Source: a virus
Length of the DNA: 39,209 nucleotides
Reading direction: 5' to 3' (one strand)
Virus record (IMG/VR): IMGVR_UViG_3300025309_000028
Coordinates: 1 to 39,209 of that record
Shown here: positions 1 through 39,209 of the stretch, one piece after another
Position numbering within the stretch: position 1 is the stretch's first letter
Layout: each line of letters opens with the position of its first letter
Notes under the pieces: generated by a model
The model's database searches: none
What the model was told of the DNA's origin: nothing
What the model saw: the letters and a program-made list of their open reading frames with translations, nothing else
Made by a program: the position numbers and the translations under genes

Positions 1-1
1 G

Positions 2-70
2 GCGCTGCGCAAACTTCGTCATCCGTCGCGTTCCGAAAAACTCAAAAGTTTCCTCGATAGCGAAGGTTAG
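2..70 (+). CDS. rpoD: RNA polymerase sigma-70 factor RpoD, C-terminal end (partial)
   Basis: Only the last 22 codons and the TAG stop are in the window; the gene begins upstream. The peptide (ALRKLRHPSRSEKLKSFLDS, then EG) matches the end of region 4.2 of the housekeeping sigma factor, where the RKLRHPSRS segment follows the helix-turn-helix that reads the -35 box; E. coli RpoD ends almost identically. This is chromosomal host sequence and suggests a proteobacterium, probably a betaproteobacterium. The tRNA begins 9 bp after the stop. Confidence 0.93.
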   Translation, partial: ALRKLRHPSRSEKLKSFLDSEG

Positions 71-78
71 TTGTTTAT

Positions 79-155
79 GGGTCGTTAGCTCAGTTGGTTA
101 GAGCAGAGGACTCATAATCCTTTGGTCGCTGGTTCGAGTCCAGCACGACCCACCA
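79..155 (+). tRNA. tRNA with CAU anticodon, probably tRNA-Ile2 (lysidine type), less likely elongator tRNA-Met
   Basis: The cloverleaf is complete: acceptor GGGTCGT (79-85) pairs with ACGACCC (145-151), followed by A and an encoded CCA (153-155). The anticodon stem GAGGA/TCCTT encloses the loop CTCATAA with anticodon CAT, and the T arm reads GCTGGTTCGAGTCCAGC. The variable and T arms (TTGGTCGCTGGTTC) resemble E. coli tRNA-Ile2, whose gene ileX also lies near rpoD; this favours Ile2 over Met, but identity cannot be proven by eye. The 3' half (112-155) is shared with the end of an integrase reading frame on the other strand, so it served as the attachment site of an integrative element. Confidence 0.93.
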
Positions 156-208
156 AAAAACAACGAGTTATGCGCAGCATATCTCGTTTTTGTTTTAAAC
201 CTGTCAAC
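112..208 (-). pseudogene. Tyrosine recombinase (integrase), C-terminal fragment split off by the prophage
   Basis: Read leftward, this frame ends LTGLKQKRDMLRITRCFLVG and then RAGLEPATKGL, with its TGA stop (112-114) inside the tRNA. A GRAGLEPATKGL-like tail that overlaps a tRNA is typical of phage and island integrases targeting tRNA genes. Joining position 208 to 39117, as expected after removal of the prophage and one 5-bp target copy, restores the frame LQEAKKLTGLKQ with the integrase body at the right edge. The fragment has no start of its own and is a remnant of the interrupted gene. Confidence 0.82.
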
Positions 209-346
209 TGTGGGGGAGTGTTTGATTTGGCACTAAGGGAATAAGCCAAAAAAGTGGGAAGAACCGCGACAACACGGTGTGGGGGAGTGTTTGATTTGGC
301 ACTAAGGGAATAAGCCAAAAAAGTGGGAAGAACCGCGACAACACGG
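209..346. repeat. Two perfect 69-bp tandem copies of the phage left terminus
   Basis: Positions 209-277 and 278-346 are identical. Each unit starts TGTGGGGGAGTG and carries GATTTGGCAC (224-233 and 293-302). The phage terminus is thus present twice, 69 bp apart. On the minus strand this appears as a 23-residue repeat in an open frame that is not a gene. Either the spacing of transposase sites is natural to this phage, or the end was duplicated after insertion. Confidence 0.9.
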
Positions 347-437
347 GATTTGGCGGGAATTACGTTGCCAAATACATTTGGCACAAAAAAGCGCAATAAC
401 GGTCAGGGAATGGCCGTTTTTGCATTTGATTTGGCAC
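224..437. promoter_or_regulatory. Left-end transposase binding-site array
   Basis: The motif GATTTGGCAC occurs at 224-233, 293-302 and 428-437, with a variant CATTTGGCAC at 375-384, a partial GATTTGGCGG at 347-356 and an inverted TTGCCAAAT near 365. Mu left ends carry several spaced MuA sites (L1-L3), and this cluster plays the same part by position. The same decamer recurs inverted at the right end, supporting recognition by one transposase. Confidence 0.75.
398..421 (+). terminator. Hairpin with T tract inside the left end
   Basis: AACGGTCA (398-405) and TGGCCGTT (411-418) form an 8-bp stem with one G-T pair around a GGGAA loop, followed by further T residues. Read rightward it looks like a Rho-independent terminator that would stop host transcription entering the phage. 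Read leftward it lies just behind the last gene of the lysogeny operon, but with a poorer T tract. Confidence 0.5.
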
Positions 438-451
438 AAACAGAACTAGAA

Positions 452-982
452 TTAAGCGGATTTGCTGGCGGAGACGTTAAAATCTACGAGGTGCGCGAAG
501 GATCGTTGCATCCAATTCATCTGAACAACATGCCTATCGTGGCCTTGAGCGCGCGCCAGCTCGTTCTGGCATAGCACCACAAGAGCCCCAAGGGCTGGAG
601 GCTCGGCGCTTTCGAGCATTCTGGTGCTGGCATTCCAGGCTGACACATCCTGCTCGGTAAAATCTCTTTCACCTCGCGCAACGATAGACGCTTCAAGCTG
701 GCGGAAGTCCTTTGCCAGATTGGCATGGCGGCGCGCACGGTCAGAAAATCCAATCACCAGGGCGGCGGCAGAGACGATCGTAATCGCCAGCGCGATCCAC
801 GCCAGCAGCGCGGGGTTTGACAGGCTTGCCAAGGCAGCCGAGCCTCCGATCACGCCAACCGCACTACCCAGCTTGTCGCATACCGAAAAGAAACGCTCGC
901 GCTTCTGATGGTAAAGCGTTGACAGCTCCGTGCGGTATAGCACGGCATGACGTTTTTCCCACAGGTAAGTTGGCTCAGTCAT
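452..982 (-). CDS. Two-TM membrane protein, SLATT-like, last gene of the lysogeny operon
   Basis: The 176-residue protein has an amphipathic N-terminal helix (about 8-36), two closely spaced hydrophobic segments (about 38-54 and 59-79, the second ending VIGFSDRARRH) and a soluble helical tail with a H..L...F..L pattern. This layout resembles the SLATT two-TM effector domains known from anti-phage and nucleotide-signalling systems; the assignment is by pattern only. Its ATG overlaps the stop of the preceding gene (ATGA), and both follow the repressor on the same strand, so it is probably made in the lysogen. Superinfection exclusion or abortive defence is the likely role; a plain structural membrane protein is the alternative. 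Confidence 0.72.
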   Translation of the reverse strand: MTEPTYLWEKRHAVLYRTELSTLYHQKRERFFSVCDKLGSAVGVIGGSAALASLSNPALLAWIALAITIVSAAALVIGFSDRARRHANLAKDFRQLEASIVARGERDFTEQDVSAWNASTRMLESAEPPALGALVVLCQNELARAQGHDRHVVQMNWMQRSFAHLVDFNVSASKSA

Positions 983-1152
983 TTTTTATCCTTATCAGGC
1001 GGTCTGGTTGGCGTAGGTGTAATAGGAACCCGCTGCATTACTGATAAAACGTGGTCATTGGTGTTGCGCCTTGTCAGCGCAGACTCTCTGAAATCAACGC
1101 TCTCATTAAGCTGCTTGTTTGGAACGGGAACCGGCTTTTTATCTTCTGCCAT
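979..1152 (-). CDS. Small hydrophilic protein of the lysogeny operon, unknown function
   Basis: This encodes 57 residues starting MAEDKKPVPV. The ATG at 1150-1152 is preceded by GAGG eight bases upstream, which is preferred over the GTG four codons earlier. The protein is charged, has a proline/threonine-rich end (PITPTPTRPPDKDKK) and no membrane segment. It lies between the repressor and the 2-TM gene, overlapping the latter by 4 bp, so it could be a partner or regulator of the membrane protein. No family is recognised. Confidence 0.6.
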   Translation of the reverse strand: MAEDKKPVPVPNKQLNESVDFRESALTRRNTNDHVLSVMQRVPITPTPTRPPDKDKK

Positions 1153-1207
1153 TTTATACCTCACTATTAACTAAATACAGGCGGAACGCAATCCGGGGTG
1201 AATGGCT

Positions 1208-1684
1208 TCACTGCGCGGGTTTGGATAGGTGCTGATAGAAGGATAGGATCATATCGGCGCGCTGTTCGGGGGTTAGTGGCTGCACGGCGGCGGCGCGTTC
1301 GGTGAGGATGACGGATTCACGCAGGCGAGATGGATCGATCTCAACGGAATCACCGTCCGATATAGATGACTTATTGTGTTCGAAATCTCGTAGCTGCTTG
1401 GTTAAATCTCGAATTCTAGTGGCGGAATCGAGAGCCTCAACATAGTGATAAGTGATCGTTCCGGCACCAGTCAAAAGCCATTCAATACCAATGCCATGCT
1501 CAACAAGCCTAGATAAAAACATACCTCCCGGAACACTTTTCCCGTTTTCGTAGTCCCGCACTGTCTGAGGCTCAACACCAGTCGCTTTGGCAAGTTGAGT
1601 AGGCGTCATACTCAAATGTTGCCTGACTAGCACCAGACGAGCAGCAATATCTTGTTTTAATGAAGGTGACACTTCTTTAGTCAT
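1208..1684 (-). CDS. CI-like / Mu c-type lysogeny repressor, XRE helix-turn-helix
   Basis: The 158-residue protein has an XRE-type helix-turn-helix at about residues 10-65 (MTPTQLAKATGVEPQTVRDY, then ENGKSVPG), followed by a segment typical of CI_N repressors (HGIGIEWLLTGAG) and a helical C-terminal part suited to oligomerisation. No Ser-Lys protease pair is evident, so RecA-stimulated self-cleavage is not indicated. It is divergent from ner across a region with repeated TGTCACCT boxes and heads a three-gene leftward operon. GAGG eight bases before the ATG acts as the ribosome site. Its role is to keep the transposition operon silent. Confidence 0.87.
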   Translation of the reverse strand: MTKEVSPSLKQDIAARLVLVRQHLSMTPTQLAKATGVEPQTVRDYENGKSVPGGMFLSRLVEHGIGIEWLLTGAGTITYHYVEALDSATRIRDLTKQLRDFEHNKSSISDGDSVEIDPSRLRESVILTERAAAVQPLTPEQRADMILSFYQHLSKPAQ

Positions 1685-1796
1685 AACTGTAACCTCAAAC
1701 TGTCACCTTGAATCCAGGTGTCAGAATTAATTATTTAGTTGTTTGCAAACAAGTTTTTATGGCTTCACAGAAATTTCTTAATAATTAAACCGTCAC
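1664..1796. promoter_or_regulatory. Divergent operator region: repeated TGTCACCT boxes and a 14-bp palindrome
   Basis: Copies or near copies of TGTCACCT occur at about 1664 (inverted, inside the repressor start), 1700 and 1716 (facing each other around TGAATCC) and 1788. TTGTTTGCAAACAA at 1739-1752 is a perfect palindrome. The AT-rich tract between the palindrome and the repressor gene gives leftward -10-like hexamers about 15 bp from TTGTTT. These are probably repressor operators controlling both the repressor promoter and the early promoter, as in Mu. Confidence 0.62.
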
Positions 1797-1801
1797 CTAA
1801 A

Positions 1802-1839
1802 AGAAATATCTTGCAGGCAAGATATTTCTGCCTTATAGT
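1802..1839 (+). promoter_or_regulatory. Early promoter embedded in a 28-bp palindrome (candidate Ner operator)
   Basis: Arms 1802-1814 and 1817-1829 are perfect 13-bp inverted repeats (AGAAATATCTTGC and its complement) separated by AG. TTGCAG (1811-1816) and TATAGT (1834-1839) are 17 bp apart and could be the -35 and -10 boxes of the rightward early promoter, so a protein on the palindrome would block polymerase. Mu Ner binds an inverted repeat at the corresponding place. Confidence 0.6.
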
Positions 1840-1872
1840 TCGTCCACGTCAATCAGCACATGGACAAATGAC

Positions 1873-2142
1873 ATGCCAAAAAAACCAACCCCGCAGGACT
1901 GGAACAAAGAAGACATCAAAGCCGCCGTCTGGAAGACCGGCACCACGATGAAAGGCCTGGCGCTCTCCAACGGCTACCGCTCGGTCGATGCGGTCAATCA
2001 GGCGCTGTTCCGGCCTTACCCGAAAGCCGAACGCATCATCGCCAAAGCGTTGGGCATCGCGCCGGAAACCATCTGGCCGTCGCGTTACAAGTTTAACGCT
2101 TCCAGCCGCAGGCGCAACGTCAATTTAACGGTGAGCGCCTGA
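1873..2142 (+). CDS. ner: Ner-family DNA-binding regulator of the early promoter
   Basis: The 89-residue protein matches the Ner/Nlp family: it begins with a DWNKEDIKAAVWKTG helix, then a helix-turn-helix (TMKGLALSNGYRSVDAVNQA) and the characteristic PYPKAERIIAKALGIAPETI, then WPSRY. In Mu, Ner is the first early gene and turns down both repressor and early transcription after induction. The ribosome site before the ATG is weak. The next gene starts 1 bp after its stop. Confidence 0.92.
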   Translation: MPKKPTPQDWNKEDIKAAVWKTGTTMKGLALSNGYRSVDAVNQALFRPYPKAERIIAKALGIAPETIWPSRYKFNASSRRRNVNLTVSA

Positions 2143-2143
2143 C

Positions 2144-2611
2144 ATGAACGACAACCGATCTCTCGACCTGTTTGCACCGGCAGCCGTCCGCCCCGGCTCT
2201 ATGGGTTGCCGCGCCGAGATTGCGGCAACCCTTTCCGAGGCGATGAAGCGGGCGGCCGGCAAGGGAATGACACGGGAAGAAATCGCCGCGCGCATGGGGA
2301 TGTTCCTGGGCGAAAAGATCAGCGTGGCGACGCTGAACGGGTATTCCTCCCAGTCGCATACGGCTCAGGCGGCAGAGAACGGAGAACCGGCGCGCGACAT
2401 CAGCCTGATGCGCGCGATGGCGTTTGACGCCGCCGTCGAGGAAGACGTGCTGATGGGGCTGTTCAGCGACAAGCTCGGCGGGCGTTGCGTGGTAAGCAGC
2501 GAGGATGCCGCCTTGCTGGAATGGGCAAGGCTGCACAGGGAAGAAAAGGCGCTCGGCGAGAAAAAGCGGGCATTGGAAGCGGTAATGAAACTTAAAGGAG
2601 ATCGGAAATGA
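2144..2611 (+). CDS. Early phage protein, possibly DNA-binding, unknown function
   Basis: The 155-residue protein lies between ner and the transposase gene. It has a predicted helix-turn-helix-like stretch (residues about 40-65, GMTREEIAARMGMFLGEKIS, then VATLNGY) and a charged C-terminal coil (WARLHREEKALGEKKRALEA). Genes at this position in Mu relatives are often small DNA-binding proteins. It overlaps the next small gene by ATGA, so the two are translationally coupled. Confidence 0.75.
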   Translation: MNDNRSLDLFAPAAVRPGSMGCRAEIAATLSEAMKRAAGKGMTREEIAARMGMFLGEKISVATLNGYSSQSHTAQAAENGEPARDISLMRAMAFDAAVEEDVLMGLFSDKLGGRCVVSSEDAALLEWARLHREEKALGEKKRALEAVMKLKGDRK

Positions 2612-2775
2612 ACGAGAACATGCAATTTTTACAGGAATGGGCGGAGCGCTATCCGCACTCCGCCGCCGCACTGGTTGGGGCGCTAAAAATCACGCCTCGT
2701 GGCCGCACGGTTTATATACCTGCTAGCCCTCGGACTCAAGCTGCACCTGAGTTCGCTCAAGCGTCCGATAAATAG
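2608..2775 (+). CDS. Small early protein, unknown function
   Basis: An ATG at 2608, with AAAGGAG seven bases upstream and overlapping the previous stop, opens a 55-codon frame (MNENMQFLQEWAERYPHSAA...). The spacing and ribosome site make it credible despite the size. Its last 53 bases overlap the end of a convergent gene. It has no membrane segment and no recognised family. Confidence 0.6.
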   Translation: MNENMQFLQEWAERYPHSAAALVGALKITPRGRTVYIPASPRTQAAPEFAQASDK

Positions 2776-2908
2776 ACGTGACCATGTCGCCGATCATGTC
2801 CATTGCGGCGGTGTTTTCATTGGTGTTTCCGCCGCACCGGATATCGCCGTTGGCGATGAACGCGGAAGCGAGGGTAACGGCGTGAGCAAACAAAATATCA
2901 TTTTTCAT
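2723..2908 (-). CDS. Small leftward protein within the early operon, unknown function
   Basis: The 61-residue protein starts at the ATG at 2906-2908, which has GGAGA nine bases upstream; a longer frame exists but lacks such a site. The sequence (MKNDILFAHAVTLASAFIAN, then GDIRCGGNTNENTAAMDMIG) is compositionally normal and looks like a folded alpha-helical protein. It is antisense to the early operon directly before transposase A and overlaps the preceding small gene by 53 bp. No family is recognised. Confidence 0.55.
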   Translation of the reverse strand: MKNDILFAHAVTLASAFIANGDIRCGGNTNENTAAMDMIGDMVTSIYRTLERTQVQLESEG

Positions 2909-2974
2909 GAGGGTTCTCCTGTGGTTGATGGATGCGTTTACGAGACGCGCGGCCATTCTACTGCGGGACGGAAC

Positions 2975-2993
2975 CCTCACCTATCCCGTGAGG
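2975..2993 (+). promoter_or_regulatory. Hairpin masking the ribosome binding site of transposase A
   Basis: CCTCAC (2975-2980) pairs with GTGAGG (2988-2993) around the loop CTATCCC. The GAGG within the 3' arm is the only plausible Shine-Dalgarno for the ATG at 3001, seven bases away. Translation of the transposase would then depend on opening this stem. Confidence 0.45.
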
Positions 2994-3000
2994 TTTCGGT

Positions 3001-5100
3001 ATGAAAACCCACTACTCCAGCGCCGAGCTTGCCGCGATGAAGCTGCCGGGATTGCCGAAAACAAAAAAAGGGGTGCTAGAAAAGGCAGTGCGCGAAGGCT
3101 GGGCGAAGCAAAAGCGAGCTGGTTGCGGCGGCGGGTTTGAATACGCCGCTTCCAGCCTGCCAGCCGAGGCGCAAGCCGCTTTGCGTGCCGCTCATGTTGA
3201 GCGGGTGGTACAGAGCTGCGCGCCACTGGTAGTGGCACCGGTCACGGTTAAAACCACGGCGGCGCCGTGTTATGAGGTGGATCGGGCGAGCAGCACGGCG
3301 CGGCAGCGCGAAGAGGAATTGGCGCGCAGCACCGTGCTGCGCAAGCTGGATGAGTTGCAGCACGCGGCGGGTTCAAGCCGCGAGGCGGCGATGACCACGC
3401 TGCTGACGATGGCGAGTGCGGGCACGCTGGGTGATGCGCTGTGTGCCACGCTGCGCATGGCACGGGATGCGCGCGGCAAGAAGGGCAATGAATACCCTTC
3501 GGTGCGCTCGTTAAAACGCTGGATCGCCAAGAGCAAAGCTGGTGATCTAATGCCCAGGGTTGCGCAAGCCGATATGCGCATCCAGCCGTGGCACGCGCTG
3601 GCGATAGCGCTGCGCCAACGCCCGCAAGGCAGCAGCCTGACATGGCTGCGCGAACAGATTGCCGCGCAGTGGGATGCCACATGGGGCGAAACGATACCCA
3701 GCTACCACGTGGTGCGCCGTTTTTTCACCGAGAAATTCAGCCAGATAGACCAGTTAAAAGGCCGCTACACCGGCTCGAAACTGCGAAGCCACAAGTTCTA
3801 CCAGCACCGCACCAGCGAAGGGCTGGCACCGGCGATGGAAGTCCACGCCGACGGCTGGAATACCCACTTCACCGCGCCGCATCCGGTCACCGGCGAATTT
3901 GTCACCTACGAGGTGTGGCACTTCCATGACGTGGCCACGCGCTTCGTCACACCGCCCGGCCTTGGCCTGACTGAGAAATTTGAAGTAATTGCCAAGGGGT
4001 TGGAAAACTACATCCGCTACTTCGGCGTGCCACTGATCGTGATGACCGACTCTACCAAGATCATTCGCGGATCGGCGCGCTTCACCAAAGACCCGGTGCG
4101 CTCGATCGAGGAGCGTGTCGGCTGCACCATCACCCACCCCAAAGAAGTCGGCAACTCGCAGGCCAACGGCATCTGCGAAAACTTCAACACCAGCTATCTG
4201 GACAAGCGCAGCCGCGAGCTGGCCACCTACCAGAGTAAAGGGCAGATGGACGAACTCACCTTCAAGCGCGTCAGGAAGCTCACCGCCGCGATGGTCAAGG
4301 CCGCCAACGCTGGCGATCTGGCCGAGCGCGACCAGAAGAAGCGCGAGGCAGAGCGCATGGGTAAAGGGCTGGTGTTCACCAGCCATGCCGAGGCGGTGGA
4401 CTGGATCAAAGGCATCTGCGCCGAATACAACCACCGGCCGCACCGCGGCCTCCCGAGGGTGCGCGGCGAAGACGGCAGGCTGCGCCATCAGACCCCGGCA
4501 GAAGCGGTGGCTCAACACGCCGCAAATGGCTGGAAACCGGAGCTGATGGGTGACACGCCGGAAGCGCACGAAGTTTTCCTGATTGACACATTCCGCCCAC
4601 GCGTCATCGTTAAGGTCACCCGCGAAACCGTCAGCCCATACGGTGGCATGCGCTTCCGCAATGCCGAGGCACTCGGCCACTGGAACGGCAAGGAGGTCGT
4701 CGTGGTGTACGACATCCACGAATGGCAAAGCGTGCGTGTGGAAGATATGAAGGGCGCGTTGATCTGCATGGCCGAATTTGTCGCCGCGACCGGCTACCGC
4801 GCCGTCACTGCCTACGAAGACGCCGAAGAGAAGCGCGCCAAGGCGCAGATGCGCCGCCGCGAGAAACAGATCGCGCAGATCGAGGCGCGCAACCCGGCAG
4901 CGGCCATCGAAGAGAAGACCGTTAAAACCATCGTGGACTTCATCGATATTAACCCTCAGCCGGCCCCGCAGCGCGAGCTGACCGCAGCCGATTTCATGCA
5001 GGAAAAAACCGAAGAAAAGGAAAGCAACTTCGGCGACACCGTGATGTGGTTGCACGGAAACGGGGAAGACCCGCGCAATAAAGAAGTGGCCGCTCAATAG
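3001..5100 (+). CDS. A: MuA-type DDE transposase
   Basis: The 699-residue protein matches Mu transposase in length (663 in Mu) and order. Residues about 5-65 form the Mu-type winged DNA-binding domain (SSAELAAMKLPGLPKTKKGV). The RNase H-like core carries D284 (VHADGWNTHF), D350 (IVMTDSTK) and E393 (QANGICENFN), a credible DDE triad. A beta-barrel (about 520-600, HEVFLIDTFRPRVIVKV) and a basic coiled C-terminal region for contacts with the B protein follow. It catalyses strand transfer of the phage ends during integration and replicative transposition. It is followed 62 bp later by B. A long antisense frame runs through it but is a shadow. Confidence 0.96.
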   Translation: MKTHYSSAELAAMKLPGLPKTKKGVLEKAVREGWAKQKRAGCGGGFEYAASSLPAEAQAALRAAHVERVVQSCAPLVVAPVTVKTTAAPCYEVDRASSTARQREEELARSTVLRKLDELQHAAGSSREAAMTTLLTMASAGTLGDALCATLRMARDARGKKGNEYPSVRSLKRWIAKSKAGDLMPRVAQADMRIQPWHALAIALRQRPQGSSLTWLREQIAAQWDATWGETIPSYHVVRRFFTEKFSQIDQLKGRYTGSKLRSHKFYQHRTSEGLAPAMEVHADGWNTHFTAPHPVTGEFVTYEVWHFHDVATRFVTPPGLGLTEKFEVIAKGLENYIRYFGVPLIVMTDSTKIIRGSARFTKDPVRSIEERVGCTITHPKEVGNSQANGICENFNTSYLDKRSRELATYQSKGQMDELTFKRVRKLTAAMVKAANAGDLAERDQKKREAERMGKGLVFTSHAEAVDWIKGICAEYNHRPHRGLPRVRGEDGRLRHQTPAEAVAQHAANGWKPELMGDTPEAHEVFLIDTFRPRVIVKVTRETVSPYGGMRFRNAEALGHWNGKEVVVVYDIHEWQSVRVEDMKGALICMAEFVAATGYRAVTAYEDAEEKRAKAQMRRREKQIAQIEARNPAAAIEEKTVKTIVDFIDINPQPAPQRELTAADFMQEKTEEKESNFGDTVMWLHGNGEDPRNKEVAAQ

Positions 5101-5162
5101 TTATCGCTATCGAACGGCCTTTTACAGCAGCAAGTGAGAAGCACTTACAAGGAGAAGTATAA

Positions 5163-5891
5163 ATGAAACAGCATTTCGTGGAAACCAGCAATCACCGCCG
5201 CTTCATCGCTGGAGTCTCAGCAGTCGAGAATCGCGGCAGCCCGGAGGCGTGCATCCAGCTGCTCACAGGATCCCCCGGAACAGGCAAAAGCTGCACCGTC
5301 GATAACTGGGGAGCCAAGCGAGACGCCATCTACATGGAAGGCATCCCCGGCATGAGCCTCAGCTTCATCCGCGATTACCTCGCCGATCAGACCAACGTTT
5401 ACGCGCGCGGCAAGTTTGCCCAGTACCAGGGCATGGTCGATCACTTCCGCCGCAGCAAGCAGCCCATCATCCTGGACGAAGCTCAGCACGGCCTGCCCAA
5501 CAAGGCCGAGTGCATCGAATACCTGCGCCGCATCGCAGAACAGGCCAACGTCATGCTGGTGCTGGTGTGTCATACCTCCGAGAAACACCGGTTCAGCGAG
5601 GACCGGCTGGCGCACATCGCCACACGCGTTTCGGACGTGACCGAGCTCAAACCGGCCACCGTGGAGGACTGCGCGATCTACCTAGGTGAACTGTGCGAAG
5701 TGCGCGTCGATACCGGCATCGTGCAGCAAGTGTTCGACCAGTCGCGTGGACGTTACCGCCTGATGTCCAACGCCGGCCGCACGCTGGAGGCCATCGGCAA
5801 CAAGATGGGCAAGCCCGAGCTGAACGCGACGGACATCAAGGGCATCCGCCTGTGCGAAGACGCCATGAAGGCGCTGAAGAAGGGGGCGTGA
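5163..5891 (+). CDS. B: MuB-type AAA+ ATPase, transposition target selector
   Basis: The 242-residue ATPase has a Walker A motif GSPGTGKS at 36-43 and a Walker B motif IILDEAQH with D105-E106. It starts at an ATG preceded by AAGGAG. MuB forms ATP-dependent filaments on target DNA and delivers it to the transposase; the position right behind A supports this. It is shorter than Mu B (312 residues) and begins almost at the ATPase core, lacking the large N-terminal DNA-binding part, as in some other transposable phages. Its stop overlaps the next ATG (TGATG). Confidence 0.93.
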   Translation: MKQHFVETSNHRRFIAGVSAVENRGSPEACIQLLTGSPGTGKSCTVDNWGAKRDAIYMEGIPGMSLSFIRDYLADQTNVYARGKFAQYQGMVDHFRRSKQPIILDEAQHGLPNKAECIEYLRRIAEQANVMLVLVCHTSEKHRFSEDRLAHIATRVSDVTELKPATVEDCAIYLGELCEVRVDTGIVQQVFDQSRGRYRLMSNAGRTLEAIGNKMGKPELNATDIKGIRLCEDAMKALKKGA

Positions 5892-6253
5892 TGGCGACCA
5901 AAGGCCAAACCTCGCCACGCACCGTCACGCAAGGCCTGCGCCAGCGCGCCTGGTGGGTGATGCGCCGCCGCAGCAGATTCAGTTTACAGGAGCTGCTGTC
6001 CACACTGGCGGACGGCAGCGAGCGCGATGCGGCGAGCAATCTCGGCAAATACCTGCGCGCGCTGGAAAAGGCCGGGGTCATCCGCCGCGAAGCCGAGCGC
6101 CAGCCCGGCGCAGCACTCACCAGCAACGGCCATATCCGCTACCGGCTCGCCATCAATACCGGACGCAAGGCCCCGGTGTGGCGCGCCAAAAGCAATGCCG
6201 TATACGACCCGGACAGCGGGATTGAATACCCGATAGTAGAGGTGCAAGCATGA
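5891..6253 (+). CDS. Winged-helix-like DNA-binding protein, semi-early
   Basis: This encodes 120 residues. The middle (RQRAWWVMRRRSRFSLQELL and onward to LGKYLRALEKAGVIRRE) reads as a winged helix-turn-helix in which a recognition helix precedes a basic wing. It starts at the ATG sharing one base with the B stop. Similar proteins sit behind B in many Mu relatives, with no assigned function; a regulatory role is inferred. Confidence 0.78.
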   Translation: MATKGQTSPRTVTQGLRQRAWWVMRRRSRFSLQELLSTLADGSERDAASNLGKYLRALEKAGVIRREAERQPGAALTSNGHIRYRLAINTGRKAPVWRAKSNAVYDPDSGIEYPIVEVQA

Positions 6254-6570
6254 ACGATGCGCACACCTTCGACCTGGCGCGCGCCGCCGTGGCGGCGGAA
6301 AGCATGACGGCGGTGGCGGCGGAGATCGGCTACTCGCGCACCGCGATCTCGCTGTACCTGTCCGGCAAATACGGCGCCGGCGTGGAAAAGCTCGAAGCCG
6401 CGATCCGTGCGCGCTACGACATTTACCCCTGTCCGCACACCGGGCAGGAAATCAGCGGCCCGGACTGCGCGCGCCGCGCCAGCGCACCCCGCCCGTTCGG
6501 CGGACGCGCCAAGGAAGCCAACTGGCTGGCATGCCAATCGTGCCAGCACAACAAGGGAGCCAAATCATGA
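6250..6570 (+). CDS. Helix-turn-helix protein with a C-terminal cysteine cluster
   Basis: The 106-residue protein has a helix-turn-helix at about residues 12-38 (SMTAVAAEIGYSRTAISLYL) like the LacI/XRE type. A C-terminal segment has cysteines (YPCPHTG, PDCARR, CQSCQ) that may bind zinc. It overlaps its neighbours by ATGA on both sides and is probably a phage transcription regulator of the semi-early phase. Confidence 0.75.
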   Translation: MNDAHTFDLARAAVAAESMTAVAAEIGYSRTAISLYLSGKYGAGVEKLEAAIRARYDIYPCPHTGQEISGPDCARRASAPRPFGGRAKEANWLACQSCQHNKGAKS

Positions 6571-6893
6571 TGAAAGACCACGCCCCGCGCCTGCTGGCGC
6601 AACAGCAACGGATCGCCGAAAACGCGGCGATGCAGGAACTCTCGAAGCGCGCCACGCCGCTGTTCTGGCCGGTGTTCATGCTGGCCGGCGCTGTCGCGCT
6701 GTCTTTTGCCGAAAGCGCGTTCGGCGGCTACGTCATCTACTACGCGGATATCGCCGCGCGCGTCGCCGATCTGGCCGCCACCAACGAAGCGCTGGTGCAA
6801 TGCATGAACGGCCAGGCGTTCAGCCTGGGCGACGAGGGCATCCTGCGCTGCCAGATCATCAAATACGAGCTGGTACCGGGGGTGCAATCATGA
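6567..6893 (+). CDS. Single-TM small membrane protein, unknown function
   Basis: The ATG at 6567 has AAGGGAG seven bases upstream. The 108-residue protein has a charged N-terminal helix (about 1-30), one membrane span (about 33-60, TPLFWPVFMLAGAVALSFAE), then a short soluble part with two cysteines. Membrane proteins in the semi-early region of such phages are often of unknown role. It is coupled to both neighbours. Confidence 0.68.
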   Translation: MMKDHAPRLLAQQQRIAENAAMQELSKRATPLFWPVFMLAGAVALSFAESAFGGYVIYYADIAARVADLAATNEALVQCMNGQAFSLGDEGILRCQIIKYELVPGVQS

Positions 6894-7189
6894 AATCCGA
6901 GATCATCGAACCGGCTCCGCGCAAGACAAGCAATGCCGAGCGGCGCCGTGCGCTGGCCCGGAAAGCGCACCAGTGCGCCTGTTGGTGCAAGGTCAGCGGC
7001 TTCGAGGTGCTCGCCGTGATGGGCGGCCTGCGCCAGCCGCGCGTGGTCATCAAGCCCAGCCCCTTGTGCAACGAATTGGAGGGCGCGGCGGCCGCCTACG
7101 AGCGCGGCGTATGCGGCGAGCGGCACTATCGCTACGCCGTGCGCTTCGGCTGCATGGTCGAGTGGGCGACCCACAGAGGTGCGGCATGA
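6890..7189 (+). CDS. Small basic phage protein, unknown function
   Basis: The 99-residue protein has a basic N-terminal half with a cysteine patch (AHQCACWCKVSG) and a C-terminal part with further cysteines. It overlaps the previous and next genes by ATGA. There is no recognised domain; nucleic-acid or metal binding is possible from the Cys/Arg content but only inferred. Confidence 0.65.
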   Translation: MKSEIIEPAPRKTSNAERRRALARKAHQCACWCKVSGFEVLAVMGGLRQPRVVIKPSPLCNELEGAAAAYERGVCGERHYRYAVRFGCMVEWATHRGAA

Positions 7190-7440
7190 ATCCGAAGCAA
7201 GTCACACAATTCCAATGCCCAACATGCGGAGATCTGCACGATTGGGATTATGAGGCCGAGGATTGCTGCCCGCTGGAAGCCGAAAAAGTGACCGTCTGGC
7301 GGTGCGGCAACTGCGACGAGACTTTGGGCGACCAGGATCTCGCGCGGCTGTGCTGCTGGGACGGCGAGACGGAGCTGGAGCCATACATGCCCACACCCGC
7401 CGAACTGGAGGCCGCAGGCCAGCAAAGGTTGTCGCTATGA
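7186..7440 (+). CDS. Zinc-ribbon-like small protein
   Basis: The 84-residue acidic protein has CPTCG at 11-15 and CGNC near residue 42, a typical spacing for a four-cysteine zinc ribbon, with an additional CC pair between. A Pro/Glu-rich tail follows. It is coupled to both neighbours (ATGA). The role is unknown; such ribbons often mediate protein or nucleic-acid contacts. Confidence 0.68.
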   Translation: MNPKQVTQFQCPTCGDLHDWDYEAEDCCPLEAEKVTVWRCGNCDETLGDQDLARLCCWDGETELEPYMPTPAELEAAGQQRLSL

Positions 7441-7682
7441 GCCGCGTCATCAGCGCCCAGCAATACGACGCGCTCACCGCCATTCGCGGGCGCGTGGCCG
7501 CCGCCATTGCCGCCAACAGTCCGGAAGAAACGCACCGCACCATCGGCATGGTGCAGGGCTACCTGATCGGCCTGTTCACCGCAGGCGAGATCGATGCGTT
7601 TGACGTGAAATCGCTCGAAGAAGAGACGCTGGCCAACGTTAACTTCATGCTCAACGCGCGGAAGGCCGGAAATGCCAACTGA
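7437..7682 (+). CDS. Small helical protein, unknown function
   Basis: The 81-residue protein is all-helical by composition (SAQQYDALTAIRGRVAAAIA). The start is the ATG overlapping the previous stop. It has no cysteines or membrane segment. Its last 11 bases overlap the next gene. Confidence 0.65.
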   Translation: MSRVISAQQYDALTAIRGRVAAAIAANSPEETHRTIGMVQGYLIGLFTAGEIDAFDVKSLEEETLANVNFMLNARKAGNAN

Positions 7683-7926
7683 CCTGAAAGCTTCGATCCG
7701 CAAGGCACTGGCCGGGTCGTCGAGCCAGCAGCCGGTGAGCACCGCCGCGCTATATAAGCACGGCACGCGCGAGCAGGTCGAGGCCGCGCTGATGGAGCTG
7801 TACCAGGCGCATGAGACGTACTGCTGCAAGACCATCAAAGGCAAGCACGAAAGCGTCGTATGGTGGCTGGTGGGCGGGGGAAGCCAGCCGCACAGCTATC
7901 GCAAGTCAAAGACGGGGGTGGCATGA
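7672..7926 (+). CDS. Small phage protein, possible winged helix
   Basis: The 84-residue frame starts within the end of the previous gene. The order 'STAALYKHGTREQVEAALME' then a basic strand pair ending SVVWWLVGG would suit a small winged helix with a tryptophan-containing wing. This is a fold guess only. It is coupled to the next gene by ATGA. Confidence 0.62.
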   Translation: MPTDLKASIRKALAGSSSQQPVSTAALYKHGTREQVEAALMELYQAHETYCCKTIKGKHESVVWWLVGGGSQPHSYRKSKTGVA

Positions 7927-8468
7927 AAATCACCTGCCCGGCTTGCGGCGCTGTCGCCAGCCTCGACGTGCTGATCGGGCACGAAGGCGCGCGCGAGGCG
8001 GTGATGGCCGCGCTGGCCATTCCAGCGAATATCGGCAAGCCGCTGGTGATGTACCTGGCGTTGTTCCGGCCACTCAAGCGCAGCCTCTCGTTCGACCGCG
8101 TGGCCGGCTTGCTGCGCGAACTGCAACCCATGATCGACGCCGCGCGCATCGAGCGCAACGGCCGCACCTGGAGCGCACCGCAGGAATACTGGCACATGGC
8201 GCTGGCCGAGATGATCGCCAAGCGCGGCAACCTCACGCTGCCACTGAAAAGTCACGGCTACCTGCTGGCGATCATCGAAGGCTACGGCAGTAAGGCCGAG
8301 GCAAGGCGGGAGCAGCAAGGCGAAGACCGCAAGGCGGGCCGCACGCCCGTCAGCGCACAAACACCCGTTCGCGCTGAGCCCGTCGAAGCGCCAAAACCGC
8401 GCGGAAAGATGCCCGCAACCGTTAAAGCAGCGCTCACCAAAGGAGGAAGTAACGATGGCAACAGCTAG
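7923..8468 (+). CDS. Phage protein with N-terminal CPACG zinc knuckle, unknown function
   Basis: The 181-residue protein begins MKITCPACGAVASLDVLIGH, followed by a helical domain (about 25-125) and a low-complexity tail. The tail (about residues 147-165) contains a host-type dispersed repeat read as TPVRAEPVEAPKP, so part of the linker is recently acquired. Homologues in Mu-like phages lie between B and gam; function is unknown. The next gene starts inside its end. Confidence 0.7.
   Translation: MKITCPACGAVASLDVLIGHEGAREAVMAALAIPANIGKPLVMYLALFRPLKRSLSFDRVAGLLRELQPMIDAARIERNGRTWSAPQEYWHMALAEMIAKRGNLTLPLKSHGYLLAIIEGYGSKAEARREQQGEDRKAGRTPVSAQTPVRAEPVEAPKPRGKMPATVKAALTKGGSNDGNS
8364..8390. repeat. 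Dispersed chromosomal repeat inside a phage gene (RAEPVEA type)
   Basis: The stretch beginning CCCGTTCGCGCTGAGCCCGT and ending CGAAGCG resembles the short repeat often seen across proteobacterial genomes as 'TTCGACAAGCTCAGCACGAAC' variants. It is read in frame as PVRAEPVEA in the linker of the surrounding protein. Recognition is from memory of the consensus. Confidence 0.55.
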
Positions 8469-8772
8469 TCAGCTACTCACCGTGCTCTCGCGCCACATCG
8501 GCAAAGGCAACGGCATCGGCGTCAAGGCGCTCGCGCTGCAGCTCGACACCACCGAACGCCACATCCGCACACCTGCGGAAGCGCTGCGCGACGACGGGCA
8601 CGCCGTGTGCGCGCATCCCACCACCGGCTATTTCATCGCCGGAACGGCGGCAGAGCTGACGCACACCTGCGAATTCCTGCACAACCGCGCGCTGCACAGC
8701 CTGGCGCTCGAAGCCAAACTGAAAAAAAGCCCGCTGCCGGACCTGCTCGGGCAGCTTCATGTACCCACGTAG
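8455..8772 (+). CDS. Helix-turn-helix phage protein
   Basis: The 105-residue protein reads as a winged helix (residues 5-60: LLTVLSRHIGKGNGIGVKAL, then ALQLDTTERHIRTPAEALRD), like domains that sense replication or host state. SD AGGAGG precedes the ATG. Its TAG stop is supplied by the inverted repeat at 8769, so the present C-terminus (HVPT) may be altered. Confidence 0.7.
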   Translation: MATASQLLTVLSRHIGKGNGIGVKALALQLDTTERHIRTPAEALRDDGHAVCAHPTTGYFIAGTAAELTHTCEFLHNRALHSLALEAKLKKSPLPDLLGQLHVPT

Positions 8773-8827
8773 GGGCGAATTCATTCGCCCTTGCACAACC
8801 CAAACGGGCGAATGAATTCGCCCCTAC
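8769..8827. repeat. Palindromic host-type repeat (REP/BIME-like)
   Basis: Arms 8769-8790 and 8806-8827 are perfect 22-bp inverted repeats (GTAGGGGCGAATTCATTCG... ) separated by 15 bp. 'Gggcgaatgaattcgcccct'-type repeats are common between genes in many proteobacterial chromosomes. Here it sits between two phage genes, provides the stop of the upstream gene and would form a strong hairpin in the mRNA 14 bases before gam. Confidence 0.75.
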
Positions 8828-8841
8828 AGAAAGGAAACAAC

Positions 8842-9366
8842 ATGGCTACCGCCACCAAAACCAGACTCAAAGCCAAAGCGCAAATCTACGTCCCGCAAAG
8901 CAAGGACGAAGCCGCATCCGATATCCGCAAGATCGGCGACCTGCAACGCGGCATCACCCGCATGACGTCTGAAATGAACGACGCCATCGCGAATATTACC
9001 GAGGCCTATCAGCCGACGCTGCAGGAGCTCAACGACCGGCTCAAGACCATGCAGTCGGCCGTGCAGGCCTACTGCGAGGCGCACCGCGACGAGCTGACCG
9101 GCGGCAAGGCCAAGACCGCCAACCTGGTCACCGGCGAGGTGCAGTGGCGCCAGCGCCCGCCCAGCGTCGCGGTGCGCGGCGCGGAAAGCGTCATCGCAGC
9201 CCTCAAGGGCTTCGGCCTGTCGCGCTTCGTTCGCACCAAGGAAGAAGTCAACAAGGAAGCCATCCTCAACGAGCCGGACGCCGTCAAGGACGTGGCCGGC
9301 ATCACCGTCGTGACCGGCGTCGAGGACTTCGTGATCACGCCGTTCGAGCAGGAGGTGGCGGCGTGA
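8842..9366 (+). CDS. gam: Gam, Ku-like DNA-end protector / host-nuclease inhibitor
   Basis: The 174-residue protein matches the Mu Gam family: residues 15-80 form a coiled segment (KDEAASDIRKIGDLQRGITR) and the core contains NLVTGEVQWRQRPPSVAVRG, with a RFVRTKEEVNKEAIL segment. Gam binds double-strand ends and shields phage DNA from exonucleases. A longer frame begins in the upstream repeat, but the ATG at 8842 has AAAGGA eight bases before it and is preferred. Confidence 0.92.
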   Translation: MATATKTRLKAKAQIYVPQSKDEAASDIRKIGDLQRGITRMTSEMNDAIANITEAYQPTLQELNDRLKTMQSAVQAYCEAHRDELTGGKAKTANLVTGEVQWRQRPPSVAVRGAESVIAALKGFGLSRFVRTKEEVNKEAILNEPDAVKDVAGITVVTGVEDFVITPFEQEVAA

Positions 9367-9605
9367 ACACCGATCCGGATTTTGAGAAAATCACGCTGAA
9401 GCTCAACGCGTCGGGAAGCTGGTGCAACGTCAGCAGGTTTCGCGCGGACGATTGCGACCGCGTTAAAACAGCTTGCATGATATTGGCAGAGACCGCCACC
9501 GGAAGGCTGAAATTCAAGCTGGTGGATGCACAGGGTGGCGAGCTGGAATTCCTGGAATACAAGTTGCCTGGCGGCCTGAATTGGCGGAAGCCATCGAGAT
9601 CGTGA
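9363..9605 (+). CDS. Small phage protein downstream of gam, unknown function
   Basis: A GTG at 9363 overlapping the gam stop (GTGA) opens 80 codons. The protein (NTDPDFEKITLKLNASGSWC...) looks beta-rich with evenly spaced hydrophobics and fits translational coupling to gam. No family is recognised. Fifteen bases later gemA starts. Confidence 0.65.
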   Translation: MNTDPDFEKITLKLNASGSWCNVSRFRADDCDRVKTACMILAETATGRLKFKLVDAQGGELEFLEYKLPGGLNWRKPSRS

Positions 9606-9620
9606 AGATCGGATACTGAC

Positions 9621-10058
9621 ATGGCCATGCGCTATCCCATCGACCAACGCCGCCGCGACCTCGCCGCGATCCACATGGCGAAGGCGCAGCTCGGCATGGC
9701 CGATGACGCCTACCGCGACATCCTGTGGTCGGTGGCGCGCGTGCGTTCGGCGGGCGATCTCGACCAGGCCGGGCGCAGCAAGGTGCTGGATCACTTCCGC
9801 GCCTGCGGCTGGAAGCCGGTGGCCAAGGCCAACGAATGGGCTTTCATCGACAAGGCCGCCGCCGATCGCCAGCCGCTGCTGCGCAAGATCTGCATGGTGT
9901 GCAAGAGCCTGGGCGTGGGCAAGGCCTACGCCGAAGGCGCCGCCCGCCGCCAGCACAAGATCGAGCGCAAGCTGGAGATGATGGATCAGGGCGAGCTGTG
10001 GATGCTGGCCGGCGTGCTGGAGCGCACGCGGCAGCACAAGCAGGAAGCGGCCAAATGA
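9621..10058 (+). CDS. gemA: GemA (Mu gp16) regulatory protein
   Basis: The 145-residue protein matches the gp16/GemA family: RRDLAAIHMAKAQLGMADDA then YRDILW near the start and KANEWAFIDKAA followed by LRKICMVCKSLG. In Mu, GemA alters host gene expression and DNA supercoiling. It directly precedes the Mor gene and overlaps it by ATGA, the usual order. Confidence 0.92.
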   Translation: MAMRYPIDQRRRDLAAIHMAKAQLGMADDAYRDILWSVARVRSAGDLDQAGRSKVLDHFRACGWKPVAKANEWAFIDKAAADRQPLLRKICMVCKSLGVGKAYAEGAARRQHKIERKLEMMDQGELWMLAGVLERTRQHKQEAAK

Positions 10059-10435
10059 ATACCGACGCTCCCGTCAATATACTGGAGATCGTCGGGATCA
10101 TCGGCGAAGCCGCCGCGCTCAAGCTGGTGGCGAGTTATGGCGGCGACACCCCTCGCATCCCCGCGTTGCGCAACGTCAGCGCCGAGCACCCGATGGCGCA
10201 GTGCATCGGGCTCGAAGCCCTCACCGCACTATCCAAAGTTCACGGTGGAAGCTGGCTGTTTATCGCCAAGTGCTACAAGGGCATGATCCGGCGGCGCAAC
10301 GCGAACATCGTCAGGGATTACAGCAGTGGCGTGTCAGTCTCCGCACTGGTGCGGTGCTACGGCATCTGCGACCGGCAGATATGGAACATCCTCGGCAGCA
10401 CGGTTGTGGATGACAGGCAGGTGAGTCTTTTTTAA
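10055..10435 (+). CDS. mor: Mor-family transcription activator
   Basis: The 126-residue protein fits Mor/C: an N-terminal dimerisation segment (NILEIVGIIGEAAALKLVAS), the VxxHGGSWLFI-like strand and a C-terminal helix-turn-helix (SGVSVSALVRCYGICDRQIW). In Mu, Mor opens the middle promoter and C the late ones. Only one such gene is seen here, so this protein probably acts on the three conserved late elements at 12240, 20805 and 30104. It closes the coupled early chain. Confidence 0.9.
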   Translation: MNTDAPVNILEIVGIIGEAAALKLVASYGGDTPRIPALRNVSAEHPMAQCIGLEALTALSKVHGGSWLFIAKCYKGMIRRRNANIVRDYSSGVSVSALVRCYGICDRQIWNILGSTVVDDRQVSLF

Positions 10436-10446
10436 GGAGCAACACA

Positions 10447-10737
10447 ATGAATACCGATTGGAACAGCATCCTCACCACCCACCACGCGCGGGCGTTTAGT
10501 GTCGCCGCAAGCTGCCCGGCGCGTTCGGCTGCGGCAGTTCGGCGTTTGATAAATCTTGGATTGGAAACGGGAGCGGCATTCCGTGATATTGGAACAGCAA
10601 TAAAAAACCTGTCCGCGCGCCCTGCGGAAGCCCCTCCGGCACCGACAGGAACGGCTCTTCCAGTTGCAGCGCAGCCAGCATCAGAGACTGGTAATGCCGC
10701 TCCAAAAACACGCGCCACGCGCCGGAAGAAAGCGTAG
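10447..10737 (+). CDS. Doubtful 96-residue frame behind mor
   Basis: An ATG with AAGGAG nine bases upstream opens a frame starting MNTDWNSILTTHHARAFSVA. The first 16 codons lie outside the leftward gene and could be genuine phage sequence; the remainder is antisense to that gene, uses atypical codons (GGA, ACA, CCA) and becomes Ala/Pro-rich with a basic tail. It may be an older gene truncated by insertion of the leftward gene, or a real overlapping frame. Confidence 0.35.
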   Translation: MNTDWNSILTTHHARAFSVAASCPARSAAAVRRLINLGLETGAAFRDIGTAIKNLSARPAEAPPAPTGTALPVAAQPASETGNAAPKTRATRRKKA

Positions 10738-10969
10738 CCAGATCATGCTCCGGATCGAACGCCAGCCCGGCAATAGCGGCATCCGCCTCGCGCTCGTAAA
10801 GCGCGTCGTAGGCCAGCGTCTGGATGGCGGAGAGGTTCGCCCGAAAAAGTTTATTCAGCGGCCACAAGGCCTCGCTGACCTGATCGCCGTCGAGCTTGAA
10901 CGGCCTGACGTGTTTGATGGGGCAGCCCAGATGCTGTTCGGTGAAACGGTCGAGCAGGTCAATTTTCAC
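10496..10969 (-). CDS. Leftward gene between middle and late modules, unknown function
   Basis: A GTG at 10967-10969 preceded by GGAGA starts a 157-residue protein (MKIDLLDRFTEQHLGCPIKH...). Codon use is host-like and the sequence has normal globular composition: WPLNKLFRANLSAIQTLAYD, an acidic helical middle and a hydrophobic end (TGFLLLFQYHGMPLPFP). It runs against the phage operons, as accessory lysogenic genes (morons) do, and overlaps a weak rightward frame. No family is recognised. A hairpin GGGTGG/CCACCC lies upstream at 11018-11034. Confidence 0.72.
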   Translation of the reverse strand: MKIDLLDRFTEQHLGCPIKHVRPFKLDGDQVSEALWPLNKLFRANLSAIQTLAYDALYEREADAAIAGLAFDPEHDLATLSSGAWRVFLERHYQSLMLAALQLEEPFLSVPEGLPQGARTGFLLLFQYHGMPLPFPIQDLSNAELPQPNAPGSLRRH

Positions 10970-11046
10970 GGGGTATCTCCTGTGTTGGTTGGGAATGGGG
11001 ATTTCCAGTTTAACGCAGGGTGGATACCCCACCCAATAGCAGGCTG

Positions 11047-11076
11047 TTGACAGCAGTGCCAAATAGCGCGCAAAAT
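11047..11076 (+). promoter_or_regulatory. Promoter of the Rha leader with an internal copy of the phage-end motif
   Basis: TTGACA (11047-11052) is a perfect -35 box; CAAAAT (11071-11076) lies 18 bp further as a 4-of-6 -10 box. Between them, 11056-11074 (GTGCCAAATAGCGCGCAAA) matches the right-end transposase sites at 39065 and 39087 in 18 of 19 positions. A transposase bound here would cover the promoter. This is the only internal copy this close that was noticed. Confidence 0.6.
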
Positions 11077-11235
11077 CCGCCTCGGTGCTTCAAACACCAA
11101 ACAGCATAGGCGGAAGACCGCGCCCGAAAAATGTGGTTTTTTTACGTCCGTAGTTTATCTATGGCCGGGTGTGGGGCTAATAAAATAGCGGCTTGCCGCG
11201 AATATGCCCGCCGACCTATGCCGGTTTGAAGCACC
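11077..11235 (+). ncRNA. C4-like antisense RNA and its target in the leader of rha
   Basis: The upstream part folds as TCCGCCT (11076-11082)/AGGCGGA (11108-11114) enclosing the small hairpin GGTG-CTTCAAA-CACC. Its 12-mer GGTGCTTCAAAC (11084-11095) is perfectly complementary to GTTTGAAGCACC at 11224-11235, and GCATAGGCGG (11104-11113) pairs with CCGACCTATGC (11211-11221) with one bulged A. Two antisense boxes followed by two target boxes ahead of an antirepressor-type gene is the layout of the C4 RNA of phages P1 and P7. Further hairpins (11188-11199, 11242-11258) make this 313-bp gene-poor stretch highly structured. Confidence 0.62.
11131..11229 (+). CDS. Leader ORF, 32 residues, within the C4-like region
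   Basis: The frame MWFFYVRSLSMAGCGANKIA... ends at a TGA overlapping the antisense target boxes, so translation would cross the region blocked by the C4-like RNA. A similar 'FFYVR.L.MAGCGA' peptide recurs, from memory, in leaders of P4- and P1-like Icd/Ash genes. There is no clear ribosome site. In P1 the C4 target also lies at a leader frame coupled to the downstream antirepressor. Confidence 0.4.
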   Translation: MWFFYVRSLSMAGCGANKIAACREYARRPMPV

Positions 11236-11282
11236 TGGCCGCCCACGGCCTTCGTGGGTTGTCCCTTCAAAGGAGCATAGAT

Positions 11283-11936
11283 ATGAACCAACTCGTCCAC
11301 CAATCCGGTGACCGCCTCATCGTCACCACCCTCGAAATATCCAACCACTTCGGCAAGCGACATGATGACGTGCTGAAGGCTATAAAAAACCTCGAATGCT
11401 CTCAAGAATTTAGCCGCCGCAATTTTGCGGGCACCTCCTACAATGACAGCCAGAACAAGCCTCGCCCCATGTACGAGATCACCCGCGACGGATTCACCTT
11501 CCTGTGCATGGGCTTCACCGGCCCGCAGGCGGCGGTGTGGAAAGAGCGCTACATCGAGGCGTTTAACCAGATGGAGGCCGCGCTGCGCGGCGATCTGCCC
11601 GCGCTGCGGCGCGAGTTGCCGCTGGCGCTGGAGAATGGTCACCTGAAAGACATGGTGCGCGCCCGCGATGAGATCATCCAGGCCAAGGATGGCGTTATCA
11701 TGGGGCTGCAAGACAAGCTGATCGGCTCGCAAGGGCGGCAGATCAGGCTGATCGGGCAGGTGGCGGCGATGCAGAAGCGCCAGCGCGACCGCGAGATCAT
11801 CCAGCTCATCGAGCGCATGGAGTCCGAAGGCAAGCCGCGCCAGGAGATCGCCGCGATGACCGGCAAACCGTTCAACTACATCCGCCAGCGGGTGTTCATC
11901 GCCCGCAACGAGGGGCGGATCGGGGGTGCGGCATGA
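11283..11936 (+). CDS. rha: Rha-family phage regulatory protein
   Basis: The 217-residue protein begins with the Rha signature (RLIVTTLEISNHFGKRHDDV, then LKAIKNLEC...F....Y.....KPRPMYEITRDGFTFLCMGF, then TGPQAAVWKERYIEAFNQME), followed by a coiled, basic C-terminal region. Rha proteins are implicated in phage regulation and often act like antirepressors. SD AAAGGAG lies 7 bases before the ATG. The structured leader suggests control by antisense RNA. The next gene overlaps by ATGA. Confidence 0.88.
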   Translation: MNQLVHQSGDRLIVTTLEISNHFGKRHDDVLKAIKNLECSQEFSRRNFAGTSYNDSQNKPRPMYEITRDGFTFLCMGFTGPQAAVWKERYIEAFNQMEAALRGDLPALRRELPLALENGHLKDMVRARDEIIQAKDGVIMGLQDKLIGSQGRQIRLIGQVAAMQKRQRDREIIQLIERMESEGKPRQEIAAMTGKPFNYIRQRVFIARNEGRIGGAA

Positions 11937-12181
11937 GCCACATGCACACACCCGGAGCCTTGCTCCCCGGCCAGATGCCCGGTGCCTGGTACGACCTCAC
12001 CGCGCGCATCGGCGAGGTGCAATCGGTGGCCTCCTGCGCGCTGGAGTCTTTGCCAAGCGGCTTGCAGGGTTTTGAATATGCCCGCATGAACCACGCCAGT
12101 AACCTGATCGCAACGATGCAAGACCTGTTGATGCTGATGGAAAAAGATGCCGAGCTGATCGCCACACAGATGAAGTTGTAG
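11933..12181 (+). CDS. Small helical protein behind rha, unknown function
   Basis: The 82-residue protein overlaps the rha stop. The first 20 residues are Pro/Gly-rich, the rest forms two amphipathic helices (ARMNHASNLIATMQDLLMLM). No family is recognised. A strong terminator follows 12 bp later, closing this transcription unit. Confidence 0.65.
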   Translation: MSHMHTPGALLPGQMPGAWYDLTARIGEVQSVASCALESLPSGLQGFEYARMNHASNLIATMQDLLMLMEKDAELIATQMKL

Positions 12182-12193
12182 TAGTATTTCCTT

Positions 12194-12236
12194 AAGGCCG
12201 TTCCCCTTCGATACCTCAGGGCGAACGGCCTTTCTT
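12194..12236 (+). terminator. Strong Rho-independent terminator
   Basis: AAGGCCGTTC (12194-12203) and GAACGGCCTT (12223-12232) are perfect 10-bp arms around an 18-19-base loop that adds a CCTT/AGGG pairing, followed by TCTTT. It ends the rha unit immediately before the first late promoter element, which insulates late from middle transcription. Confidence 0.85.
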
Positions 12237-12239
12237 TGC

Positions 12240-12260
12240 ACCGAAGCCTTTCAGTATCGC
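12240..12260 (+). promoter_or_regulatory. Late promoter element 1 (lysis and head module)
   Basis: The segment CCGAAGCCTTTCAGTATCGC is shared with 20805 and 30104 (consensus GAAGCSYTTCAGTATCGC). GAA..TTC gives partial dyad symmetry. The start codon lies 53 bp downstream, with a 5-bp stem CGCGC/GCGCG (12275-12290) just before it. Position behind a terminator and ahead of lysis genes fits a Mor-activated late promoter. Confidence 0.72.
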
Positions 12261-12292
12261 CCCTCTCCCCCGCGCGCGCGAAGATGCGCGAC

Positions 12293-12469
12293 ATGGATAC
12301 TCCAAAAACAACCGAGCAGACCGCGACAAAGAACGTCTGCGGTACCTGCGCCAGATGGACGCAGTGCGGCGACTATCGCATGCCGGATCACGGCGAATGC
12401 GAATACCGCGACGTATGGCAATACTCGCACCGGAGCTCATCCTGCCTGCTGCCCCTTCATCCTGGGTGA
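12293..12469 (+). CDS. Small cysteine-rich protein heading the late module
   Basis: The 58-residue protein has Cys at CGTCARWTQC, HGEC and SSSC, enough for a zinc site. The ATG at 12293 is exactly 53 bp from the promoter motif; an alternative ATG lies 9 bp upstream. No clear Shine-Dalgarno is present. The same kind of short Cys-rich 'CGTC..W..CGDYR...H..C.Y.D.W' protein is often first in phage late operons; function unknown. Confidence 0.62.
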   Translation: MDTPKTTEQTATKNVCGTCARWTQCGDYRMPDHGECEYRDVWQYSHRSSSCLLPLHPG

Positions 12470-12475
12470 AAAAAA

Positions 12476-12763
12476 ATGCCAAAAAATAGATTGCCCCGCA
12501 TGTTTGACTGGCTGCTGGCCACGCTCGTCCTGACTACATTGATTTATATACTTGCCCCGCAGCAGCTCCCCGTCTCGCTGTACAAGCTGTCGCTGATCGC
12601 GATGGCGGCGGTGGTCGGGTACTGGATCGACCGCTCGCTGTTTCCTTACGCCCGTCCTAACAATCCGAGCATCCAGCCCTACGACATGATCGTCGCGGCC
12701 GCCATGCTGCGCCGCGCGATCATCGTCGGCTGCGCGATGCTGGCGGTGAGCCTGGGGGTGTAG
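12476..12763 (+). CDS. Putative holin
   Basis: The 95-residue protein has hydrophobic segments at about 10-28 (FDWLLATLVLTTLIYILAP), 35-50 (LYKLSLIAMAAVVGYWI) and 72-94, charged loops and no signal peptide. Its place just before the muralytic enzyme gene and the spanins suggests a holin that forms the inner-membrane hole triggering lysis. Assignment rests on topology and neighbours. Confidence 0.75.
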   Translation: MPKNRLPRMFDWLLATLVLTTLIYILAPQQLPVSLYKLSLIAMAAVVGYWIDRSLFPYARPNNPSIQPYDMIVAAAMLRRAIIVGCAMLAVSLGV

Positions 12764-12766
12764 CGG

Positions 12767-13417
12767 ATGACGCGCCTCACCAAAGGAGACAGGCTTGTGG
12801 CGGCGCTGTGTGCCGCCATTGCCGCGCTGGCCTTGTTGCTGTTCTGCGCGCGGGATGTGCATGCCGGGGCCGCCGAGGTCCCCCGTGACGCGCTGCGCCA
12901 CCAGCGCGATTTGACGCGCCACGCCCGCGCCGTGTGGGGCATGGATGCGCCGGTCGCCGCCTTCGCCGCGCAGATCCATCAGGAGAGCCGCTGGCGCGCC
13001 GATGCGCAAAGCCCGGTGGGCGCGCAGGGCATCGCGCAATTCATGCCGGCCACGTCTGCGTGGATCTCCGGTGTGTATCGCTGGGGCGAGGCGCAACCGT
13101 ACAACCCCGGCTGGGCGCTGCGTGCGCTGGTCAGTTACGACCGCTGGCTGTGGGATCGCGTGCAGGCCGCCGATGCCTGCGAGCGCATGGCCATGTCGCT
13201 ATCCGCCTACAACGGCGGGCTGGGGTGGGTGTACCGCGACCAGAAGCTGGCGGCGTCCAGATCGTTAAACCCGGCGATATGGTTCGGCCATGTCGAAAAA
13301 GTTAACGCCGGGCGCAGCGCGGCCAACTTCGCCGAGAACCGCAACTACCCGCGCCTGATCCTGACGCGCTGGCAGCCGGTCTACGCGGGCTGGGGGGACG
13401 CGATCGCATGCGTGTGA
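12767..13417 (+). CDS. Lytic transglycosylase endolysin with N-terminal signal anchor
   Basis: The 216-residue protein has a hydrophobic N-terminal helix (11-26, VAALCAAIAALALLLF) ending in an AxA-like VHAG, so export or signal-arrest-release is likely. The SLT domain shows the catalytic glutamate E73 in QIHQESRW, then SPVGAQGIAQFMPATS and SAYNGGLGWV, as in soluble lytic transglycosylases. It cleaves peptidoglycan during lysis. It overlaps the next gene by 10 bp. Confidence 0.9.
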   Translation: MTRLTKGDRLVAALCAAIAALALLLFCARDVHAGAAEVPRDALRHQRDLTRHARAVWGMDAPVAAFAAQIHQESRWRADAQSPVGAQGIAQFMPATSAWISGVYRWGEAQPYNPGWALRALVSYDRWLWDRVQAADACERMAMSLSAYNGGLGWVYRDQKLAASRSLNPAIWFGHVEKVNAGRSAANFAENRNYPRLILTRWQPVYAGWGDAIACV

Positions 13418-13950
13418 TCCCGCTCCCTTACCGTGTTCTCGCCTTGCTGCTGCTGGCGCTGGCCTGCATCGGCTTCGGCTACGTGCAGGGCGTCACGCGT
13501 GAATCAGACCGCCGCGACGCGCAGGAGCTGCATAGCATCCGCGCCGGGGTAGCGGCGGCTGACAAGGAATCGACGCGGCGCGAAGCGGTGGGTGCGGCGC
13601 GTGAGGTGGTGCGCGAGAAAATTCGCGTGGTGTACCGCACGATCAAGGAGAAGGTGAATGTTTATATCGATACGCATGCCAATGTTGATTGCGGCCTCGA
13701 TGCTGACGGCCTGCGCCTCTGGAATGCCGCCAATGCCGGTGCAGCCGCGCCCGTGCCCGGCGAACCTGACTACTCCCTGCCCGGTGCCGCCGCCCGCCAG
13801 GTCGGGCAGCTTGGCGGACTTGCTGGACAACCACATCGAGGCGATGGAGCTGGCGGCGCAATGCCGGGACCAGCTGAGCAAGCTGGCGGAGTGCGCAGCC
13901 CCTCACCCCAACCCTCTCCCGTAAACGGGCGAGGGGGCAAGCGTGAATAG
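13408..13950 (+). CDS. Rz-like inner-membrane spanin
   Basis: The 180-residue frame starts with a membrane anchor (about 8-27, YRVLALLLLALACIGFGYVQ) followed by a charged helical periplasmic region (about 30-85), the pattern of i-spanins. The part beyond residue 100 is Gly/Ala/Pro-rich, since it overlaps the nested lipoprotein gene, and its last 17 residues (PSPQPSPVNGRGGKRE) come from a dispersed repeat, so the original end may have been earlier. Confidence 0.82.
   Translation: MRVIPLPYRVLALLLLALACIGFGYVQGVTRESDRRDAQELHSIRAGVAAADKESTRREAVGAAREVVREKIRVVYRTIKEKVNVYIDTHANVDCGLDADGLRLWNAANAGAAAPVPGEPDYSLPGAAARQVGQLGGLAGQPHRGDGAGGAMPGPAEQAGGVRSPSPQPSPVNGRGGKRE
13658..13924 (+). CDS. Rz1-like outer-membrane lipoprotein spanin, nested in Rz
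   Basis: In the +1 frame inside Rz, an ATG preceded by AAGGAGAAGG starts an 88-residue protein. It has a lipoprotein signal with lipobox LTAC (Cys19) and a proline-rich mature part (PPMPVQPRPCPANLTTPCPV), as in Rz1. The two spanins together fuse inner and outer membranes at the last lysis step. The C-terminal PHPNPLP derives from the same repeat as the Rz end. Confidence 0.85.
   Translation: MFISIRMPMLIAASMLTACASGMPPMPVQPRPCPANLTTPCPVPPPARSGSLADLLDNHIEAMELAAQCRDQLSKLAECAAPHPNPLP
13899..13938. repeat. Dispersed repeat at the end of the spanin genes
   Basis: The stretch CCCCTCACCCCAACCCTCTC followed by CCGTAAACGGGCGAGGGGG is the common chromosomal 'ccctctccc...gggagaggg' repeat type, with CCCTCTCCCG facing CGGGCGAGGG. 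It supplies the last residues of both spanin frames. Identification is by resemblance. Confidence 0.55.
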
Positions 13951-13962
13951 AGGAAGAGTTGG

Positions 13963-14184
13963 ATGAAGCCGGAAGACCGCGCGCAGGAACTGGAGCTGAA
14001 TGAGTGGGAGGCGCGCCAAAAGAGCGCCCTCCTGCCAGCACCGGCAAGAGAGTCGGCAAAGTGGTGTAAGGGTCGCGGCTGCGGCGAGCGCATCCCGGAT
14101 GCGCGCCGCAAGGCTTATCCGGGCGCACAGTTTTGCCTGGCATGCCAGGAATTGAACGAACAACATTCACGAAAAGGAACGTGA
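13963..14184 (+). CDS. TraR/DksA-type zinc-finger protein
   Basis: The 73-residue protein has an N-terminal helix (EDRAQELELNEWEARQKSAL) and a four-cysteine finger (CKGRGCGERIPDARR, then FCLACQE), as in phage TraR-like proteins. TraR/DksA proteins bind the RNA polymerase secondary channel; phage versions are thought to tune host transcription. SD GAGGAAGAG precedes the ATG. Confidence 0.88.
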   Translation: MKPEDRAQELELNEWEARQKSALLPAPARESAKWCKGRGCGERIPDARRKAYPGAQFCLACQELNEQHSRKGT

Positions 14185-14186
14185 CG

Positions 14187-14528
14187 ATGGATCTCGAGCT
14201 GGCGAAATTTCTATTTCAGGTGCTGACGTTTTTGATGACCGGCGGCATCGGAATCTACGTGTATCTGTCGAACAAGGACAGGGTGACCAACGACCGGATC
14301 GGCAAGCTAGAAGACGATCTCGACGAAAAACTGGCCGGGCATGCCGAGCGCATCTCCAAGCTGGAATCGCATATTGAAGCGGCTCCCACCCACGGCCATC
14401 TGGGCGATCTGTACGGCAAGATTCACGCCGTGGACACCAAGGTATCGTCGCAAGGGGGGAAGCTCGAATCAATCGACGCGACGCTGCGCATGATCTTGTC
14501 GCGCATCACCGAAAAGGGCATGCAATGA
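14187..14528 (+). CDS. DUF2730-type phage membrane/coiled-coil protein
   Basis: The 113-residue protein has one N-terminal membrane span (about 6-27, FLFQVLTFLMTGGIGIYVYL) followed by a long coiled coil (about 35-110). This matches the small DUF2730 proteins found between lysis and terminase genes in Mu relatives (Mu gp25 region). Function is unknown. It overlaps its neighbour by ATGA. Confidence 0.78.
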   Translation: MDLELAKFLFQVLTFLMTGGIGIYVYLSNKDRVTNDRIGKLEDDLDEKLAGHAERISKLESHIEAAPTHGHLGDLYGKIHAVDTKVSSQGGKLESIDATLRMILSRITEKGMQ

Positions 14529-14770
14529 ACGAGGAAAAAAAACGCCGCAACAGTCTGCTCGCCAGCCTGGCTTTCGCCGGGGGTGCCAGTGTGGCGCGCG
14601 AGCTGAGGGGTGAGCTGGAGGCGGTGCATAACGTCGCATGCACGCTGGACCGGGTGCGCGCCGATCTGCGCTGGCTCGCCGACATCGGCGCGCTGCTGCT
14701 GGACGGCGACCGCGTCCTGCTCACCGCCGAGGGGCGCGAGCATGTGGACCGCCTGCGGGAGTTATTTTGA
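14525..14770 (+). CDS. Mu gp26-like small protein
   Basis: The 81-residue protein reads as a winged helix (RVRADLRWLADIGALLLDGD, then RVLLTAEGREHVDRL). Homologues occupy this slot before the small terminase in Mu-type phages. It shares one base with the next ATG. DNA binding is inferred. Confidence 0.75.
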   Translation: MNEEKKRRNSLLASLAFAGGASVARELRGELEAVHNVACTLDRVRADLRWLADIGALLLDGDRVLLTAEGREHVDRLRELF

Positions 14771-15261
14771 TGGCGCATTCCCCGGACAAGAAGATCAAGC
14801 TGCGCGCCGCCTACATCGGCGGCCTGCCACTGGAAGCCGCTGCCGACAAGGAGGGCGTGCCCTACGCCACCGCGCGCAACTGGTACCGTGCCGCGAAGCT
14901 GGCGGGCGACGATTGGGACGCATTCCAGAAAGCCAGCCTGATCGTCGGCGGCGGCGGGATCGAGCAGGCGCTGGGGCGTATCATCGCCGCCGGGCTGCTG
15001 CGCTGCGAGAAGCTGCTGGAGGCCACCGAGGCCGCCGAACCGGTGGAGTCCGTCAAGGCGATGGCCGTGCTGGGCGACACGGTGAGCAAGCTGCGCGCGG
15101 CCAGCCGTGGAATGATGCCGGAGACGGACAAGCTGGCGGTGGCCACGGATGTGGCGAAGCGGCTGGCGGAATTCGTGCGGGCCAACTACCCGCAGCACGC
15201 GCCCGCGTTCGCGGAAATACTCGCGCCGTTCGGCGATGAGCTGGCAAAAGCGTATGGCTAA
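14770..15261 (+). CDS. Small terminase subunit, Mu gp27-like (DUF1804)
   Basis: The 163-residue protein opens with a helix-turn-helix (IKLRAAYIGGLPLEAAADKE, then GVPYATARNWYRAAK) as in DUF1804 proteins, followed by helical oligomerisation segments. It is the likely DNA-recognition subunit that starts headful packaging from phage ends. Its place two genes before the large subunit agrees. Confidence 0.88.
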   Translation: MAHSPDKKIKLRAAYIGGLPLEAAADKEGVPYATARNWYRAAKLAGDDWDAFQKASLIVGGGGIEQALGRIIAAGLLRCEKLLEATEAAEPVESVKAMAVLGDTVSKLRAASRGMMPETDKLAVATDVAKRLAEFVRANYPQHAPAFAEILAPFGDELAKAYG

Positions 15262-15391
15262 GATACGCGCGCTTGCAGCTTACTGGCTTTACAGTATTGC
15301 CCTGGCGATGTGGGTTGTGACTGCGCTCGTTGCTGGCGCCATCATTGGCTGCATTGTGCTGCTGGCTGATTGGATCGGTAATGGCCAGTAA
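15254..15391 (+). CDS. Short membrane protein between the terminase genes
   Basis: An ATG eight bases before the end of the previous gene starts 45 codons (MAKIRALAAYWLYSIALAMW...). Nearly the entire length is hydrophobic (about 6-40), giving one long or two short membrane spans. It overlaps the large terminase start by 11 bp. The function is unknown; a lysis accessory or membrane anchor is possible. Confidence 0.6.
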   Translation: MAKIRALAAYWLYSIALAMWVVTALVAGAIIGCIVLLADWIGNGQ

Positions 15392-17123
15392 CGCCGAAAA
15401 AGACTTCCTCAAGGATATCGCCGAGCTGCAGCGCGAGCTGCGCGCGGAGATCGAGGCAAAGCGGGTCGGGCTCGACCCGTCGCCAGCCGCGCGCCTGGCG
15501 CGCCGCAAGCGCGTGCTGGTGGACGGCGACTTCGAGTTCTTTTGCTATACATACATGCGGCACCACATCCGCCCGCCTGCGTCGGAGTTTCACAAGCACT
15601 TCTTCGTGCGCTTCCCGCAGATACTCGATAAGCCGAGCGGTGCGAAGGAGTGGTGGGTGGCGCCGCGCGGCGAGGCGAAATCATCGCTGGCTACCAAGGT
15701 CGGCCCGTGCTGGGTGGCAATATGCGCGCTGCTGCAAAAGCCCTCGATCCGCGCCGAGGTCGGCTGGCAAGGCGAGGTGCCGTACTTCATCGACTACATC
15801 ACCATGCTTGGCGCGGAGACCAAGCTGCCGACCAAGCTGCTCGAAGTCGTTAAAGTCGAGCTGACAGTTAACGCCGCGCTGGCGCTGGATTTTCCCGAGG
15901 CGTGCGGCGCGTCGAAGAACTGGAAGATCGGCGACTTCACCACACGCAGCGGCGTGAAGATGGAAGCGTTCGGCGCGGAGCAGGCCATTCGCGGCACGTT
16001 CCACGGCGCGAGCCGCCCGAAGCTGCTGCTGGGCGACGACCTGATCACCGACAAGGAAGCGAAAAGCCCGACCGAGTGCAACAACCGCTGGGACTGGCTG
16101 GAAAAGGCCGTGGACTTCCTCGGCCCGCCGGACGGCAGCGTCAAGTTCGTCGGCGTCGGCACCGTGCTCAACAAGAACGATCCGATCAGCCGCGCCAAGG
16201 CCGCGATCGGCCACCTGGTGCATCACTTCCGCGCGCTGATCGAGCTGCCGGAGCGCATGGACTTGTGGGAGGAATGCCAGGCGCTGATGCTCAACCGGGA
16301 CAAGCCCGCAGAAGAAGCGGCCAACGAGCTGGGCTGCGTGCTGGAAGAAAACCAGTTGCCGTCCTACCTGTTCTACCAGGCGCACCAGGTGGAAATGGAT
16401 GAGGGCGCGCAAATATCATGGCCGGGCGTGCGCAGCCTGTACTGGCTGATGCGCCAGCGCGCCAAGAATGCCAAGGCGTTCGCCACCGAGATGCAGGGCG
16501 ACCCGCGCAGCGACGAGGACAAGGTGTTCTCGCCGGTGCAGTTCTTCGTGTCGCGCCTGTCGCACTGGAAGCCGTTCGGCGCGTGCGACCCGTCGATGGG
16601 CAAGGGCGAGAAGTCCGACCCGTCCGCGATCGTGGGCGGCTACTACGACACGCAGCGCCAGCGGTTGCACGTCGATTACGCGGCCATCAAGCGGCGTGTG
16701 CCGAGCAAGCTGGAAGCCGATCTGATCGAGTTCCAGCGCGAGTTCAAGTGCATCGCCATCGGCTTCGAGAACAACAACGCCTATGAGCACATGCGCCAGA
16801 CGTTCATCACGACCGGGCTGGCCAAGGGCGTATCGCTGCCGCTGGTGCCAGTGACCGCCACGGTTGACATGGAGGTGCGCATCGAGTCGCTGGAGCCGTA
16901 CATCACCGATGCATTCGACCCGCGCATCATGTTCAGCCCGGAGCTGACGCTGCTGCTGGCCGAGCTGGATAGTTGGCCGGAGAAGCAATCCAACCACCAC
17001 TACGACGGCCTGAGCGCGCTACACATCCTGTGGGTGATCGCGGTGTCGCGCAGCGCGCCGATGGAATTCCAATCAACCGGCCACCGTGCTGCCTCATCAG
17101 GCCGCATGGCGGGATATATGTGA
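15381..17123 (+). CDS. Terminase large subunit, Mu gp28-like
   Basis: The 580-residue protein contains an ATPase N-terminal half with a Walker A-like APRGEAKSSLATK near residue 100 and Walker B KLLLGDDLIT near 215, and a nuclease half beginning ACDPSMGKGEKSDPSAIVGG (near 400). It powers DNA translocation into the prohead and cuts at headful. A longer frame starts 51 bp upstream, but MASNAEKD is preferred because it follows the coupled small gene. Confidence 0.95.
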   Translation: MASNAEKDFLKDIAELQRELRAEIEAKRVGLDPSPAARLARRKRVLVDGDFEFFCYTYMRHHIRPPASEFHKHFFVRFPQILDKPSGAKEWWVAPRGEAKSSLATKVGPCWVAICALLQKPSIRAEVGWQGEVPYFIDYITMLGAETKLPTKLLEVVKVELTVNAALALDFPEACGASKNWKIGDFTTRSGVKMEAFGAEQAIRGTFHGASRPKLLLGDDLITDKEAKSPTECNNRWDWLEKAVDFLGPPDGSVKFVGVGTVLNKNDPISRAKAAIGHLVHHFRALIELPERMDLWEECQALMLNRDKPAEEAANELGCVLEENQLPSYLFYQAHQVEMDEGAQISWPGVRSLYWLMRQRAKNAKAFATEMQGDPRSDEDKVFSPVQFFVSRLSHWKPFGACDPSMGKGEKSDPSAIVGGYYDTQRQRLHVDYAAIKRRVPSKLEADLIEFQREFKCIAIGFENNNAYEHMRQTFITTGLAKGVSLPLVPVTATVDMEVRIESLEPYITDAFDPRIMFSPELTLLLAELDSWPEKQSNHHYDGLSALHILWVIAVSRSAPMEFQSTGHRAASSGRMAGYM

Positions 17124-17131
17124 GGTGAATT

Positions 17132-18634
17132 ATGGCTAAAACCCTGAACAATGAACAGAAGAATGAGATCGCCACGACGCGCGACGGGCGCGACATCACG
17201 CGCGACTTTGTCGATGGCATGCCGCTGTTGCCGACCACCGACAAGCTGCTGATGCTTAAGGGCGGCGGAGATCTGCGCATCTACCAGGAAGTGATGCGCG
17301 ACGAACAGGTCAAGGCCTGTTTCGAGCAGCGCGTGCGCGCCGTGGTGTCCAAGCCGTGGGAGGTTCGCCCCGGCGGCAAAAAGCTGGCTGACAAAAAGGC
17401 GGCAGAATTTATCGACGAGCAGCTCAAGGCGATCCGCTTCGACAGCATCACCGAGAAGATGCTGTACGGCGTGTTCTACGGCTACGGCGTGGCCGAGGCA
17501 ATGTATGCCGTGGTGGATGGCCGGGTGGTGCTGGACACGACCCGTGGCGGCATCAAGGTACGCGACCGCAGGCGCTTCGCCTTCGCGCCGGATATGTCGC
17601 TGCGCCTCAAGACATCGAGCAACCCGATGGGTGAGGCATTGCCGGAAAAAAAATTCTGGCACTTCGCCACCGGCAGCGATCACGACGACGAACCCTACGG
17701 CCTCGGCCTCGCGCACTGGCTGTACTGGCCGGTCTTTTTCAAGCGCAGCGGCGTGAAATTCTGGCTGATATTTTTGGAAAAATTCGGCATGCCGACCGCT
17801 GTCGGCAAGTATCAGTCGGGTACGCCAAAGCCAGACCAGGACAAGCTGCTGTCAGCGCTGCAGGCCATCCAGACCGACAGCGCGATCATCTTCCCGGAGG
17901 GGATGACGGCGGAGCTGCTGGAAGCCACGCGCGGCGGAACGGCAGACTATACCGCGCTCTACGACCGCATGGATGCCGCCATCGCCCGCGCCACGCTGGG
18001 GCAAACCGCCAGCACGCAGGGCACGCCTGGCCGGCTGGGCAATGACGATCTGCAAGGCGACGTGCGCGACGACATCGTGCGGGCCGATGCCGACCTGGTG
18101 TGCATGAGCTTCAACGCCACGATCGTGAAGTGGCTGGTCGAGTGGAATTTCCCAGGTGCTGCGCTGCCGCAGGTGTGGCGCAAGTGCGAGGACGAAGAGG
18201 ACAGCAACACCACGGCCGAGCGCGACGAGAAGATCTGCAAGATGGGCTTCAAGCCGACGCTGAAGTACATCCAGGACACGTATGGCGGGGAGTGGGTGGA
18301 GGCAAAGCCGCCGGTTGTTGTAGGAGCCCGCCCTGCGGGCGATTCGCAGGCGGGGCCTGCTCCTACATCGGCATCCTTTGCCGAAGGCGTCCAGTTCGCC
18401 GACCAGCTCGCGCTCGATGCCGCCATCGAGGCGATCGTCCCGGGCGAGTTGCAAGGCCAGGCGAAGGAAGCGCTCAAGCCGGTGCTGGCGATGATCGCCG
18501 CGTCGGCAGACTACGCCGAGGTGCATGACAAGCTGGCCGAGGTGTTCCCGGACCTGGGCACGCAGCAGCTCGAAGAGACGCTGGCGCGTGCCATGTTCGT
18601 GGCCGAGGTGTGGGGACGGTTGAATGCCCGATAA
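17132..18634 (+). CDS. Portal protein, Mu gp29-like (DUF935)
   Basis: The 500-residue protein fits DUF935 portals: LRIYQEVMRDEQVKACFEQR, KFWHFATGSDHDDEPYGLGL, and KFGMPTAVGKYQSGTPKPDQ. It forms the dodecameric ring for DNA entry and exit. Between residues about 396 and 413 a host-type palindromic repeat is read in frame as VGARPAGDSQAGPAPT, a recent insertion in the C-terminal region that leaves the frame open. SD GAGG precedes the ATG; it overlaps the MuF gene by 11 bp. Confidence 0.95.
   Translation: MAKTLNNEQKNEIATTRDGRDITRDFVDGMPLLPTTDKLLMLKGGGDLRIYQEVMRDEQVKACFEQRVRAVVSKPWEVRPGGKKLADKKAAEFIDEQLKAIRFDSITEKMLYGVFYGYGVAEAMYAVVDGRVVLDTTRGGIKVRDRRRFAFAPDMSLRLKTSSNPMGEALPEKKFWHFATGSDHDDEPYGLGLAHWLYWPVFFKRSGVKFWLIFLEKFGMPTAVGKYQSGTPKPDQDKLLSALQAIQTDSAIIFPEGMTAELLEATRGGTADYTALYDRMDAAIARATLGQTASTQGTPGRLGNDDLQGDVRDDIVRADADLVCMSFNATIVKWLVEWNFPGAALPQVWRKCEDEEDSNTTAERDEKICKMGFKPTLKYIQDTYGGEWVEAKPPVVVGARPAGDSQAGPAPTSASFAEGVQFADQLALDAAIEAIVPGELQGQAKEALKPVLAMIAASADYAEVHDKLAEVFPDLGTQQLEETLARAMFVAEVWGRLNAR
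18319..18367. repeat. REP-like palindrome inserted in frame in the portal gene
   Basis: TGTAGGAGC (18319-18327) and GCTCCTACA (18359-18367) bound a GC-rich interior with CCCGCCCTGCGGGCG-type self-complementarity. 'TGTAGGAGC.GGC..GCCCGCGA' repeats are widespread in Pseudomonas and other proteobacteria as REP elements moved by RAYT transposases. Here the element adds about 16 residues without breaking the frame. Confidence 0.75.
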
Positions 18635-19964
18635 GGTCGATCTGTCGGTAGCGTTCGGCCTTCCGCCGGAAAAAGCCATCGAGTATTTCCGCTCCAAGGG
18701 CTACGCCATCACCTGGGATTGGCGCGAGCTGTGGCAGGAAGCGCAGGCCCGTGCGTTCACGGTGGCCAAGGTGATGCGCAGCGACATCCTTGAAGACATC
18801 CGCGGCGCGGTGGACGATGCGTTAAACAACGGCACCACGTTACGGGACTTCGAGAAAAATTTAACGCCCGTCCTGCAGGCCAAGGGATGGTGGGGGCGCA
18901 AGCTCGCCTCCGAGGTGGATCCGTCCAAGCCCGATCTGGTCGATACGGCGACCGGCGAGATCAAGACTGTCCAGCTGGGCAGTCCGCGCCGCCTCAAGAC
19001 GATCTACCAGACCAACCTGCAAACCGCCTACATGGCCGGACGCTACCGCTCGATGATGGAAAGCGCGGACAGCCACCCGTACTGGCAATACGTCGCGGTG
19101 CTTGATGGGCGCACCCGTCCCATGCACCGCGCCATGAACGGCCGCGTGTTTCGCTACGACGATCCGTTCTGGCGGAGCCACTACCCGCCCAACGGCTTCA
19201 ACTGCCGCTGCCGGGTGACGGCAAGGTCGCAGAGCGCCATCGAGCGCGACGGTATCAAGCCGGACAGTTCGGAAGGTCGGATGGTCGACCACGAGATCCG
19301 GATGAAGGACGGCAGCACCGTCCCGGTCAAGGCGCTGCGCGTGAAGGTCGACGGGCAGGACAAGCTATTCGCGCCGGATGCGGGCTGGAGCTACAACCCC
19401 GGCGCTTCGGTGTTCGGCAACGACATCGAGGTGATGCGCAAGATCGGCGCGGTCAAGGATCGCGCCATCCGCGTGCAGGCCGTGCAGGCGATAAACAACT
19501 CAGAGCTGCGCCACCAGGTGTTCGCCAACTGGGTGGGCGGCGCGCTGGCCAGGCGCGCGCCAGGACACGACGCGCAGGTAGTCGGCTTCGTGGCCGAAGA
19601 TATCGCCGACTTCGCCAAGGCGCATGGCGGCGAGGATGCAGCCCGCGTGCTGGTGCTGCCGGAGAAGCGGCTGATCCATGCCGACAGCGCCAAACACCAG
19701 GCCGAAGGCATCGCGCTCACGCTGGCCGAATACCAGGCGCTGCCGCAGATCGTGGCCAAGCCCGACGCAGTGTACTGGGACACGCTGCACCGCAACCTGG
19801 TGTACGTGCGCGCGCAGGATAGCGGCGAGACGATCTACATCCCGGTGGATGCGGAGGCTGCTGTGAAGAAGCACGGCAAGCTGGATGCCATCGTGAACGC
19901 ATACCGATTGCCGGCGGGCGATACCAGGCTGCAGGATGGGGAAAGATTCGTGAGGATGGAGTGA
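18624..19964 (+). CDS. MuF head morphogenesis protein with probable C-terminal nuclease (BECR-type) domain
   Basis: Residues 1-240 match the Mu gp30/SPP1 gp7 family: a helical N-terminus, IYQTNLQTAYMAGRYRSMME, and the terminal HYPPNGFNCRCRVTARS motif. The last ~130 residues (FVAEDIADFAKAHGGEDAAR, VYWDTLHRNLVYVRAQDSGE and TIYIPVD) resemble the phage-encoded Barnase/EndoU/ColicinE5-RelE-like nuclease domains found fused to MuF proteins. MuF proteins are carried in the virion, so the domain could be delivered into the host. The nuclease assignment is by pattern; catalytic residues are not proven. Confidence 0.88.
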   Translation: MPDKVDLSVAFGLPPEKAIEYFRSKGYAITWDWRELWQEAQARAFTVAKVMRSDILEDIRGAVDDALNNGTTLRDFEKNLTPVLQAKGWWGRKLASEVDPSKPDLVDTATGEIKTVQLGSPRRLKTIYQTNLQTAYMAGRYRSMMESADSHPYWQYVAVLDGRTRPMHRAMNGRVFRYDDPFWRSHYPPNGFNCRCRVTARSQSAIERDGIKPDSSEGRMVDHEIRMKDGSTVPVKALRVKVDGQDKLFAPDAGWSYNPGASVFGNDIEVMRKIGAVKDRAIRVQAVQAINNSELRHQVFANWVGGALARRAPGHDAQVVGFVAEDIADFAKAHGGEDAARVLVLPEKRLIHADSAKHQAEGIALTLAEYQALPQIVAKPDAVYWDTLHRNLVYVRAQDSGETIYIPVDAEAAVKKHGKLDAIVNAYRLPAGDTRLQDGERFVRME

Positions 19965-19965
19965 A

Positions 19966-20041
19966 GGTCGGCGGCGGGACTCGAACCTGCATACTTCGCT
20001 GCAGTGCAGTTTAGCCATTACCCATCGGCGGACAGCCGACC
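19966..20041 (-). other. tRNA-like fold, possibly a degenerate tRNA, antisense behind the MuF gene
   Basis: Read leftward, GGTCGGC and GCCGACC form a 7-bp acceptor-like stem (9 bp with the flanking AA/TT). GCC-GATGGGTAAT-GGC gives a D arm, and GCAGG-TTCGAGT-CCCGC a T arm with one mismatch and the canonical TTCGA loop. Total length is 76. The anticodon arm is not convincing (only two or three pairs around ACTGCACTGCAG) and no CCA is encoded. It starts one base after the MuF stop and ends 26 bp before gpG. It may be a tRNA relic, tRNA mimic or structured spacer. Confidence 0.5.
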
Positions 20042-20067
20042 TTGCTGCAGCCATTATGGGGTGATCG

Positions 20068-20580
20068 ATGTTTGAAATCAAGATTGAGGCGAAGAGCGTA
20101 ACTGGCATGCTGGCGCAGGCCGCGCATGGGATGGAGGACGCCTCTCCCCTGATGGCGTCGATCTCCACCGAGCTGCACAGCCAGACCGAGGATAATTTCG
20201 CCGCAGAAGGCCGCCCGAAGTGGCTGGGCATCCAGCCGCGCAAGGGGCGCGAAGGCGGTCAGATACTGCAAGACACCGGCCAGCTCGCCGCCTCGATCAG
20301 CACCGGCAGCGACGCTACCAGTGCCACCATCGGCAGCAACAAGGTCTATGCTGCCATCCACCAGTTGGGCGGAAAGACCCGTCCGCATGTGATCCGGCCG
20401 CGCAACAAGCAGGCGCTGGCGTTCGGCGGCCGCGTGGTCAAGTCGGTCAATCACCCAGGATCAAATATCCCGGCCCGCCCCTTCCTGCCGGTCAACGCCG
20501 AGGGTAACCTGCAGCCGGAGGCGGAACAGGGGGTGATGGACGTGGCGAACCTGTACCTGTCGCGTCTTATCGGCGGGTGA
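20068..20580 (+). CDS. Phage virion morphogenesis protein, Mu gpG-like
   Basis: The 170-residue protein matches the gpG / tail completion family: SISTELHSQTEDNFAAEGRP, WLGIQPRKG, ILQDTGQLAASI, YAAIHQLGGKTRPHV and IPARPFLPV. In Mu, gpG is needed for head and tail joining or tail completion. GGGGTG nine bases before the ATG may be the ribosome site. It is the last gene of late module 1. Confidence 0.92.
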   Translation: MFEIKIEAKSVTGMLAQAAHGMEDASPLMASISTELHSQTEDNFAAEGRPKWLGIQPRKGREGGQILQDTGQLAASISTGSDATSATIGSNKVYAAIHQLGGKTRPHVIRPRNKQALAFGGRVVKSVNHPGSNIPARPFLPVNAEGNLQPEAEQGVMDVANLYLSRLIGG

Positions 20581-20804
20581 TTTCCGGCTTGCGGTAAAAC
20601 GCCTCTGTGGCGCTTCGTAACTACGCAATGCGTCCCGATGTAGCCAAAAAACCGGCGCGGCGTTTTTAACGGGGGTCTAACGGCCTTGTTGGGCGTATTT
20701 TTATCTACAGTCGAGCGCGGGTTTCACTGTAGCGACCGTTTTGCATTTTTGCGGCGGGTCTGTTAGGGTAAAAAAGCACCTCACGCAACCCACCCATCCG
20801 CAGT
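20581..20804. other. Intergenic region before late module 2
   Basis: These 224 bp hold no convincing gene. CGCC-TCTGT-GGCG near 20600 and a weak AT-flanked GC hairpin near 20645-20670 ending in TTTTTAACG could act as an inefficient terminator for module 1. The base composition is more AT-rich than its neighbours. The late promoter element starts at its right edge. Confidence 0.5.
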
Positions 20805-20825
20805 ACCGAAGCCCTTCAGTATCGC
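20805..20825 (+). promoter_or_regulatory. Late promoter element 2 (capsid and tail module)
   Basis: CCGAAGCCCTTCAGTATCGC is the second copy of the late motif. The start codon of the protease gene lies 53 bp downstream, as in element 1. A 7-bp stem GTCGCCC/GGGCGGC (20835-20857) abuts the ATG directly, leaving no ordinary Shine-Dalgarno. Confidence 0.72.
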
Positions 20826-20857
20826 CCCCTCTTTGTCGCCCTCGGAAAATGGGCGGC

Positions 20858-22000
20858 ATGAACACATCCAAACCCATCCAGATCTTCAAGCCCGGCAAGC
20901 GCACCGCTATGAGCGGAGTGACGCTGGATTTCTCCGAAGCCGATCTCGCCGCGTCCGCCGCAGCCTACGATCCGGCCAAGCATGAAGCGCCGCTGGTTAT
21001 CGGGCATCCCAAGGCCGATAAGCCGCGCTTCGGCGGCGTCGGTTCGCTGTCGTATGCCGACGGCGTCCTGAATGCCGGGCCAAAGGACGTGATTGTCGAG
21101 TTCGCGGAATGGGTGAATAAGAAGATGTTCAACCAGGTCTCCGCCTCGTTCTATATGCCCGACTCTCCGCACAATCCAGTGCCGGGCGTCTATTACCTGC
21201 GCCACGTCGGATTTCTCGGCGCGCAGCCGCCGGCAGTCAAGGGGATGAACGAGCACGGCATCAGCTTCTCCGATGCCGAAGAGGGCGTGATCGAGTTCGC
21301 CGAGTGGGACGACGTCGACAACGCTTCGCTGTGGCGCAGCCTGCGCGAATGGATCATCACCAAGTTCGGGCTGGAGGAAGCCGACAAGGTCGTCCCCGGC
21401 TATACCGTCAAGAATCTGGAGCAGTCCGCCCAGGACGAGCTGAACGAATCCATGAAAGAGGCGCAAGCCGAATCCGCCGTAGCACCCGCTCCGGCTTTTG
21501 CAGAACCCCAACCGAAAGGAGAACCCATGTCTGATGCAGACAAGGCGCGGCTTGCTGCGCTCGAAGCAGAGAACGCGGCCCTGAGGGCGAAAGAAGTTGC
21601 CTTCGCCGAAGCCGAAATCAAGCGCAAGGCCGATGCGCGCCACACCGAGCATGTCGCGTTCGCAGAAGGGTTGATCCAACAAGGCAAGCTGCTGCCGACG
21701 CACAAGGACGTGACCGTGGCCACGCTGGACTTCATGGCCGGGCAGGAAGCGGTCGTCGAGTTCGGCGAGGGCGATGCCAAGCAGCCGCTGCTCGATGCGC
21801 ACAAGGCGTATCTGTCGGCGCAGCCGAAGCAGGTCGAGTTCGGCGAGATCACGGGATCAGACAAGGGTGATGCGCTCGATGTCGGCGATGCCACTGCCGT
21901 GGCCGCGAAGGCGGTCGAGTTCCAGGAGGCGGAAGCCAAGGCCGGTCGCACGGTCTCGGTCACTGACGCTGTCAATCACGTAACCAAGGGGAGCAAGTAA
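20858..22000 (+). CDS. Head maturation protease fused to scaffold, Mu gpI/Z-like
   Basis: The 380-residue protein starts IQIFKPGKRTAMSGVTLDFS and has the protease core to about residue 190 (APLVIGHPKADKPRFGGVGS and NQVSASFYMPDSP, with VSASF a likely catalytic serine segment). The C-terminal 157 residues are a highly charged coiled scaffold with repeated VEFGE/VAFAE motifs. As in Mu gene I, the scaffold part has its own internal start. The protease cleaves scaffold during prohead maturation. Confidence 0.92.
   Translation: MNTSKPIQIFKPGKRTAMSGVTLDFSEADLAASAAAYDPAKHEAPLVIGHPKADKPRFGGVGSLSYADGVLNAGPKDVIVEFAEWVNKKMFNQVSASFYMPDSPHNPVPGVYYLRHVGFLGAQPPAVKGMNEHGISFSDAEEGVIEFAEWDDVDNASLWRSLREWIITKFGLEEADKVVPGYTVKNLEQSAQDELNESMKEAQAESAVAPAPAFAEPQPKGEPMSDADKARLAALEAENAALRAKEVAFAEAEIKRKADARHTEHVAFAEGLIQQGKLLPTHKDVTVATLDFMAGQEAVVEFGEGDAKQPLLDAHKAYLSAQPKQVEFGEITGSDKGDALDVGDATAVAAKAVEFQEAEAKAGRTVSVTDAVNHVTKGSK
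21527..22000 (+). CDS. Internal in-frame scaffold protein, Mu gpZ-like
   Basis: An ATG at 21527 inside the protease gene has AAAGGAGA six bases upstream, a much better site than that of the full-length frame. Translation gives 157 residues (MSDADKARLAALEAENAALR...) covering only the coiled scaffold. Mu makes gpZ from gene I in the same way. Overproduction of scaffold relative to protease is the expected effect. Confidence 0.82.
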   Translation: MSDADKARLAALEAENAALRAKEVAFAEAEIKRKADARHTEHVAFAEGLIQQGKLLPTHKDVTVATLDFMAGQEAVVEFGEGDAKQPLLDAHKAYLSAQPKQVEFGEITGSDKGDALDVGDATAVAAKAVEFQEAEAKAGRTVSVTDAVNHVTKGSK

Positions 22001-22002
22001 AC

Positions 22003-22803
22003 ATGGAAGGTTCGATCAAGAGTTATTCGGCGGGCGCTGCGGTCAATCCGTGCCGCTTCGTCAAGGCGGGTGCTGCAGACGGCGCGGTGATACAGGCGAT
22101 TTCCGGCGCGGCCATGATGTTCGGCGTGACCGAGCAAGTGGTCGGTTCCGGCACCAGCAACGTGGCAGCATCCGGCGATATGGTGGATGTGATCAAGGAC
22201 GGCCTCGTCTACCTTGAGCTGGGCGGCACGGTCACGCGCGGCGACGTGCTGACATCCGACGCCGACGGCAAGGGTGTCACCACCGTCATCGTCGCGGGCA
22301 CGCCGATCTACTACGGCGCGATCGCGGAGGTCTCCGGCGTGGCTGGCGACATCATCCCGGTGAAGGTTGCTTGCGGCGTGGTCGGTAACGACACCGGCAT
22401 CCTCACCGCGAACGTGACCATCTCCGCCGCCGAGCTGCTGGCGCTGAATGCGGCACCGAAATCGCTGGTAGCCGCGCCCGGCGCAGGCAAGGCGCTGATC
22501 CTGGTTGATGCTCAGCTGATGCTGGATTACGCCACCACGGCCTACGACGGCATCGCAGCGGGCGAGGATCTGGAGATTCGCTACACCAACGGCAGCGGCC
22601 AGCTGGTGGCGACTATCGAGACCACCGGCTTCCTGGACGCGACGGCAGACGCTTACCGCCACATCTACCCGGCAGCCGCTGCGGCTATCACCCCGGTGGC
22701 CAACGCCGCCCTGGTGATGGATCTGGCATCCGGCGAGATCGCCACCGGCAACAGCCCGCTGAAGGTGCGGGTGCGTTACCGCGAGATCACGCTGGCGCTG
22801 TAA
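22003..22803 (+). CDS. Capsid decoration protein, DUF2190-type with added C-terminal domain
   Basis: Residues 1-115 look like DUF2190 cement proteins (AAVNPCRFVKAGAADGAVIQ, GVTEQVVGSG, GDMVDVIKDGLVYLELGGTV, TRGDVLTSDADGKG). Residues about 125-266 form a second beta-rich domain (LLALNAAPKSLVAAPGAGKA, LEIRYTNGSGQLV). Location between scaffold and major capsid genes supports a head-stabilising role. The second domain is longer than in simple DUF2190 proteins and may be exposed on the head surface. Confidence 0.78.
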   Translation: MEGSIKSYSAGAAVNPCRFVKAGAADGAVIQAISGAAMMFGVTEQVVGSGTSNVAASGDMVDVIKDGLVYLELGGTVTRGDVLTSDADGKGVTTVIVAGTPIYYGAIAEVSGVAGDIIPVKVACGVVGNDTGILTANVTISAAELLALNAAPKSLVAAPGAGKALILVDAQLMLDYATTAYDGIAAGEDLEIRYTNGSGQLVATIETTGFLDATADAYRHIYPAAAAAITPVANAALVMDLASGEIATGNSPLKVRVRYREITLAL

Positions 22804-22862
22804 CCGCAGGGGCGCGATCCGTCGTGCCTCGCATGATTTGTTCATTACTCAGGAGATTAAAG

Positions 22863-23927
22863 ATGAAAAGTTTGACTCAGTTTTTTAGCGCGATGCTGGT
22901 CGCTGTGATGGCCTTCGCGACATGGTGCTTCGAGCGTGCGCACGCCGCACTGTTTGCCTACATGCATCGCCAGGGCATGATCTTGTGCGTGGCCGCACCA
23001 TTCCCGGTTACCCCAGCGCTGCAAGCCATCGCGCTGGCGTACCGCAACAACAAGCTGATCGCGGATGAAGTGCTGCCGCGCGTGCCGGTCGGGTTGCAGG
23101 CGTTCAAATACATGAGCTACCCCAAAGGGCAGGCCATGACGGTGGTCGAGACGCGCGTGGGCCGCAAGGGCAAGCCGAACGAGGTGGAGTTCACCGGTAC
23201 CGAGCTCACCGAATCGACTAACGATGAAGCGCTGGACGATGGCGTACCGAACTCGGATATCGAGTTGGCCGCTGCGCAGGGGCTTCCGGATCCGCTCGGT
23301 CGTGCCGTCGAAGGACTCACCGAACTGGTCGCGCTGAAACGCGAAGTGCGCGCCGCCAGTCTGGTGTTCACTGCCGGTAATTACGCCGCCACGAACAAAA
23401 CCACGCTAGCCGGCAACAGCCAGTGGAGCGACTACACCGCCGGCCACAGCGATCCAATCGACGACATCGTGACCGGCATGGACAGTTGCATCATGCGTCC
23501 AAACATCGCCGTGATGGGGCAGGCTGTATCCAGCAAATTGTGCCGCCACCCGGCCATCCTCAAGGCGTTCAACGGCACGACCGGCGACACCGGCATGGTG
23601 CCGCTGCAATACCTCAAGGACCTGTTCGAGCTGGAAGACATCTATGTCGGCCAGGGCTGGGTAAACACCGCGAAGAAGGGGCAGGCCGTCAACCTTCAGC
23701 GCGTGTGGGGCAACAGCTGCGCTCTGCTCTACCGCAACAAGCAGGCCGACACGCAGCGCGGTGTCACGTTCGGCTTTACCGCGCAATTTGGCACCCGCAT
23801 CGCCGGTTCCGAGTACGACAAGAACATCGGCATGCGTGGCGGCCAGATGGTGCGCGTCGGCGAATCCGTCAAAGAACTGCTGATGGCAAACGATCTGGGC
23901 TACCTGATCGCCGACGCGGTCGGTTAA
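22863..23927 (+). CDS. Major capsid protein
   Basis: The 354-residue protein has the major head features: FPVTPALQAIALAYRNNKLI, ADEVLPRVPVGLQAFKYMSY, VEFTGTELTESTNDEALDDG and NRPNIAVMG-like segments, ending with DLGYLIADAV. The ATG at 22863 with AGGAGA eight bases upstream gives an N-terminal hydrophobic extension of about 40 residues (QFFSAMLVAVMAFATWCFER) not expected in capsid proteins; an ATG at 22977 would give a conventional start but lacks a good ribosome site. Confidence 0.93.
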   Translation: MKSLTQFFSAMLVAVMAFATWCFERAHAALFAYMHRQGMILCVAAPFPVTPALQAIALAYRNNKLIADEVLPRVPVGLQAFKYMSYPKGQAMTVVETRVGRKGKPNEVEFTGTELTESTNDEALDDGVPNSDIELAAAQGLPDPLGRAVEGLTELVALKREVRAASLVFTAGNYAATNKTTLAGNSQWSDYTAGHSDPIDDIVTGMDSCIMRPNIAVMGQAVSSKLCRHPAILKAFNGTTGDTGMVPLQYLKDLFELEDIYVGQGWVNTAKKGQAVNLQRVWGNSCALLYRNKQADTQRGVTFGFTAQFGTRIAGSEYDKNIGMRGGQMVRVGESVKELLMANDLGYLIADAVG

Positions 23928-23957
23928 TCCATAACCCCGAGAGAGCGTAGTAGCGCC

Positions 23958-23979
23958 CCCGCCCGGAATGCCGGGCGGG
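23958..23979 (+). promoter_or_regulatory. GC-rich hairpin behind the capsid gene
   Basis: CCCGCCCGG and CCGGGCGGG are perfect 9-bp arms around AATG. There is no T tract, so it is more likely an attenuator, processing or mRNA-stabilising stem that favours high capsid mRNA over downstream genes. Confidence 0.6.
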
Positions 23980-23998
23980 TATCTGAGGAGAAAGCGAC

Positions 23999-24346
23999 AT
24001 GAAAAAGAATTATCCGGTCATCAGCCCGGTCAAGCACGACGGCAAGCGATATGCCATCGGCGAGCAGATCGAGCTGGACGACGAGCAGGCGGCAAAGCTG
24101 AAGAAATCAGGCGCGATTGAGGATGTCGTAGATGCAGCGCCAGCAGTACCGACTGATGCCGCCGAGCGCATCGCCGCCATCGTTGACGCCATCGGCAAGC
24201 TGGATACCGCCAACACGTCGCTGTGGATTCAGAAAGGTGAGCCGAAGGGCGCGCCAAAAACGGGATCGATCGAGGGCGTCACTGGATGGCCGATAACCGG
24301 CAAAGAGCGCGATACGGCCTGGGCACAGATCGAGGCGGGAAAGTAA
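23999..24346 (+). CDS. Mu gp35-like protein (FluMu HI1506 type)
   Basis: The 115-residue protein has an N-terminal beta segment (YPVISPVKHDGKRYAIGEQI), a linker and a C-terminal 'NTSLWIQKGEPK....TGWPITGKERDTAW' part. Proteins of this build follow the major capsid gene in Mu relatives. Exact function is unknown; head decoration or head-tail joining is inferred. SD GAGGAG precedes the ATG. Confidence 0.75.
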   Translation: MKKNYPVISPVKHDGKRYAIGEQIELDDEQAAKLKKSGAIEDVVDAAPAVPTDAAERIAAIVDAIGKLDTANTSLWIQKGEPKGAPKTGSIEGVTGWPITGKERDTAWAQIEAGK

Positions 24347-24642
24347 TGGGCCAGGATGTCGAAAACGAAATCCAGGCAAAGGGCCTGACCGCGCCTCGCG
24401 TTACGCCGGAACAGATTGATGCCGTGATCGAAAACGAGCAGTACCACGTTTTCCCAGGCACGACGTTGACCGTGTGCTGCCTTCGCCTGAAGAACGGTTT
24501 CAACGTCACCGGCGAGAGTGCCTGCGCCAGCCCGGAGAACTTCGACTACGAGCTGGGCCGCAAGATCGCGCGCGACAACGCCAAGCAAAAGATATGGGCG
24601 CTTGAAGGCTACGCTTTGCGCAACAGGCTGAGCGAAGAATGA
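24346..24642 (+). CDS. Gp49/gp66-family phage protein
   Basis: The 98-residue protein matches the Gp49 family: VTPEQIDAVIENEQYHVFPG, TTLTVCCLRLKNGFNVTGES and IARDNAKQKIWALEGY. The family is common in phages of several types with unknown role; here it lies inside the structural operon, overlapping both neighbours (TAATG, ATGA). It may be a cargo gene within the module. Confidence 0.85.
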   Translation: MGQDVENEIQAKGLTAPRVTPEQIDAVIENEQYHVFPGTTLTVCCLRLKNGFNVTGESACASPENFDYELGRKIARDNAKQKIWALEGYALRNRLSEE

Positions 24643-25061
24643 GCTACGCCACCCTCGCCGACATGATCCTGCAGTTCCACGAGTCGGAGATGCTGATGAT
24701 CGCCGATCCGGAGAACACCGGCACGGTGGATGCCGCACTCGTTGCCGATGCCTTGCGGCGCGCCAGTAACGAGATCGATTCGTATCTGATGCGCCTCAGC
24801 CTGCCGCTCGCGGTGGTCCCGGACCGGCTGAAGGAGCTGTGCTGCGACATGGCGCGCTACAAGCTGGTGGGGGCGGATGCGACGGAAACCGATGTCGTGC
24901 GCACGCGCTACAAGGACGCGCTCAAGGCGCTGGAGTCGATCCGTGACGGCAAGCTCGATATCGGGCTGTCGGCCACGGGTCAGGCTCCGGTGGTGAGTGC
25001 ATCGGTACAGGTCTCCGCACCGGCGCGGGTGTTCAACAGCGATTCGCTGGCCGGGTACTGA
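24639..25061 (+). CDS. Mu gp36-like protein (DUF1320), head-tail connector
   Basis: The 140-residue helical protein matches DUF1320: YATLADMILQFHESEMLMIA, ALRRASNEIDSYLM, CCDMARYKL and VVRTRYKDALKALESI. Proteins of this family act as head completion/adaptor proteins under the portal. It overlaps the next gene by one base. Confidence 0.9.
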   Translation: MSYATLADMILQFHESEMLMIADPENTGTVDAALVADALRRASNEIDSYLMRLSLPLAVVPDRLKELCCDMARYKLVGADATETDVVRTRYKDALKALESIRDGKLDIGLSATGQAPVVSASVQVSAPARVFNSDSLAGY

Positions 25062-25663
25062 TGATGATCGCCGCCATCGAAGACGCCATCATCGCCCGCA
25101 TCCAGGCGGCCGCTGAAGCAACACCTGGGCTGGGCTACAAGCTGCCGGTCGTAGACAGCTACGGCGGCGAGCTGGACGGCGATCTGGCTGCGGTGGTGCG
25201 CAAGTTCCCCGCAGTATGGGTCACGTTCGCCGGATGCCGCGCCTCGACCAAGGCGAACACCCAGGGGGACAAGTGGAAGACGCCGGCCACCTTCGTGACG
25301 ATGTGCGGCTCCCGCAACGTGCGCGGCGAGCGATTCACGCGCAAGGGGTTGACCGTGGGCGGCGTGATCAAGGAAGTCGGCGTGTATCAGATCCTGAGCG
25401 ACGTGAGCCTGCTGCTGGCCGGCAGCGACCTCGGGCTGGCGATCACGCCGCTGAAGCCGGGCGCGATCCGCACGCTCTACAACACCAAGCTGAACGGGCA
25501 AGGAATGGCCGTGTTCGCCCGTGAGTGGCACTGCGAGTTCATCGAGACGCAGCCGCGCGAGGTGATCGACCCGACTGACCCGATGTGGCTGGAGCTGGGC
25601 ATCAACTACTACCTGCCGGGCGACGCCGTTGTCGACGCTTCGGACAATTTAACGCTGAGATAA
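25061..25663 (+). CDS. Mu gp37-like protein (DUF1834), tail terminator-like
   Basis: The 200-residue protein matches DUF1834: IAAIEDAIIARIQAA, FPAVWVTFAGC, GVYQILSDVSLLLAGSDLGL and LEITPLKPG-like segments. Family members are thought to join head and tail or cap the tail tube. It starts at the ATG sharing a base with the preceding stop. Confidence 0.9.
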   Translation: MMIAAIEDAIIARIQAAAEATPGLGYKLPVVDSYGGELDGDLAAVVRKFPAVWVTFAGCRASTKANTQGDKWKTPATFVTMCGSRNVRGERFTRKGLTVGGVIKEVGVYQILSDVSLLLAGSDLGLAITPLKPGAIRTLYNTKLNGQGMAVFAREWHCEFIETQPREVIDPTDPMWLELGINYYLPGDAVVDASDNLTLR

Positions 25664-25673
25664 GGGGAGCACC

Positions 25674-25850
25674 ATGAAAGTGTTAGCCGCACCGGGCATC
25701 AAGGTGCCGAAAGAAGACAAGCCGCACGAGTACATCACGGACGCGCCGCCGGAGGGTGCGCAGTGCTTCGACGTGCCGGATACCGCTTACTACATGCGCC
25801 GTGTCGCCGATGGCGACCTGGTGATCGTTAAATCCAAGAAAGGAGCTTGA
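25674..25850 (+). CDS. Mu gp38-like small protein (DUF2635)
   Basis: The 58-residue protein begins MKVLAAPGIKVPKEDKPHEY and has TAYYMRRVADGDLVIV, as in DUF2635 proteins placed just before the sheath gene. SD AGGGGAG lies 7 bases upstream. Function unknown; likely tail-associated. Its end carries the SD (AAAGGAG) of the sheath gene. Confidence 0.85.
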   Translation: MKVLAAPGIKVPKEDKPHEYITDAPPEGAQCFDVPDTAYYMRRVADGDLVIVKSKKGA

Positions 25851-25852
25851 GC

Positions 25853-27271
25853 ATGGCCAGCCCCAACATCAGTTTTGACAGCATCCCGTCCAGCATCCGC
25901 AAGCCGGGAAAATATTTCGAGTTCAACACCAAGCTGGCGGTGCGCACGCTGCCAGGCAACCTGCAGAAGGTGCTTATCGTTGGTCAGCGCATCGCCGCCG
26001 GCACGGTTCTGGCCAATGTCGTCGCGGACGTGTTTTCTGATGCCGAAGCCGCTACCTATTTCGGCAACGGCTCGCAGCTGCACCTGATGTGTCGTGCCGC
26101 GATCAAGGCCAATCCGTATCTGGCGCTGCAGGCGATTGCAATGGACGATGCGGGTGCTGCTGTCGCGGCCAGCGGAACGGTTACCATCACCGGTCCGGCC
26201 ACCAAGGCTGGCGTGCTCACTGTCAAGGTGGCGGGGAAGCCGGTGCAGATCGCCGTGGCTGCAGCGGATACTGCGACTGCAATCGCAACCGCGCTGGCCG
26301 CTCAGATCGCGTTGCAGCCCAGCCTGCCGGTAACGGCTACATCCAATATCGGCGTGGTGACGCTGACCGCCAAGAATAAGGGAACTCAGGGCAACAACAT
26401 CAAGCTGGAGGCCTCTACCACCGCGACGGGAACGACCGCCGCCGTGGTGGCGATGGCCAACGGTGCGGCCGACCCGACGCTGGCCACGGCGCTGGCTACG
26501 GTGTTTGCTGCTGGCCACGACATCATCATCAGTGCCTGGAACGATTCAACCAACCTGACCGCCCTGCGCACGCACCTGGACAGTGTGTCCGGTGCGCTGG
26601 AACAGCGCGGCGCGATCGGCATCTACGGGCACACCGGGTCGCTGGCCACGGCCACCACGCTGGCGGGACAGATCAATTCCGGCCGCATTTCCGGTGCGAA
26701 CCTGAAGGTTCCGGAGCAGCCCTGCGAGCTGGCTGCCGCTTACGGTGCGGTCGTAGCCAGCGAGGAAGACCCGGCGCGTCCGCTCAACCTGCTGCAGCTG
26801 GTCGGCATCACCGCGCCGGCGTTGGCGGACAGATTGAGCCGCACCGAGCAGGAGAGCGCGCTGTACAACGGCGTGACTCCGCTCGAAGTCGGACCCGGCG
26901 AGAAGGTGCAGATCGTGCGTGCCGTGACTACCTATACGCTCGACGCGCAGAGTATCCCGGATATCAGCCTGCTCGATCTCACCACTATCCGCACGCTGGA
27001 CTATGTCCGCCGCGCTTGTCGCGAGCGCATCAGCCTGGTGTTCCCGCGCGAGAAGCTGTCTGTACGCACCGCACCGAAGGTCAAGGATCAGCTGATGGAC
27101 GTGCTCTACAAGCTGGAGGAGCTGGAGATTGTCGAGCTGGTCGACGCCAACAAGGACGGTGTGATCGTCGAGCGCGATCTGCAAGACCCGAACCGCCTGG
27201 ACGCAAAGATCCCGGTGGACGTGGTCAATGGCCTGCACATCTTCGCCGGCCGCATCGATCTGCTGCTGTAA
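25853..27271 (+). CDS. Tail sheath protein, Mu gpL-like
   Basis: The 472-residue protein starts SPNISFDSIPSSIRKPGKYF, typical of myovirus sheaths, has an inserted beta domain (about 105-195, TVTITGPATKAGVLTVKVAG) and a conserved C-terminal core ending DVVNGLHIFAGRIDLLL. It makes the contractile outer layer of the tail. This places the phage among transposable myoviruses. Confidence 0.96.
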   Translation: MASPNISFDSIPSSIRKPGKYFEFNTKLAVRTLPGNLQKVLIVGQRIAAGTVLANVVADVFSDAEAATYFGNGSQLHLMCRAAIKANPYLALQAIAMDDAGAAVAASGTVTITGPATKAGVLTVKVAGKPVQIAVAAADTATAIATALAAQIALQPSLPVTATSNIGVVTLTAKNKGTQGNNIKLEASTTATGTTAAVVAMANGAADPTLATALATVFAAGHDIIISAWNDSTNLTALRTHLDSVSGALEQRGAIGIYGHTGSLATATTLAGQINSGRISGANLKVPEQPCELAAAYGAVVASEEDPARPLNLLQLVGITAPALADRLSRTEQESALYNGVTPLEVGPGEKVQIVRAVTTYTLDAQSIPDISLLDLTTIRTLDYVRRACRERISLVFPREKLSVRTAPKVKDQLMDVLYKLEELEIVELVDANKDGVIVERDLQDPNRLDAKIPVDVVNGLHIFAGRIDLLL

Positions 27272-27307
27272 GCGGTCAACCCAGTCACAACGCAAAGGAG
27301 TTAGAAC

Positions 27308-27682
27308 ATGACACTCGAATATGATGGCGAAGTAGTGGTCGAGATCAATGGTGTGGAAGTCGATGTCGTTTCGTTCGACGATACCGTTAACACCGGACGC
27401 AAGCCCGTTAAAACGATGAACCGGACGGGCCGCGCCAAGGGCAGCGTGAGCGGTATCGAGTCGATCGACATGAAGATCACCGCACCGGCTCCGGCCACGG
27501 GCGAGTTCAACTGGCGCACGATGAAGGATGCGCAGATCGTGATCTACCCGGTCGGTAACTCGGCCAAGCGAACCACCTACAGCGACAGCAATGTCTCCAG
27601 CGTCGGGTCGCGCTACCAGCTCGAAGGCGAGATGGTGCGCGACGTGAGCCTGTATTGCCTGCGCAAGGTTGATCCGGCATGA
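27308..27682 (+). CDS. Tail tube protein, Mu gpM-like
   Basis: The 124-residue protein has the tube pattern: YDGEVVVEINGVEVDVVSFD, NRTGRAKGSVSGIESIDMKI and YQLEGEMVRDVSLYCLRKVD. It polymerises inside the sheath to form the DNA channel. SD AAAGGAG eight bases before the ATG. It overlaps the next gene by ATGA. Confidence 0.93.
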   Translation: MTLEYDGEVVVEINGVEVDVVSFDDTVNTGRKPVKTMNRTGRAKGSVSGIESIDMKITAPAPATGEFNWRTMKDAQIVIYPVGNSAKRTTYSDSNVSSVGSRYQLEGEMVRDVSLYCLRKVDPA

Positions 27683-27987
27683 GCGCTCTGACCGTTAAAG
27701 GAAAGTTGCCGGTCGGTGTCACGGTAGACGGGACGGTCTACAAGGCATTTTCCATGCGACCCGGCACGCTGCGCGATTCGGTGAGTGCCGTCGAGGCGGT
27801 CGGCGGCGATGCGTCGCAGAATATGCTGCGTTACGCCGCCCTGGCGCAGCGCGTCAGCTTCGATGGTCTTGACCAGGACAAGGTCACCGTCGATCTGCTG
27901 ATGGACATGTATGACCGCGATGCCGTTGCGCTTGAACTGGCATCGGACGAAGTCGAAAAAAAGCTCGACGCGCTGAGCAACAGCTAA
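27679..27987 (+). CDS. Tail assembly chaperone, Mu gp41-like, short form
   Basis: The 102-residue protein (LTVKGKLPVGVTVDGTVYKA...DLLMDMYDRDAVALELASDE) fits tail assembly chaperones between tube and tape measure genes. It binds the tape measure protein before tail assembly. A perfect slippery heptamer near its end (27957-27963) allows a longer product. Confidence 0.9.
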   Translation: MSALTVKGKLPVGVTVDGTVYKAFSMRPGTLRDSVSAVEAVGGDASQNMLRYAALAQRVSFDGLDQDKVTVDLLMDMYDRDAVALELASDEVEKKLDALSNS

Positions 27988-28166
27988 GCACCGTCCGCCG
28001 TGCGCAGGTGTTGCTCGCCCGCGCCGGATTCGATCCGCACCGGGTGCCGGATATGTCCGAGGCGGAGATCGAGTCGCACCTGGCGGTGATCGCGCAGCTG
28101 TCCGGTGCCAAGCCGCAGGGCAACACCAGTCGATTCAAGGGCCACAGGAAGAATAAGAAGTCATGA
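27679..28166 (+). CDS. Frameshifted long form of the tail assembly chaperone (-1 at A AAA AAG)
   Basis: Codons GAA AAA AAG at 27955-27963 contain A AAA AAG, the most efficient -1 slippery heptamer in E. coli (as in dnaX). After slipping, reading resumes at 27963 and continues 67 codons (ARRAEQQLSTVRRAQVLLAR...) to a TGA at 28164-28166, giving about 162 residues. Small stems (GCTC/GAGC, GCTG/CAGC) follow. The extension overlaps the tape measure ATG by ATGA. Such paired products are a conserved trait of long-tailed phages. Confidence 0.85.
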
Positions 28167-30094
28167 GTGGAAAGAACTACGAACTCTCCCTGGTGATGCG
28201 CCTGCGCGACATGGCGTCGCGCGGGTTCAATCTCGCCCAGCGCGATATCCAGGCGGGCATCGCCAAGACCGAGAAGGCAACGGCCGGCCTGACTCGCACG
28301 GTATTCCAGTACCACAAGGCCCGCGATGCGGCCGCCGTGCTCGGCATTCGTTCCGAGCGCGATATCCAGCGCGAGATCCAGCGCACCGAAGCCTCGTATA
28401 ACCGGCTGGCCAGATCCGGCTCGCTCTCCCTGCGCGAGCAGGCGCGGGCCGCCGAGGTCATGCGCAACAAGGTACGCGAGCTGAACAACGAGATGGGCAA
28501 GTACTCGCTGGGCCAGCGCGCCATGCGCGGTCTGCAGACGGGCGCGGCCGTCGGCGCTGGCGTCATGGCCGGCGGCTACGTGCTGTCCCGTCCGGTAGGC
28601 CAGACGATGGACTACGGCATGCGCCTGGCGCAGATGTCGAACACCGCATTCAACGAGCGCGACACGCTCGGCCGCATCATGGGCAAGCGCGAGCTGAACA
28701 CGGCGATCGTCAACGCCGTGCGCCACGGCGGCGGTACGCGGGAAGGCGCGGCGGGCGCACTGGATACGCTGATCGCCTCGGGCGCAATGTCGGCCAAGGA
28801 TTCGATGGGCATGCTGCCGTCGCTGATGCGCGCCTCGACCGCCTCCGGGGCGGATGCCGGCGAGCTGGCGCAGATCGGCATCCGCGGTATGCAGACGATG
28901 GGCATCAAGCCATCCGAGATGGGCAAGATCCTGGACATGGCGATCACCGCCGGGCAGGAAGGCGGCTTCGAGCTGCGCGACATGGCCAAGTGGCTGCCGC
29001 AGCAGATGGCCGCCGCCAAGCTGTCCGGCATGTCCGGAACCGCCGGCATGGCCAAGCTGCTCGCGGCCAATCAGGCGTCGGCGATCACGGCCGGCACCAA
29101 GGACGAGGCCGGCAACAACCTGGTCAACCTGCTGGCCAAGATCAACAGCCGCGACACGGCAACCGATGCCAAGCGCCTCGGCATCGACCTGTCCGGTACC
29201 ATCGCGGCCGCACGCGGAAAGGGTGTGGATGCGCTCGATGCCTTCGTCGGCGTGGTGGACAGTGTGGTGGCCAAGAACGGAGAGTTCCAGGCGCTGCAGG
29301 CGAAGCTGAAGACGGCAAGCGGATCGGATCGGCGCACCATACTGGAATCGCAGGCGGACATCCTGCAGGGTTCCGCCATCGGCCAGCTGGTGCAGGACCG
29401 CCAGGCGCTGATGGCGCTAGTCGGCATCATGGGCAACCGCGATTACATGGCCGGCGTGCAGCAGAAGACCTTGGGCGGACTCGGCGCGGCGGAAAAGAAC
29501 TACGCCGTGATCGCCGAAGAGGCCGGATACAAGACCCAGCAGGCCGCCAACGAGAAGGCGTTTGCTACGCAGAATGCCTTCGAGAATTTAACGCCGCTGG
29601 TCGGCGCGGTGGCGGACGGATTCTCCGCGATCGCCAAGGAATACCCGAACCTGACCGCCGCCACCGTGGCGGCGACCACGGCGCTGACTGCTCTCGCCGT
29701 ATCAGCAGGTGCTGCCAGCATCCTCGGCGGCGGCAAAGGGGGAATGCTGACCGGGTTGCTGGCCAAGGGGCGCGGACTCGTAGTCGGCGGCGGCGCGCTG
29801 GCTACCCGCGCAGGCGGCGCGCTGCTGTCTGGCGCTGGCGTGGTGGCAGGCTCTACCGTGGCGGCGGTCGGCGCGGCCGGAGCCGTAGGTTATGGCGCAG
29901 GCTCACTCGCTTATAACGGCGGGATAAAAGGCACCACCCTGGACGACCGCATCGGCGGCACCATTGCCACCATCCTCTCCTGGCTGGGCAATCAGGAGTC
30001 GCAGCGCGCGCTGGAGGTGAACCTGCACCTCGACGGCGAGCAGATCGCCACCGTGGTCAACCGCCGCAACTCCCGCACCGCCAGCCGCAACTAA
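28163..30094 (+). CDS. Tape measure protein, Mu gp42-like
   Basis: The 643-residue protein has an N-terminal coiled region, a TP901-type core (MDYGMRLAQMSNTAFNERDT, DMAITAGQEGGFELRDMAKW), and a hydrophobic part (about 500-600) rich in Ala/Gly that may insert into the host membrane. It sets tail length and is ejected ahead of DNA. A length of 643 predicts a tail near or somewhat under that of Mu. Confidence 0.93.
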   Translation: MSGKNYELSLVMRLRDMASRGFNLAQRDIQAGIAKTEKATAGLTRTVFQYHKARDAAAVLGIRSERDIQREIQRTEASYNRLARSGSLSLREQARAAEVMRNKVRELNNEMGKYSLGQRAMRGLQTGAAVGAGVMAGGYVLSRPVGQTMDYGMRLAQMSNTAFNERDTLGRIMGKRELNTAIVNAVRHGGGTREGAAGALDTLIASGAMSAKDSMGMLPSLMRASTASGADAGELAQIGIRGMQTMGIKPSEMGKILDMAITAGQEGGFELRDMAKWLPQQMAAAKLSGMSGTAGMAKLLAANQASAITAGTKDEAGNNLVNLLAKINSRDTATDAKRLGIDLSGTIAAARGKGVDALDAFVGVVDSVVAKNGEFQALQAKLKTASGSDRRTILESQADILQGSAIGQLVQDRQALMALVGIMGNRDYMAGVQQKTLGGLGAAEKNYAVIAEEAGYKTQQAANEKAFATQNAFENLTPLVGAVADGFSAIAKEYPNLTAATVAATTALTALAVSAGAASILGGGKGGMLTGLLAKGRGLVVGGGALATRAGGALLSGAGVVAGSTVAAVGAAGAVGYGAGSLAYNGGIKGTTLDDRIGGTIATILSWLGNQESQRALEVNLHLDGEQIATVVNRRNSRTASRN

Positions 30095-30103
30095 AGCGCC
30101 AGC

Positions 30104-30124
30104 ACCGAAGCGCTTCAGTATCGC
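30104..30124 (+). promoter_or_regulatory. Late promoter element 3 (baseplate and fibre module)
   Basis: CCGAAGCGCTTCAGTATCGC is the third copy, here with a perfect GAAGCGCTTC palindrome. The gpN start lies 52 bp downstream; CACGC/GCGTG form a stem close to the ATG and no clear ribosome site is present. It follows the tape measure stop by only 9 bp. Confidence 0.72.
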
Positions 30125-30155
30125 TCAGCCTCACGCGCGCGCGTAGGCTGCGTGC

Positions 30156-31409
30156 ATGGCTTGGAAAGATAATCTTATCGATGCAATGTGGCGTGGCGTG
30201 GTGTTCGAGTGTATCGGCACCAGCGACACGGTTTCCCATGCGCTGGTCGAGCATGAATATCCCTACGTCGATGGAGCCGACGTCGAGGACATGGGCGCGC
30301 ATGCCGGCCATATCTCCATCCGCGCCGTGTTCTACGGCGACGACTACGAAACCCGCCTGCAGGTATTCATCGACGCGCTCAATGGTGCAGATAGCTCGCT
30401 GAGCGAGGAAGACGCCCGCAACGGCGGCTGGCTGCAGCATCCGGTGTTCGGCATGAAGTTCTGCCAGGTGGGGAACTTCCGTGTCGCGCATGACGCCGAG
30501 AGCGTGGACGAGGCACAGGTCGAGATCGAGTTCGTCGAGTCTACCCCGTCCGCCCCGTTCTTCTCCCGCGAGCTGGCCTCGCAAAAGGCCGATTCCGTAT
30601 CGCAACACGGCGGGCTGGCCACTGCCGCCGCGACGGGTGGCATCAGCTCCATCATCGAGCGCCTGCGCGCCGCCAATTCATTGGCCGGGCTGGATGCGCT
30701 GCGTGAGGCGCTGACCGCGCCGCTGCTGGCGATCACCGCGCAGGGCGGTGTGGTGCTCTCCGGGCTGGACGTGCTGGCCTATCCGCGCGCCTGGGGTAAC
30801 GACATCTCGGCGCTGGTGGGCGGTCTGCTGGACATGCGCGATTTCGGCAGCAGCCTAACCGCTGACTGGGCCGGCATCAAGAGCGACCTCAATGCCTTTT
30901 CCGTGTTCAGCACGCCGCCGGCAGCGCCGCCAGCCCAAGTGTCGGCCAGCGTCGCGCCGACCGAGGCGCAGGCCATCGCCGCGACCGCCGCGACCGTTAA
31001 GGTCAATAAGGCCGTCGGGCTGGCCAACGCCGCCGCCCAGGTGATGATCGCCGAGGCGAAGACGCCGACGCTGACGCCGGGAGAGATCGAGGCGGCGTGC
31101 AACGAGGCGCGCGCCGAGATCAACGAGGCCATCGAGCAGGTGCGCGCTATCTTCGGCATCGAACAGAGCCGCTACATCACCGAGCCGCTGAAGGACCAGG
31201 CGCTGGCTATCCAGGAGGCCGGGCGCGCCGTCATCGAGCAGCGCCCGCCGCTGATCGTTCGTACCGTCAGCGCGCCGGGCAACCTGCGCCTGATCGCACA
31301 CCAGCTGTATGGCGACCACACCCGCGCGCCGGAACTCTACCGCCTCAATAATTTGCGCCTGCCGAACTTCGTGCAGGCCGGAGACCAGCTCAATGCCTAC
31401 GCCAAATGA
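30156..31409 (+). CDS. DNA circularisation / tail hub protein, Mu gpN (gp43)-like
   Basis: The 417-residue protein starts with the DNA_circ_N-type domain (MWRGVVFECIGTSDTVSHAL, RLQVFIDALNGADSSLSEED, GWLQHPVFGMKFCQVGNFRV) and ends in a LysM-like segment (VSAPGNLRLIAHQLYGDHTR, LYRLNNLRLPNFVQAGDQL). In Mu, gpN is a tail/baseplate component. It overlaps the next gene by 17 bp. Confidence 0.92.
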   Translation: MAWKDNLIDAMWRGVVFECIGTSDTVSHALVEHEYPYVDGADVEDMGAHAGHISIRAVFYGDDYETRLQVFIDALNGADSSLSEEDARNGGWLQHPVFGMKFCQVGNFRVAHDAESVDEAQVEIEFVESTPSAPFFSRELASQKADSVSQHGGLATAAATGGISSIIERLRAANSLAGLDALREALTAPLLAITAQGGVVLSGLDVLAYPRAWGNDISALVGGLLDMRDFGSSLTADWAGIKSDLNAFSVFSTPPAAPPAQVSASVAPTEAQAIAATAATVKVNKAVGLANAAAQVMIAEAKTPTLTPGEIEAACNEARAEINEAIEQVRAIFGIEQSRYITEPLKDQALAIQEAGRAVIEQRPPLIVRTVSAPGNLRLIAHQLYGDHTRAPELYRLNNLRLPNFVQAGDQLNAYAK

Positions 31410-32517
31410 CGACGTCGAGCTGCTGATCGCCGGCAAAACACACGGAGACTGGTCGAGCTACGAGATCGACTCCGACCTGCTCACGCCGGCGGACGCGTGG
31501 CATGTCTCCCTGGGCATGCCCGGCGGCAAGATGCCGCCCGATGTGGTGACCGGAGCGCCGGTCGAGGTGCGCGTGGGCGGCGAGGCAGTGCTGACCGGCC
31601 GCGTCGACGAGATCGACCACGCCGCCAGCAAGACTGCACACAGCTTCAGCATGTCCGGCCGCGACAAGGCCGCCGATCTGGTGGACTGCTCCGCGCCGGT
31701 GTTCGTGGCCAAAATGGCGAGTCTGAAGGAGATCGTCGCCAAGATCGTCAGCGCCTTCGGTGTGACCCGCTACCGCATCGATGCCGACGAGACTCGCACC
31801 CGCGAGAAGATCAACATCGAGCCGGGAGATAGCGCCTGGGACGCGCTGGCACGCGCGGCCGAGGCGAACGGCCTGTGGCCTTGGTTTGAGCCGGATGGCA
31901 CGCTGGTGATCGGCGGGCCGGACTACTCCACTCCGGTGGTGGCCACGCTGGTGCTGCGCCGCTCCGGCAAGGGTAACAACGTCATCAGCCTGCACAAGCA
32001 GGAATCCATGCACAGCCGCTATTCCGAGGTGACCGTGCTGGGGCAGACGCACGGCACCGAGCTGGAGGATGGCAAGAATTCATTGAGCGGCAAGGCCAAG
32101 GATGACGGCGTGACCTGGTACCGCCCGAAGATCGTGGTCGACCACGAGGCGGACAACACCGCCGTGTGCCGCGATCGCGCGCTCAAGCTGATATCGGATA
32201 GCCGCCTGAACGGATTGACCCTGTCCGCCGCGGTCAAGGGGCACCTCATCGACGCACCCGGCCAGCCCTCGGATGGCATGCTGTGGAAGCCGATGCAGCG
32301 CGTCCGCGTGATCTCCGAGCCGCACGGGATTGACGACGTATTCTTCCTGATGGCGCGCAAGTTTTCCAGAGGCCGCGCGGATGGAACCCGCACCATGCTG
32401 ACGCTGAAGGAAGACGGCGTGTGGGTGCTCAACGCCCACCCGCACAAGAACAAGCACCGGCGCGGCAAGAACAGCCTGCCGGGCAAGATCGTCGATGTGA
32501 CGGGAGGCGCGCAATGA
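31393..32517 (+). CDS. Baseplate hub protein, Mu gpP (gp44)-like
   Basis: The 374-residue protein (DDVELLIAGKTHGDWSSYEI, GAPVEVRVGGEAVLTGRVDE, SGRDKAADLVDCSAPV) matches Mu gp44, an analogue of T4 gp27 that forms the trimeric hub carrying the spike. The start MPTPNDDVEL is chosen because homologues start near ELLI; the open frame extends further upstream in the gpN gene. Confidence 0.93.
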   Translation: MPTPNDDVELLIAGKTHGDWSSYEIDSDLLTPADAWHVSLGMPGGKMPPDVVTGAPVEVRVGGEAVLTGRVDEIDHAASKTAHSFSMSGRDKAADLVDCSAPVFVAKMASLKEIVAKIVSAFGVTRYRIDADETRTREKINIEPGDSAWDALARAAEANGLWPWFEPDGTLVIGGPDYSTPVVATLVLRRSGKGNNVISLHKQESMHSRYSEVTVLGQTHGTELEDGKNSLSGKAKDDGVTWYRPKIVVDHEADNTAVCRDRALKLISDSRLNGLTLSAAVKGHLIDAPGQPSDGMLWKPMQRVRVISEPHGIDDVFFLMARKFSRGRADGTRTMLTLKEDGVWVLNAHPHKNKHRRGKNSLPGKIVDVTGGAQ

Positions 32518-33077
32518 ACCCGGCCAAGATGATCGACGAGCGCATCCGCCGCCGCCTGTCCGGCATCCGCCAGGCGTTTCGTGGCGTGGTGACGCTGGTC
32601 AAGGCGGCCGGCTCCGTGCAGCTGGTGCAGCTCGATGGGCTGAGTGGCGAAAAGCTGCAGGACGCGGAGTGCTTCCAGCAGTTCGGCTTCACCAGCAATA
32701 TTCCGGCGGGAACGATGGCCGTCGTGCTGCCGCTCGGCGGCAATACCGCGCACGGCATCGTCATCGCCACCGAGCACGGCAGCTACAGACTGAAGAATCT
32801 CGCCAGCGGCGAGACCGCGATCTACAACCAGTGGGGCGACAAGATCACGCTCAAGGCAGACCGTCGCATGCAGATAGTGTCGTCCGCCGCAGTAGATGTC
32901 ACGTCGCCGGAAGTGAACATGAGCGGCAACCTTAACGTCGCCGGCAACATCGTCGCCCAGGGCGACATCAGCGACCACGGCGACAAGAGCATGGCGAACA
33001 TGCGCGCCGCCTACAACGACCACACGCATACCGACCCGCAGGGCGGCAGCGTAGCCGCACCAGGAGCGCAGATGTGA
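32514..33077 (+). CDS. Baseplate spike protein, Mu gp45 (gpV)-like
   Basis: The 187-residue protein has an OB-like N-terminal domain (RGVVTLVKAAGSVQLVQLDG, FGFTSNIPAGTMAVVLPLGG), a beta-helical stretch (MQIVSSAAVDVTSPEVNMSG) and an apex with HTHTDPQGGS, whose H-x-H could bind the metal ion found in Mu gp45 and P2 gpV spikes. It punctures the outer membrane. It overlaps both neighbours. Confidence 0.93.
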   Translation: MNPAKMIDERIRRRLSGIRQAFRGVVTLVKAAGSVQLVQLDGLSGEKLQDAECFQQFGFTSNIPAGTMAVVLPLGGNTAHGIVIATEHGSYRLKNLASGETAIYNQWGDKITLKADRRMQIVSSAAVDVTSPEVNMSGNLNVAGNIVAQGDISDHGDKSMANMRAAYNDHTHTDPQGGSVAAPGAQM

Positions 33078-33448
33078 TGGACGCCTTCATCGACCCGACG
33101 ACTCGCGACTATGTGCTGCTGGAAGGCGCGGCGCAGCGCGACGCGGCGGGTGGACTAGCCAACGCCTGCTACCTGCGCCTGACCGTGCCGCTGGGCAGCT
33201 ACTGGCCGGACAAGGCGTTCGGCAGCAGGCTGCACGAGCTGCAGCGCGAGAAGGATTTGGCGCGCGTGGCTATGCTGGCCAGGCAATACGCCGAGCAGGC
33301 GCTCTCGCCGATTGTCGCGGACGGCCGCGCATCGCGGGTCGATGTATCCACCGAACGCCCCGGCAATGGCCGTCTGCACCTGCTGATCGAGGTGATTGCG
33401 GCAAGCGGCGAGGCGTTAACTTTCCGGCATCCGGTAGGAGTGATTTAA
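33077..33448 (+). CDS. Baseplate wedge protein, Mu gp46 (gpW / gp25-like)
   Basis: The 123-residue protein fits the gp25 lysozyme-like baseplate family: LRLTVPLGSYWPDKAFGSRL then ARQYAEQALSPIVADGRASR and a final EALTFRHPVGVI. It starts wedge assembly and initiates sheath polymerisation. The ATG at 33077 shares a base with the previous stop; a GTG lies one codon earlier. Confidence 0.9.
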   Translation: MDAFIDPTTRDYVLLEGAAQRDAAGGLANACYLRLTVPLGSYWPDKAFGSRLHELQREKDLARVAMLARQYAEQALSPIVADGRASRVDVSTERPGNGRLHLLIEVIAASGEALTFRHPVGVI

Positions 33449-33450
33449 CG

Positions 33451-34512
33451 ATGGGATTCCCAACCAAAGACTACCGCCAGATCCGCGCCGATATCTTGCG
33501 CGATATCGCCAACCAGCAGCCGAACGCCTACGTCGGCGACGATTCCGACTTCGCCGTGCGCGCCAATGCCACGGGCGCGGCCGTCGAGGGGTTGTACCAG
33601 CACCAGCAATGGATCGCGCGCCAGATATTCGCCGACACCGCCGATGCGGACATACTGGAGAGCAAGCACTGCAACCCGCGCGGCATCTACCGCAAGGCGG
33701 CGGCGCAGGCGACCGGCACAATCCGCTTCAGCGGCGTCGCCGGCAGCGCCGTGCCGATCGGCACAGAAGCCAAGGCCGCCAACGGCGTCGCCTTCGTGAC
33801 CACCGCGGCCGGCACCGTCGGCGTGGGTGGCACGGTGGACGTCGCTGCCAGGGCATCCGTTGCGGGCGCGTCCGGCAACCAGCTCGCCGACGCCGCGCTG
33901 ACCCTGACCGCCGCGCCTGCCGGCGTGCAGTCGCAAGCCAGCATCGTTGCCATGACCGGCGGCACCGACATCGAGACGGACGCCGCGCTGCTGGCGCGCT
34001 ACTTGTTCGACCTGCGTATGCCGCCGATGGGCGGAGCTGAGCACGACTACTACGCCTGGGCGATGGAAGTGCCGGGCGTGACCGACGCCTACATCTTCAG
34101 CCAGCGCCGCTTCATCAACGGCGTGGACGTGGTGATCGAGACCTCTGGCGGCCTGCCTTCCGTGCAGCTGATCGCCGACGTGCTCGCCTACATCGATACG
34201 CAGCGCCCGCCGTGCGTCGACTTGCTGGTGATGGCTCCAACGCTGGTGACGGTCGATATCGCCGCTGTGCTGACCCTGTCCGGCATTTCCTTGGTTGACG
34301 CAACTGCGCGCATCAACAGCTTGCTGCAGGCGTATTTCGCCACGCTGCACGTCGGCGACGCGGTGACGCGCGCCAAGCTGATCAGCCTGATGATGAGCGT
34401 CAGCGGTGTAGTGGATGTGAACCTGACCGCGCCGGCATCTAATGTCGTGCCGCTGGCCGACGCCACCCACTCCGAGCTGGGCGAACTCGGCAACGTGGTG
34501 CTGACTGTATGA
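33451..34512 (+). CDS. Baseplate protein J, Mu gp47-like
   Basis: The 353-residue protein has the baseplate J pattern: YRQIRADILRDIANQQPNAY, GLYQHQQWIARQIFADTADA, RKAAAQATGTIRFSGVAGSA, and GGAEHDYYAWAMEVPGVTDA. It forms the wedge around the hub. GGAG about 11 bases before the ATG is the ribosome site. It overlaps gp48 by ATGA. Confidence 0.95.
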   Translation: MGFPTKDYRQIRADILRDIANQQPNAYVGDDSDFAVRANATGAAVEGLYQHQQWIARQIFADTADADILESKHCNPRGIYRKAAAQATGTIRFSGVAGSAVPIGTEAKAANGVAFVTTAAGTVGVGGTVDVAARASVAGASGNQLADAALTLTAAPAGVQSQASIVAMTGGTDIETDAALLARYLFDLRMPPMGGAEHDYYAWAMEVPGVTDAYIFSQRRFINGVDVVIETSGGLPSVQLIADVLAYIDTQRPPCVDLLVMAPTLVTVDIAAVLTLSGISLVDATARINSLLQAYFATLHVGDAVTRAKLISLMMSVSGVVDVNLTAPASNVVPLADATHSELGELGNVVLTV

Positions 34513-35192
34513 GCCACGCCGACCTGCTGAAGCGCCTGCTGCCGCCCGTCGCCTACGACCCGAACGGCGCGCTGATCTCCGCCGAGCTGGCGGCGGATGG
34601 CCGCGCGCTCGACGCTGTGCAGACTTCCGCCGAGCTGATCCTGACCGAGGCCGACCCGCGCACCACCTACTACCTGCTGCCGGACTGGGAGCGCGTGCTC
34701 GGCTTGCCGGATGGCTGTAGTGCGGCGGATGGTGCTGTCACCGTTTCGCAGCGCCGGACGCGGGTAGTCGAAAAGTACTTTTCTCGCGGCGGCCAGAGCC
34801 GCCAGTTCTTCCTCGGCTTGGCGGCGAAGCTGGGCTATGCCGATTGCACCGTCACCGAGTTCCGCCCAATGACCTGCGAAGACCCGTGCGACAGCGTGGT
34901 GTACGGCGAGGATTGGCGTTTTGCCTGGCAGCTCGACATCGGCGACTACATCGCCGTGCACCGCATGACCTGCGAGGACGCCTGCGACAGCCCGCTGATG
35001 TCCTGGCAGTCGAACGAGCTGCTGTGCCGCATCAACCAGCTGAAGCCGGCGCACACGGTGGCGCTGCTGAACTGGATGATGACGCAGGAATATATCGACG
35101 TGATGGAAGCCTACGGCCGCGATGACCTGATCTACGCCGCGCCGATTTTTAACGAACTGGTCAACACCACCCTGCCGTCGGCGGGGTTCTAG
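34509..35192 (+). CDS. Tail protein, Mu gp48-like (DUF2313, YmfQ)
   Basis: The 227-residue protein matches DUF2313: LLKRLLPPVAYDPNGALISA, DPRTTYYLLPDWERVLGLPD, VEKYFSRGGQSRQFFLGLAA and repeated MTCEDPCDS / MTCEDACDS. Members link the baseplate to the fibres. A 9-bp gap separates it from the fibre gene. Confidence 0.92.
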   Translation: MSHADLLKRLLPPVAYDPNGALISAELAADGRALDAVQTSAELILTEADPRTTYYLLPDWERVLGLPDGCSAADGAVTVSQRRTRVVEKYFSRGGQSRQFFLGLAAKLGYADCTVTEFRPMTCEDPCDSVVYGEDWRFAWQLDIGDYIAVHRMTCEDACDSPLMSWQSNELLCRINQLKPAHTVALLNWMMTQEYIDVMEAYGRDDLIYAAPIFNELVNTTLPSAGF

Positions 35193-35201
35193 GAGATAGA
35201 C

Positions 35202-36650
35202 ATGAATCTTAAAGCCTCAATCGATAGTCTGGTCTTGAATATAAGTGCGTTCATATCGCAGTTCGGCTCGTTGTCCGGGGCTGTGGCGCAGGCGCAAAAT
35301 TCGGCGACCTCGGCCGCGACCTCCGCTGCCAGTGCGGCCGCCGTTGTCACCGGCGGAACCGCTTCGCTCACGCCCGCCGCAGGGAAAATTCCGTTAGCTG
35401 ATGCCGGCGGGAAAATCGATCGCAGGTGGATGGTAGATAACGGCTTGGCGGCGCGCGCGCTCAGTCGTGCTGTGCATCTGACCAAGGCCGCCAGCGGATC
35501 GAGCGGCATCACGGTGCCGAACAACGCCAATAACGAGGTCGGCGCGAAGAGTTTCACGCTCCATTTCGAGGGATCGCAACCGAGCTGGACTGCGGTGACT
35601 GACCATTTCTTGATGCTCAAGCACGTTGCTACGACCTGGGCATCCTATTGGTCGCTGAGCCTGCCGTCATCCGGAAGTGGCAAGTTGGTCGTCGGTTTGA
35701 ATGGCAGCACCTTGAACGCCGCTATCCAGACAGCGGCGGCCCTTCCGCTGATTGGTGGTGCCGTGCACAAAATCACTGCTGTCGTCGTGCGTGAGACGGC
35801 GGCAGTGGATGGTTCCGTCTCATTTTATGTCGACGGTCTCCTGTTCGAGGTTGTGGTGATCGATCACACTCAGGCTGGTGCCGGCGAGTCACTTGCCGTC
35901 GCCGGCGACATGTACATCCTGGGTGACAAGGTCTCTCGCGTGGCCGGCGCGGTGCAGTCTGCGCTGCTGTACAACCGTGCGCTGACTGCGTCCGAGGTGC
36001 TGGCTCTATGTCAGAGCGGTTGCGATCCCCGGCATCGCCGATCATCTCAAACCTCGCTTACCAGCGGTGCGCTCGTGGTCGGGCAGGAATACATCGTCGA
36101 CACCTATGTGGCTGGGGACGATTTTGCCAACGTCGGCGGCAGCAATGTTACCGGAGCCGTATTCGTGGCCACCGGAACGACGCCGACGGCTTGGACCAAT
36201 AGCTCTAGCCTGCGCGCTTCTGGCGCTGTGCTCATCTACGAGCCCGACGGGATACAGCCGACCGGCCAGATCCTCGACACCTCAGGTAACAACATGCACG
36301 CCACGATGCCGGCCGCCGGCTGGTCGCTGTCCCGTACCAAAGATGAGGGGATGTATGTCGCCTATGCCGTCGCAGCCGACACCACCTTCAGTGTACCGGC
36401 AGGCTACCTGCTGGAACGTCTGGTGATCGAGAACAACACCGCCACGCCGGTGACGCTGCGCCTCGGCACCACAGCCAATGGCACCGAGCTAGCTGCCGAT
36501 ACCGTGATGACAGGTAGCACTTTCAGCACGCTCAGCATCAACAAGATGTTCAGTCGCACTGCCGCCACGCCGGTGTATCTGTACCGCGACACCGCCGCCG
36601 CATGGGAGTCCAACGTCGACTACGTCGCGTATGTGAGGAGGGTGCCATGA
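35202..36650 (+). CDS. Tail fibre / receptor-binding protein with LamG-like domain
   Basis: The 482-residue protein starts with a short helical and Ala/Ser-rich repeat (AQAQNSATSAATSAASAAAV), then a lectin-like beta sandwich (about 95-265: FTLHFEGSQPSWTAVTDHFL, YWSLSLPSSGSGKLVVGLNG, DGSVSFYVDGLLFEVVVI, ALLYNRALTASEVLALCQSG), as in LamG/concanavalin folds. Further beta domains follow. Codon use is less GC-biased than in the tail genes, consistent with mosaic exchange. It probably decides host range. Confidence 0.82.
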   Translation: MNLKASIDSLVLNISAFISQFGSLSGAVAQAQNSATSAATSAASAAAVVTGGTASLTPAAGKIPLADAGGKIDRRWMVDNGLAARALSRAVHLTKAASGSSGITVPNNANNEVGAKSFTLHFEGSQPSWTAVTDHFLMLKHVATTWASYWSLSLPSSGSGKLVVGLNGSTLNAAIQTAAALPLIGGAVHKITAVVVRETAAVDGSVSFYVDGLLFEVVVIDHTQAGAGESLAVAGDMYILGDKVSRVAGAVQSALLYNRALTASEVLALCQSGCDPRHRRSSQTSLTSGALVVGQEYIVDTYVAGDDFANVGGSNVTGAVFVATGTTPTAWTNSSSLRASGAVLIYEPDGIQPTGQILDTSGNNMHATMPAAGWSLSRTKDEGMYVAYAVAADTTFSVPAGYLLERLVIENNTATPVTLRLGTTANGTELAADTVMTGSTFSTLSINKMFSRTAATPVYLYRDTAAAWESNVDYVAYVRRVP

Positions 36651-36678
36651 TCGTTAACGATTTAACCAGGGAGATAGC

Positions 36679-37626
36679 ATGGAACGCATAGCATCAAGCA
36701 ACGTGTCGGCCGATTTGTTCGGTGTCGGCAAGCATGGCTTCAAGCCGGGGAACCCGGTAACGGGCGATCCGGCCACTGCCTGCAGCGCGGATTTTTTTAA
36801 CGCAATTCAGGAGGAGCTGTGCGCGGTGGTCGAGGGCATGGGGTTGACGCTCTCGTCTTCCAATCGCACGCAGGTGCGCGAGGCGATCCAGCGCATGATC
36901 GATGTGCAGGCCGGAAACTATGCGCTGGACACCGGCGTGGCCAACGCCTACGTGGTGGCGCTCAGCCCGGCGATCACGGCCTACACCGACGGCATGACCG
37001 TGCGCGTCAAGGTGGTCAACGCCAGCACCGGCGCATCCACGCTGAATGCAGGCGGCGGCGCGGTGGCGCTGGTCAACGATCTCGGCAATGCGCTGATATC
37101 CGGAGACTTGTCGGCCGGCAGTATCTTCGAGGCGACCTATGTCGCCTCCGCCAATAAGTTCTATGTCACCACGATGGTGACCTCGCAGGCGCTCACCCAG
37201 GCTGCGGCGGATGCGCGCTATGCGACGATCACCGTCGGGCAGATCATCGAATTTGCCGGTACGTCGGCTCCGACGGGGTTCCTGGCGTGCCCGACGTCCG
37301 CGACGAATGTCTCACGCACGACTTATGCCGCGCTGTTCGCCGTGATCGGCACGACATGGGGGGTAGGAGACGGCAGTACCACTTTCGGGCTGCCGTACTT
37401 CCCCGCGGACTATGCCGCGGTGCAGGCATCCGCCAACGTCGGAACGACGACCGCAGGTCAGGTCCTCGCCCACACGCATACCTGGGCTGGCGACGCTGTG
37501 ACCTTGGCCGCCGGATCTGGAGGGACTCAGGCGATAAGCGGAAACACCGCCCTCAACACCGGATCGACAGGCGGCGCGGCAAACTTGGCGGCAGGCGTGC
37601 GCGTCTTGCGCTGCATTAAATACTAG
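36679..37626 (+). CDS. Tail fibre protein with collar domain
   Basis: The 315-residue protein has an N-terminal FGVGKHGFKPGNPVTGDPAT...FNAIQEELCAVVEG segment and a phage tail collar domain at about 190-245 (ITVGQIIEFAGTSAPTGFLA, VIGTTWGVGDGSTTFGLPYF), ending in a Gly/Thr-rich knob with HTHTWAG. Such proteins form the distal fibre or its needle. SD AGGGAGATAG precedes the ATG. Confidence 0.87.
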   Translation: MERIASSNVSADLFGVGKHGFKPGNPVTGDPATACSADFFNAIQEELCAVVEGMGLTLSSSNRTQVREAIQRMIDVQAGNYALDTGVANAYVVALSPAITAYTDGMTVRVKVVNASTGASTLNAGGGAVALVNDLGNALISGDLSAGSIFEATYVASANKFYVTTMVTSQALTQAAADARYATITVGQIIEFAGTSAPTGFLACPTSATNVSRTTYAALFAVIGTTWGVGDGSTTFGLPYFPADYAAVQASANVGTTTAGQVLAHTHTWAGDAVTLAAGSGGTQAISGNTALNTGSTGGAANLAAGVRVLRCIKY

Positions 37627-37634
37627 GGGCTGAT

Positions 37635-38126
37635 ATGACGACTAAAATTGTTTTTTTGTTTGACGAAAGCGGCGAGTCCCGCGGGCCTTATGAGGCGCAG
37701 GAGTCGCCATTGGAACGAGGCGAATTTCTAACTCCTGTTCTGTCGACAGATATTTCTCCTCCAGTGACCGGCGAAGCCGAAGCTGCGGTATTCAGTCAGG
37801 GCGGGTGGTCGGTCGTTCCCGATCTGCGTGGGCGGACCTATTTCGACGCGGCCGGCCGTGCGGTGGTGATCGATGCCCTCGGTGCAGTGCCTGCTGGCCT
37901 GACTGCTGAGCCACCGCCGCCGTCGACAGACCTGCTGGCCGCATCGGTGCGCGCGCAGCGCGCAGCGCTGCTCGCGACCTGCGACTGGACTGTGCTGCCC
38001 GATGCGCCGCTCACTGCCGAACAGGTGCTCGCCTGGAAGGCGTACCGCCAAGGCCTGCGCGACATCACATCGCATGCCGGATTCCCGCTGCTGATCGAGT
38101 GGCCGGCGGTGCCGGCCGCAGCATAA
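37635..38126 (+). CDS. Tail fibre assembly chaperone-like protein
   Basis: The 163-residue protein has a variable N-terminal part (about 1-95) and a C-terminal helical domain (SVRAQRAALLATCDWTVLPD, LTAEQVLAWKAYRQGLRDIT), the Phage_tail_APC type often encoded behind fibres. It may help fibre folding or remain attached to it. It is 8 bp behind the collar-domain gene and is the last intact phage gene. Confidence 0.82.
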   Translation: MTTKIVFLFDESGESRGPYEAQESPLERGEFLTPVLSTDISPPVTGEAEAAVFSQGGWSVVPDLRGRTYFDAAGRAVVIDALGAVPAGLTAEPPPPSTDLLAASVRAQRAALLATCDWTVLPDAPLTAEQVLAWKAYRQGLRDITSHAGFPLLIEWPAVPAAA

Positions 38127-38281
38127 ATTAGAAGAGAGGGCGGCCGCTGCCATGCGTCAACATGACATCGGCCACCTTAACCCACAGAATGCACCTGTGA
38201 GCCAAAGCCAAGGCCCCCTGCCATGACGTCACGGCGGGACGAAGCCTAGCGGATTTTTTAACGGTACGAAAGGGCTCACCG
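38127..38281 (+). other. Spacer before the methylase, possible remnant of a com-like gene
   Basis: Only a 24-codon frame (ATG 38152, TGA 38224-38226; MRQHDIGHLNPQNAPVSQSQ...) is present. Mu has the small zinc-finger gene com here, and GHLN could be the remains of its 'C..LN' end, but no cysteines survive. ACGAAGCCT at 38239-38247 partly resembles the late motif, 43 bp before the next ATG, so a weak or decayed fourth late promoter is possible. Confidence 0.3.
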
Positions 38282-38991
38282 ATGCAAAACGCACAACCGA
38301 TCATCCCCTGGCTGGGAGGCAAGCGCAGACTGGCCGACCGCCTGATCCCCCTGTTTCCCCGGCACGAGTGCTATGTAGAGGTGTTCTGCGGCGGTGCCGC
38401 GATCTACTTCCTGCGTCCGCAGCCGGCTCCAGTCGAGGTGCTGAACGATATTAACGGCGAGCTGGTAAACCTGTACCGGGTCGTCACCCACCACCTCGAG
38501 GAGTTCGTTCACCAGTTCAAATGGGCGCTGAGCAGTCGCAAGATATTCGAGTGGCAGCAGATGACCCGCCCGGAAACGCTGACAGATATCCAGCGCGCGG
38601 CGCGCTTCTTCTATCTCCAGCAGCACGCCTTTGGCGGTAAAGTCTACTCCGGATCGAGGAGAATCTCTCCGCCGCCCATCTGCGTCTGGCTGCTATGACC
38701 GCGAGCACACCTTCTTCTACTGCGACCCACCCTATTGGATTGGTGGAGGGCTACGGCGTCCCCTTCGGATTCGAGCAGTACGAGCAGATGGCTGACACGA
38801 TGCGGACGTGCAAGGGAAAGATGATGGTCAGCATCAACGACCACCCCGACATCCGTCGCGCCTTCGACGGCTTGATCATGCACGACCTCGGTATCAAATA
38901 CAGCGTAGCTAACGCCCACAGCAAGCCCACCGAAAGCCGCGAACTGGTGATCACGAACTATGAACCTGGGGTGATGGGTGGGCTGTTCTAA
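38282..38991 (+). pseudogene. DNA adenine methylase (D12 class), broken by several frame changes
   Basis: The first frame has IIPWLGGKRRLADRLIPLFP (the SAM-binding region), YVEVFCGGAAIYFLRP and VLNDINGELVNLYRV, typical of Dam-like enzymes, and stops at 38698. Family sequence then continues in other frames: LRIEENLSAAHLRLA from 38647, YDREHTFFYCDPPYW from 38694 (the DPPY catalytic motif), and EGYGVPFGFEQYEQMADTMR from 38746 to the stop at 38991. About 15 residues appear lost at each of the first two joints. It was the phage's DNA-modification gene, at the position of mom in Mu. Confidence 0.87.
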
Positions 38992-39064
38992 CGGATTGGT
39001 GCTGCGGCATGTTAAATTCGCAGTATGTTCGTTGTGGATTTAACGGGAACCGGAGTTTTCTCTT

Positions 39065-39111
39065 GTGCCAAATCGCGCGCAAATCAGTGCCAAATCGCGC
39101 GCAAACTTACA
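39065..39111. promoter_or_regulatory. Right-end transposase sites R2 and R1 and phage terminus
   Basis: GTGCCAAATCGCGCGCAAA occurs at 39065-39083 and 39087-39105, 22 bp apart. This is the same periodicity as R2 and R1 of Mu. The inner sequence is the complement of the left-end motif. The terminal ACA is at 39109-39111, 15 bp beyond the R1 decamer, as at the left. Confidence 0.82.
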
Positions 39112-39209
39112 TCAGGTTTTTTGCTTCCTGCAGATGGTCCGGTGCCAGGTGCGCATAACGCATCGTCATCGTCAGGCTGCTGTGTCCGAGGATCCGTTGC
39201 AGCACCAGA
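39107..39209 (-). pseudogene. Tyrosine recombinase (integrase), body fragment, cut by the prophage (partial)
   Basis: Read leftward from the window edge: LVLQRILGHSSLTMTMRYAH, then LAPDHLQEAKNLM and stop. LGHSS...T.RYAHL contains the last His and the Tyr nucleophile of the tyrosine recombinase active site. The final Met and the stop come from the phage end (39107-39112). The missing C-terminal 30 or so residues lie at 112-208. The gene extends beyond the window. It belonged to an older element integrated at the tRNA. Confidence 0.9.

Follow-up and report, generated by a model that had tools for sequence, protein, structure and literature searches.

A transposase end-type motif over the predicted promoter of a C4-like RNA and rha in Mu-like phages

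The rha leader of a Mu-like phage

The window analyzed here, the whole stretch of 39,209 nt from an IMG/VR virus record, is a Mu-like phage, for which blastn found no match among public phage genomes. Its genes and sites are collected in Table 1; the structural genes come after rha and are followed by the right end near 39111, where the phage probably terminates with the CTTACA at 39106-39111. The left terminus is duplicated within 211-348, with a 69-bp direct repeat (TGTGGGGGAGTGTTTGATTTGGCAC...) present twice. The flanks of the left terminus, TCAAC on the left and TCAGG on the right, do not amount to a clean duplication of a 5-bp target, which leaves 211 and 280 both as candidates for the true left end. 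In the window phage and in its relative L213 (positions 1-100, judged by eye) alike, the insertion lies about 60-100 bp downstream from a tRNA gene with a CAT anticodon, which possibly reflects a target preference.

Table 1. Features of the window, and the two promoter sites of phage G1077
Feature	Position	Strand	Evidence or remark
tRNA-Met	79-155		
Left terminus, two GTGCCAAATCAAACACTCCCCCACA copies in the 69-bp direct repeat	211..302	-	
Full left-end site GTGCCAAATCAAATGCAAA	419..437	-	24.2 bits in end matrix
HTH repressor and Ner-like genes	between left end and transposase A		
Transposase A (MuA family)	3001..5100	+	PF02316 E 3e-19, PF09299 E 5e-9; predicted binder of the site
AAA protein B	after transposase A		gene order
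Mor	9725-10435		
-35 element TTGACA	11047..11052	+	96% mean pairwise identity in 8 leaders
Internal transposase end-type site GTGCCAAATAGCGCGCAAA	11056..11074	+	best matrix match in window; conserved in 8 phages
-10 element CAAAAT	11071..11076	+	overlaps last site bases; conserved GCAAAATCCGC
5' element X (GGTGCTTCAAAC...GCATAGG)	11084..11110	+	12-nt perfect complement to Y; counterpart of P1 a1/b1
Short stem and seven T, terminator-like	11117..11143	+	alignment, sequence inspection; conserved in all leaders
C4-like structured RNA (Rfam sRNA-Xcc1)	11163..11248	+	54.9 bits, gathering score 53
Antisense arm Y (CCTATGCCGGTTTGAAGCACC)	11215..11235	+	complementarity
Target Z over rha ribosome-binding site (CTTCAAAGGAGCATAG)	11265..11280	+	7-nt core complement to Y, same leader
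rha-like regulatory gene	11283..11936	+	Pfam Phage_pRha (PF09669), E 2e-30
Right-end site R1	39065..39083	+	motif match
Right-end site R2	39087..39105	+	motif match
G1077 site in one of its two C4-type leaders (sRNA-Xcc1 type and isrK+C4 type)	L221 9446-9464	+	in promoter
G1077 site in the other of these two leaders	L222 3128-3146	-	in promoter

The rha-like gene is preceded by a structured leader. The only sigma-70-type promoter predicted within 10700-11700 is the one that holds the internal site, and its 18-nt spacer between -35 and -10 is filled by the end motif; transcription is expected to start near 11083. The structured RNA of the window matches the Rfam model sRNA-Xcc1 and not RF01695, while relatives give both sRNA-Xcc1 and C4. 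Perfect complements of 7-13 nt between X and Y and of 6-7 nt between Y and Z are found within every one of 14 leaders (14/14), which represent several different sequences. The antisense arms and their targets change together between phages, as is characteristic of a C4 antisense unit. At the level of sequence, the window leader has the composition of a P1 c4-like unit: the target mimic X, a C4-like RNA with the arm Y, the target Z and rha.

The Rfam family sRNA-Xcc1, described from Xanthomonas, itself looks like a C4-type antisense RNA: its members in this sample pair with the ribosome-binding site of the target and, judged by eye, stand in front of rha, BRO-N-like or KilA-N-like genes. Other structured RNAs were also observed in relatives of the window phage. 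RT-15 RNA (RF03018) occurs in two of them, L004 (7908-8102) and L009 (9829-10032), the former being of the G009/L023 type and without the rha leader. One relative, L007, has both a type II hammerhead ribozyme (16385-16447) and a C4 antisense RNA (6559-6643).

An end-type site in the promoter spacer

The internal 19-mer differs by one base from each of R1 and R2. The original prediction had placed an 18/19 match to both between TTGACA and CAAAAT, and its coordinates and sequence are exact. Allowing up to three mismatches, four matches are found in the window against 0.03 expected by chance. The fourth of them, at 23776 (-), lies in coding sequence and is not conserved in the close relative G004; we do not regard it as a site. 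To score the motif, we used a weight matrix built from 15 end sites that belong to other phages; the sites of the window and all promoter sites were left out, which avoids circularity. The internal site scores 28.8 bits (maximum 30.0), R1 and R2 27.1, the left-end site at 419 (-) 24.2, and the next match 14.9. This runner-up is at chance level, as Markov-shuffled windows give 13.7 on average and 18.9 at most, and the expected count at 28.8 bits is about 3e-6 per window. The motif stands at both phage termini in inverted orientation, with the left copies on the minus strand and the right copies on the plus strand, and the internal site has the orientation of the right-end sites. By its sequence, 11056-11074 is a motif of the transposase end type that overlies a promoter.

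The ends of related phages carry the same motif. Left and right ends of relatives have GTGCCAAAT-nnn-GCGCAAA, which is common to two transposase clades only about 30% identical, and the right ends consist of two sites 22 bp apart, stopping at TTACA or CTACA (window, L040, L042, G008, G009). Both ends are visible in the window, G003, G008 and G009, and the contigs of G001, G004, G005, L201 and G1077 are without at least one end. For G004, G005 and L201, whose ends fall outside the contigs, the end motif is assigned from members of the same transposase clade (G003, L213, L214, L216), and G1077, whose ends are likewise outside its contigs, is counted as MuA-type by its transposase and not by its ends.

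Relatives were fetched through transposase A, and leaders were searched with patterns and a covariance model, the promoter being excluded from both. The 67 leader rows scored represent 66 distinct leaders (L180 and L183 are the same leader). Eight of the 66 distinct C4-like leaders, counting that of G1077, which entered the sample through its other site, carry the site at the same place with 20.2 bits or more, and the other 58 score 13.4 or less. The scores are 28.8 in the window, 27.1 in G008, 26.8 in G004, 23.6 in both G001 and G003, 23.3 in G1077, 22.0 in L201 and 20.2 in G005. All eight phages are Mu-like with a MuA-type A from the same broad transposase family, in which they occupy three deep clades. 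Scanning the whole phage and its relatives thus bears out the original prediction, in that the internal site is the top-scoring one in the window and is kept in relatives, with eight phages carrying it rather than none. In every complete or long leader-bearing phage the promoter site ranks first or second by the end matrix (second in G1077). In the prophage region of G008, the promoter, the right end and the left end hold the three top sites, and the fourth reaches only 10.1; the two best sites of G001 and G003 are the left end and the promoter site; and the best site of G004, G005 and L201 is the promoter site.

Across the eight leaders, identity is 25% just upstream of -35, which is the random level, 96% in the -35, 91% in the site core, 58% at its free positions and 90% in AAAAT. 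Variation among the eight sites mostly concerns positions that the end matrix leaves free, and the register of the site relative to -35 and -10 is constant. A scan of 2.9 million viral contigs for RTGCCAAATN5GCAAAATCC, which covers the site and the -10, gave seven matches, five of which are such promoters; the other two (L223, L224) are coding matches with no RNA and were rejected. The phage G1077 has a second, different leader (isrK followed by C4, RF01695) with GTGCCAAATAGCGCGCAAAATCC at the same promoter place. A genome-wide scan with the RNA model found 33 C4-like leaders in 20 genomes, and the site is in none of those scored. In the sequences compared, conservation appears to follow the leader and the transposase together. 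We consider it likely that transposase A binds 11056-11074 as an authentic site, and that the promoter of the C4-like RNA and rha has recruited this site as its operator.

Alternative readings and the origin of the site

The reading that retains most weight beside this one, although we regard it as unlikely, is that the regulator is not the transposase but another protein (the rha product, Ner, the C repressor or a host factor) that recognizes GTGCCAAAT...GCGCAAA at the promoter as well as at the ends. The regulation of Mu uses several DNA-binding proteins near the ends, and the choice of A as the binder is itself a prediction. Against this, phages that have neither rha nor the leader (G009, L213, L214, L216) still carry the end motif. 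The region between the repressor and ner genes (1660-1900), where operators of C and Ner are expected, has no end-motif match, the best score being 6.6 bits; the internal site is therefore not a C operator, and an operator of the C repressor or Ner was rejected on this ground. Moreover, where the same leader family occurs with an unrelated transposase, in G1059 and L038, the promoter is without the site. L038 is a phage remnant beside groES/groEL with a BcepMu-like transposase unrelated to A. Two strong end-type sites were observed in it, at 654 (-) and 7600 (-), with 27.2 and 28.8 bits; one is inside the transposase gene and neither is in the leader promoter.

The right-end orientation and near-perfect match to the end motif would also suit a pseudo-end, paired by A with the left end so that some 11 kb transpose, or an internal element acting in synapsis or as an enhancer. 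We find this quite improbable. The internal site is followed by ATCCGC, as opposed to CTTACA at the true right end, and has no terminal CA at the end spacing; all eight phages have TCCGC after the motif and none has the terminal CA. As the cleavage dinucleotide is absent, the internal site is predicted to be of a binding type and not a cleavable end. G009, which is complete and has the closest transposase (76%), has the same ends, is leaderless and lacks the internal site, and in some ten further loci that share the end motif and have no closely related leader, no internal site above background was found in the stretches covered. The absence of the site from same-ended leaderless phages indicates that it lies outside the transposition core and that transposition does not need it, and the promoter sites are locked to the frame of -35 and -10. 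The abortive or partial transposition of 28 kb that had been proposed as an alternative is disfavored by the same observations, the missing terminal CA in all eight phages and the site-free G009.

According to another reading, the site serves transposition or immunity and its overlap with the promoter is secondary: bound A would mark the interior of the phage, for example by recruiting B or preventing self-insertion. Mu does have a genome-immunity mechanism, the cause of which is not fully known (PMC7350765). The presence of the site, however, tracks the leader and not the phage backbone, and its register with -35 and -10 is constant, which makes this reading highly improbable. Hardly any weight falls on functionless conservation of the spacer, in which the motif would have arisen by accident, been fixed by descent and travelled with the leader: the leaders are homologous and mobile between phages and the motif partly overlaps the -10 flank, but the DNA upstream has decayed to the random level while the core is preserved, variation keeps mainly to the free positions of the end matrix, and the second leader family in G1077 has the site as well. 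A Mu-type enhancer was rejected because of the position 11 kb inside the phage, the end motif and the absence from same-ended relatives; the original prediction had rightly set the site apart from the Mu enhancer, from which it differs in both position and motif.

Exceptions are found among Mu-like phages that have a leader of the same type and no site: L182, L187/L200 and L199, whose ends are outside the contigs. A transposase relative through which L182-type ends were sought has a contig that starts within the repressor. L030, with GCCAAAT-type ends and a distant C4-like leader, and L026, with a more distant leader, also have no site. The site-free leaders of L182 and L187 already have GGCGCAAAATCCGC at -10, and the motif part GCGCAAA coincides with that flank. 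Since GGCGCAAAATCCGC is in place, a spacer that is free in other respects would need only to gain GTGCCAAAT for the end site to be complete. The eight cases do not represent eight independent gains, because the leaders are homologous. On the leader tree, which is poorly resolved, five changes of the site label are required; branches with strong support alone impose at least two. Together with the second leader family of G1077, these forced changes point, though not firmly, to more than one recruitment of the site.

A putative transposase operator and its known counterparts

Binding by A, repression and a physiological role are what we infer from the arrangement. Because the spacer and the edge of the -10 are both covered by the site, bound A should exclude RNA polymerase, which makes repression the simplest reading; activation of the MerR kind from within the spacer is less likely, being less expected where the spacer has 18 nt. 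In a lysogen, where A is absent, the promoter would fire and the C4-like RNA would block translation of rha. Upon infection or induction, A would appear, occupy the site and exclude RNA polymerase, turning off the entire unit, the C4-like RNA and rha both. The state of transposition would thereby be read directly at the immunity promoter. The C4-like RNA pool would then no longer be refilled from its own promoter, and rha could be expressed later only via read-through from upstream early or middle transcription. According to the original proposal, repression of the C4-like RNA by A would release rha. What the sequences support is the end-type motif over the promoter and its conservation at this place in relatives; the release of rha is doubtful: one promoter lies upstream of X, the C4-like RNA and rha on the same strand, so that repression would stop both RNAs, and release by A would need read-through into rha from further upstream.

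The recurrence of the end-site arrangement in eight phages suggests that the transposase doubles as a switch of the C4-like RNA and rha. A broader proposition, towards which we lean only narrowly, is that the transposase serves as a transcription factor for the immunity unit by reading its end motif, which promoters of unrelated antisense-RNA leaders would have acquired repeatedly; antisense immunity and rha expression would then be set directly by transposition status. As a layer of phage immunity, C4-type RNA units are widespread, and little is known of their transcriptional input outside P1. Here, if the model is true, the input can be named, as the transposase, and can be tested, and the lysis-lysogeny circuit would be tied to replication by transposition with no regulator dedicated to that purpose. 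A test system is at hand, as one protein and one 60-bp fragment would decide. In transposable phages, operators could be predicted by scanning promoters with the phage's own end motif. In the literature, which was covered in part, we found no paper that joins transposable phages, antisense RNA and an antirepressor.

The closest known system is the immI region of P1 and P7 (c4, icd, ant). Both there and here, a promoter, an upstream copy of the target and a C4-type RNA with two antisense arms belong to one transcript, and the target lies over the ribosome-binding site of a regulator gene. In P1, a1/b1 lies upstream of c4. The C4 antisense RNA of P1 blocks icd/ant. Transcriptional control is a further parallel with the repression proposed here: C1 acts on the P1 operon as its transcriptional repressor, C4 being required too (PMC8198154). 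A listing of such elements has a c4-a1b1 motif next to the c4 antisense RNA (PMC2864571). The present unit differs in that its predicted operator is a transposase end site, as opposed to the immunity-repressor operator of P1, the regulated gene is rha, and the RNA falls into Rfam sRNA-Xcc1 and not C4. The isrK-C4 leader (RF01394 and RF01695) is related in that the second leader of G1077 belongs to this type and has the same site, whereas others of this general type (L050, L054, L055) are without a promoter end site.

Transposases at regulatory sites have precedents as well. The operator/enhancer of Mu (IAS) is bound by both the transposase A and the repressor, and resembles the present case in placing a transposase at a regulatory promoter region, as predicted here. 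The Mu IAS, however, lies about 1 kb from the left end, has another motif than the ends and is required for transposition to be efficient, whereas the site described here is the end motif itself, 11 kb inside the phage and dispensable in relatives. In insertion sequences and the P element, the transposase represses itself via end sites that overlap the transposase promoter. The likeness is that end recognition would block a promoter; the difference is that the present site is far from both ends and would control an operon of an antisense RNA and a regulator. C4-type immunity RNA and self-repression by a transposase are thus kinds already known, and the present arrangement varies on them.

Follow-up and report, generated by a model that had tools for sequence, protein, structure and literature searches.

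A candidate C4-class antisense RNA cassette of the sRNA-Xcc1 type upstream of rha in a Mu-like phage

Introduction

In phage P1, RNase P releases the C4 RNA, which occludes a ribosome site (PMC5320573). The annotated order at this locus is a1, b1, C4 RNA, a2, b2, icd and ant1, and Rfam models find there, in order, c4-a1b1 (above threshold), a sub-threshold isrK and C4 (above threshold). In the Salmonella prophage Gifsy-1, IsrK (RF01394) is a short terminated RNA that binds its own read-through mRNA and makes that mRNA translatable (PMC4825925).

A third RNA, sRNA-Xcc1 (RF02221), is placed outside Rfam's C4 clan. It was cloned in Xanthomonas, where Northern blots show a free RNA of ~88 nt, and was presented as a novel sRNA of that genus for which numerous targets are predicted (PMC2996969). 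Control by HrpG/HrpX is given in that paper and in the title of Chen et al. 2011, as cited in PMC12444791. In the integron cassette that is most widespread in Xanthomonas, the same RNA precedes symE, and a 'divergent regulatory mechanism' is mentioned there (PMC12444791); it also occurs among the vesicle-borne RNAs of Xylella, in a table that lists C4, isrK and sRNA-Xcc1 side by side (PMC12189769). Recent work treats sRNA-Xcc1 as a virulence sRNA (PMC12189769, PMC12444791). Our literature search, subscription papers including Chen et al. 2011 excepted, found no work joining sRNA-Xcc1 to C4, to antirepressors or to an adjacent-gene target.

Results

The window, by which we mean the whole 39-kb stretch of DNA analyzed here, is an IMG/VR viral record. 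Pfam searches identified a MuA transposase gene (HTH_Tnp_Mu_1 and Mu-transpos_C), Gam, GemA and Mor, so that MuA and Mu early/middle genes occur together, bearing out the proposal of an earlier note, made from the letters alone, that this is a Mu-like (transposable) phage. The CI-like repressor proposed in the same note corresponds to an HTH_3 repressor gene at 1208-1684. At the left end of the window lies a tRNA gene (79-152; CAT anticodon by reading), so the contig probably starts in host DNA; a minus-strand frame at 112-396, with a tandem repeat of ~23 residues, overlaps this gene. Another minus-strand frame (10496-10969, ~157 aa, without a Pfam match) is divergent from the cassette that concerns us here, which comprises the following features:

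11047..11076, plus strand: cassette promoter, TTGACA (11047-11052), 18 nt, CAAAAT (11071-11076); 10 of 12 consensus matches
11083..11143, plus strand: predicted short RNA, complementary to 11215-11235 through its box a1 (11084-11095) and box b1 (11104-11110)
11117..11143, plus strand: intrinsic terminator of the short RNA (ACCGC...GTGGT, then T7), found by reading
11163..11248, plus strand: antisense-type RNA module, Rfam sRNA-Xcc1 (RF02221), 54.9 bits (cut-off 53), E 2.7e-7
11215..11221, plus strand: box b' (CCTATGC), loop of the module's second hairpin, pairing with b1 and b2
11224..11235, plus strand: box a' (GTTTGAAGCACC), linker and start of the module's closing stem, pairing with a1 and a2
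11242..11258, plus strand: hairpin CCCAC/GTGGG separating the antisense module from the ribosome site, with two-sided changes
11265..11280, plus strand: boxes a2 (CTTCAAA, 11265-11271) and b2 (GCATAG, 11275-11280), flanking the rha Shine-Dalgarno AAGGAG (11270-11275) and complementary to a'/b'
11283..11936, plus strand: rha, the presumed regulated gene, encoding a Phage_pRha protein of 217 aa (PF09669, E 1.4e-30)

Rha is presumably an antirepressor, judging from its family associations and the company of genes in which it is found. The promoter at 11047 is the sole promoter-like site in 10950-11400, where shuffled sequences average 0.2. A simple scan for terminators missed the one at 11117-11143 because its loop is longer than 8 nt. 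All RNA ends given for the cassette transcripts are predicted.

Two complementarities claimed earlier, one perfect over 12 nt and one bulged over 10 nt, proved exact. The sequence GGTGCTTCAAAC (11084-11095) perfectly complements GTTTGAAGCACC (11224-11235), and GCATAGGCGG (11104-11113) pairs with CCG-A-CCTATGC (11211-11221), leaving a single bulged A. We resampled 11040-11290 300 times with a first-order Markov model: none of the resamples contained a 12-nt inverted match between segments at least 20 nt apart, and the longest such match was 11 nt, seen once. A third copy of the boxes, CTTCAAA-GGA-GCATAG (11265-11280), had gone unnoticed and spans the rha Shine-Dalgarno. The combined box pair has no further site anywhere in the 39-kb window. 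The order is thus promoter, a1/b1 with terminator, b'/a' module, a2/b2 at the ribosome site and rha, so that boxes complementary to a'/b' lie both upstream and downstream of the module, as in C4.

The earlier note had taken the upstream hairpin (11076-11114) for the C4-like RNA and had suggested a search with the Rfam C4 model. The C4 model (RF01695) matched nothing in 11000-11320, even at E up to 10, and nothing at E 0.001 across the whole record, whereas P1 C4, our positive control, scored 68.8 bits. The match is instead to sRNA-Xcc1, and it lies at 11163-11248, just above the gathering threshold; modules of relatives score up to 76.4 bits on this model, and 18 of 20 scanned relatives are members. 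Because the order in the window is the same as in P1, we identify the upstream hairpin with the a1/b1 element, and the position of C4 is taken by the sRNA-Xcc1 module. The same order, with a1/b1 and terminator, antisense RNA, a2/b2 and antirepressor gene, characterizes C4/immI of both P1 and P7 (RF01695; c4-a1b1 RF03163).

C4 and the window module also share a plan, comprising a closing stem, two hairpins, b' in the loop of the second hairpin and a' in a linker. In the window module the closing stem is 9 bp long (11163-11171 with 11232-11240), its stems covary, and GCC (11241-11243) follows. Shared too are U-A-U-G-G at the 5' end and, in both consensus structures, which were compared by eye, ACC after the stem. 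Compared with C4, the closing stem of the window module is shorter and its first hairpin has an A-rich internal loop (AAUA...GAAUA); the module is also predicted to act on rha directly, unlike P1 C4, without an icd-like coupled frame. Since the C4 and sRNA-Xcc1 models do not cross-match, we claim no more than a likeness of form and place.

A U before the 5' end and RCC after the stem are usual in RNase P substrates. U precedes the module's 5' G in 61 of 66 loci, and RCC follows the closing stem, by reading, in ~22 of the 27 genome loci found with Rfam; because the pattern used to pick the other loci required RCC, that count would be circular for them, and only U-1 was used from that set. PMC12710915 also gives an RCCA motif for RNase P substrates. 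At two other loci (L104:4039-4124 and L157:2992-3076) the closing stem runs straight into T6 (GGCCTTTTTT) with no RCC, so there the module could serve as its own terminator. One viral contig (L125) encodes a type II hammerhead ribozyme (3258-3342; 58.3 bits, cut-off 37) on the same strand as its sRNA-Xcc1 module and ~1.2 kb away.

The cassette also resembles that of IsrK, with a promoter, a short terminated RNA, a read-through antirepressor mRNA and complementarity between the two. On sequence grounds alone, the predicted short RNA at 11083-11143 is the counterpart of both the P1 a1/b1 element and IsrK, being short, terminated and complementary to its own read-through mRNA. The P1 a1/b1 element scores 35.1 bits on the isrK model, and the window scores 11.8 bits against a gathering score of 50 bits. 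Ten relatives gave no isrK match at E up to 1, so we do not claim isrK membership. IsrK works via a coupled upstream frame (orf45), whereas such a frame is not conserved in the window's relatives. The leader frame that had been proposed across the target boxes opens with the ATG at 11204 and reads on for ~35 codons, over the boxes and into rha. We rejected it because its start codon is not conserved: six of seven aligned relatives have ACG, AAC or AAG at this position, and L008 alone keeps ATG.

We next consider conservation across loci. The window and seven rha-linked relatives (L002, L004-L008 and L082) align across promoter, short RNA, terminator, module and ribosome site. TTGACA is invariant and CAAAAT nearly so in these eight loci, and the terminator stem is paired in 8/8. 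Between a1/b1 and b'/a', 88% of cells in the alignment are paired, compared with 28-58% in slid controls, with two-sided changes at 9 of 15 pairs. Between a2/b2 and b'/a' the values are 86% versus 33-58%, with two-sided changes at 7 of 12 pairs, and for the internal stems 93% versus 32-41%, with two-sided changes at 11 of 37 pairs. These two-sided changes far exceed those in slid and shuffled controls. In the closing stem and basal hairpin of the module, 100% of cells are paired and two-sided changes occur; the hairpin at 11242-11258 is likewise fully paired, with 3 of its 5 pairs changed on both sides. The covariation between complementary boxes that the earlier note had named as a check is therefore strong.

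Multiple loci beyond this alignment gave the same picture. A pattern drawn from the 5' part of the module only identified 96 stretches in viral contigs, some of them chance matches without the other parts; removing duplicates and requiring the 3' strand left 59 distinct box pairs. In these 59 loci, a1/b1 matched the locus's own module at a mean of 14.0 of 18 letters (8.55 for other loci) and a2/b2 at a mean of 12.1 (8.2 for other loci), with neither score reached in 20,000 permutations. The own partner was best or tied for a1/b1 in 54 of the 59 and for a2/b2 in 47. For 27 genome loci, picked by the Rfam model and hence independent of the motif pattern, the means were 12.3 versus 8.35 (a1/b1) and 11.4 versus 8.2 (a2/b2), again with 0/20,000 permutations; related loci are not independent, yet their box sequences vary widely. 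We relied on box matching because duplex energies, computed for a 31-nt core against flanks, are dominated by conserved stems and are a poor test of a2/b2. Compared across loci in this way, the three-way complementarity is conserved and covarying, the module's fold is maintained, and the families of the genes downstream recur.

Those downstream genes belong mostly to antirepressor families or encode the SymE toxin. By Pfam, Rha lies downstream in 14 scanned loci, including that of the window, and the other domains found, Bro-N, KilA-N, AntA, ORF6N and P22_AR_N, are all phage antirepressor domains; several cassettes precede short proteins without a Pfam match. One 2.4-Mb genome (G142) has four cassettes (L197, L222, L237 and L239) before four SymE-like toxin genes, two of the four proteins being identified by Pfam and the rest by eye, and the boxes of each cassette match the ribosome site of its own symE. 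The box sequences of these four cassettes differ from one another, as if kept from cross-talk. A cassette in genome G078 (L223) also stands before a SymE gene.

Among named phages, Escherichia phage Rac-SA53 has the cassette before a gene annotated as antirepressor (ant), and Aggregatibacter phage S1249 has an antiterminator Q gene, the cassette and then Ant (annotated antirepressor), an order that recalls that of Gifsy-1. The cassette is also present in PhiR5_2 and Moraxella phage Mcat15; box matches in all four phages were judged by eye. Of 5,426 complete E. coli genomes, 158 contain a match, and the 10 best lie under AntA/AntB antirepressor genes. A broader genome scan found the sRNA-Xcc1 family in 26 of 369 class members (E 0.001), 12 of them above the cut-off.

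Some relatives of rha have a different RNA in this position. A true C4 lies directly upstream in L013 and L093, a true c4-a1b1 and an isrK match occur in L013 and L084, and sRNA-Xcc1 lies upstream in L004 and L085. Thus, two RNA families interchange ahead of one gene family. At another locus (L009:1780-1863), a C4 match lies ~640 nt upstream of a rha relative, not directly before it.

At approximately ten loci the module is retained although no ribosome site downstream matches it, so some modules may act in trans on other genes. One is on the Sulfuricystis multivorans plasmid pSTJ2 (L096), where 1880-2130 contains a short RNA and a module with matching a1/b1, and the next ribosome site is without a2/b2; this is possibly a trans-acting or a decayed cassette. 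L119, L146, L151 and L163 resemble it. DNA similarity searches of our region against named phages and plasmids returned only a Sulfuricystis plasmid carrying the module, and such searches with a symE cassette against plasmids and with L123 against phages found no match.

From these comparisons, we propose the following mechanism. The promoter at 11047 would produce a short a1/b1 RNA, mostly stopping at the terminator ending at 11143, and read-through transcripts would carry the sRNA-Xcc1-type module (11163-11248) plus rha. RNase P probably frees the module's 5' end, as the U-1 and RCC hallmarks suggest. The unpaired b'/a' of the module would then bind b2/a2 on either side of the rha Shine-Dalgarno, preventing translation in cis, and a module made by a resident prophage may block the rha of an incoming phage in trans, which would contribute to immunity. 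Because the short RNA has the same boxes as the ribosome site, it could serve as a decoy, sequestering the module and so lifting the repression, like IsrK in Gifsy-1. We infer the direction of these effects from the position and sense of the parts, by which the module should repress rha and the short RNA should relieve it.

Predicted folds bear on whether such RNAs act as separate molecules or as one leader. If pairing distance in the read-through transcript is left free, the minimum-energy structure joins a1/b1 to b'/a' in cis, and this long-range helix is favored by 15.4 kcal/mol relative to local folding (5.4 in shuffles, sd 2.8). A limit of 92 nt on pairing distance makes b'/a' pair instead with a2/b2 around the rha Shine-Dalgarno, also in cis. 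The fold switches with pairing distance, so the three box copies compete. When two separate molecules are folded together, the gain is 11.2 kcal/mol for the short RNA with the module and only 1.2 kcal/mol for the module with the ribosome site, in a nested-fold program that cannot draw loop contacts.

A rival reading is a purely cis-acting leader, with a1/b1, b'/a' and a2/b2 forming mutually exclusive stems of one mRNA, as an attenuator or folding switch, and no trans RNA. Both the strongly favored long-range helix and the alternative pairing around the Shine-Dalgarno speak for it. We nevertheless consider it unlikely, as a terminator separates the first two modules, the antisense module retains a C4-like shape with its U-1 and RCC ends, and sRNA-Xcc1 is a free RNA in Xanthomonas (PMC2996969). 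The polarity originally proposed, in which the hairpin at 11076-11114 is the C4-like repressor and blocks rha through the leader boxes at 11211-11235 as its sole target, has in its favor that the hairpin belongs to a short RNA with its own promoter and terminator and is complementary to the leader. It is somewhat less probable still: the hairpin is of the same sense as the ribosome site of rha, which rules out its pairing with that site or covering it, the P1 element at the hairpin's position is a1/b1, with C4 RNA the next module, and the short RNA of the IsrK system activates (PMC4825925). What survives of that proposal is a C4-class antisense cassette before an antirepressor-type gene; the roles of the two modules are swapped.

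If the module were instead a virulence-type trans sRNA with chromosomal targets, as described for sRNA-Xcc1, its place before rha would be incidental. The published view of the family fits this, with HrpG/HrpX control and many predicted targets (PMC2996969 and the title of Chen et al. 2011 as cited in PMC12444791). Dozens of phage loci have self-matching boxes at the next gene's ribosome site, and each of the four symE cassettes of G142 matches its own symE, which makes this reading very improbable for the cassette. A chance inverted repeat or a remnant has nothing in its favor beyond the shortness of the boxes; the resampling speaks against it, covariation in relatives refutes it, and we give it almost no weight. 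We conclude, with a probability of about 0.78, that the locus upstream of rha is a C4-class antisense cassette in which the module represses rha and the short RNA titrates the module.

Discussion

A wider conclusion, which we hold to be fairly likely, is that sRNA-Xcc1 (RF02221), throughout the family, is not a virulence RNA but an antisense RNA of the C4 class, occluding the ribosome site of its neighboring gene. In phages that gene would encode an antirepressor, and in integron cassettes of the Xanthomonas type it would encode the SymE toxin; a short self-cognate decoy RNA would turn the antisense RNA off. C4, IsrK and sRNA-Xcc1, which have separate names, would then all belong to a single three-part switch that is mobile and widespread. 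The main value of this proposal is a testable function for RF02221, a family widely reported by annotation tools.

For phage biology, the cassette would place an RNA layer of antirepressor control in a Mu-like phage and in many other temperate phages, and it would tie the symE toxin found in integron cassettes to an immunity RNA of phages. Because the boxes are short and vary freely, each phage would have its own specificity. Such box specificity could explain immunity groups, with partners predictable from their sequences.

What the first reader, a model, noticed from the sequence alone, without database searches (positions are those of the whole stretch)
18624..20042. A tRNA-like fold lies directly behind a MuF protein with a probable RNase-type domain
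The MuF C-terminus resembles BECR-type nucleases, several of which cut tRNA. One base after its stop begins a 76-nt antisense tRNA-like element with acceptor, D and T arms but a poor anticodon arm. It could be a decoy or RNA immunity for the toxin, a relic of a captured tRNA, or a processing signal. This pairing is, to my knowledge, not described.
Basis: partly seen in the sequence, partly recalled or inferred. Interest (0 to 1): 0.74.

Follow-up and report, generated by a model that had tools for sequence, protein, structure and literature searches.

The report
tRNA-like antidote RNA behind phage nuclease
Mu-like phages whose MuF head protein carries a predicted RNA-cutting toxin also carry, on the opposite strand right behind that gene, a small RNA shaped like a tRNA without an anticodon loop, and phages whose toxin has lost its key histidine lack it, so it is probably an RNA antidote to the toxin.

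Summary
Confirmed and extended. The 76-nt minus-strand tRNA-like element (19966-20041), one base after the MuF stop, is real. Alone it looks weak (ARAGORN negative, Rfam 22 bits, fold z -0.6), but dozens of relatives, with MuF proteins down to about 25-38% identity, carry it at the same place and strand. Acceptor and T stems covary (11 of 12 pairs compensated; 40 double changes against 9.3 shuffled). tRNA elbow bases are invariant. A sigma70-like promoter precedes it; four relatives pass Rfam's tRNA threshold and RefSeq annotates one as 'tRNA-OTHER'. The 'anticodon arm' is a hairpin with a 3-6-nt loop in 42 of 44. The MuF C-terminus belongs to the MuF_C (predicted PBECR RNase) group; one histidine is its only invariant residue. 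Of 65 non-redundant MuFs, histidine kept means an RNA-sized gap in 52 of 53; histidine lost means no gap in 12 of 12 (D108, D3112-like, JD18-like), with coincident losses on the tree. Best reading: an RNA immunity/antitoxin, probably an anticodon-less tRNA decoy, for a virion-borne nuclease. Expression, binding and neutralisation are untested. No earlier description was found in the papers held.

The parts
18624..19964 (+). MuF gene (minor head protein; N-terminal Phage_Mu_F domain, residues 58-198)
   Evidence: Pfam Phage_Mu_F 4.3e-29; PHROG 220 minor head protein and DNA pilot 2e-114
19452..19961 (+). C-terminal MuF_C/PBECR-type predicted RNase domain (residues 277-446)
   Evidence: AlphaFold pLDDT 95.4; 26 of 37 members match Pfam MuF_C, best 1.6e-14; hhalign 93% to PBECR3-like group
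19677..19679 (+). codon of H352, the only invariant residue of the domain family; presumed catalytic
19896..19898 (+). codon of N425 (VNAY motif), conserved in window-type domains, presumed active site
19966..20041 (-). tRNA-like RNA element
   Evidence: R1 72.1 bits; covariation; conserved place and strand
20035..20041 (-). acceptor stem, 5' strand GGTCGGC (pairs with 19966-19972)
20014..20029 (-). D arm GCCG-ATGGGTAA-TGGC with tRNA-type A14 and GGTA
19999..20009 (-). capped hairpin CTGC-ACT-GCAG in place of the anticodon arm
19974..19990 (-). T arm GCAGG-TTCGAGT-CCCGC
20053..20058 (-). -10 box CATAAT of the antisense promoter (TATAAT in most close relatives)
20076..20081 (-). -35 box TTGATT, 17-bp spacer; lies inside the gpG coding start
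20068..20580 (+). gpG-type virion morphogenesis gene bounding the gap
   Evidence: Pfam Phage_tail_S 4e-23
17132..18634 (+). Mu-type portal gene upstream of MuF
   Evidence: Pfam Portal_Mu 4e-106

Best explanation
The element is a small RNA gene transcribed against the late operon from its own promoter. It folds into a tRNA-like body (acceptor, D/T elbow) with the anticodon loop replaced by a capped hairpin. It most likely acts as the immunity (antitoxin) RNA for the MuF C-terminal nuclease: present in lysogens and infected cells, it would bind the nuclease as an uncleavable tRNA decoy, protecting the producing cell, and lysogens against MuF injected by related phages. Shown here by sequence comparison: the RNA family, conserved fold, tRNA elbow bases, missing anticodon loop, promoter signal, strand, position behind MuF, and coupling to the nuclease histidine. 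Inferred: nuclease activity, tRNA as target, expression in lysogens, binding, neutralisation, injection of MuF.
For: Same place and strand in dozens of relatives, also found by two protein-blind scans. Covariation: 11 of 12 pairs compensated, 40 doubly changed cells against 9.3 +- 2.6 shuffled and 3-10 in slid controls. Elbow bases invariant. Model R1: 54 matches in 511 kb, all antisense at MuF 3' ends except two sense-strand groups. Promoter 8.95 of 12 against 7.03 shuffled, p 9e-8, -10 box ends a median 8.5 nt before the element. Loop of 3-6 nt in 42 of 44. Histidine kept: gap in 52 of 53; histidine lost: no gap in 12 of 12, Fisher 3e-12. Eight coincident changes on the tree, 4 of 4 independent pairs on supported branches. 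Close-group contrasts: B3 with intact motif and RNA against JD18 without both; L302/L321 against D108. Tandem copies in L114/L144 and L271/L272.
Against: No expression, binding or toxicity data. The AlphaFold model has no PDB match, so the nuclease fold rests on profile families and on Iyer et al. (PMC5512222). L012/L014/L071 keep the histidine but have a different gap sequence. Independent pairs on supported branches are only four (p 0.125); histidine and RNA could also be lost together by swapping of one cassette.
Confidence: 0.6

Rival explanations
1. Cis-antisense control: transcription from the antisense promoter, or the antisense RNA itself, limits expression of the MuF/gpG part of the late operon (type I-like or transcriptional interference), so that the nuclease is not made too early.
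For: Antisense orientation and own promoter overlapping the gpG start.
Against: Covarying tRNA-like fold and invariant elbow bases are not needed for base-pairing control; the RNA lies at the 3' end of the toxin gene, not at its ribosome-binding site.
Confidence: 0.17
2. The RNA is bound by MuF and packaged or used in the virion, as a cofactor, an assembly RNA or a cargo delivered with the nuclease.
For: MuF is a head protein; the RNA is kept only with an intact nuclease domain.
Against: No known precedent found in MuF phages; an assembly role would not depend on the catalytic histidine, and phages such as D108 assemble without it.
Confidence: 0.12
3. A captured tRNA, working or decaying.
For: Closest host RNA to the model is tRNA-Gly; four relatives pass Rfam's tRNA threshold; RefSeq calls one tRNA-OTHER.
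Against: No 7-nt anticodon loop in 43 of 44; no encoded CCA in the window; fixed antisense place behind MuF; loss together with the histidine; stems keep pairing through compensatory changes.
Confidence: 0.05

Closest known systems
Type III toxin-antitoxin systems (ToxIN, CptIN, TenpIN; review PMC5086642)
   Same: A structured non-coding RNA would neutralise an endoribonuclease directly; some loci here have tandem copies.
   Different: Opposite strand and downstream of the toxin, no shared promoter or intervening terminator order, one or two copies instead of an array, cloverleaf instead of pseudoknot, toxin is a domain of a virion protein and its model does not match ToxN-type structures.
MuF polymorphic toxins (PMC5576092) with protein immunity, e.g. 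Apk2/IapK (PMC12226406)
   Same: MuF head protein with a C-terminal toxin domain behind the portal gene in a temperate phage; immunity determinant right behind the toxin gene.
   Different: Known or proposed immunity is a small protein; here the space holds an antisense tRNA-like RNA.
PBECR/MuF_C predicted RNases (PMC5512222)
   Same: Same domain group; Mu's copy was already predicted to be inactive, which fits its lack of the RNA.
   Different: That work mentions no associated RNA.
AbiF with non-coding RNA RCd22 in a C. difficile prophage (PMC12373285)
   Same: Phage-borne toxin neutralised by a structured RNA through RNA-protein contact.
   Different: Unrelated toxin family and RNA fold; not a virion protein.
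Colicin D/E5 tRNA anticodon nucleases and their immunity proteins (own knowledge)
   Same: BECR-type nucleases cutting tRNA and a tRNA-mimicking inhibitor.
   Different: There the inhibitor is a protein; here the candidate is a real tRNA-like RNA.

Membership tests
Type III toxin-antitoxin | RNA antitoxin upstream of the toxin in one operon, separated by a Rho-independent terminator (PMC5086642) | tested here: not met
   RNA lies downstream on the opposite strand
Type III toxin-antitoxin | Tandem array of antitoxin repeats | tested here: not met
   one copy in the window and most relatives; two in L114/L144 and L271/L272
Type III toxin-antitoxin | Pseudoknotted antitoxin | tested here: not met
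   covarying acceptor and T stems with tRNA elbow bases; no pseudoknot search was made
Type III toxin-antitoxin | ToxN-type toxin fold | tested here: not met
   Foldseek of the AF2 model against PDB gives nothing at E <= 0.001
Type III toxin-antitoxin | RNA neutralises an endoribonuclease by binding it | not testable with these tools
   needs co-expression and binding assays
Type I toxin-antitoxin | Antisense RNA pairs with the toxin mRNA at its translation start | tested here: not met
   element lies one base after the toxin stop codon
MuF polymorphic toxins | MuF domain, gene directly behind the portal gene, C-terminal toxin domain | tested here: met
MuF polymorphic toxins | Small immunity ORF directly behind the toxin gene | tested here: not met
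   the 103-nt gap is followed by gpG
PBECR/MuF_C nucleases | Match to the family profile above the curated cut-off | tested here: inconclusive
   window 22 bits against cut-off 27.6; 26 of 37 relatives match MuF_C at E <= 0.01, best 1.6e-14
[quoted passage not shown]
   H352, residue 76 of the model, in helix 71-77
PBECR/MuF_C nucleases | RNase activity | not testable with these tools
   needs an assay
tRNA | Acceptor, D and T arms with elbow bases | tested here: met
tRNA | 7-nt anticodon loop | tested here: not met
   1 of 44 elements has a 7-nt loop
tRNA | Recognised by tRNA finders | tested here: inconclusive
   ARAGORN negative in the window and 16 loci; Rfam tRNA threshold passed by four relatives; RefSeq tRNA-OTHER
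tRNA | Encoded 3' CCA | tested here: not met
   in the window the acceptor 3' strand GCCGACC is followed by TTCAC

The most novel reading that the evidence does not exclude
A new class of RNA-based immunity: head-borne, injected nuclease toxins of transposable phages are neutralised by an antisense-encoded tRNA decoy stripped of its anticodon loop, and other MuF nuclease types (PBECR2, PBECR3) each have their own antisense RNA antidote, so that RNA rather than protein is the usual immunity of this toxin group.
Probability: 0.4. Interest if true: 0.93.

Novelty: new variant of a known kind. Interest (0 to 1): 0.84.

Why it matters
Small immunity ORFs were proposed for MuF toxins, yet these phages have no room for one between MuF and gpG. 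An RNA immunity tied to an intact nuclease would explain how they survive carrying it, would point to tRNA as the target, and offers directly testable toxin/RNA pairs in many phages, including the classic laboratory phage B3. It also warns that 'tRNA-OTHER' features in Mu-like prophages (229 of 5426 complete E. coli genomes have a match to this locus) are probably not tRNAs.

Tried and rejected
Single-sequence tests (ARAGORN, Rfam, fold z-score) were weak and not relied on. A simple structural scan gives chance hits, so only comparative evidence was used. A PDB fold search gave no support for a BECR nuclease. A too diverse alignment of type-B domains could not be used for a collection scan. 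R1 matches in 16 of 369 gammaproteobacterial genomes at 43.7-47.3 bits proved to be real tRNA-Gly or tRNA-His genes, so R1 alone does not separate weak members from tRNAs; position and strand are needed as well. L134/L136 (large phage, sense strand) were set aside as probable degenerate tRNAs. Literature searches for a tRNA-like RNA with MuF or Mu-like phages found nothing; most subscription journals are not in that library. In the histidine table L178 was set aside because its motif aligns ambiguously, and frameshifted, truncated or cut-off genes were left out; L058 is the one exception, probably because of a spurious ORF in the gap. A first version of that table also demanded the asparagine; it aligns differently in type-B domains, so only the histidine was kept as criterion.

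Full report
OBSERVATION. The window is an IMG/VR record of a Mu/B3-type transposable phage. Portal (17132-18634), MuF (18624-19964) and gpG (20068-20580) are in Mu order. Between the MuF stop and gpG lie 103 nt holding, on the minus strand at 19966-20041, the element described. Taken alone it is unremarkable: ARAGORN misses it, Rfam gives 22 bits for tRNA-Sec, and the fold z-score is -0.6.

CONSERVATION. Relatives were fetched with the MuF protein from viral and genome contigs. The loci with a complete window-type C-terminus have a gap of about 100-120 nt before gpG, and all but L012/L014/L071 carry the same kind of element on the minus strand. Most MuFs that end after about 260-300 aa have gaps of 0-11 nt. 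Two protein-blind scans of viral contigs with short D-arm/T-arm patterns returned, besides ordinary tRNAs and chance coding hits, a set of elements again sitting antisense behind MuF genes only 25-38% identical to this one, plus the two sense-strand groups named below. A search with the C-terminal domain added dozens more. L114/L144 and L271/L272 have two elements in tandem. Isolated phages fit: Pasteurella phage Pmp9, Haemophilus SuMu and Pseudomonas B3 have gaps with a tRNA-like or cloverleaf-like antisense sequence (SuMu and B3 by inspection only), while D108, JBD30, MP29, JD18 and UMP151 have no gap.

STRUCTURE. In 31 diverse elements the invariant bases are A14, GGTA of the D loop, and TTC.A..C of the T arm, the tRNA elbow set. 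On an 18-sequence alignment, 95.8% of acceptor and T-stem cells pair, 11 of 12 pairs have compensatory changes, and 40 cells are doubly changed against 9.3 +- 2.6 in shuffles (0 of 500); slid controls reach 3-10. The sequences had been picked as tRNA-like and trimmed at their acceptor stems, which inflates the pairing percentage; the compensatory changes nevertheless exceed both controls. A covariance model (R1) finds 54 matches in 511 kb of 80 loci. All lie antisense at a MuF 3' end except two sense-strand groups, L119/L129/L141 and L134/L136; many matches are to sequences not used in the model. Whole records of three phages give exactly one match each (G009-G011). Four relatives exceed Rfam's own tRNA threshold, while 20 other loci matched no Rfam family at the element. 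RefSeq annotates the E. coli version as 'tRNA-OTHER' on the strand opposite MuF, and 229 of 5426 complete E. coli genomes have a match to this locus. The region corresponding to the anticodon arm folds as a hairpin with a loop of 3-6 nt in 42 of 44 elements (GCAA, GAAA and UUCG among them); only one has a 7-nt loop. One of the 44 is L119, which is not behind a MuF gene of this type. The RNA therefore keeps the tRNA body but not the anticodon loop.

TRANSCRIPTION. In close relatives TTGATT-N17/18-YATAAT lies just upstream on the minus strand. Over 40 distinct upstream regions, promoter matches average 8.95 of 12 against 7.03 in shuffles (p 9e-8), and the -10 box ends a median 8.5 nt before the first acceptor base, so transcription would start at about the acceptor stem. 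Several of the regions are related to each other, so the p-value is optimistic. Some relatives show a terminator-like hairpin between the element and MuF (L238, L247, L262, by inspection). G.U pairs on the minus strand outnumber A.C pairs 14 to 6, a modest sign that the minus strand is the RNA.

THE PROTEIN DOMAIN. The C-terminal 170 aa give a confident AlphaFold model (pLDDT 95.4) that matches no PDB entry but matches predicted phage proteins, some named nuclease or MuF C-terminal domain. Family profiles place it in MuF_C (26 of 37 members), and profile comparison links it to PBECR3-like domains. Iyer et al. count MuF_C as a PBECR predicted RNase and call Mu's copy inactive (PMC5512222). One histidine, H352 here, is the only invariant residue in 37 domains.

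COUPLING. In 65 non-redundant MuFs with this domain, those with the histidine have a gap of at least 60 nt in 52 of 53 cases; those without it have none in 12 of 12 (Fisher 3e-12, ignoring relatedness). The query favoured intact domains, which inflates the number of intact cases but not the association. On a tree of the N-terminal MuF part both traits change 8 times; 4 of 4 independent pairs on well-supported branches (8 pairs on all branches) agree, too few for significance by themselves. Contrasts within close groups are clear: B3 against JD18 (about 61% identical), L302/L321 against D108 (about 72%), and in the PBECR2 type RR1-B and RcapMu against UMP151.

INTERPRETATION. An RNA that is kept only while the nuclease keeps its key residue, has a conserved tRNA-like fold, its own promoter and a capped anticodon arm is best explained as an antidote. 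Known BECR toxins often cut tRNA or rRNA (PMC5512222); a tRNA body without an anticodon loop would be a natural competitive inhibitor. Among host RNAs the model resembles tRNA-Gly most, a lead to the target, not proof. The opposite orientation suits an RNA made in the lysogen while the late operon is silent, which could also protect against MuF injected by a superinfecting relative; this part is inference. Rivals are cis-antisense control, a virion RNA, and a tRNA relic.

COMPARISON. Type III toxin-antitoxin systems would work in a similar way, but operon order, repeat array, pseudoknot and toxin fold were tested and not met (PMC5086642), so it is not filed there. By protein architecture it belongs to the MuF polymorphic toxins (PMC5576092, PMC12226406), but with an RNA where a small immunity protein is expected. 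No description of this pairing was found in the papers held.

Noticed in passing
window 11163-11248 +; L033 572-660 -; L236 3957-4038 -: Copies of the Rfam family sRNA-Xcc1 (RF02221) lie in this phage and in two related Mu-like loci.
   Followed up: no
L012, L014, L071 between MuF stop (4311) and gpG (4420): A MuF about 70% identical to the window's, with the histidine and the same antisense promoter, is followed by a different gap sequence that could fold as another cloverleaf; the RNA seems to have been replaced.
   Followed up: partly
L054, L056, L068, L080, L215, L217, L220 behind MuF: MuF genes of other types, several with a PBECR2 domain, have an antisense promoter-like sequence in the gap; several also end in a terminator-like hairpin at the MuF stop. 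The RNA is not tRNA-like; it may be a parallel antisense RNA.
   Followed up: partly
L063, L084, L074, L219 behind MuF: PBECR3-like MuF genes (Haemophilus phage SuMu, L219, has a clear PBECR3 match) are followed by antisense sequences with tRNA-like acceptor and T arms that model R1 does not detect.
   Followed up: partly
L119 1178-1250 -, L129 428-500 -, L141 3802-3874 +: A similar tRNA-like RNA with a UUCG-type capped anticodon arm lies on the sense strand a few hundred bases behind a gene that resembles a phage minor capsid protein.
   Followed up: partly
L134 4949-5032 +, L136 3782-3957 -: Sense-strand tRNA-like sequences in a larger, unrelated phage that ARAGORN does not call in L134; probably degenerate tRNAs.
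   Followed up: partly
window 79-155 +: A normal tRNA-Met gene at the left end of the window.
   Followed up: no
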